This document shows, piece after piece, positions 1 through 32,745 of a stretch of 32,745 bases of DNA. Numbering within the stretch: the stretch's first letter is position 1; each line of letters starts with the position of its first letter. Where the stretch lies: positions 1-32,745 of the forward strand of contig JBCDKH010000018.1 of assembly GCA_038746835.1 (NCBI GenBank), given 5' to 3'. The notes under the pieces were generated by a model. That model worked only from the letters and a program-made list of their open reading frames with translations. It was not told the DNA's origin and did not search any database. This DNA comes from Planctomycetota bacterium (GTDB lineage Bacteria > Planctomycetota > Phycisphaerae > Tepidisphaerales > Tepidisphaeraceae). The position numbers and the translations under genes are program-made.

Positions 1-40
1 CACGCGTGCTGTGACCACTCAAACGTGTTGTGATTCGCGA

Positions 41-106
41 TTAGCGGTGAGCTTCAGCGAGCCTCGCGGTAGTGCGTCGGAGAGGCTCGCTGACGCTCAC
101 CGCTAA
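41..106. repeat. Large imperfect palindrome (REP-like or terminator)
   Basis: Arms at 41-65 and 82-106 pair at 24 of 25 positions around a 16-base loop. It lies just downstream of the glycosyltransferase stop codon on the minus strand. No T-run follows either arm, so a REP-like element is at least as likely as an intrinsic terminator. Its right arm resembles the palindrome at the other end of the window (32724-32741). I see no gene in 1-174. Confidence 0.6.
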
Positions 107-174
107 ACGCGCGTTTGAAGCGTCGAGTATCCATTCGTGCGATGCTCGGGAGTCCGCATCCACGCGCGGATGAC

Positions 175-1149
175 TCACTCCGGACCGTCACCTTCCAACT
201 CCGCGAGCGATGCAACCACTGCGTCGACGGTCAACGCTTCCAGATCCTCGACGTGCTGCACCTGAACACGCGGACCGACGGGACCGAACGCCTGCGGATC
301 GCTCTTCGGACCGAACAGGGCATGCGTCGGGAGACCGCACATCGCGGCCAGGTGCGTCGGGCCCGTGTCGTGTCCGATGAACAGGCCGGCCCCGCGCAGC
401 AGAAAGAGCAGCTCGCTTAGATCACGCGGCGTCTGGACGTCCGACACCTCGCCCAGCGACGCGAGCTCATCGGCGGACAGACGCTCACGCTCCGCCTCGC
501 CCGCGATCACCTTCACGCGTCGGCCCGCACCGCGGAGGTGGTTTGCAAGGTCGATCCAACCCGCGATCGGCCAGTTTTTCGCGGGCGAGCCGCTGCCGAC
601 GTGGAGGACGACCGGTCCCGGCTTGTCGAACAGCCGCGGCATAAGACCGGTCCGGCCGATGCTTTCCATGATGCCCATCGCGCCGCCGTGCAGCAGCGGG
701 TGCTCGGCGATCTGGCCCAGCAGGTGATCGATGGCGTGTTCCCCGGCCAATCCCCGCGGCGGCGGCGTCAGCATCAGCACCTCAGCCTCGGGCGCGTGCT
801 TGCGAACCTGCGACTCCCACGCGCTTCCCGCCTCGGCGACGAGGGAGATGACGTGGCTCGCCTTGGACAGCAGCTTCGCCGGTCGATCTGCAAGTTTGGC
901 GTTGCCGAAGAGGCCGGACCATCCCGCCTCGACGTCGCGATACTCGACGCGCAGCACCTGCTCGGCGAGCTTCCCGCGATCCTCGCCCACGACGGCAATC
1001 ACGCGGCTTTGAGCCAGCACCCTGGCGGCACCAAGCAGCAGCGGCCATGTCAGGACAAAGTCGCCCAGGCCGCCGTGGTGGAAGAAAAGCACGTTGCGCG
1101 CTGCCGAGCCGCCGAGCTCCGCAAGCTTGGGCAGTCGCTGTTTCGCCAC
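175..1149 (-). CDS. Glycosyltransferase family 9 (heptosyltransferase-like)
   Basis: This is a predicted cytoplasmic glycosyltransferase of 324 residues that would transfer a sugar, typically from an ADP-heptose-like donor, to a cell-envelope glycan. The N-terminal half opens with FFHHGGLGDFVLTWPLL, matching the GxGD start of family 9 enzymes. The C-terminal Rossmann half has HVGSGSPAKNWP and GHDTGPTHLAAMCGLPT followed by ALFGP, the donor-binding signature of the ADP-heptose:LPS heptosyltransferase family. The length is normal for the family. The start is GTG, 9 bases after the mnmA stop, so it is probably co-transcribed with mnmA, although no functional link is obvious. The exact acceptor cannot be told from sequence. 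The family is secure; the substrate is not. Confidence 0.88.
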   Translation of the reverse strand: MAKQRLPKLAELGGSAARNVLFFHHGGLGDFVLTWPLLLGAARVLAQSRVIAVVGEDRGKLAEQVLRVEYRDVEAGWSGLFGNAKLADRPAKLLSKASHVISLVAEAGSAWESQVRKHAPEAEVLMLTPPPRGLAGEHAIDHLLGQIAEHPLLHGGAMGIMESIGRTGLMPRLFDKPGPVVLHVGSGSPAKNWPIAGWIDLANHLRGAGRRVKVIAGEAERERLSADELASLGEVSDVQTPRDLSELLFLLRGAGLFIGHDTGPTHLAAMCGLPTHALFGPKSDPQAFGPVGPRVQVQHVEDLEALTVDAVVASLAELEGDGPE

Positions 1150-1158
1150 GGCCGAAGC

Positions 1159-2286
1159 TTACCCGACAGGCTGGAGGGCGGTCGCGGGCTTGGTCGCCCG
1201 GTCGATCCAGCCGCCGGCGAGGACGGTGTCGTCCGCGTAACAGACGACGGCCTGGCCGGGGGCGACGGCGGCTTGGGGCTCATCGAACTCGACCCGCAAC
1301 TCGTCCTCGCCGGTGCGGCGGACGGCGGCCGGGACCGGCTCGGCGTTGTAGCGAATCTTCGCCTCGCAACGCCGCTCGGCCGATGTGATCTCCGGACTCA
1401 ACACGTTGATCGATGACGCGATCAGTCCGTCCGACAGGACGTCTGTCTTGTCGCCGACCACGACGCGATTCGTCTCGGCGTCGGTGTCGACGACGTAAAT
1501 CGGCCGGCCGACGGCGAGCCTGAGGCCGCGACGCTGGCCGATGGTGTATCGCTGGAACCCGTCGTGCTCGCCCAGCTTGTTGCCCGCGGTGTCGACGACT
1601 TCGCCCGGCCGTGTGCCGATGCCGCGGCGGTCGACGAGCGACGCGTAGTTCTGATCCGGAACGAAGCAGATCTCCTGCGAGTCGGGCTTGTTGAAGACCG
1701 GCAGGTCCAGCTCTTCGGCCAGCTGGCGAATCTCGTGCTTCTCATAGCCGCCGACGGGCAGGAGCATGTGCGCTAGCCGACCTTCGCTGGCACCGAAGAG
1801 GACGTAGCTCTGGTCCTTCAAGCGGTCGACGCCGCGGAGCAGTCGTGGCCCGGCGTCGGTGTGCTCGATTCGTGCGTAGTGACCGCTCGCAACGTAGTCC
1901 GCCCCGACGGCCTCGGCGTAGTCGTGAAGCCGGCCGAACTTCAGCCAGTCGTTACAGCGCACGCACGGATTGGGCGTTCGCCCCGCGTCGTATTCGGCGA
2001 CGAAGTAGTCGATGATCCGCCCGAACTCTTGCTCGAAGTTGAGCACGTAGAGCGGAATGCCGAGCCGATCGGCAACCCGCCTGGCATCGGCGGCGTCGTT
2101 GACGCTGCAGCAGCCCTGCTTGTGCTTCTTGGTCGACGTCGAACACGTCTCGGCCTCGTCCTGCTGGGCAGCACCGTTCCGCATGAAGCAGCCCACCACG
2201 TCGTACCCCTCACGCAACAGCAACGCTGCGGCGACGGACGAATCCACGCCACCACTCATCGCGAGGACGACCTTCTTCCCGCTCAC
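1159..2286 (-). CDS. mnmA: tRNA-specific 2-thiouridylase MnmA
   Basis: MnmA installs the 2-thio group on U34 of tRNAs for Lys, Glu and Gln, using ATP and sulfur from a relay protein. The PP-loop SGGVDSS is at the N-terminus. The two catalytic cysteines are visible in TPNPCVRCN (about residue 108) and SQEICFVP (about residue 207), and the central TIGQRRGL motif is present. The length, 375 residues, is typical. A possible GTG at 2292 lies only 2 bases after a GAGGT Shine-Dalgarno match, whereas the GTG at 2286 has a normal spacing, so I prefer 2286. The segment at residues 35-65 is cysteine-rich (three Cys including a CC pair), as in many homologues. mnmE, which acts on the same nucleotide, is also in this window. 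Confidence 0.96.
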   Translation of the reverse strand: MSGKKVVLAMSGGVDSSVAAALLLREGYDVVGCFMRNGAAQQDEAETCSTSTKKHKQGCCSVNDAADARRVADRLGIPLYVLNFEQEFGRIIDYFVAEYDAGRTPNPCVRCNDWLKFGRLHDYAEAVGADYVASGHYARIEHTDAGPRLLRGVDRLKDQSYVLFGASEGRLAHMLLPVGGYEKHEIRQLAEELDLPVFNKPDSQEICFVPDQNYASLVDRRGIGTRPGEVVDTAGNKLGEHDGFQRYTIGQRRGLRLAVGRPIYVVDTDAETNRVVVGDKTDVLSDGLIASSINVLSPEITSAERRCEAKIRYNAEPVPAAVRRTGEDELRVEFDEPQAAVAPGQAVVCYADDTVLAGGWIDRATKPATALQPVG

Positions 2287-2292
2287 TGGCAC

Positions 2293-2297
2293 ACCTC
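2293..2297 (-). promoter_or_regulatory. Shine-Dalgarno site that decides the mnmA start
   Basis: GAGGT on the minus strand sits 6 bases before the GTG at 2286 and directly abuts the upstream GTG at 2292. The spacing favours initiation at 2286. Confidence 0.5.
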
Positions 2298-2423
2298 ACG
2301 ATAGGAAACGCGTTATGGCGCTTTCGTTCCAATGCTTGCGCAATTGCAGTCGCTCGAATCGTGAAGTGGCACCGCTAAGCGCGACTGCGCGAAGCACCGA
2401 CCGTCTGCGACGAAGAAAGATCC

Positions 2424-2933
2424 TCACTCCACCGTCATTGCGGCGCTGCGGAGTCGGGTTGACAGTTCGTCGGCTTCGTCCGCGGAGAGATCGAGTGTCG
2501 CGAGGAGGTCGATGCGCCACGCGTTACCGTCGCGTTGAACGACGAATGCTGCCGCGCGATCGACGCCTTCGACGGCAGGTGGCGTGACGGTGGCGGTGTC
2601 GCCGTCGATCTGGACGTCGGCGTTCTCGATGTCGAGGGGCGGCAGCTGCGTGAGGTCGTCGGCGTCGACGCCTGTGTTGACGAGGTCGACAAAGCCCGCC
2701 GCCAGTCGCTGCTGCTCGGCCTCGTTCACGACACAAGCCAACACATCTCCACGGTGCCCGGCCCGAAGGCACATCGCAAACGTCGACACGGCCTTGCCCG
2801 GACCGCCGAGCTCGAGGTGGTCTGAGACGTTGGACCGTTCATTGAAGAACCATGTGCCCAAGGCGACAGTCGCAAACGCCCAGACCCCGGCGATCACGAC
2901 GAGCGTGACGATCACTTTCGTTGGCCGTTTCAT
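2424..2933 (-). CDS. Small membrane-anchored protein of unknown function
   Basis: The protein has 169 residues. Residues 1-7 are basic, residues 8-30 form one hydrophobic segment, and the rest is a soluble, presumably extracytoplasmic domain. I do not recognise a named family. The segment FVVQRDGNAWRID near residue 130 looks like the last strands of NTF2-like/DUF4878-type domains. The upstream neighbour (3050-3673) has the same layout and a similar FVRDERGAFRID segment, so the two may be diverged tandem copies. The start is ATG, 116 bases after that gene. The 131 bases between this gene and mnmA contain no other gene I can support. Confidence 0.7.
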   Translation of the reverse strand: MKRPTKVIVTLVVIAGVWAFATVALGTWFFNERSNVSDHLELGGPGKAVSTFAMCLRAGHRGDVLACVVNEAEQQRLAAGFVDLVNTGVDADDLTQLPPLDIENADVQIDGDTATVTPPAVEGVDRAAAFVVQRDGNAWRIDLLATLDLSADEADELSTRLRSAAMTVE

Positions 2934-3049
2934 TGCTGAACTCCTCGACGAACAAGGTCATGTCTCCTCGGGCAAGCAGCCCGCTGGCCTTTGGAAGTCG
3001 CAAATCGCGACGTCACCTGACGTTCGTCCTTTGGGTCGAGCGGCCGGTT

Positions 3050-3673
3050 TTACGGCTCGACTTCCGCTGGTCGCGACGTCGCGGCGATGCCGGCGAGCAG
3101 GCCGCGAAAGGCGGCCGTTTGGTAGGCGTCCAGTGCCGCGTCGCGTGAGTCGAACTCGCCGTCGCGAACGCGGTTGGCCAGCGTGACCAGTTCGGCACGC
3201 ATGGCCTGTGCCGCTTCGAGCTTGATGCTCGGCGAAATGAACGGGCGTCGGTCGATCCGGAAGGCACCGCGCTCGTCGCGAACAAACACGAGCCGGTTGG
3301 CGTCTTCGCCGATGAACGCGACGTCGTCTTCGAAGACGATCGACTCCGCCTGGTCGGCATGGCTGACGGGCAGCGGACGATCGCGCAGACCCTCGCCAAA
3401 CTGACTGTTGAGCGCTCTGTCCAACGCCAGCTGGCCAGAGAGCAGCGTGAGCATGGGAAGAACCTCGTTGCGTTCTGACTCGCGGGATCCGAGCACGCGC
3501 GACGCCTCCTCGACAAACCCGGTCTCCAGAGCGCCGACGAAGCTCGTGGTCGCAAGGTCGACCTGCTTCACGGCCGTTCTGTGTTTCAACTCCTGGTACG
3601 CGAAACCGCCGACCATCGACACGACCGCAAGGACCGCGATGGCGATGATGCTGGGCTTGTGGAGCCGCGGCAT
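3050..3673 (-). CDS. Small membrane-anchored protein of unknown function
   Basis: The protein has 207 residues. A short basic N-terminus is followed by a single membrane segment (about residues 8-25) and an acidic, soluble C-terminal domain. No catalytic motif is visible. Its ATG shares one base with the TGA of the preceding gene (TGATG), so translation of the two is probably coupled and this protein may act with the kinase-like protein. The FVRDERGAFRID segment resembles one in the next gene downstream. The function is unknown. Confidence 0.72.
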   Translation of the reverse strand: MPRLHKPSIIAIAVLAVVSMVGGFAYQELKHRTAVKQVDLATTSFVGALETGFVEEASRVLGSRESERNEVLPMLTLLSGQLALDRALNSQFGEGLRDRPLPVSHADQAESIVFEDDVAFIGEDANRLVFVRDERGAFRIDRRPFISPSIKLEAAQAMRAELVTLANRVRDGEFDSRDAALDAYQTAAFRGLLAGIAATSRPAEVEP

Positions 3674-4770
3674 CAGCTGGCCGGCCTTTCGAGGTAACCC
3701 TTCTGGCCAAAGTGATCGATCGCCTCCTGCACGCCGCGGAAGACCTTGGTCGCCGTTTCCGTGATGAACGGACTCGGCGGGCGATTGGGCATCCAGACGA
3801 CGTAGACCTCCTTGCCGCCTTCCCAGGCGTGGTGCAGCTCGCGCTCGACGCCGCTTGAGAGGCCTGGGCCGCCGCCGGGGAGTTCGGGGACGAGGCTGAC
3901 GATCATGTCGCTCTGGTCGACCATCTTGAAGTCGCGGGCGTAGATCTGGCCCATGATGTCGCCCGAGATGTCCAGCACCTGCTGCGTCGGCAGTGTCGTC
4001 GGACCCTCGGCCGCGTCGACCGTCACGGTCGGCTCACCGGCCTCCTTGGCGGCCTGGCCCTTGGTGTGGAGGACGAACTCGTCCACGTCGGCCGGGTCGA
4101 AGCAGATGAAGTGCTCGTACAGCGCCTCTTTGAACCGCTCAATCTCCGCCAGCGTGTCGGGCAGATCCATCACGTGCGTCATCGGGAACGACGGGTAGAC
4201 CTTCTTGCGCCACGGTTCGAAAAGCAGCCGGTAGACCGTCTCGCTCGTGAGCTTCTCCCGGCCTCGGCTGATCATGTAGAAGTGGCCGTGACCCTTGTGG
4301 ATGTTGGCCAGGATTTCGGTCGCGAGCAGTTCTTCCTCGCGCCAGACCATGATGTCCTTGAGCGTGTGGTCGATGCCGCCGTGGTCGCGGTCGAGGCGCT
4401 GGTGGACGCTCTCGGCGTTGTCGAGGAGCGTGAGGTAGACGTCCGGGTTGAACGCCTGCATCTGGTCGTAGTCGAAGGCACTGAACAGCCCGTGACGCCA
4501 GCGGAAGGTGGCGTGCGTGTTGACCAGCACGTGCTCGTGACGATCGGCGATCCGCAGGATTTCCTTGAAGACGGCCCGACGCAGCGTGTTGAGCCGAGTG
4601 ATCGGCAAGTTCAGAATGCGGCCCTTGGGCACATCGGGGGCCTCGGCGTACATCATGTCGCCGACGTGGCAGACCGCCAGATCGTGTCCGCCGTTGGAGG
4701 CGTGCTGTTGAACCGCGTCGAGGTAGGGCTTTTTCTCAACGCCGACTTGCCCTGTGAAAATCGCTCGCAT
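3673..4770 (-). CDS. Adenylate-kinase-like protein with C-terminal nucleoside 2-deoxyribosyltransferase-like domain
   Basis: The protein has 365 residues from the ATG at 4770. The frame is open further upstream, but that part overlaps the previous gene and has shadow-like composition. Residues 1 to about 200 read like archaeal-type adenylate kinases: an N-terminal P-loop region (FTGQVGVEKKPYL), a VCHVGDMMYAEA segment, and HVLVNTHATF followed by NPDVYLTLLD. The Walker A is degenerate: the Ser/Thr normally following the lysine is replaced (GVEKKP). Residues from about 262 to the end (SDMIVSLVPE...SSGVERELHHAWEGGKEVYVVWMPN) resemble nucleoside 2-deoxyribosyltransferase folds, with a glutamate in the usual catalytic position. 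A role in nucleotide metabolism or sensing is inferred, not shown. It lies 29 bases after the UVR-motif gene and overlaps the next gene. Confidence 0.72.
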   Translation of the reverse strand: MRAIFTGQVGVEKKPYLDAVQQHASNGGHDLAVCHVGDMMYAEAPDVPKGRILNLPITRLNTLRRAVFKEILRIADRHEHVLVNTHATFRWRHGLFSAFDYDQMQAFNPDVYLTLLDNAESVHQRLDRDHGGIDHTLKDIMVWREEELLATEILANIHKGHGHFYMISRGREKLTSETVYRLLFEPWRKKVYPSFPMTHVMDLPDTLAEIERFKEALYEHFICFDPADVDEFVLHTKGQAAKEAGEPTVTVDAAEGPTTLPTQQVLDISGDIMGQIYARDFKMVDQSDMIVSLVPELPGGGPGLSSGVERELHHAWEGGKEVYVVWMPNRPPSPFITETATKVFRGVQEAIDHFGQKGYLERPAS

Positions 4771-4799
4771 GAAGGACTCAGCGTAGCGACGAACCGACG

Positions 4800-5534
4800 T
4801 CAGCCGCGGATGAGTCGGTCGCGAAGGGCGGCCGCGCGTTCGTAACGCTCGCTGGCGACGCAGCGTTGGATGAGGCGGTCCAGGCGACGCTTCGGATCGC
4901 GCTCCACCACACGCCGAACCGCTGCCGCTGCCTGCCTGAGCGCGGCAAGCTCCTGCTGCCCGCCGCCGAAGCTGGCGCGGTGACGTTTGATGCGACGAAT
5001 GCCCGAACGCAGAATCTGCAACGCTTCGTCCGATCGGCCTTCTGCGTTCGACCGAGCTGATTCGGCGCGAGCCCGCATCATCCACGCATACGGCAGCCAC
5101 CGCATCGCATCGGCCACGACAGGTGTCGGTCCGAGCCGGCGAAGCTGGTCAATCGCCGCAAGATGATGGCCGGTGTCGCGGATGACGCGGTTCCACTCTT
5201 CCATCAGGAACCAGCCGAGATAGCGCCGCGCGACCAGCCGGGCCTCGCGATCGAGTCCGGCTGCCTGATCGTCCGTGAGCGATTCGGGTTGTTCGTTGCG
5301 CAGCCGTCGCAGCCACGTGACGTCACCCTCACGCGTGTCGGGCGGGCCATCGACGTCGAGCTGGACGAGTCCGGTGCCGCTTTCGACGCGGATCTGCATC
5401 TGCGGCCGACCTGCCAAGCCCGGAACGATCCGGGCCGCGAGCGACGTTCCCGGCCAGTCGGCGAGGATGCGACGCAGGTCGCGATGCGGCGAAGTGGCCA
5501 GGGCTTGACGATCCTTCGAGGTGGCCTTTGGCAT
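4800..5534 (-). CDS. UVR-motif protein of unknown function
   Basis: The protein has 244 residues. The N-terminal part (DLRRILADWP...MQIRVESGTGLVQLDVDG) is a compact domain I have only seen described as hypothetical. The middle is helical and Arg-rich. The last 28 residues (LDRLIQRCVASERYERAAALRD) match the UvrB/UvrC interaction motif, a helical hairpin found in UvrB, UvrC, ClpC-type and McsA-type proteins. It is therefore a likely protein-protein adaptor; no nuclease or ATPase motif is visible. It is first in the minus-strand chain running to the glycosyltransferase, and is divergent from the ygfZ-like gene with 221 bases between them, where promoters for both must lie. I can point to no clear -35/-10 pair there. 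Confidence 0.75.
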   Translation of the reverse strand: MPKATSKDRQALATSPHRDLRRILADWPGTSLAARIVPGLAGRPQMQIRVESGTGLVQLDVDGPPDTREGDVTWLRRLRNEQPESLTDDQAAGLDREARLVARRYLGWFLMEEWNRVIRDTGHHLAAIDQLRRLGPTPVVADAMRWLPYAWMMRARAESARSNAEGRSDEALQILRSGIRRIKRHRASFGGGQQELAALRQAAAAVRRVVERDPKRRLDRLIQRCVASERYERAAALRDRLIRG

Positions 5535-5755
5535 AGCGTCGACCCGGTGCCCAAGGGGCGTTTGACCCCAGCCGGCAGCAGCGTCGTGCCGGCGTCGACC
5601 CGCAGGAATCCTTCCGCGGCGGCCGCGATGCTAACGGGCGATTCCGCCCGGCGCGCGTCCCGCGCCGGCGCGCAACATGTCGCCGGCGACGCTCCACTTT
5701 GCAACAAAAAACTGCTCCAGGCGAGCACCACAACACCTAGTTCAAGACGGCCAAA

Positions 5756-7021
5756 ATGACCCAGGATGCTGTAGATCAAGCCGAGCCCGGGCCGGTCCAA
5801 GACCCAATCGTCTCGCCCCTGGCGCAAGACGACGACGTCGATTTGGCACGGCTGCACGATCGGCCGATCGTCATGAACTTCGCCGAACCCCAGGCCGAGT
5901 ACAGCGCCCTCCACAAAGCCTGCGGCCTCATGGCCCGCGGCGACTTGGGCCTCGTCCAAGTCAAAGGCCGCGATGCCCTGACCTTCCTCAACAACCTCCT
6001 GACCAACGCCCTCGTCGGCAAGGAGTCGAAGCACCCGATGCCGACCGGCACGGGCTGCTACAGCTTCTTCCTCAACCTCAAGGGCCGGGTCGTCGCAGAC
6101 GCGTCGGTCTTGCGGATCGACGACGAGACCGTTTGGCTTCTGACGAGCCGCCCGCTTGCGGCGACGCTGGCCGAGGCGCTGGATCGCTACCGCTTCACCG
6201 AAAAGGCCGCCTTCAGCGTGATCTCGGACGATCACTATGTGCTTTCGCTCCTCGGCCCAGACTGCCACGCCATCCTGGAAAGCGGCGCGGACGTCGCTCC
6301 GGCGTTTCGGGCTCGTCCGGATGACTTCCCGGCCACCAGCTTCAACGCCGTGTCGTCGACAAAGCTCGGTGGGCAGCCGGTTGTCGCCATCACCGACGAC
6401 AGCCTCGGCCGGCCGGGCGTCCACCTGATCGTCCCCATCACCGCCGCCGCCTCGATCTGGAACGACCTGACGACCCGCTTTGGCCAAACGCTCGACGACC
6501 GGCAGTTCGGCCAGCGTCGCTTGCGTCCCGTCGGCTGGGGCATGTTCAACGCCGTCCGCATCGAGGCCGGTCTTCCGCTACTGGGCGTCGACTTCGCCCT
6601 GGCCGAGCCGAGCAAGCCGGGTCGAGCCAAGGCCGGTGATGACACGCCCGAGCAGAAGGGCGGCGTCCTCCCAGCAGAAACCGGCCCACTCTTCGACCGC
6701 GCCGTCAGCGTCGTCGGCGGCTGCTACCTCGGCCAGGAGGTCGTCGCCCGCATGCACGCCCGACAGGTCCAGGCCAAGAACCTCGTCGGCCTGCGCATGA
6801 CCGAAGACGCATTGCCCGGTGCCGGCGCGCCCGTCGAGCTGAACGACCAGCAGATCGGCATCGTCACCAGCAGCACGCTCTCGCCGATCCTGTCGATGGC
6901 CAGCATCGCCCTGGCGACGATCAAGCGGCCGCACTTCGAGGTCGGAAAGACCGTCACCGTCCCTGCCGAAGGCCGACGCGTGTCGGCGGAGGTGGTCGAA
7001 CTGCCGTTCGTGCAGGCGTAG
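5756..7021 (+). CDS. ygfZ: YgfZ/GcvT-family folate-binding protein
   Basis: YgfZ proteins bind tetrahydrofolate and support Fe-S enzymes such as the tRNA methylthiotransferase MiaB. The aminomethyltransferase-like fold begins at about residue 45 (AEYSALHKACGLM) and the beta-barrel C-terminal domain ends the protein. The family signature K-G-C-Y-x-G-Q-E appears as GGCYLGQEVVARMHARQ, with the functional cysteine at residue 323 and Gly in place of the usual Lys. The first 40 residues are Asp/Pro-rich and have no counterpart in the domain, so translation might instead start at the ATG at 5873. The protein is longer (421 residues) than E. coli YgfZ because of this leader and an insert near residues 285-310. 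It is followed 15 bases later by the peptidase gene. Confidence 0.88.
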   Translation: MTQDAVDQAEPGPVQDPIVSPLAQDDDVDLARLHDRPIVMNFAEPQAEYSALHKACGLMARGDLGLVQVKGRDALTFLNNLLTNALVGKESKHPMPTGTGCYSFFLNLKGRVVADASVLRIDDETVWLLTSRPLAATLAEALDRYRFTEKAAFSVISDDHYVLSLLGPDCHAILESGADVAPAFRARPDDFPATSFNAVSSTKLGGQPVVAITDDSLGRPGVHLIVPITAAASIWNDLTTRFGQTLDDRQFGQRRLRPVGWGMFNAVRIEAGLPLLGVDFALAEPSKPGRAKAGDDTPEQKGGVLPAETGPLFDRAVSVVGGCYLGQEVVARMHARQVQAKNLVGLRMTEDALPGAGAPVELNDQQIGIVTSSTLSPILSMASIALATIKRPHFEVGKTVTVPAEGRRVSAEVVELPFVQA

Positions 7022-7036
7022 CGGTAGCGTCTTTCG

Positions 7037-7789
7037 ATGACTCGGCTGTTGGCTTCGCTGCTATTTCTGTCCCTTGCCGGCTGCGCGTCTGAGTCGCGAT
7101 TCGCGATGGGCATGCCGGACGATGCGGAGCAACCACTGATGCCGGTTTGGTCCGTCATCGGCACAAGCGTCCAGCAGCGAGACATCCGCGCCGCCGTCAT
7201 CGGCACGCCCGCCGCGACGGCGGACGAGGTCGTTCTGGTCGTCGGCGGCATCCACGGCAACGAGCAGGCCGGCATCGCGCTGGCCGAGCGACTGCTGGAC
7301 GAAGCCTCCCGCGGCGACTGGCTCGGCAACCGTCACCTCGTCGTCGTCCCTGTGCTGAACCCGGACGGCGTCGCGAGCAACACGCGGCGCAACGCGCGCA
7401 ACGTCGACCTCAACCGCAACTGGCCCAGCACGAATCGCATCGACCAGGCGAGCAACAGCGGCCCCGCACCTCTGAGCGAGCCCGAGTCCGCGGCCCTGGC
7501 AGCCCTCATCGAAGAGGTCCGGCCCGATCGCGTGCTGACGCTGCATCAGCCGCTCTCCTGCGTCGACTGGGACGGCCCGGCCGAGTCCCTCGCCCGCCGC
7601 ATGTCCGCCGCCTGCGGCCTCCCCGCCAAAAAGCTCGGCGGCCGCCCCGGCAGCATGGGCAGCTACCTCGGCCTCGACCTCGGCACGCCAATCATCACCC
7701 TCGAACTCCCCCGCTCCGCCGACCAACAACCCCCCGCCGCCCGCTGGACCACCTACGGCCCCGCCCTCCGCCTCTTCGTCGAAGGGTGA
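7037..7789 (+). CDS. M14-type zinc carboxypeptidase/amidase lipoprotein (MpaA-like)
   Basis: The protein has 250 residues and a lipoprotein signal (lipobox LAGC, Cys16), so it is probably tethered to a membrane facing the periplasm. M14 zinc ligands are visible as HGNE (His73, Glu76) and the third His at residue 170 (LTLHQP). NPDG (about 108-111) and RRNARNVDLNRNW supply the substrate-carboxylate-binding Arg/Asn residues, and Glu223 (TLELPR) is the catalytic base. The short, compact form resembles MpaA, which trims the gamma-D-Glu-meso-DAP bond of murein peptides. Peptidoglycan recycling is therefore plausible but not proven. It is probably co-transcribed with the ygfZ-like gene. Confidence 0.85.
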   Translation: MTRLLASLLFLSLAGCASESRFAMGMPDDAEQPLMPVWSVIGTSVQQRDIRAAVIGTPAATADEVVLVVGGIHGNEQAGIALAERLLDEASRGDWLGNRHLVVVPVLNPDGVASNTRRNARNVDLNRNWPSTNRIDQASNSGPAPLSEPESAALAALIEEVRPDRVLTLHQPLSCVDWDGPAESLARRMSAACGLPAKKLGGRPGSMGSYLGLDLGTPIITLELPRSADQQPPAARWTTYGPALRLFVEG

Positions 7790-7852
7790 CGGAGTGGTGC
7801 CCACGACCGCGTCATATTCCCGCCGCATCGCCTTCGCTGAGTGCGCGGTAGG

Positions 7853-7868
7853 TCGTGCTTCAGCACGA
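7853..7868. repeat. Short hairpin between convergent genes
   Basis: TCGTGCT at 7853-7859 pairs with AGCACGA at 7862-7868 in the 142-base gap between the peptidase gene and the NLR gene, whose 3' ends face each other. It could act as a shared terminator, but no T-run follows. Confidence 0.35.
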
Positions 7869-7931
7869 GGCGTAATTTCCGTCGAACCCCGCCGTGGTGC
7901 GGAAGCAAGGCCAAGGCAATCACGTCCCCGC

Positions 7932-10043
7932 CTATGGCTCCCGCCCCTCCAACGCCGCCAGCTTTGCCTTTCCCTCTCTAGGCAGGATTGCCATCATGCC
8001 CGCCCGAACGGCCTCTGCTGCATCGTCGCCCGCTACGTCGCGAGCTACGCCAACAGGATTGCCGTCGACCGCGAGCAGATTAGCGGCCGTTGCATCGACG
8101 TTCATACCGGTCGGACCGTAGAGGCGTAAAAGTATGCAGAGCGCTTTCGTAAAGCTCATTCTAGCCTCGCGATGATCTCCACGAGCCGCATGAACGGAAG
8201 CGATACTATTAATGCCGGTAGTCACATTTGAATGCATCTCGCCGAAGTATGTGCTGAAAACACGCTCAGATCTAACAAAACAGTCTAATGCGTCGTCAAG
8301 ATGCCCCTGCAACATGAATATGTCGCCAATATTGTTTATTCGTGTTGCCACATTTGGATGACTGTCGCCAAACGCAGCACGATCGATTCTCTCGGCTTCG
8401 CGAAAATTTGACATGGCGACGTCCAGATGTCCGCTCGCTCGCCAAGCTGTCGCGACGTTATTCGCCGCGATTGCTATGCTCGGATGGTTGTTGCCGAATG
8501 CTGCACGAAAAAGCTGCTCGGCTTCGCAATAAGCAGCCAGCGCATCTTCGTGCTTCCCTAGGAGCAGCAGGGCTCTGCCGACGTTGCCCAGTCGAATTGC
8601 CACGTTCGTGTGGCTGCTTCCAAAGACTACGCGATCGATCCGCTCGGCTTCACTGAACGCTTTTAAAGCTCCATCGGCATCACCGCGTGCTAGCAGAACG
8701 CTGCCAATATTGTTGACACAGACTGCGACGTTCTGGTGGTTGTTGCCGAATGCGGCACGTTCGACGCACTCAGCTTCGCGGAAAGCCACCAAGGCATTTG
8801 GGAGGTCATCTAGCTCTCGCAGCACGCCACCGATGTTGTTGATCGCCATCCCTAGGTTACGCCGATCTACGCCGGTCGCGAGGCGGAGAATTCGCTCGCT
8901 CTCTCGATACAAGACCAAGGCTCCGCTGAGATCACGAAGGGCGTGAAGCACGCCACCGGCGTTGTTGACGTCTTGCGCAACTAGGTGGTGGTCATCACCG
9001 AAAGCAACGCGGTCGATGCGCTCAGCCTCGCTGAAGAGCTTAAGTGCATCTCGCAGACGATGGTGAACACGCTGAGCGTGGTAACCGACCAGATTGCAGA
9101 GTATCGCCCATTCGAAGGCGATATGACGTCCGAGATTTTGACGGATCAATGCTGAAGCATGCCGGGAGACGTTGTCGAGAATATCACCGCGAGTAGCGTT
9201 TGCAACTGGGTTATTGGTGAAGACACCAATCAAATGGTTGCGCAGGTTGTGTGCGCTCCGCCCAACAAGCTGTCGCCCTTGCTTCGTAGCGACGAGACGG
9301 GCCTTGACGATCTGCTGGGACAGGCCGTGGATGTCGACGGCCGCGGCATCGTTGGCCGTGGCGCGGAGAACGGAGACGTCGACGAGGCGGTTGAGTTGCT
9401 TGCGGGCCTCGCGGGGCTCGACGTCGGGGACGGCGGCGTGAAGAAGGTCGCGGGGGATCGCTCGCGGGTCGAGCAGCGACGCGGCGGCAAGGAGACGCTG
9501 GCGGAGACGGTCGGCGTCGTTCTCGGGCTGGCCGAGGGTCGGGAGGTGGAGCATCAGCGTCGCGGCCACGCCGCGGCGGTAGCGGGGGTCGACGTCCCGC
9601 GGGTCGACATCGCCTAGCAGTCCCTCGTCCTCTCCGATCGGCGCACGTTCGAGTTCGGCCAGCAGAGCCGCGGGGGAAAGGTCGGGGTTCTCCCGGAGGT
9701 AGCTGTTGGCAAGCGCGACGGCGAGGGCGTGGCGATGAAGGTAGCCGGTGACGGCGTCGAGCGCGGCGTCGTGCTCATCGCCAGCGAGGTCGCCCCGCTT
9801 CTGGCGAAGCAGGGCGCGGGCGTCATAGGCGTTGAGAACGTCGAGCGGGAAGGTCCGGAAGCCGCCGGCGGTGGCGGCGTTGCGGCGGGTCGTGACGAGC
9901 AGCCGGGCCGGGTCGGCGAGGGCATACTGCTGCCGAGCGGCGGCGAGGTCGGGCACGTCGTCGAGGACGAGCAGGTGTTGCTTGGCGGAGAGAGCCCGGG
10001 CCACGGCGGCGGCGACGGCCTCGGACTCTTGCGGTGGCGTCAC
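7932..10043 (-). CDS. C-terminal fragment of the NLR (Walker B, winged helix, TPR array)
   Basis: The GTG at 10043 is the first plausible restart after the stop codon and gives 703 residues without the P-loop. Walker B (LLVLDDV) is at residues 24-30, LVTTRR follows as the sensor-like arginine strand, and ALAVALANSYL is at the GLPL-like position. From about 346 to 639 there are seven 42-residue repeats of the form FGxxHxNVAxxxNNIGxxL...GxxxxALxxFxEAERIDR, typical of TPR_12/kinesin-light-chain type arrays that sense ligands in NLR-like proteins. The TPR-coding half is much less GC-rich than the ATPase half. I doubt this fragment is the natural product. Confidence 0.6.
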   Translation of the reverse strand: MTPPQESEAVAAAVARALSAKQHLLVLDDVPDLAAARQQYALADPARLLVTTRRNAATAGGFRTFPLDVLNAYDARALLRQKRGDLAGDEHDAALDAVTGYLHRHALAVALANSYLRENPDLSPAALLAELERAPIGEDEGLLGDVDPRDVDPRYRRGVAATLMLHLPTLGQPENDADRLRQRLLAAASLLDPRAIPRDLLHAAVPDVEPREARKQLNRLVDVSVLRATANDAAAVDIHGLSQQIVKARLVATKQGRQLVGRSAHNLRNHLIGVFTNNPVANATRGDILDNVSRHASALIRQNLGRHIAFEWAILCNLVGYHAQRVHHRLRDALKLFSEAERIDRVAFGDDHHLVAQDVNNAGGVLHALRDLSGALVLYRESERILRLATGVDRRNLGMAINNIGGVLRELDDLPNALVAFREAECVERAAFGNNHQNVAVCVNNIGSVLLARGDADGALKAFSEAERIDRVVFGSSHTNVAIRLGNVGRALLLLGKHEDALAAYCEAEQLFRAAFGNNHPSIAIAANNVATAWRASGHLDVAMSNFREAERIDRAAFGDSHPNVATRINNIGDIFMLQGHLDDALDCFVRSERVFSTYFGEMHSNVTTGINSIASVHAARGDHREARMSFTKALCILLRLYGPTGMNVDATAANLLAVDGNPVGVARDVAGDDAAEAVRAGMMAILPREGKAKLAALEGREP

Positions 10044-10121
10044 GCCGAGGGCGATCAGGACGTGGCGCCCGTCGCGGTCCGCGTTGGCAGCGGAGGAGGC
10101 GTCGACAAACCATACGCCGTC

Positions 10122-10460
10122 TTAGTGCTTCGACCCGCGCTCGAAGGGGCCGTGGAGATAGGCGTACTCGACAGCGAGCTGCGACTTGCCGAAGCCGCCG
10201 TCGCCGGAGACGGCGTGGAAGACGGCGACGTCCTCGCCGCCGACGAGGGCGGCGTGGAGGTCGTCGAGTTCCCGCGTGCGGCCGACGAAGTCGTCGTTGC
10301 GGGAGACGCCGGCGGACGGGAAGTTGGACGGGTCGCCGGGCTCAGGAGTGGCTGCGGCATAGTTGTGGTAGTGAATGCCGCCCTCATTCTTGTCGACCGC
10401 CGTGGCGTTTTTCGCCTGCTGGTGACCGACCAACGGTGCCGGGTTTGTGCCCTCGTTCAC
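10122..10460 (-). CDS. N-terminal fragment of the NLR (GGIH motif plus P-loop)
   Basis: As the sequence stands, translation from the ATG at 10460 gives 112 residues. They comprise a disordered leader, the AKN...GGIH motif at residues 16-32, FVGRTREL (the usual entry to NB-ARC domains) and the Walker A GDGGFGKSQLA, and the protein then ends at SKH. It would bind at most part of a nucleotide and lacks Walker B, winged helix and TPRs. If stably made, it could still carry the presumed signalling motif on its own. Confidence 0.6.
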   Translation of the reverse strand: MNEGTNPAPLVGHQQAKNATAVDKNEGGIHYHNYAAATPEPGDPSNFPSAGVSRNDDFVGRTRELDDLHAALVGGEDVAVFHAVSGDGGFGKSQLAVEYAYLHGPFERGSKH

Positions 10461-10474
10461 ACCGCCCCCTTTCT

Positions 10475-10801
10475 CTATGACTGATGGATGCCGCCGTAGT
10501 TATTTTGGATGATGTTGACGTTCTTGGCGTCGATTCGCCCGACGAGCTGCCGGACACCTGCTTCGGCCGCTTGATCGTCTTTCAGCAGTTCGACGACCCG
10601 CTTTGCGACGGCTCCGTCGGCGAGGAACCGCTCGGCGAGCTCGACGGGCAGGTCCTCCTTGGCCGGGTCGTCCGTCCAGCCGAGAGCGTTCTTGACCTTG
10701 CTCCAAAGGCTCTTGCCGGCCTCGCCGCCAAAGCCCTCAATCACCTTGACGCCGAGCGTCGTCGCTGCACCGGTGAGTGCTGCCAGAGTCACAGGTTCCA
10801 T
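10475..10801 (-). CDS. Bell-like helical protein with C-terminal GGIH amyloid-type motif (putative NLR effector)
   Basis: The protein has 108 residues. Residues 1-25 are hydrophobic and rich in small residues (MEPVTLAALTGAATTLGVKV), followed by EAGKSLWSKVKNALGW and further predicted helices to about residue 90. This layout resembles the Bell domain, a bacterial counterpart of the membrane-attacking HeLo and MLKL helical bundles. The last 17 residues (AKNVNIIQNNYGGIHQS) match residues 16-32 of the adjacent NLR (AKNATAVDKNEGGIHYH) at 8 positions with no gaps. A C-terminal motif on the effector and the same motif at the N-terminus of a co-transcribed NLR is the known arrangement of bacterial amyloid signalling sequences (BASS). 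The cell-death or immunity function is inferred. The Bell assignment rests on pattern and context, not on a search. Confidence 0.65.
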   Translation of the reverse strand: MEPVTLAALTGAATTLGVKVIEGFGGEAGKSLWSKVKNALGWTDDPAKEDLPVELAERFLADGAVAKRVVELLKDDQAAEAGVRQLVGRIDAKNVNIIQNNYGGIHQS

Positions 10802-10959
10802 GTCGCCTTCCAGAGTCGGTTACGCGCTTGTGGCGAAGATCGACCCACTGCCGACACCGCCCGTGTGCGATTGTACGCAACGAGTTCACTACATCGCGAA
10901 ACGACGGTCGTCCGACTAGCTGGTTGAGAACGCCTGGAAGTCAGCCATACCTCAGACAG

Positions 10960-11048
10960 CGGAGAGGAGAGGATTCGAACCTCCGGTACCGGTTTCCCAG
11001 TACGACGCTTTAGCAAAGCGTTGCCTTAAGCCACTCGGCCACCTCTCC
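10960..11048 (-). tRNA. tRNA-Ser (anticodon GCT)
   Basis: Reading the minus strand, the acceptor arms are GGAGAGG (11048-11042) and CCTCTCC (10967-10961), with discriminator G at 10960. The anticodon stem ACGCT/AGCGT holds the loop TTGCTAA, giving anticodon GCT, which reads AGC and AGU. The long variable arm (GTACTGGGAAACCGGTAC) is typical of serine tRNAs, and the T-loop TTCGAAT is canonical. The CCA end is not encoded. It lies directly upstream of the Bell/NLR module. Confidence 0.95.
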
Positions 11049-11095
11049 GGGGTGGTCGCGATGGTAGTCGTCGGTCGACACCCGGGGCAAGTCGA

Positions 11096-11932
11096 TCACT
11101 CACGACGGTCGTCGGCGTCGTAGGCCTGTTGGGTGCCGGGGAGGCGTCGCTCGAAACGCTCGACGTGGGTGGATCGGCCGGTAGATTCGTCGATGTCGGC
11201 CAGGACGCCAGAGAGGCGGACGTCGCCGGTGGCGACTTCGAAGTGCTGTGGGATTTGCCGGGTCATCCAGCTCAGGACGGCTTCCTTCTTTCGGCCCAGG
11301 ACCGAGTCGTACGGGCCGGTCATGCCGACGTCAGTGATGTAGGCGGTGTGCTTGTTGAGGATCGTCGCGTCGGCCGTGGGAATGTGCGTGTGCGTGCCGA
11401 AGACGAGCGATGTGCGTCCGGCCAGGTGCCAGCCCATCGCCTGCTTTTCGCTGGTCGCTTCGGCGTGGACGTCGCAGACGATGACCTTCACGTCGTTGGG
11501 CATCGCAGCGATGACGCGGTCAGCGGACTCGAACGGATCGCCGCCGGGCAGGCTGCTCATGAAGAGCCGGCCACTGACGGCGAAGACGCCGATCTTGATC
11601 TCGCGGCCCGCGACGCTGGTCGGAATGACGACGAACGGCCGGCCGTGGCCACGCGCGCTGAGGTTGGCGGGCCGGAGGATGCGGGACGAGTCGTCGAGCG
11701 TCTTGAGGATCTCTGCCCGCTTGTGGAAGTGATCGCCCAGCGTCACGCACCCGACGCCGGCTTCGCGGAGGGATTGAAAAATCTTGGGCGTGATGCCACT
11801 TCCCGCCGCGGCGTTCTCGCCGTTGGCGATGACGAAGTCGATCTTCTCGTCGCGGATGACGCCCGGCAGGAGTTCTGCGACCGCACGTCGGCCTGGGCGT
11901 CCGACGATGTCACCGAGGGCGAGGATCCGCAT
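11096..11932 (-). CDS. ymdB: YmdB-family metallophosphoesterase (2',3'-cyclic-nucleotide phosphodiesterase)
   Basis: The protein has 278 residues, the usual length for the TIGR00282/YmdB family of dinuclear-metal phosphodiesterases that hydrolyse 2',3'-cyclic nucleotides. Asp8 (LALGDIVGRPGR), NGENAAAGSGIT, DVHAEATSEK, GTHTHIPTAD and DVGMTGPYDSVLG supply the metal ligands and active-site loop. The family's GNH motif is GDH here (TLGDHFHKR). The histidine is kept and Asp could still bind metal, so activity is likely but altered metal preference is possible. It is downstream of efp on the same strand, separated by a palindromic spacer. Confidence 0.9.
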   Translation of the reverse strand: MRILALGDIVGRPGRRAVAELLPGVIRDEKIDFVIANGENAAAGSGITPKIFQSLREAGVGCVTLGDHFHKRAEILKTLDDSSRILRPANLSARGHGRPFVVIPTSVAGREIKIGVFAVSGRLFMSSLPGGDPFESADRVIAAMPNDVKVIVCDVHAEATSEKQAMGWHLAGRTSLVFGTHTHIPTADATILNKHTAYITDVGMTGPYDSVLGRKKEAVLSWMTRQIPQHFEVATGDVRLSGVLADIDESTGRSTHVERFERRLPGTQQAYDADDRRE

Positions 11933-11941
11933 GAGTGGAGA

Positions 11942-12006
11942 GGGACTAGGGACCAGGGACTAGGCGCTAGGGCAGAGGTGACACCTAGTCCCTAATCCCT
12001 AGCGCC
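11942..12006. repeat. Intergenic repeat with inverted CTAGG/CCTAG units
   Basis: GGGACTAGG occurs at 11942-11950 and again at 11956-11964, and its reverse complement CCTAGTCCC at 11984-11992. GGCGCTAGGG at 11963-11972 pairs with CCCTAGCGCC at 11997-12006. The element fills the gap between efp and the ymdB-like gene and could fold as a stem. The repeated CTAGGGA units suggest a dispersed repeat more than a simple terminator. Confidence 0.6.
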
Positions 12007-12013
12007 TCGCGCC

Positions 12014-12574
12014 CTACTTACTCACACGTTCGATGTAGGAGCCGTCGTCGGTGTTGAACTTGATGACGTCGCCGGGGTTGATGAAGGGCGGGACCTTGAC
12101 GTTTCGGCCGGTTTCGGTGGTGGCGTCTTTGAGCTGGTTGGTCGCGGTGGCGCCCTTGATGGCCGGGGGCGTGTCGGTGACGGTCTGCTCGACGACCTTG
12201 GGCAGTTCGTAGCTGACCATGTTGCCGTCGTGGTAGAGGGCCGACATCTGCGTGTTGGGCGTCAGGTAGAGCGCATCATCGCCGAGGACGTCCTTGGGGA
12301 TGGACGGCTGGTCGTAGGTCTCGGTGTCCATGAAAACGAGGTTGTCGCCTTCGTCGTAGAGGAACTCGACGGTGCGGCGGTCAAGGTTGACGGTCTCGAT
12401 GTTGTCGGTCGCGCCGACGCGCTTGTCTTGGATGGTGCCCTTCTTCACGTCGCGCAGCTTGAACTGCACCTTGGCCCGCAGGTTGCCGGGCGTGTTGTGG
12501 TCGGCGTTGGTAACGACGTAAAGCGTGCCGTCGATGATGACGGCCTGACCGCGGCGGATGTCGGAGGCGCGCAT
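12014..12574 (-). CDS. efp: Translation elongation factor P
   Basis: EF-P binds between the ribosomal P and E sites and relieves stalling at polyproline stretches. The protein has 186 residues with the three expected barrels: KOW-like N-terminal domain (RRGQAVIIDGTLYVV), middle OB domain, and C-terminal OB domain ending GDVIKFNTDDGSYIERV. The frame is open to 12874, but the extra part overlaps a gene on the other strand. MRASDIRRG at 12574 is the conserved start. The tip of the first loop, which carries the modified Lys34 in E. coli (PGKGQ), reads PGNLR here, with Asn31 in place of the lysine. None of the EF-P lysine- or arginine-modifying enzymes is in the window. Confidence 0.95.
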   Translation of the reverse strand: MRASDIRRGQAVIIDGTLYVVTNADHNTPGNLRAKVQFKLRDVKKGTIQDKRVGATDNIETVNLDRRTVEFLYDEGDNLVFMDTETYDQPSIPKDVLGDDALYLTPNTQMSALYHDGNMVSYELPKVVEQTVTDTPPAIKGATATNQLKDATTETGRNVKVPPFINPGDVIKFNTDDGSYIERVSK

Positions 12575-12591
12575 GAAGTGGTGGCTGGTTG

Positions 12592-12658
12592 CTGGTGACT
12601 TGAAACTCGGGCCGGAGGGCACGCTAGGAGGCGTCTGATCCCAGTTACAAGTCACCAG
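12592..12658. repeat. Inverted repeat upstream of efp
   Basis: CTGGTGACTTG (12592-12602) is perfectly repeated in reverse as CAAGTCACCAG (12648-12658). It lies 17 bases upstream of the efp ATG and 22 bases before the Cse60-like gene on the opposite strand. It could form a leader hairpin or be a dispersed palindrome. Confidence 0.55.
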
Positions 12659-12680
12659 TTCACGAGGTACGCTGACGGCT

Positions 12681-12947
12681 ATGCACCAGGTCAAGCTCTT
12701 CAAAGGCGTCGAGGCTGAGCCGCATCCGTTGGAGGATCGCATCAATGAATGGCTGCGGACCAGCGGGGCCAAGGTCGTGCAGATCACCGGCAATATCGCG
12801 CCCCAATCGCCAAAGGGAGACGACACGGCCGGCGTCGGTAGCAAGGGGTTCGGCACGAGCGACATTCTGGTCATCGTGCTCTACGAGCCGGCGGGTGAGG
12901 CGTCGGAAGCGGGAAGTGATTCGCGACCTGCCGCGGGGTTCGAGTAG
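12681..12947 (+). CDS. Cse60-like small protein
   Basis: The protein has 88 residues. The beginning, HQVKLFKG...LEDRINEWLRTSGAKVVQITGNIAPQS, resembles the small Cse60 family (VKLF...LE..IN.WL...VI.I..), whose role is unknown. The protein continues through a glycine-rich loop to ILVIVLYEP, which would be the last strand, and a disordered tail. The start is ATG, divergent from efp. It is followed 10 bases later by the DUF6498-like gene. The family match is by eye only. Confidence 0.6.
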   Translation: MHQVKLFKGVEAEPHPLEDRINEWLRTSGAKVVQITGNIAPQSPKGDDTAGVGSKGFGTSDILVIVLYEPAGEASEAGSDSRPAAGFE

Positions 12948-12957
12948 GGTTCTGGCC

Positions 12958-13638
12958 GTGACCGTTGGCCCCAGCGAGCAGAAGCTTCCAGTGCCGACGG
13001 GGTTGTCCGTCGGGGCGTCGGTGTCGCTGGTCGCGTTGGTCGTGGCCAACCTTGTGCCGCTGGTGGGCGTGGCACTATTCGGGTGGGACGTGCGTCAGAT
13101 TCTGCTGCTCTACTGGGCGGAGAACGTGGTCGTGGCGTTCTGGGCGGCGATGCGGATGGCTCGCGTCGGCGGGATCGGGGCGGTGCCGCTCATCGGGTTC
13201 TTCGCGGTGCACTTCGGCATCTTCACGTTCGTGCACGGCGTGTTCGTCGGCGTGCTGACGTCTTTGGACGAGATGCAAGGTGGGTTTCCATCGCCGGTGG
13301 CTTTGCTGGGCGAGGTGCCGGGGCTTGCCTTGTTCGGGCTGTTCCTGAGCCACGGCGTGTCGTTCTTCGGCAATTTCCTCCTCGGCGGCGAGTGGCGGAC
13401 GGCGGAGCTGAAAGAGGAGATGGCCCGGCCTTATCCGCGGATGATCGTCCTGCACGTGGCGATCGTGATGTCGGGCATGTTCGTCGTCGTCTTGGGGCAG
13501 CCGACGGCACTGCTGATGCTGCTGGTCGTCCTCAAGATCGGCCTCGACGTCGTGGCCCATCGCAGGTCGCACCGCAAACGCGTCACGTCAGATTTCGACA
13601 CGCGTCAGGATCAACCAGGTGGCGACGGCAACGACTAA
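12958..13638 (+). CDS. DUF6498-like integral membrane protein
   Basis: The protein has 226 residues from the GTG at 12958. Upstream in-frame sequence overlaps the Cse60-like gene and is shadow. About five to six membrane segments are visible, starting at LVALVVANLVPLVGVALF. A motif WDVRQILLLYWAENVVVAFW follows the first segment, and HFGIFTFVHGVFV is another hydrophobic stretch with histidines. The L-Y-W-x-E-N segment is typical of proteins annotated DUF6498, whose function is unknown. The C-terminus is basic and cytoplasmic. Its last 51 bases overlap the end of the next gene on the opposite strand. Confidence 0.68.
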   Translation: MTVGPSEQKLPVPTGLSVGASVSLVALVVANLVPLVGVALFGWDVRQILLLYWAENVVVAFWAAMRMARVGGIGAVPLIGFFAVHFGIFTFVHGVFVGVLTSLDEMQGGFPSPVALLGEVPGLALFGLFLSHGVSFFGNFLLGGEWRTAELKEEMARPYPRMIVLHVAIVMSGMFVVVLGQPTALLMLLVVLKIGLDVVAHRRSHRKRVTSDFDTRQDQPGGDGND

Positions 13639-14232
13639 CAACAGGCCGACGAGTGCAAACCAGGGCCACACCGTGCGCCACCAGCCGATGCGGTCGGCCT
13701 GCTGCTCGATCTCGACCACGAAGCTGCCGGGGACGTCGATGCGCCCGAACGCATGGGCGAGCTGACGGAGCGGCGTTTCGGAGCTGCCGCTGAGCAACTT
13801 CAGCGCGTCGATCGCGGCCGTGCGATGGCCACTGGCGGCGGTCACGCTGCAGTCCATGGCGATGCCGATCTGGCGATCGGTGAGGCTGGCACCGGCGCTG
13901 AGCAGCGTCGCTTCCTGCTGCTGGCGCGGCAGTTTGCGGAACGCCGCAATCGTCGCGCGGTGGCTCGGCGAATCGTCGTCGTGGGCGAGTGGGTCGTCAC
14001 GCCCCGGCTCGTCCGCGTCGCGTAGCTCCAGAATCGTGTGATGGCGGAGCCAACGCGTGGCATCGTCCATGTCCGTCCACTCGGTCGAGGCCTCGCCGGC
14101 GAGCCTTGTGATGTGGCGTAGGGCACGCGTCGCGTCGTTGTGGGTCGGCGTGAACGCGACGGCCAGACGCCAGATGAACGGCAGATGCGTCGAGAGCGAT
14201 CCCTTGAGCAGCTCGCGTGGCGTGTGCGGCAT
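13588..14232 (-). CDS. Sigma-factor-like protein with C-terminal membrane anchor
   Basis: The protein has 214 residues. Residues 15-70 look like a weak ECF sigma region 2 (LPFIWRLAVAF...ATRWLRHHTILEL). Residues 95-150 resemble region 4 with a helix-turn-helix (FRKLPRQQQEATLLSAGASLTDRQIGIAMDCSVTAASGHR shortened here by its key words). A single hydrophobic segment near the C-terminus (WFALVGLLLVVAVATWLIL) would tether it to the membrane. Soluble sigma factors lack such an anchor, so it may be a membrane-held regulator or a degenerate sigma fold fused to an anti-sigma-type tail. It begins 3 bases after the biotin ligase stop and is probably in one operon with it. Confidence 0.6.
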   Translation of the reverse strand: MPHTPRELLKGSLSTHLPFIWRLAVAFTPTHNDATRALRHITRLAGEASTEWTDMDDATRWLRHHTILELRDADEPGRDDPLAHDDDSPSHRATIAAFRKLPRQQQEATLLSAGASLTDRQIGIAMDCSVTAASGHRTAAIDALKLLSGSSETPLRQLAHAFGRIDVPGSFVVEIEQQADRIGWWRTVWPWFALVGLLLVVAVATWLILTRVEI

Positions 14233-14235
14233 GAG

Positions 14236-15015
14236 TCAGTCCGTCAAACGCAAGCTGGACGCGCGAACACACGTGCCGTCGATGATCGGCAGCCCGGCCG
14301 GGCTGACGCCGTCGAAAGTGCCCGTGGTCGCATCCGGATCGGCAACCACACGCCGGCCGACCCACGCCAGGCCGTCGCGGAAGGACGCAGCGTGGTCCGC
14401 CCAGCCTCGATCGGGCGTTGTCGACCAGCGAGCCACGTCGCGTCCAAGCGCCGCCAGCACGTCGAGCCGATTGCGCCCGATGGCCGAGCGTCCCTCGGGC
14501 CAGTCGGCTTCACGAACGGTGTTGATGCCCACGCCGACGAGGTCGTGGCTGTCGACGTGTTCGCAGAGGATGCCGCCGATCTTGTCGTCGCCGACGAGCA
14601 GGTCGTTGGGCCACTTGATGGTCGCGTCGACGTCCAGCGACAGCAGGGCCTCGCGAACCAGCACACCGGCCGAGAGGCTCATGGTCCCGGGTGGTGACGC
14701 GTCGCTGCGGATGCAGAATGTCACCGTGACGCCCGTCGGCTGGCCGGCTTCGACGCTGGACCACCCGCGAAGTCGCCTGCCGCGTCCAGCCAGCTGACGA
14801 TCCGCGACGACGGCCAACTTGCGGTCCGTCAGGCGATCCCGCACGAGATCGGCGGCGAGATTGCTGGTGCTGTCGACGTCGCGTCGGAAGACCACGTCCC
14901 AGTCGGGCAGGGCGTTTGTTGCAAGGTCTTGCGTCAGAGACCCGATGACGGCGGCGTGCCGGTCCGGGTTCTCGGACCTTGTCGGGCGGGATGGGCCTTT
15001 GACATGCGTCTGCAC
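14236..15015 (-). CDS. birA: Biotin--[acetyl-CoA-carboxylase] ligase
   Basis: This enzyme activates biotin to biotinyl-AMP and attaches it to the carrier domain of carboxylases. The catalytic domain shows VDSTSN, the biotin loop ADRQLAGRGRRLRGW, the central IKWPNDLLVGDDKIGGIL with the catalytic lysine, and VGVGINTV. A small C-terminal SH3-like domain follows. There is no N-terminal helix-turn-helix, so it is a monofunctional ligase and not a BirA-type repressor. The length is 259 residues from a GTG. The first ~30 residues are poorly conserved and the true start could be later. Confidence 0.92.
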   Translation of the reverse strand: MQTHVKGPSRPTRSENPDRHAAVIGSLTQDLATNALPDWDVVFRRDVDSTSNLAADLVRDRLTDRKLAVVADRQLAGRGRRLRGWSSVEAGQPTGVTVTFCIRSDASPPGTMSLSAGVLVREALLSLDVDATIKWPNDLLVGDDKIGGILCEHVDSHDLVGVGINTVREADWPEGRSAIGRNRLDVLAALGRDVARWSTTPDRGWADHAASFRDGLAWVGRRVVADPDATTGTFDGVSPAGLPIIDGTCVRASSLRLTD

Positions 15016-15138
15016 GGGGCGTTAACGTACGCCTCCCCGCGTTCGACCGCCAAGGGTCGGACCATCCCGCCGACAGCCGTTTGCTTTGCGCGTCTTGCGT
15101 GGCACGGCCTAGCCATCTGGCCTGATCGAAGGAGTCGC

Positions 15139-15426
15139 ATGACCCGCAACCCAGCCGCCCGTCGTTCTCTTCGTCGCCTTGCCGGCCGACTCGTGCTCAC
15201 CGCTACCGTCGCGTTCGGCGGTTTCGTCACGATGGGCACAGTCTCGGGCTGCACGACCGGCCCGGGTGCGGGCGAGATCACCGCCACGCCGGTCTTCGGC
15301 ACCCGCGAGCGCTTCAGCCGCATTGGCCGCAACATCGACATCGAGGCCAAGATGCTCAACGACGACCTCGACAACCTGCTGCTTCTGCGTCCCGTCACGG
15401 GCCTGACCCCGTGGCAGGTGCCCTGA
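15139..15426 (+). CDS. Small predicted lipoprotein
   Basis: The protein has 95 residues. An Arg-rich N-terminus (residues 1-17) precedes a hydrophobic segment and a lipobox-like TVSGC, so the mature protein would begin at Cys38 and be about 58 residues long. The rest (GTRERFSRIGRNIDIEAKMLNDDLDNLLLLRP) is a predicted amphipathic helix. A good Shine-Dalgarno, AAGGAG at 15129-15134, supports the ATG at 15139 over longer forms of the frame. I do not recognise the family. It is divergent from the biotin ligase. Confidence 0.72.
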   Translation: MTRNPAARRSLRRLAGRLVLTATVAFGGFVTMGTVSGCTTGPGAGEITATPVFGTRERFSRIGRNIDIEAKMLNDDLDNLLLLRPVTGLTPWQVP

Positions 15427-15478
15427 TCGGGTGCTCGTGGATCGGGTCTCCGGTCTGAGCCTTCACAGCCGGCACTTC

Positions 15479-15547
15479 GACGCCGAAGCGGTAGCTTCGG
15501 GTTCTGGGCTCAAACGCTCCGAAACCCGAAGCTTCCGCTTTGGCGTC
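15479..15547. repeat. Large imperfect palindrome between convergent genes
   Basis: Arms at 15479-15503 and 15523-15547 pair at 23 of 25 positions around a 19-base loop. It sits between the lipoprotein gene and the pseudo-HtrA gene, whose 3' ends face each other, so it may serve as a two-way terminator. Its sequence is unrelated to the palindrome at 41-106. Confidence 0.65.
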
Positions 15548-15591
15548 TTTCGCTTACGACAACCAGTTTCGGAACGAGTCCTCGACCGTGT

Positions 15592-16896
15592 TCAGTCCGA
15601 TCCCTGCTCGCCACGAATCTTCTCGACGATCTCTGCAAGCTCTGACGCGGGGACGGCGTAGGTCTTCACGCGTCCGGCGCGGGCGATGTTGATACCCAGG
15701 AGATCGCCGCGGGCGTTGATGACGGGGCCGCCCATGCGATTCGGCGGAAGAACGGTGTCGTGCTGGATCACGGCGGGAAAGTCGCTGCTGCGTCGGCTGA
15801 ACGTCGAACCGCCGATGAAGTTCTGGAAGCGTGCTTGCTGTGACGCGCGGATGCCGCCGAGGCGAACTTCGACGTCGACGGGCAGTCCATCGCGAATGAG
15901 GCCAAGCTTCACACGATCGCCGGCCCGGAAGTTGTCGAGCTTGGCGTTGAGCTCTTGAATCTGTGTGATCGGCGTGCCCTCGACGGTCGTCACGAGGTCG
16001 CCAACCTTGACGCCCGCTTCTTGTGCAGGGCTGAGCGCAAAAACGCGATTGACGTCGAGCCCGCGCACCGCGTCGGTGATCGTCACGCCGAGCTGCCCAC
16101 GCTGAAGCCGCACCGGTCGGACAGCCGCTTCGCCGTCACGGACGATCGTCAGGTTGAAGACCGCACTGGGCCGATCGAGCCGAAGCTCGTTGACGAACTG
16201 CTGCCGGCTTTCGATGTCGACGTTGTCCCGTGCGATGATCAGATCGCCGGGACGAATGCCCGCCTGCCACGCCGCACCACCGCGACGGACCGATCGCACT
16301 GGCAGCCCGTCGATCGCCTGCGCCCGCGTGCCGATGCCCAGGCGAAGGCCCTCGCGTTCGATCTCGCGAAGCTTGCCGACGCTGACGTTGCCGATCGCGA
16401 GTGCTCCGCCGACGTCGGGTCCGAGGCCGTCCGGGTCGGGCTCGACACTGACGAGCCACGTCCCAGCCGCAGGCGGCGCGTCGGCGAGGTTGCCGAGTGG
16501 GACGAACGGGACGCGAAGGCCATTCGGCGCGGCCAGTTGCAGCAGGGCGATATCGAACTCGGCATCGGTGCCGATGAGGTCGAGTGCGAGAAAGCCGCGA
16601 TCGTTGTCCTTGGGGAACAGGTCGGCGGCAACGAGGCCGTTGAGCTCGCTGGCCTTGGTGACCAGCAGGCCGTCGTCCGAGACGAGCAGGCCGAGCGCGA
16701 CTTGCTCGCCATCGGCTTCGCCGCCGACACCGACGAGCGAGACCGTCGCCGCTGATGTGTTCGCGGCCGCCGAGGCGAACGCCTCGCGCAGGGCGGAGCT
16801 GTTCTTGACCAGCCCGTCCGACGTCTGAGCCGACGCCTGCACCGCCAGACCCGCGGCGGCAAAAGCGAAGAGAAACTTGGTCAGGTCCTTCAACAT
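15592..16896 (-). CDS. Catalytically dead HtrA-like protein with PDZ pair inserted in the protease fold
   Basis: The protein has 434 residues from the ATG at 16896 with a signal peptide (cut after about AQASAQ, residue 24). Residues 50-180 match the first half of a trypsin-like HtrA domain: LVSDDGLLVTKAS and AEFDIALLQL. The catalytic His is replaced (Ser83 in the AH position), while Asp115 is kept. Two PDZ domains follow (about 195-280 and 283-355). The second protease half comes after them: FPAVIQHDTVLPPNRMGGPV at 373-392, then LLGIN, where the GNSGGP serine is Met388. The fold is therefore interrupted by the PDZs and lacks two of three catalytic residues. A chaperone or regulatory partner of the active HtrA encoded 14 bases upstream is the likely role. 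Confidence 0.82.
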   Translation of the reverse strand: MLKDLTKFLFAFAAAGLAVQASAQTSDGLVKNSSALREAFASAAANTSAATVSLVGVGGEADGEQVALGLLVSDDGLLVTKASELNGLVAADLFPKDNDRGFLALDLIGTDAEFDIALLQLAAPNGLRVPFVPLGNLADAPPAAGTWLVSVEPDPDGLGPDVGGALAIGNVSVGKLREIEREGLRLGIGTRAQAIDGLPVRSVRRGGAAWQAGIRPGDLIIARDNVDIESRQQFVNELRLDRPSAVFNLTIVRDGEAAVRPVRLQRGQLGVTITDAVRGLDVNRVFALSPAQEAGVKVGDLVTTVEGTPITQIQELNAKLDNFRAGDRVKLGLIRDGLPVDVEVRLGGIRASQQARFQNFIGGSTFSRRSSDFPAVIQHDTVLPPNRMGGPVINARGDLLGINIARAGRVKTYAVPASELAEIVEKIRGEQGSD

Positions 16897-16910
16897 CGAA
16901 AATCGAAAGG

Positions 16911-18518
16911 TCAGCGTGCTTCCTCTAATTCCTGCAGTTCGTCCGCCGATGCCAGTTGCAGCCGGATGCGGCGTGCTTCCTCGCCTGGCGAGGCGACTTG
17001 GAGCGTGATCATGTCGCCAGGTCGGCCATTCGCGAGCGCCTGCTGAACCTGCCTGAAGTCGTAGATGCGTTGCCCGCGAAGCGAGACAATTCGGTCGCCA
17101 GGACGAATGCCCGCCTCGTCTGCGGGGCTGCCGGGCGTGACACCACCGATGACCGCTGCATCCCCGCCGCTGAAGCTGTTGTTCAGATTCACGCCCATCA
17201 ACCCGCGGTAGGGCCGACTCTGCGGCGCGGAGCGGTCCGAGCCGTCGCGATCGAAACCGGCGAGCGTGACCGACACGTCTCTGACAACGCCGCTCTGGTC
17301 GACAACGCGATACTGCACGCTCTGGCCAACGCGGAACGTTGGTCGCAGGGCGAGGAGATCGGTCTCGGACTCGATCTCTGCATCGCCGACTGCCACGATC
17401 CGATCGCCAATTCTGATCTCCGCCGTGGCAGCCGGTGAGCCGTCGACGACCATGCGGACGGTGGCACCGGGGCGACCGTCGCTGCCGACGCCCGAGCCGT
17501 CTCCTTCGCGAGAGCCGTCGTCGTTGCCGCGTGACGGTCCTAGGTCGAGCCGGATGCCGTCGTCGGCGACCTGCATGCGCATCCAATTCGGCAGGCGAAT
17601 TCCGCCCGTGTCACGCCCGACACGCATCGGCTGCCAGTTGTCGATGAACCGGTCGATCGGAATGTGCACGTTCCCGGCCAACACGTTGGTCCCGATCCGC
17701 TGCTGCCCGATGCGACTGTGGATGCCGACGAGGCGGCCCTCCAGATCGAACAGCGGCCCTCCCGAATCGCCACCGACGAGCGTGTTGTCGCTCTGGAGCA
17801 CGCTGTCCGTCACACGATTCAGCCGGCCGACGCGGACGACGGGCGGTCGCTGCTCCTGGAAGCCGGCGGGATGACCTGTTGCCACGGTCCACGTGCCGGT
17901 CTCCAAGTCGTCGCTCGTGCCAATCTCGGCAAAGTCGAACGGAACGGGCGCGTCGGAGTCATCGATGATGGCCATGCCGGCATCGAGCGATCGGACCCGG
18001 CCGAGCGTTCGTCCGCGGTAGGTCGTCCCGTCGGGCATGATGAACGCGACGGGCGAGTTGGGCTGATTGATGACGTGCGCTGCCGTCAGGACGAGGCCGT
18101 CGGGCGAGACGATGACGCCGCTCCCCTGGCCGTTGGACAGCCGCAGGGCGACGGTCGTCGGAATCGCCTTTTCGACCGTGGCCAGGATCTGCTGTTCGAG
18201 CTCCAGCACCTCTTCGACGGTGTCGGGCGTGTCCGTGAACCGCCGCTCACGCGACTGAACGGTCGGCAGCTCGACCTCGTCCTCGGCGGCCACCGTGGCG
18301 GTGACAGCCTTCAGCGCCGCCTTGCTCTGAACCTGCCGGGCGGTCGCGGACATCAGCACCAGTGCGAGTGCGAGCCCCATCGGTACCGCCGCGACGACGA
18401 AGCCCACGACCAATCGCCCGAGGAACGCGACGACAAGACCGTTGGACGCACGCGTTCGCGGCGTTGGCTCTTGGGAGAAGGCGTGACGTCCTTCCGAAGC
18501 TTTCTGCGTCGGCCACAT
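16911..18518 (-). CDS. Membrane-anchored HtrA/DegP-type serine protease with two PDZ domains
   Basis: The protein has 535 residues from the ATG at 18518. The frame is open to 18665, but that would overlap the divergent radical SAM gene, and the ATG at 18548 is an alternative. One N-terminal membrane segment (residues 27-57) is followed by a long linker and a trypsin-like domain with an intact triad: His148 (LVLTAAHVIN), Asp179 (SLDAGMAIID) and Ser252 (VGGDSGGPL). Two PDZ domains follow: one with GSPAATAEIRIGDRIVAVG, the other with GSPADEAGIRPGDRIVSL. A poly-Gly/Asp linker separates the protease and the first PDZ core. The protein is a likely extracytoplasmic quality-control protease and heads an operon with the pseudo-HtrA gene. 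Confidence 0.9.
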   Translation of the reverse strand: MWPTQKASEGRHAFSQEPTPRTRASNGLVVAFLGRLVVGFVVAAVPMGLALALVLMSATARQVQSKAALKAVTATVAAEDEVELPTVQSRERRFTDTPDTVEEVLELEQQILATVEKAIPTTVALRLSNGQGSGVIVSPDGLVLTAAHVINQPNSPVAFIMPDGTTYRGRTLGRVRSLDAGMAIIDDSDAPVPFDFAEIGTSDDLETGTWTVATGHPAGFQEQRPPVVRVGRLNRVTDSVLQSDNTLVGGDSGGPLFDLEGRLVGIHSRIGQQRIGTNVLAGNVHIPIDRFIDNWQPMRVGRDTGGIRLPNWMRMQVADDGIRLDLGPSRGNDDGSREGDGSGVGSDGRPGATVRMVVDGSPAATAEIRIGDRIVAVGDAEIESETDLLALRPTFRVGQSVQYRVVDQSGVVRDVSVTLAGFDRDGSDRSAPQSRPYRGLMGVNLNNSFSGGDAAVIGGVTPGSPADEAGIRPGDRIVSLRGQRIYDFRQVQQALANGRPGDMITLQVASPGEEARRIRLQLASADELQELEEAR

Positions 18519-18628
18519 ACCGTCGAAGAGTAACCGGCGGCGGCCCATCTGGTTGCGGGCAAAATGTGCGAAATGTGTGTCCGCCCGAAAAGAACGCCTC
18601 AAGGCAGTCGGCGTATGTTTGGTAGCTG

Positions 18629-19918
18629 ATGCCCGCCGTCGCCGCGACATCTGGTACCACCCCACGCCGCCAGGCCACCGCGGTGGTCGAGCGGGAAGAG
18701 GTCAGCTTCGACAAGGTGCGCGTCAAGCTGGCCGTCCTGGCCGATGCGGCGAAGTACGACGCCTCATGCAGCTCCAGCGGCATCAAGCGCAAAGGACGCG
18801 ACGACGGACTCGGCAGTGCCAACGGCACCGGCATCTGCCACAGCTACACGCCCGACGGCCGATGCGTGTCGCTCCTGAAGATTCTGCTGACCAACTACTG
18901 CATCTACGACTGCCAGTACTGCGTCAACCGCGTCAGCAGCGACGTCGAGCGACAGCGATTCAGCGTGGAAGAGGTCGTCCAGCTCACGCTCGAGTTCTAC
19001 CGCCGCAACTACATCGAAGGGCTGTTCCTCAGCAGCGGCATCATCAAGAGCGTCGACTACACGATGGAGCAGCTCATCGAGGTCGCCAGGCGGCTTCGCG
19101 TGGAGCACAAGTTCCGCGGCTACATCCATCTCAAGGCGGTGCCCAAGGCGTCGCCTGAGCTGATGGCCAAGGCAGGTCTCTACGCCGATCGGCTCAGCGC
19201 GAACATCGAGCTGCCGACGGATGGCGATTTGAAACAGCTGGCCCCTGAGAAAAAGCTGGTCGATGCCGAAGACACGATGTCCGACATCAAGGGCGGCATC
19301 GACGAAGCCAAGGCCGACCGCAAGGCCCCGCGTTTCGCTGCGGCCGGGCAGTCGACGCAGATGATCGTCGGTGCCACGCCAACGCCCGACCGCGAGATCA
19401 TCAAGACCGCCGGCAGCCTCTACAAGCGTCACGACCTCCGCCGCGTCTATTACACGGCCTTCAGCCCGATTCCATACGGCGACGCCCGTCTGCCCCTCGT
19501 CCAGCCGCCGCTGGTTCGAGAGCATCGGCTGTATCAAAGCGACTGGCTGATGCGGTTCTACGGGTTCCGCGCCGAGGAGATCACGACGCCCGAGCAGCCG
19601 ACGCTGGACCTAGAGATCGACCCGAAGCTGGCGTGGGCGCTGCGGAATCGGCACCTGTTCCCCGTCGACCTGAACCGGGCCGCGAAGTGGCGACTCCTCC
19701 GCGTCCCGGGTCTGGGGCAGCGGACGGTGCAGCGTTTGCTCCGCGTGCGACGACACCACGCGATTCGCCTGGACGACCTGAGTCGGCTCAACATCCCGAT
19801 GAGAAAGGTCCGCCCCTGGGTGACGGCCGTCGATCACAACCCCGCGACGCGGCTCCTGGACGATGACGCGCTCCGCGATCGATTCGTTCCAAAGCAGAAG
19901 CAGCTCAGTCTGTTTTGA
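18629..19918 (+). CDS. Putative DNA modification/repair radical SAM protein (TIGR03916 type) with C-terminal clamp motif
   Basis: The protein has 429 residues. The radical SAM cluster motif CxxxCxxC is Cys91, Cys95 and Cys98 (NYCIYDCQYC), preceded by the family-specific CSSSGIKRKG and GICHSYTPDGRCVSLLK. The C-terminal part has a helix-hairpin-helix-like VPGLGQRTVQRLL, a DNA-binding feature. These match the family annotated as a putative DNA modification/repair radical SAM protein, which is normally paired with a partner related to uracil-DNA glycosylase. No such partner is in this window. The last five residues, QLSLF, equal the consensus beta-sliding-clamp-binding motif. The reaction is unknown. 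The start at ATG 18629 is divergent from the HtrA gene. Confidence 0.88.
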   Translation: MPAVAATSGTTPRRQATAVVEREEVSFDKVRVKLAVLADAAKYDASCSSSGIKRKGRDDGLGSANGTGICHSYTPDGRCVSLLKILLTNYCIYDCQYCVNRVSSDVERQRFSVEEVVQLTLEFYRRNYIEGLFLSSGIIKSVDYTMEQLIEVARRLRVEHKFRGYIHLKAVPKASPELMAKAGLYADRLSANIELPTDGDLKQLAPEKKLVDAEDTMSDIKGGIDEAKADRKAPRFAAAGQSTQMIVGATPTPDREIIKTAGSLYKRHDLRRVYYTAFSPIPYGDARLPLVQPPLVREHRLYQSDWLMRFYGFRAEEITTPEQPTLDLEIDPKLAWALRNRHLFPVDLNRAAKWRLLRVPGLGQRTVQRLLRVRRHHAIRLDDLSRLNIPMRKVRPWVTAVDHNPATRLLDDDALRDRFVPKQKQLSLF

Positions 19919-19924
19919 GTCGAG

Positions 19925-20548
19925 CTATCTATAGCTCATCACTTCCTCGATGAGCCGCTGTGCAAACGCAGCCTTGTCCGAGGAAGGCACGTCGACGCTG
20001 CTGCCGTCGTGTCGGAAGATCGTCGCGGCCACTTCGTGGGCGTCGAGCGTCGCGATCGGGTTGTAGACGAGCAGATCGCAGTTCTTGCGGACGAGCTTTT
20101 CACGTGCCCGCCCGCGTGCCTCCGGCGTGTCGTCGTCGAGGCTGAACCCGACGAGCGTCTGATCCGCCCGCTTGCAAGCACCGGCGGCAGCGAGGATGTC
20201 CTCGGTCGGCTCCAGTTCCAGCGTCATCCGGGCCCCGCGTCGCAGTTTCTGATCGCTCACCACCTTTGGCCGAAAGTCCGCCACCGCCGCCGCCATCACG
20301 AGTGCGTCGAACGTCGGCCAGCGTTCCAAGACCGCGTCGTGCATCTGGCGCGTCGTCTCGACACGGACCGCCTCGACGTTCTTCGGCAACGCCACACTCA
20401 CGCTCCCGGCAATCAGCGTCACCTCATGCCCCGCCTCCACCGCCGCCGCGGCGATGGCGACGCCCATCCGCCCGCTCGACCGGTTGCCGAGGTAGCGAAC
20501 CGCATCCACAGGCTCCCGCGTCCCGCCGGCGGTGATGAGGGTCTTCAC
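19925..20548 (-). CDS. coaB: Phosphopantothenate--cysteine ligase (CoaB, stand-alone)
   Basis: CoaB joins 4'-phosphopantothenate to cysteine in coenzyme A synthesis. The protein has 207 residues, the size of the C-terminal half of bifunctional CoaBC. It opens with LITAGGTREPVDAVRYLGNRSSG, the nucleotide-binding signature, and contains AAAVADFRP and the KLVRKNCDLLVYNP segment. It starts with GTG and overlaps the preceding zinc-ribbon gene as GTGA, implying translational coupling. The CoaC half is two genes upstream, so the usual CoaBC fusion is split. It is convergent with the radical SAM gene, 6 bases apart. Confidence 0.93.
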   Translation of the reverse strand: MKTLITAGGTREPVDAVRYLGNRSSGRMGVAIAAAAVEAGHEVTLIAGSVSVALPKNVEAVRVETTRQMHDAVLERWPTFDALVMAAAVADFRPKVVSDQKLRRGARMTLELEPTEDILAAAGACKRADQTLVGFSLDDDTPEARGRAREKLVRKNCDLLVYNPIATLDAHEVAATIFRHDGSSVDVPSSDKAAFAQRLIEEVMSYR

Positions 20549-20985
20549 AGGCCGACCTTATTGCCGCACTCCGGACACACGCCGCTTGCGTTGCCGGTGA
20601 GGTTGTAGCCGCAGGAGTCGCAGTGACGTGCGAGACGGCTTCTTACTGCACGAGTGATTCTCGGTCTCGCGAGTGTTTGCAGTGCCCACACGGTGACGAG
20701 CACGATCGTCATCAGGCAAAGAACCAGCGCGATGCCATGATCCAACCAGCTTGGCAGGAAGGCCTCGACAACTCCCAACACCGTCAGACTGCCTGAAACC
20801 GCCAACAGCATCGAAATGCAAAGGTAGTTTCGTATCCACCAGGGGCACGTCTCTACGGCCCTTCGATAGATGGCTTCGCGTCTTGAACGGGGGAGCGATT
20901 GAAGCTCGGGGAACATCTTCGCAAGCTTGTCGGGCCTCGGAACCAAGAGCAGCCAAGGCGAACGTTGTATGGCGTCGAGCCTCAC
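20545..20985 (-). CDS. Two-pass membrane protein with C-terminal zinc ribbon
   Basis: The protein has 146 residues. Membrane segments lie at about 54-76 and 82-104. The tail has four cysteines in CDSC...CPEC (Cys122, 125, 137, 140), a zinc-ribbon form often seen in planctomycete membrane proteins. The function is unknown. It starts with GTG overlapping the coaC stop (GTGA) and ends overlapping the coaB start the same way, so it is embedded between the two halves of the CoA pathway enzyme. That placement is the only hint of function. Confidence 0.75.
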   Translation of the reverse strand: MRLDAIQRSPWLLLVPRPDKLAKMFPELQSLPRSRREAIYRRAVETCPWWIRNYLCISMLLAVSGSLTVLGVVEAFLPSWLDHGIALVLCLMTIVLVTVWALQTLARPRITRAVRSRLARHCDSCGYNLTGNASGVCPECGNKVGL

Positions 20986-21593
20986 CGCGATGATCTGGGA
21001 AGACGATCTTCAGGTGCTTGAGCACCCAGGCCAATTGCCGCTGCTGCTGTCAAGACAGACAGCGTGTCTGCCAGCCGGCCCGCCCCGTCGTTCCGACAAG
21101 CCAGCCACCCGCTCTCCGGCCCGACAAAGCCAACGCCGCGAGCCTTCAGCTTCTCGACCGCCTCCTGAGTAGCGGGGTTGGCCCACATGCGGTCGTTCAT
21201 GCCGGGGGCCATGAGGATCGGGCAGGCGGCGGCGGCGACGAGGAGGCTGACGACGTCGTCGCACAGGCCCGCCGCGCACTTGCAGAGCAGGTGCATCGTG
21301 GCCGGGGCGACGATCATCAGATCGGCCTGTTCCGTCAGCTTGATGTGCTGCGTGTCGGCCGCGTCGACCTGGTTCCAGATGCCCGTGTGCACCGGCCGCT
21401 GCGTGATCGCTTCGAACGTCAGCGGTGTGACGAACTTCTGGGCGGCGTCGGTCATGGCGACGGTCACGCCGACGTCCGCCTGGACGAGTTTGCTGACGAG
21501 GTCGCACACCTTGTAAGCCGCAATCCCGCCACCGACGCCGACGACGATTTCCTTGCCGGCGAGCGATGAGAGGTCGGGCGGAGCGTCGGACAC
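20982..21593 (-). CDS. coaC: Phosphopantothenoylcysteine decarboxylase (CoaC, stand-alone)
   Basis: This flavoprotein decarboxylates 4'-phosphopantothenoylcysteine in coenzyme A synthesis. The protein has 203 residues. GVGGGIAAYK at the N-terminus binds FMN, His83 in TQHIKL is the catalytic base, APGMNDRMW is the PxMNxxMW motif, and Cys166 in GWLACRNDGAGRL is the substrate-clamp cysteine. All key residues are present. It is the first of three overlapping genes. Its 5' end overlaps by 28 bases the longest frame of the divergent mnmE gene. Confidence 0.94.
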   Translation of the reverse strand: MSDAPPDLSSLAGKEIVVGVGGGIAAYKVCDLVSKLVQADVGVTVAMTDAAQKFVTPLTFEAITQRPVHTGIWNQVDAADTQHIKLTEQADLMIVAPATMHLLCKCAAGLCDDVVSLLVAAAACPILMAPGMNDRMWANPATQEAVEKLKARGVGFVGPESGWLACRNDGAGRLADTLSVLTAAAAIGLGAQAPEDRLPRSSR

Positions 21594-22909
21594 ATTGCAA
21601 GTCTACATCAGCACCGCAGCTAGGTTGTCGCATCGAGCGCGAGACGACCATCTTCGCCGTCGCGACGTCGCCGGGTGTGGCGGAGCGGGCGATCGTGCGG
21701 ACGAGCGGGCCGCGGGCGATCGCGGTTGCGGAGGAGTTGGTCGGGCAAGTCGAGCCGCGGCGTGCAATGGAGGTCCGGCTTCGGCTGGCGGAGTGCGACG
21801 TCCCGGGGGAGGTCTACGCGTTCGCCGGACCGCGGAGTCACACCGGGGAGGACGTGGTCGAGTACCACGTGGCGGGCGGGGCGTTGATCGCGGGACTGCT
21901 GACCGAGCAACTCAAATCGCTCGGCCTCGTCGACGCCGCACCGGGTGAGTTCACGGCCCGCGCGTTCCTGAATGGCAAGGTCTCGCTCGACCAGGCCGAG
22001 GCGGTCCAGGCGACGATCGCGGCGGAGTCGGACGCGGAACTCGTCGCTGCCGAACGACTCCGGCGTGGCGAGCTGGGGCGTCTGCTCGAAGGGCCGACGG
22101 ATGCGATCGCGAGACTGCTCGCCATGGCGGAAGCGGCGATCGATTTCTCGGCTGAGCCCGACGTCACGCCGATGCCGCCGGACGACGCTCTGCGCGACGT
22201 CGCTGCCGTGCGGTCGGAGCTGGCGTCGCTCGTGGAAGGCAACCGAAGACGGTCGGCCGACGTGCTGCCGAGCGTCGTCCTCGTCGGCCTGCCCAACGCT
22301 GGCAAGAGCACGCTCTTCAACGCGTTGGTCGGCAGCGAGCGCGTCGTCGCGTCCGACATGCCCGGCACCACACGCGATGGCATCTCGGCCGACGTGGACC
22401 TGGGCGGCGTCCGCGTGCACCTCGTCGACCTGCCGGGGATTGCAACGTTCGACGACGCCCTCGATCAGGAGGCTGCCGACCTCGCCCGTCAGCGAGCTGC
22501 GTCGGCCGACGTCGTGGTGCTTGTCCGCGACGCGACGCAGCCGGCATCGCTCGACGTGCGACACGACCTCGTCGTCCAGACCAAGGCCGACCTGCTGGAC
22601 GATCCGCCCGGCGATGCCGTCTCTGCGACGACCGGCGCCGGCATCGACCCGCTCCGCAATCGGCTCCGCGATGCGGCCATCCGGTCGTCGGGCGTTCGAG
22701 TCGTGCTCAACGAGCGGCACCAGGCCTGCGTCGCACGTGCGATCGACGCGTTGGACGAGGCGTCGCAGGCACTCTCCGATGAGCTGGGCGACGAGGTCGT
22801 CGCACTTGCGCTGCGCGACGCGCTCGACGCGGTTGGTGAGGTGACGGGCGTCGTCACACCCGACGACGTGCTGGGCCGCATCTTCAGCGGGTTCTGTGTC
22901 GGGAAGTGA
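21566..22909 (+). CDS. mnmE: tRNA modification GTPase MnmE
   Basis: MnmE, with MnmG, adds the carboxymethylaminomethyl group to carbon 5 of U34 in certain tRNAs. The protein shows an N-terminal folate-binding domain, helical domain, G domain with GLPNAGKST (241-249), TTRD and DLPGI, and the invariant C-terminal FCVGK. The KxD motif reads QTKAD. The length, 447 residues, includes about 27 residues before the conserved start of the fold (ETTIFAVATSPG). No ATG, GTG or TTG lies closer in frame, so the start is either the ATG at 21566, overlapping coaC, or a rare codon. MnmG is not in the window; mnmA is. Confidence 0.92.
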   Translation: MRGRAERRTHCKSTSAPQLGCRIERETTIFAVATSPGVAERAIVRTSGPRAIAVAEELVGQVEPRRAMEVRLRLAECDVPGEVYAFAGPRSHTGEDVVEYHVAGGALIAGLLTEQLKSLGLVDAAPGEFTARAFLNGKVSLDQAEAVQATIAAESDAELVAAERLRRGELGRLLEGPTDAIARLLAMAEAAIDFSAEPDVTPMPPDDALRDVAAVRSELASLVEGNRRRSADVLPSVVLVGLPNAGKSTLFNALVGSERVVASDMPGTTRDGISADVDLGGVRVHLVDLPGIATFDDALDQEAADLARQRAASADVVVLVRDATQPASLDVRHDLVVQTKADLLDDPPGDAVSATTGAGIDPLRNRLRDAAIRSSGVRVVLNERHQACVARAIDALDEASQALSDELGDEVVALALRDALDAVGEVTGVVTPDDVLGRIFSGFCVGK

Positions 22910-22987
22910 TTCCCGGGAGATCGAGACGTCGGTTCGTCGCCACTTCCGACCGTTCACGACCCGGAGCCTCGTGGCTACATTGCCTGC

Positions 22988-25270
22988 ATGACCCCACGAG
23001 CTTGCCTCGCTGCCCTTGTCGTCGTCTTCGGATTCTCCGCGCCGACGTTCGCCCAGCCCGAGCCGACGCTCGCCGACAAAGTGCCGGCGGGATCGCTCTT
23101 TTACCTAGGCTGGAACGGCATCGACGACGTCGAAAATCGCTACGGCGGCACGCGAACGCAAGCCCTGCTCGCCAAGAGCGGCCTGAGCGAGACGTTCGAT
23201 GAGTACCTGCCCGAACTGCTCGATGCCCTCGCACGCGAAGAGCCCGAGGCCGCGCCGTGGGTGGACCTGGCCAAGAACATCGGCGGCGTCGTTTGGGACA
23301 GGCCGACGGTGCTGAGCTTCGGCGGGATCGACTTCGAGTCGCCGCTGAACGACGGCGATCCGCTGCCACGCATCATCTTCATCTGCGACGCAGGCGATCG
23401 CGCCGGCGAGCTGCGGGCGTCGCTCACCGGTTTCCTGACGCGGATCGAGCAGCCGGAGCTGGTCACGCTCGTCCGCGAGCAGGACGGCATGGTCTACATG
23501 GTCCTCGGCTACGACGACCTGGACCTTGCCAACCTCGCTGCCGGTGGCGCGGGATCACTGGCAGCGTCCGACGCGTTCACCGACGGCATGGCCAAGCTCA
23601 GTGGTGGGTTTTCGCAGGGCACCGTGCTGTCGCTCTTCCTCGACGTGCCCGCGGTCGTCACGATGATCGGCGACGCACTCGAACTCGACGGCCGACCGGA
23701 AGACCGCGCCCAGTTCGACAAGGGCATGGCGTCGCTCGGCCTGAACGGCCTGGGCGTCGTCACCGGTGCTGCCGGCTTCGACGGTGGTGACTTTGTCCAG
23801 AGCTCGTTCCTCGGCCTGACGGGCGAGCGGCAGGGTCTGCTCCGCCTGCTACCCGCGGTGGGAGAGGGCATTGATCCTGAACTGCTGGCCAACATCCCGG
23901 CCGACGCGACGATGATGCTCGCCGGACGCGTCGAGCTCGACGAGCTGCTGACGGTGGTTCGCGGCGTCGCCAACGACTTCGACCCCGAGGCCGTCGGCCA
24001 GCTGGAGCAAGGCCTCGCGTTCGCGAACATGTTCGCCGGGGCCGACATCGAGCAGGATGTGCTCGGGCAGCTTTCCGGGACCTGGGCGGGTTTCGTCGCA
24101 CCGACGACGGGTCCGGATCTGCTGACGGGTGTTCTTCTGCAAAAGCCGTCTGATCCCGACAAGCTCCGCGCGGCGCTGCGTGGCATGTCGCTCAATCTGT
24201 CGAGCATCGGCAACGCCCAGCTCCGCAAGGAGACCGACGGCCTGGTGACGATCCCGACGCGGTCGATGACGCGTGACGGTGTCGAGTACTACTTCGCCAA
24301 CACGCCGCTGCTCGCTCCGACCTGGGCTGTGACGGACGACGTGTTGGTGACGGCGTTCAACCCACAGACCGCCATGGCGGCTGTGCAGTTCGGTGGCGGA
24401 TTCGAGAACTCGAACGTCGTGCGTCGCCTGGCGGACCTTGCCGGGGGCAACACGCCGGTGTTCGCCAGCTACGCCGACCTTCCGACGATGACGCCGCACA
24501 CGTACCCGGCGCTGCTGCTCCTCATGCAGGGCGGTGTCGGTGCGGGCGACCTGTTCGGCGAGTACCTCCGCACGCGTCCGCCGGGGTTCGTGATGCCGAC
24601 GCTGCCGGACGTGCAGAGCAACGTGACGCCATCGATGGCCGTCGCGTGGATGGACGAGGACGGTCTGCACTCGCGATCGGTCGAGCCGTTCCCGCTGAGC
24701 AGCGTGCTGGTGGACTATGGCAAGTCGTACGCGACGCTCAATCAGATCGCGACGCAGGTGGGTGTCGTTGCCGGCACGATGGTTCCCACCGTTGGCCGGG
24801 CGCGTGAGTCGGCGCAGAAGGTGAAGAGTGCGAGCAATATGCGACAGATCGGTGTGGGCATGATGCTCTATTCGATTGAAGACGTCCGAACCGGAGGCTT
24901 CCCCGATTCACTGGGCGAGCTTGAGACCTTCGGCCTGTCCGGCGCGGCTTTCGTCACGCCGACGGATGAGCCGGCAAACGTTCCTGCCGAGCCGACTGCG
25001 CAATGGATTGAGCAGGAATCGGACTATCTGTACCTCGGTTCCGGCCTCGCTAACACTGCTGGCCCGTCCATCATGGTTGCGATCGAGCATCCCGACACCG
25101 TGCCGTGGGCCGATGGCTACAACGTCCTCTACGCCGACGGGGCTGTCCGCTTCGTCACGTGGTTCGACATTCAAGACAATTGGCAGACGCACGTCTCTCA
25201 TCGTGTCGAGAAGGGTGCCCCGATGGACGAATCCACCAGGGCCGAGGTCGAGCGGCTCTTCGGCTTCTGA
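22988..25270 (+). CDS. Large secreted DUF3352-like protein with pseudopilin-type C-terminal region
   Basis: The protein has 760 residues with a signal peptide ending about FSAPTFAQ. The body (LADKVPAGSLFYLGWNG..., repeated helical/strand blocks to about 590) resembles DUF3352-type proteins of unknown function. The last part differs: VPTVGRARESAQKVKSASNMRQIG (near 600-625) followed by FPDSLGEL and NVLYADGAVRFVT (near 712-724). This copies the tail layout of planctomycete DUF1559-type pseudopilins, where SAREAARR..C.NNLKQ and a DG motif occur, but here it is without their N-terminal prepilin signal. It is probably periplasmic or surface-exposed. The nfo gene starts 8 bases after the stop. Confidence 0.7.
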   Translation: MTPRACLAALVVVFGFSAPTFAQPEPTLADKVPAGSLFYLGWNGIDDVENRYGGTRTQALLAKSGLSETFDEYLPELLDALAREEPEAAPWVDLAKNIGGVVWDRPTVLSFGGIDFESPLNDGDPLPRIIFICDAGDRAGELRASLTGFLTRIEQPELVTLVREQDGMVYMVLGYDDLDLANLAAGGAGSLAASDAFTDGMAKLSGGFSQGTVLSLFLDVPAVVTMIGDALELDGRPEDRAQFDKGMASLGLNGLGVVTGAAGFDGGDFVQSSFLGLTGERQGLLRLLPAVGEGIDPELLANIPADATMMLAGRVELDELLTVVRGVANDFDPEAVGQLEQGLAFANMFAGADIEQDVLGQLSGTWAGFVAPTTGPDLLTGVLLQKPSDPDKLRAALRGMSLNLSSIGNAQLRKETDGLVTIPTRSMTRDGVEYYFANTPLLAPTWAVTDDVLVTAFNPQTAMAAVQFGGGFENSNVVRRLADLAGGNTPVFASYADLPTMTPHTYPALLLLMQGGVGAGDLFGEYLRTRPPGFVMPTLPDVQSNVTPSMAVAWMDEDGLHSRSVEPFPLSSVLVDYGKSYATLNQIATQVGVVAGTMVPTVGRARESAQKVKSASNMRQIGVGMMLYSIEDVRTGGFPDSLGELETFGLSGAAFVTPTDEPANVPAEPTAQWIEQESDYLYLGSGLANTAGPSIMVAIEHPDTVPWADGYNVLYADGAVRFVTWFDIQDNWQTHVSHRVEKGAPMDESTRAEVERLFGF

Positions 25271-25278
25271 GCAACGCG

Positions 25279-26142
25279 ATGCCCAGCAAGCACCTCTACG
25301 GGTCTCACCTGTCGATCGCTGGCGGGATGCACAAGGCCGTCGCGTCGGCGGTGGACCTGAAGCTTGGCACCGTGCAGGTCTTCACGAAGAACCAGCAGCA
25401 GTGGAAGGTGCCACCGCTGGAGGAGGAAGCGGTCGACGCATGGCGATCAGCCTGTGACCAAGCCGGCTACGTGCAGACCGTCAGCCACGCGAGTTACCTG
25501 ATCAACCTGGCGACGCCGGATGCGGCGGCGAAGAAGAAGGCGGCGTCGCTGTTTGCCGAGGAGGTCCGGCGGTGCGACACACTCGGCATTCCGTACCTCG
25601 TCATCCATCCCGGAGCCCACATGGGCGACGGCGTCGACGTCGGCATCGAGCGGATCGTCAAGATGCTCGACGCGACCCTTGCCAAGAACGACGGCGAGAC
25701 GATCGTCTGCCTCGAAAGCACCGCCGGGCAGGGTTCGAGCGTCGGGCACGAGCTGGAGCACCTCGCTGCAATCATCGAGCAATCGAAGCACGCCGACCGT
25801 CTGGCGGTCTGCCTCGACACTGCCCACCTGTTCGCCGCCGGGTACGACTTTCGTGGACGCAAGTACCCAGCGTTCGTCCGCAAGCTCGAGGCGACCTTCG
25901 GCGTCAGTTGCGTCAAGGTCTGGCACCTCAACGACTCGAAGAAGCCGCTCGACAGCCGCGTCGATCGCCACGAACACATCGGCCTGGGCACCATCGGCGA
26001 CGACGGCTTTCGCCCGCTCATGCGCGACAAACGCTGGCATGGCCTTCCGATGATCCTCGAAACACCCAAAGCCAAGCACGACGACGGCCGAGATTGGGAC
26101 GCGGTGAACGTCGAGCGACTCCAGGGCCTGGCCAAGCGTTGA
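25279..26142 (+). CDS. nfo: Endonuclease IV (AP endonuclease)
   Basis: Endonuclease IV cuts DNA 5' of abasic sites in base-excision repair, using three zinc ions. All nine zinc ligands can be matched: HASYLINLA, HPGAH, CLEST, CLDTAHLFAAGYD, VWHLND, DRHEHIGLG and ILETPK. The length is 287 residues, normal for the family. The frame is open upstream to 25105, but MPSKHLYGSHLSIAGG at 25279 is the conserved start. It is probably co-transcribed with the preceding secreted-protein gene; a functional link is not evident. Confidence 0.96.
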   Translation: MPSKHLYGSHLSIAGGMHKAVASAVDLKLGTVQVFTKNQQQWKVPPLEEEAVDAWRSACDQAGYVQTVSHASYLINLATPDAAAKKKAASLFAEEVRRCDTLGIPYLVIHPGAHMGDGVDVGIERIVKMLDATLAKNDGETIVCLESTAGQGSSVGHELEHLAAIIEQSKHADRLAVCLDTAHLFAAGYDFRGRKYPAFVRKLEATFGVSCVKVWHLNDSKKPLDSRVDRHEHIGLGTIGDDGFRPLMRDKRWHGLPMILETPKAKHDDGRDWDAVNVERLQGLAKR

Positions 26143-26218
26143 AACGGACGTCGGCGCCGGAGAAAACTCGATCGGCCTAAGCGGCCTCGGGCCGAGGGGT
26201 CGCGTTATCGTGACGGCC

Positions 26219-27508
26219 ATGCGGATTGCCAGCGTCGAGACGATCGTCACCCGGCCGGGTCGCAACTTCGTCGTGGTGAAGGTGACAACCGACACGGGTC
26301 TGGTCGGCTGGGGCGACGCGACGCTCAACGGTCGGGAGCTGTCGGTCGCGAGCTACGTCGACGACTACCTCGCACCGGTGCTTCAGGGGGAAGACCCGGT
26401 GCGGATCGAGCACCTGTGGCAGGCCTTGCGTGTCGGCAGCTACTGGCGCGGCGGGCCGGTGCAGCATTCGGCACTGTCGGGCGTCGACATGGCGCTGTGG
26501 GACATCCTCGGCAAAGAGGCGGGGCAGCCGGTGTACCAATTGCTCGGCGGCCGGTGTCGGGACGACGTGGCGTGCTACGTCCACTGCAGCGGGACGAGCA
26601 ACGAGACGCTCGTCGAGTCGTGTCGCCGACGCCTCGACGCGGGTTTTCGGCATTTGCGGATTCAGATTCAGGCGGATGTCGGCAGCACCTATGGCGAGCG
26701 GGCGTACCGGCCGCGAGCGGGAGACGTACCGGCCAAGGCGGACTCGGCAGGGCAACGCGACCGAACGGCCGACGGGTTGCAGCCGGCGCTGGAGCAGCGT
26801 GACTTGCCGTTCGTCGGCGTGTTCGATCCCGGGAACTACCTGCGTCAGACGCCGGCGATGTTCGAGCATGTGCGACGTGAACTCGGCGACGAGGTCGAGC
26901 TGCTGCACGACGTCCACCATCGCCTCACGCCCACGCAAGCGGCAGGGCTGGCCAAGGCGATCGAGCCGTATCGGCCGTTCTTTTTCGAAGACCCGGTCGC
27001 GCCGGAGATGGCGACCTACCTGGACCAGGTTCGTGCTGCGAGCACGGTGCCGTTGGCGCTGGGCGAAGGGCTGTTCGACACGAGTGAGGTGCTGCCGCTG
27101 ATCACCGGCCGGCTGATCGACTACGTCCGATGCGACCTTGGCCACTGCGGCGGGATCACCGCGGGTCGCAAGCTGGCGACGATCGCCGAGCCCTTCGCGA
27201 TCAAGACTGCCTGGCACGGTCCGCCGGACCTGTCACCCGTCGGGCACGCGGCCAACGTGCACCTGGACCTGGCGATCCCGAACTTCGGCATCCAAGAGTG
27301 GACCGACCACTTCGTCGGCCCGGACGCGGCGGTCTGCCAGGCCGTGTTCGGCGGCGGAGCGGTGACGTGCCGCGAAGGCCGGCTAAACGTGCCGGACACG
27401 CCCGGCCTTGGCGTGGAGGTCAACGAGGACGAAGCACGAAAGCACGCGTACGAGCGGGCGTATCTGCCGGTCTGCCGACTCGAAGACAGCACCGTGCATC
27501 CGTGGTAA
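26219..27508 (+). CDS. manD: D-mannonate dehydratase-like enolase-superfamily enzyme (ManD/RspA)
   Basis: ManD enzymes dehydrate D-mannonate (sometimes D-gluconate) to 2-keto-3-deoxygluconate, with Mg2+. The capping domain begins with VETIVTRPGRNFVVVKVTTDTGL and YWRGGPVQHSALSGVDMALWDILGK. The barrel holds the metal ligands in LLHDVHHRL, FFEDPV and LALGEG, and the catalytic His/Asp pair in TAWHGPPDLSP. GIQEW and the YLPVCRLEDSTVHPW end are typical. The length is 429 residues from the ATG at 26219, and a GTG at 26210 adds three residues. Low-efficiency paralogues share these motifs, so true mannonate activity is probable but not certain. Confidence 0.9.
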   Translation: MRIASVETIVTRPGRNFVVVKVTTDTGLVGWGDATLNGRELSVASYVDDYLAPVLQGEDPVRIEHLWQALRVGSYWRGGPVQHSALSGVDMALWDILGKEAGQPVYQLLGGRCRDDVACYVHCSGTSNETLVESCRRRLDAGFRHLRIQIQADVGSTYGERAYRPRAGDVPAKADSAGQRDRTADGLQPALEQRDLPFVGVFDPGNYLRQTPAMFEHVRRELGDEVELLHDVHHRLTPTQAAGLAKAIEPYRPFFFEDPVAPEMATYLDQVRAASTVPLALGEGLFDTSEVLPLITGRLIDYVRCDLGHCGGITAGRKLATIAEPFAIKTAWHGPPDLSPVGHAANVHLDLAIPNFGIQEWTDHFVGPDAAVCQAVFGGGAVTCREGRLNVPDTPGLGVEVNEDEARKHAYERAYLPVCRLEDSTVHPW

Positions 27509-27518
27509 CCAACCGGCC

Positions 27519-29537
27519 TCACGCCAGCGCCGGCACGGCCCCTGGCACCTCGACTTCGGTGGTCGTCTCCGTCTGAGCGGGAACCGGCTTGGGCTCGGGC
27601 GCCGGCGGGGCGAGTGCGATGAGCGCTTGGCCCGCGCGGGGTTGAATCTTGGACTCGGGCGTGAGCACGGTGACCGCGCCGTCGTCGCTCACGACGAAGA
27701 GCGGAATCGTCCGACCGTCGTCGGCACCGTTGAGCTCGCGCCAGTCGTCGTAGCCGAAGGCCTTGGTCAGCTTCGTCTGTCGGATCGCGGCACCCGAGGC
27801 GAGCAGCGTCTCCAGGCGATCGAACGTGGCCGCCGGGTCGAAGGCGATGCGGCCTTGCAGCTCGCCGGTGACGTCGCTGCGTTTCTCGGCAGACTCGCCT
27901 TTCTGGATGGCTTTCTGCCGCGTGCGTTCGCCGTTGGTGGAGAGCTGGAAGACGTTGCTGCGTCCGAAGTGTCGGCCGTGCTGGACGGCGGCGAGGGAGT
28001 TGACCTCGTTGTTGGGCGTCAGCGCGAGGAGCCGCCCGATGCTGGTGAGTTCGATGGCTTCGTGCGTCTGCGGACTCAGCACGTTGGCGACCAAAGTGGG
28101 CAGCCCTTCGAGGCGGGCTCGTTGGATGTTGGCGTAGTTGAGGTCGACCAGCAGCACCTCGGTCTTTGCACCGGAAAGGGCCTTGGCGATCTGACGAGCG
28201 AGCGGATTGGCACCCGCGATCAGGAAGCCGGAGTTGACGGGATTGGCAATCTCGAGTCGACGCGCGACCCACACGCAGGTCAGGCCGTAGACGGCGACGG
28301 TGACGACGATGACCAGGAAGATGTAGGGCGTCAGCAGCTCAGCCCCTGGTACGCCGGCCTGTTGGAGCGAGATGCCAAACACCGACGCGATGGCCGCGGC
28401 GACGATGCCGCGTGGGGCCATCCAGGAAAGGAACAGCTTGTCTTTGAATTGGACCTTCCCGCCGAGCTTGCCCGCAGTGGAGGCGAAGATCGACAGCGGC
28501 CTGACGAGCAGGATCAGCACCGCCAGGAACAACGCCGCCCGCCACCAGTTGATCTGCTGCAGGTCGGAAAGCTCCAGTCGCGCGCTGAGCGCGATGAAGA
28601 GCAGCCCGATCATCAAGACGACCAGCGTCTCCTTGAACTCGAGAATGTGGGCGACGCGGGCACGCTTCTGGTTGGCGAGCAGGATGCCCATGACCGTGGT
28701 CGCGAACAGCCCGGCCTCGGGCGCGAAGACGTTGCTGAGGGTGAAGGCCAGAGTCGCCATGCCCAGGGCGAGCGGTATCTGCAGGTGATCCGGCGTGAGC
28801 CGCCGGGAGATCATGAAGATCAGCAGGTAGCCCATGCCGAGGCCCAAGGCGGTGCCGACGACGCTGGCCTTGACGGCACCCCAGATGAACGTGCCGGCCG
28901 TCGCACCGTCGACCTCGCCTGCCAACAGCGCCTCGAACACCAGCACAGCGACGAGTGCGCCGATCGGGTCGATGACGATGCCTTCCCACTTGAGCACCTT
29001 GCCCACGCTGCCGGTCGGCCTGACGAACCGAATCAGCGGCCCGATGACGGTCGGCCCTGTCACGATCAAGATCGCCCCCAGGAGCAGGGCGATGCCCGTC
29101 GGCAGGTCCAGGATGAACTTCGCCGCTAGCGAGCTCAAAATCCACGTCACGGCCGCACCGACGGTGACGAGCGAGATGACGGCCGGTCGCACGCCGCGAA
29201 TTTCGCTCCAGGTCAGGCTCAGTCCACCCTCGAACAGGATCAGGCCGACCGCGAGGCTGACGAGCGTGAGCAGGACGGGCGTCTCGAAGACGCGGTCGAC
29301 GTCGACGTAGACCGGCGTTCCCAAAATTTCGATATTGGCCCACTCCGCGATCGGACCGGCGAGGAAGCCGAAGGCCAGCAGGAGCAGAATCGACGGGACT
29401 TTCAACCGCCACGCCACCCACTGGGCAAATATGCCCAGCACCACGACGCCCGTGATGATGACGCCAACAGCCCCGCCACCGGCCTCTCCCGCAGCAAGCG
29501 GCAACGTCGCAAACGACAAAGAACCAAAATCCAACAC
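27519..29537 (-). CDS. CPA1-family Na+/H+ antiporter with TrkA-N domain
   Basis: The protein has 672 residues. About twelve to thirteen membrane segments fill residues 20-420, with the CPA1 motifs FEGGLSL and WEGIVIDPIGAL and the carboxyl-terminal WMAPRGIVAAAIAS. WEGIVIDPIGA carries the ion-binding Asp. Residues about 430-550 form a Rossmann TrkA-N (RCK) domain (FLIAGANPLARQIAKAL...VLLVDLN) that usually binds nucleotide and gates transport. A further TrkA-C-like region follows, then a Pro/Glu-rich tail. It is a likely inner-membrane cation/proton antiporter; the cation is not determinable. The start is GTG. It is convergent with the mannonate dehydratase-like gene. Confidence 0.9.
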   Translation of the reverse strand: MLDFGSLSFATLPLAAGEAGGGAVGVIITGVVVLGIFAQWVAWRLKVPSILLLLAFGFLAGPIAEWANIEILGTPVYVDVDRVFETPVLLTLVSLAVGLILFEGGLSLTWSEIRGVRPAVISLVTVGAAVTWILSSLAAKFILDLPTGIALLLGAILIVTGPTVIGPLIRFVRPTGSVGKVLKWEGIVIDPIGALVAVLVFEALLAGEVDGATAGTFIWGAVKASVVGTALGLGMGYLLIFMISRRLTPDHLQIPLALGMATLAFTLSNVFAPEAGLFATTVMGILLANQKRARVAHILEFKETLVVLMIGLLFIALSARLELSDLQQINWWRAALFLAVLILLVRPLSIFASTAGKLGGKVQFKDKLFLSWMAPRGIVAAAIASVFGISLQQAGVPGAELLTPYIFLVIVVTVAVYGLTCVWVARRLEIANPVNSGFLIAGANPLARQIAKALSGAKTEVLLVDLNYANIQRARLEGLPTLVANVLSPQTHEAIELTSIGRLLALTPNNEVNSLAAVQHGRHFGRSNVFQLSTNGERTRQKAIQKGESAEKRSDVTGELQGRIAFDPAATFDRLETLLASGAAIRQTKLTKAFGYDDWRELNGADDGRTIPLFVVSDDGAVTVLTPESKIQPRAGQALIALAPPAPEPKPVPAQTETTTEVEVPGAVPALA

Positions 29538-29589
29538 GGCGGCACTGTAACGGCAGCAGCGGCCGGGGGAACGCCCCGTTCACCACCCG

Positions 29590-30426
29590 TCAACCGGCGT
29601 TAACGGCCTCGTAGCGGTACACGGCCCGATAAATTGCGGAGACGTCCTCGGCGTCGAGCACGCGGGGCGGGTACTTCTCGTTTCGCGGCTGGAGACGCAC
29701 CACGCCGCGTCGATGTCCCTCGTCGTCCGGCTCAGCCTCCTCGTAGAAGACACGCTTGAAGGTCGATTCCCCGTCGGCCAGGCGGACGAAACAGTCGTCG
29801 CCGTGCAGCGGCTGGGCTCGCGGACTGAAGACGACGATGTCGCCTTCGCGGTAGAGCGGATTCATCGAGTCGCCGCAGACGCGGGCGGCAAAGGCGTCGG
29901 GGTCATCGATCTCCGGGCAACTCACGTGGGCGTCGGCGTGCCGGGCCGGAAAGTCGAGGTCGGTGAACTCGCGTGGGTAGCCGGCGCTGACCTTGTTGAT
30001 GACGGGCACCGCGTTGATTCGGGTCGGCTGGACGTTGGCGGCTGTCGTCTCGACAAGGCTGCGGAGCGCGCCGTTGTTCAGTGCCTCGTCCAGGTCGACG
30101 CCGGATTCGGACTCTTGTGCCGAGGCCCGGCGGGCAAGCGACAGCAGCATCGCCCGCACGTCGGGAGGCGTCCGGGCGAAGTGGGCCTGGCTGACCAGCT
30201 CGGCAGGCGCAAAGCCGAGCGCGTGCTCGATGCGACGCAGCTTCTCGTCGCTGGGCGGGTTGTTCACGCGGCCGGTCTCGATCAGCGAGAGGTACGGCTT
30301 GCTGACACTCGTCCGCACCGCCAGCTCGTCGAGCGTCATGCCCATCGACTTGCGACGCTCACGAATCCGCTGGCCCAGCGGCTGGCGCAGGGCATCGGTC
30401 GAAGTTGGCTCGGACGCCTCGGCCAC
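29590..30426 (-). CDS. XRE-family repressor with S24 self-cleaving peptidase domain
   Basis: The protein has 278 residues from a GTG. Residues 15-75 form a Cro/CI-type helix-turn-helix (LGQRIRERRKSMGMTLDELAVRTSVSKPYLSLIE). Residues 138-225 form a LexA/CI-like peptidase domain. The cleavage site is SAG (Ala148-Gly149), the nucleophile is Ser187 (VCGDSMNPLYREGDIVV), and the general base is Lys224 (STFKRV). All three elements are present, so RecA-stimulated self-cleavage is plausible. No prophage genes are nearby. It is divergent from prmC across 70 bases containing an 11-base palindrome. Targets are unknown. Confidence 0.88.
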   Translation of the reverse strand: MAEASEPTSTDALRQPLGQRIRERRKSMGMTLDELAVRTSVSKPYLSLIETGRVNNPPSDEKLRRIEHALGFAPAELVSQAHFARTPPDVRAMLLSLARRASAQESESGVDLDEALNNGALRSLVETTAANVQPTRINAVPVINKVSAGYPREFTDLDFPARHADAHVSCPEIDDPDAFAARVCGDSMNPLYREGDIVVFSPRAQPLHGDDCFVRLADGESTFKRVFYEEAEPDDEGHRRGVVRLQPRNEKYPPRVLDAEDVSAIYRAVYRYEAVNAG

Positions 30427-30430
30427 GGTG

Positions 30431-30441
30431 TCGTCAGACGA
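30431..30441. promoter_or_regulatory. Short palindrome upstream of the S24 repressor (possible operator)
   Basis: TCGTC-A-GACGA is an exact odd palindrome lying 4 bases upstream of the repressor's GTG, inside the divergent gap with prmC. It could be an autoregulatory site, but such short palindromes arise by chance in GC-rich DNA. Confidence 0.25.
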
Positions 30442-30496
30442 TAAGGACGCAGGCCGAACGTTGCGACCGCCGGGCGTGCCCGCCTAGAACCGCGCT

Positions 30497-31387
30497 ATGG
30501 CTTCGACTGCTGCCGCCGATGTCGCCTGGACGGTGAAGCGTCTGCTCGGCTCGACGGCCGACTACCTGACGAAGCGCCGCGTCGACTCGCCACGGCTGGC
30601 GGCGGAGATGTTGATCGGGCACGTGTTGAAGCTGTCGCGGATCGAGCTCTACACGCGGTACGACGACGTGCCGGACGATGCGTCTCGGACGAAGCTGCGC
30701 GACCTCGTCCGCCGAGCCGGCGAGCACGAGCCGGTGCAGTATCTGGTCGAGAGCGGGGGTTTTTTCGGCTTCGAGGTCAAGGTCACGCCGGCCGTGCTGA
30801 TTCCGAGGCCGGACACGGAGACGTTGATCGACATCGTCGTCCGGCGTCTCGCAGGGGCAGACCGAAAGGGACAAGAGCTGCGAGTCGCCGACGTCTGCAC
30901 CGGCAGCGGCATCGTCGCGATCGCTCTGGCCAAGAGCCTGTCGAAGGCGACGATCGTCGCGACCGAGCTGTCGGAAGAAGCGGCCGAGGTGGCACGGGCG
31001 AACGTCGACAAGCTCGGGCTCACCGATCGCATCGACGTGCGCGTCGGCGATCTTCTCGAAGGCATCGACGGCGACTTCGACGTCATCGCGTCGAACCCGC
31101 CGTACATCCCGACGTCGGCGATCGCCTCGCTCGACGCGAACGTCCGCGACTACGAGCCGCACGTCGCCCTCGACGGCGGCGACGACGGGCTCGACGTGCT
31201 GAGGCGTCTGCTGGCTGGCTCTTCGGACAGACTCAGACCCGGCGGTTTCCTCGCGACCGAGATGCAGCACGACCAGGGCGACGCGCTCACGTCGCTCGCA
31301 ACAGACTCGGGCTGGCAGGGCGTTCGAGTCGTCAGAGACCTCGCCGGCCACGATCGCGTGCTCGTGGCCGATCGCGGTGGCCCATAA
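30497..31387 (+). CDS. prmC: Release factor glutamine methyltransferase PrmC
   Basis: PrmC methylates the glutamine of the GGQ motif in release factors 1 and 2. The protein has 296 residues. The helical N-terminal domain holds PRLAAEMLIGHVL and GEHEPVQYL, followed by FFGFEVKVTPAVLIPRPDTE. The SAM-binding motif is VADVCTGSGIVAIALA and the catalytic NPPY is at 200-203. The order and length are typical. The start is ATG 30497. It is divergent from the S24 repressor. Confidence 0.95.
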   Translation: MASTAAADVAWTVKRLLGSTADYLTKRRVDSPRLAAEMLIGHVLKLSRIELYTRYDDVPDDASRTKLRDLVRRAGEHEPVQYLVESGGFFGFEVKVTPAVLIPRPDTETLIDIVVRRLAGADRKGQELRVADVCTGSGIVAIALAKSLSKATIVATELSEEAAEVARANVDKLGLTDRIDVRVGDLLEGIDGDFDVIASNPPYIPTSAIASLDANVRDYEPHVALDGGDDGLDVLRRLLAGSSDRLRPGGFLATEMQHDQGDALTSLATDSGWQGVRVVRDLAGHDRVLVADRGGP

Positions 31388-31446
31388 CGGCGTGTCCGCG
31401 GCGCGATCTCTGGCCTGCGACGCCTGCGAATCGGACGTCGCAGCAC

Positions 31447-32229
31447 ATGAACGCCAAAACCTCACGCCCCCTTGTCGTCGCGACAGCTGCCGTGCTGTCC
31501 GCCTCGATCGCTTCCGCAGCGGTCGTCCCCGTCACCAACCCCGACCGGCCATTCGGTCCCGATCCGTTCGATCCGACCTTCCCCGGCGAAGGTGCCGGCG
31601 GCTCGTCCGGTGGAAACCCGGGCGGCGGAACTCCCGGCGGCGGACCGGGGCCGCAATTCGAATACAACGACCTGCTCATCAATGGCGACTTCGAAACCGG
31701 CGACCTCTTCGGTTGGAACTTCAACGGATTCCCCGCGTGGCAGGTTTCCCAAGGCCAGATCGGCGGCGATCCGTTTGGGCCCGGTGGTACGAACTACTTC
31801 GCCAACACGCTCTCATCCGGCGGTTTCGACAACGGCCAGTCGGTGACGCTCGACCAGATCGTGCTTCTGCCGGCCGGCATCGATGACGAACTGCTCGTCA
31901 GCTTCCGTGCGTTCTCCGCGTTCGACTCGATCGACGTGCGACTCGAATGGCTCGAACTCACGCCCGGCGGCTTCTCCGTCGTCGATGTCGAAGACTTCGG
32001 CACCTTCGGCGGTATCGCGGCGGCGACGAACGACGAGGTCATGAGGACCGTCGTCACGCCGCAAAACGCGACGCACTTCCGGTTCGCTGCGACCGGCCGT
32101 CTCGGTGACGGCAATTGGATCGACGCCGGCCTCGACGATGCGAGTGTACTCGCGGCGACGCCGATCCCCGAGCCCGCCATCGCGACACTGCTCGCAGGCG
32201 GAGGGCTCGTCCTGCTCCGGCGGCGCTAG
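31447..32229 (+). CDS. PEP-CTERM sorted surface protein
   Basis: The protein has 260 residues. A signal peptide (to about ASIASA, residue 24) is followed by a Pro/Gly-rich linker (38-68), a beta-rich domain beginning LLINGDFETGDLFGWNF, which resembles carbohydrate-binding-module openings, and a C-terminal PIPEPAIATLLAGG hydrophobic segment ending in RRR. That tail is the PEP-CTERM signal recognised by exosortase, usually in exopolysaccharide-producing Gram-negative bacteria and in Planctomycetota/Verrucomicrobiota. No exosortase is in the window. Its stop codon directly abuts that of the convergent YCII gene. Confidence 0.88.
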   Translation: MNAKTSRPLVVATAAVLSASIASAAVVPVTNPDRPFGPDPFDPTFPGEGAGGSSGGNPGGGTPGGGPGPQFEYNDLLINGDFETGDLFGWNFNGFPAWQVSQGQIGGDPFGPGGTNYFANTLSSGGFDNGQSVTLDQIVLLPAGIDDELLVSFRAFSAFDSIDVRLEWLELTPGGFSVVDVEDFGTFGGIAAATNDEVMRTVVTPQNATHFRFAATGRLGDGNWIDAGLDDASVLAATPIPEPAIATLLAGGGLVLLRRR

Positions 32230-32667
32230 TCACTCCTGAGGTGCGACAGCGGTCGGGAACTCCATCGCCCCGGCTTCGGTGACCCATGTCATCACCTCGA
32301 CCCGCATGAGCCCCGCCTGAACGGACGGATCGGCTTCAGCGAGCTCGCGGACCTCATCGATCGACAGGTCACCGCGGTAGAGGACCAACCCTCGCCACTG
32401 CTGGTCGAACCGATCCATGAACGGTCCGGCCACAAGAATGTGACCCGCCTCGGCCATCTTTCGAAGGTGGCCGAGGTGTTGGCGTTGGAGTTGACCGGCT
32501 TCGGCGCGAGTGACTTCCGGCGGTTCCTCCGCGGCCGCGAGCAGCACGAAGCGATACGTGTCAAACGCCATCGGCGGGGCGGCCTCCGGCTTCGTGGTCG
32601 GCTGTGCCATCGCCCAGGCAGCAGAAGCCGACGCGAACACCATCACGACCAGGAGCAGACGCAGCAT
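32230..32667 (-). CDS. Secreted YCII-domain protein
   Basis: The protein has 145 residues with an N-terminal signal peptide (to about AAWAMA, residue 20). The rest matches the YCII ferredoxin-like fold: FVLLAAAEEPP, RQHLGHLRKMAEAGHILVAGPF with the conserved histidine, and GLVLYRGDLSIDEVRELAEADPSVQAG. Most YCII proteins are cytoplasmic, so export is less usual but is seen in this lineage. The biochemical role is unknown. The 78 bases upstream hold a small palindrome and no gene. Confidence 0.82.
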   Translation of the reverse strand: MLRLLLVVMVFASASAAWAMAQPTTKPEAAPPMAFDTYRFVLLAAAEEPPEVTRAEAGQLQRQHLGHLRKMAEAGHILVAGPFMDRFDQQWRGLVLYRGDLSIDEVRELAEADPSVQAGLMRVEVMTWVTEAGAMEFPTAVAPQE

Positions 32668-32723
32668 CGCCGCAAGATACTGACTTCATTGCTGTGCGTC
32701 ACGCTCTCCGGTTCCGACGTAGC

Positions 32724-32741
32724 CGCCCGCGTCAGCGGGCG
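32724..32741. repeat. Palindrome at window end
   Basis: CGCCCGC (32724-32730) and GCGGGCG (32735-32741) pair around the loop GTCA. Read on the minus strand, it shares 16 of 21 positions with the right arm of the palindrome at 82-106, so both may belong to one repeat family. The element may continue beyond the window. Confidence 0.45.
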
Positions 32742-32745
32742 CGTC

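Follow-up and report, generated by a model that had tools for sequence, protein, structure and literature searches.

The window, that is, the whole stretch of 32,745 nucleotides that was analysed, contains two consecutive genes for HtrA-type proteins on the minus strand (Table 1): an HtrA protease with an intact catalytic triad and, located downstream with 14 nt between the stop codon of the first gene and its own ATG, a gene whose product, referred to here as pseudo-HtrA, appears to be a catalytically inactive relative. The coordinates given for pseudo-HtrA in the initial annotation are correct, and its description of an intact HtrA immediately preceding the gene agrees with this arrangement. 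The partner is a genuine member of the HtrA/Deg family. Its catalytic residues are numbered from the beginning of the open frame, and its true start is probably located downstream of the GTG found there. Neither protein reaches the TIGR02037 cut-off of 416.2 bits: the partner scores 158.5 and pseudo-HtrA 113.6, and the latter reaches no NCBIfam HtrA cut-off. An apparent shortening of loop L3 in the partner by about nine residues was dropped as a candidate feature; in the alignment with MucD, the loop is only about two residues shorter and its Arg is kept. The divergently transcribed neighbour of the pair (18629-19918, plus strand) encodes a putative radical-SAM-like protein that ends in a helix-hairpin-helix tail. 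CoaBC seems to be split into separate minus-strand genes for its phosphopantothenoylcysteine synthase and decarboxylase halves (19925-20548 and 20982-21593), with a small gene between them.

Table 1. Features of pseudo-HtrA and its partner HtrA in the window
Feature	Coordinates	Strand	Basis or remark
Pseudo-HtrA gene (P0001)	15592..16896	minus	434 aa + stop; 104 homologues share the architecture
Putative signal peptide, residues 1-24 (MLKDLTKFLFAFAAAGLAVQASAQ)	16825..16896	minus	Sequence reading
N-terminal part of the split protease fold, about residues 33-177	16366..16800	minus	Pfam Trypsin_2, AF2 model, VIA alignment
Ser83 at the catalytic His position (TKASEL)	16648..16650	minus	Alignment with homologues
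Asp115, catalytic Asp position, retained	16552..16554	minus	Alignment with homologues
PDZ1, first inserted PDZ, about residues 185-266	16099..16344	minus	Pfam PDZ_6 at 200-253
PDZ2, inserted PDZ, residues 267-346	15859..16098	minus	Pfam PDZ_2, E 7.3e-24
C-terminal part of the split protease fold, residues 357-428	15613..15828	minus	Sequence and model
His379 of the near-invariant QHD motif	15760..15762	minus	Conservation in homologues
Met388 at the catalytic Ser position	15733..15735	minus	Alignment with homologues
Partner HtrA open frame, intact H197/D228/S301 and two C-terminal PDZ domains	16911..18665	minus	Sequence, Pfam

In pseudo-HtrA, a probable N-terminal signal peptide is followed by a protease domain in two pieces. 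Pfam recognizes Trypsin_2 in two stretches with two PDZ domains between them; the best stretch, residues 69-172, covers positions 3-99 of the 144-position profile. Residues 370-405 align with the serine-loop region of DegP, from E193 onwards. The C-terminal protease part holds this pseudo serine loop together with the motif GINIARAGR, and the chain stops after the barrel, a Pfam match to the TauE transporter domain being absent from pseudo-HtrA. At the triad positions, His and Ser are replaced by Ser83 and Met388, as the initial annotation had noted, and Asp115 is retained. PDZ2 is the inserted domain common to the whole family, and PDZ1 is the extra one relative to most homologues.

An AlphaFold2 (AF2) model of pseudo-HtrA was built on an alignment of 71 homologues. 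The mean pLDDT of the model is 81.9. Most of PDZ2 and of the protease parts exceeds 90, whereas PDZ1 scores low, because few relatives possess this domain. Foldseek alone returned TM values of 0.2-0.25 and left the insert unbridged, and VIA-align was used instead. With the latter, 184 of the 198 residues of DegS-deltaPDZ (2rce) were aligned to the model, with a Z of 22.2 and an rmsd of 2.9. This alignment spans residues 34-430, and therefore the N-terminal half and the C-terminal segment complete one barrel in the model, the point that the initial annotation had proposed to check by structure prediction. Structures of AlgW and DegS gave Z values of about 22, and those of MamO 21.5 and 21.3. 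As modelled, pseudo-HtrA is a single HtrA-type protease fold, composed of residues 34-177 and 357-430, with two PDZ domains inserted between these stretches.

Relatives were collected by scanning for the motif [VIL]G[IL]NIARAG with one genome per species, which returned 229; the architecture and residue counts refer to the 104 pseudo-HtrAs collected. Every one of these sequences has the order N-terminal part, PDZ, C-terminal part, which supports the position initially assigned to the serine-loop segment, behind both PDZ domains. Two inserted PDZ domains, as in the window, were found only in L089 within this set and in the fused protein L167. The loss of the triad is shared by the homologues: Ser occupies the catalytic His position in 101 of 103, the Asp is retained in all 104 that cover the position, and the nucleophile position (n = 105) is occupied by Cys in 88, Met in 10, Ile in 4 and Asn, Ala and Val in one each, and by Ser in none. 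Nearly all partner HtrAs retain the complete triad. Residues K81, D115, D380, G389 and R406 are conserved at 100%, and A405 is invariant or nearly so. Within the QHD motif, His379 is present in 97% of the homologues and the next Asp in 100%; H379 is the only near-invariant His of the family, and no di-histidine pair was identified among the near-invariant residues. The inserted PDZ retains the LGV carboxylate-loop motif in the alignment. The invariance of the cleft residues indicates that the pseudo-active site is constrained although catalysis has been lost; judging from its residues, the family is catalytically dead. The rebuilt, inactive protease scaffold proposed in the initial annotation is thus upheld in the sequence, in the predicted structure and in more than 100 relatives. 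In the phylogenetic tree, the pseudo-HtrAs form one clade (support 1.0) and the partners another (0.998), and the few rows labelled 'other' within the partner clade are partner copies from shorter loci. An alignment that combined fused, live and dead rows placed the dead ones on the live half and was left unused.

HtrA proteases are a textbook case of allostery: binding to the PDZ domain is relayed through loop L3. In the pseudo-HtrA homologues, the alignment shows the strand GVVSVxxR, the PDZ directly after it and the resumption of the protease fold at xFPxVxQHD. The residue just before the inserted PDZ is Arg in 82 of 103 homologues and Leu176 in the window protein; from the alignment and the known DegS sequence, we take this Arg to correspond to the L3 residue Arg178 of DegS. 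Since this Arg precedes the PDZ and the C-terminal segment resumes at DegP E193, the insertion point, read from the alignments, is the position of HtrA loop L3, and it is constant across all 104 collected pseudo-HtrAs. In DegS, L3 spans residues 176-189, senses the PDZ ligand and passes the signal on to LD, a loop of the adjacent subunit (PMC11642142), and in DegP, L3 likewise relays the PDZ signal (PMC4434178).

The live-plus-dead HtrA pair is widespread in Planctomycetota and Verrucomicrobiota. Pseudo-HtrA matches at E 1e-40 were found in 105 of 394 Planctomycetota genomes and, in the phylum to which the Verrucomicrobiales MAG L108 belongs, in 16 of 195; several of the matching genomes in the latter phylum have a size of 2.7-3.3 Mb and carry two copies each. 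Among the loci judged, 74 have a live HtrA gene immediately ahead of the dead one and in the same orientation, and 18 encode both proteins in one open frame. Seventeen of these 18 are clear fusions; L122, which has a signal-peptide-like stretch between its halves despite the single open frame, is doubtful and was left uncounted. Four loci are unpaired: one of them has too little upstream sequence to be judged, and at the other three (L074 and L079, which are near-identical, and L102) no live HtrA lies beside the dead one; the genome of L074 has partner-type HtrAs elsewhere. Of 14 extra regions with long frames, 13 encode single polypeptides comprising a live protease, the pseudo halves and the inserted PDZ, and one is an ordinary pair. 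The fused forms are distributed over about six clades of the tree and account for 5 parsimony changes, compared with 26 when the labels are shuffled. The live protease lacks a PDZ in one Verrucomicrobiota pair and in 17 of the 18 single-frame cases, where the sole PDZ left is therefore that of the dead partner. The co-divergence of live and dead proteins (r = 0.72, permutation maximum 0.18) is a mirror-tree correlation of the kind that common vertical descent also yields. No further conserved neighbour is common to the loci, where only lineage synteny was found, and therefore the pair is the unit. The paired active/inactive system suggested in the initial annotation, which had pointed to other Planctomycetota as the place to look for the same genes, is strengthened by the adjacent loci and the fusions; the regulator or chaperone role that it attached to the pair is one that we infer.

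Several fused forms have unusual compositions. L163 (G137:C12:153000-160000) contains two different live-plus-dead fusions in tandem, and the same genome also has a separate unfused pair. In L166 (G546:C1:7409500-7414000; 837 aa), two HtrA-like domains are located ahead of the pseudo-HtrA part, the first without the usual His motif and the second with GMSGG instead of GDSGG, so its protease part looks degenerate. The fusion L168 (G687:C1:2287500-2292500) has an extra C-terminal part of about 350 residues. Among the unfused forms, L189 and L190 (G716:C1) are two HtrA/pseudo-HtrA pairs in a Verrucomicrobiota genome of 2.65 Mb, one of them with a PDZ-less live protease. A model of a fused live-plus-dead protein had a pTM of 0.58, which does not establish the arrangement of the domains.

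With slightly better than even confidence, we favour the reading that the dead HtrA paralogue serves the co-encoded live HtrA as an obligate subunit for regulation or substrate sensing. Both proteins would be exported and would join, probably in a mixed HtrA oligomer, and the ligand of the inserted PDZ would be a C-terminal peptide from an envelope protein that is misfolded or damaged. Because this PDZ sits in L3, which in DegS signals to the LD loop of the neighbour, a bound ligand would switch on, restrain or feed the live neighbour. MamO, itself a dead HtrA, offers a precedent, as it activates proteolysis that depends on MamE (PMC4794232). A specific form of the proposed mechanism can be put forward only tentatively: a two-part PVC HtrA, in which the dead subunit senses through the PDZ in L3 and the live, sometimes PDZ-less, subunit cuts, the signal crossing the chains by an L3-to-LD route like DegS trans activation but between different subunits. 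Against the fit of the window protein to such a relay, the L3 Arg is replaced by Leu176. The conserved Cys in most members of the family could serve other chemistry.

Alternatively, the dead HtrA might act as an adaptor or holdase whose PDZ and intact cleft bind unfolded proteins solely in order to deliver or hold them, with no allosteric effect on the live HtrA. The conservation of cleft residues despite the lost catalysis, the LGV motif retained in the PDZ and the chaperone activity of DegP protease domains (PMC4434178) are consistent with this role, which we nevertheless regard as rather unlikely, as it leaves unexplained the location of the PDZ in signalling loop L3 rather than after the barrel. 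It is improbable that the protein is not dead and operates as a different hydrolase or a redox enzyme with a Cys nucleophile and an unusual base (Lys81, Ser83, Asp115, His379): while Cys prevails at the nucleophile position (88 of 105) and K81, S83, D115, H379, D380 and R406 are nearly invariant, the Met of the window protein and the Met, Ile, Val, Ala or Asn of others occur in the same surroundings, which argues that Cys is not essential. Still less probable is a metal-binding pseudoprotease of the MamO kind. MamO is a dead HtrA whose partner, MamE, is live; it activates proteolysis by way of MamE without catalysis of its own and binds metal (PMC4794232), and its structures align well to the model (Z values above); however, H379 stands alone where a di-histidine pair would be sought among the near-invariant residues, and MamO has no PDZ insert. 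A functionless decaying duplicate or a mis-assembly, which the absence of the catalytic residues might suggest, is refuted almost beyond doubt by conservation, as 104 homologues in two phyla share one architecture, invariant residues and a single clade with support of 1.0.

Dead HtrAs are already known, as are HtrAs in general and S41 proteases with a PDZ insertion, and three known systems come closest to pseudo-HtrA. Like the HtrA/Deg proteases (DegP, DegQ, DegS and AlgW; MEROPS S1C), it has a trypsin-like fold, PDZ domains and a probable export signal; in those proteases, however, the PDZ follows the barrel and the His-Asp-Ser triad is present, whereas in pseudo-HtrA the PDZ lies inside the barrel at L3 and both His and Ser are lost. 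MamO and MamE of magnetotactic bacteria resemble the window pair in being a live HtrA and a dead paralogue encoded near each other. Unlike pseudo-HtrA, MamO has kept its His, and its protease domain is continuous, with no PDZ insert, and has a TauE domain after it (PMC4794232); it is also not fused with MamE, whereas fusions of pseudo-HtrA and live HtrA exist. Proteases of the CTP/Prc type (S41) similarly have a regulatory PDZ inserted within the protease domain, but their catalytic fold is unrelated and the enzymes are active. In the portion of the open-licence PMC literature that was covered, no description was found of a PDZ-inserted dead HtrA paired or fused with a live HtrA, and the live-plus-dead pair looks like an undescribed way of regulating an HtrA protease. 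In two phyla, evolution has placed a PDZ in L3 of the dead copy, which has stayed together with a live HtrA or become joined to it in one chain. If the dead copy is indeed a regulatory or sensing subunit, sensing would be separated from cutting, and the trans part of HtrA activation would become directly testable. Standard annotation conceals the pseudo-HtrAs, since Pfam presents the family as a partial Trypsin_2 plus PDZ.

The window pair (15592-18665, minus strand) also differs from nearly all its relatives in the number of PDZ domains, with two in each member of the pair where the relatives have one in each. The doubling of the PDZ in both members may have occurred together in the lineage of the window.
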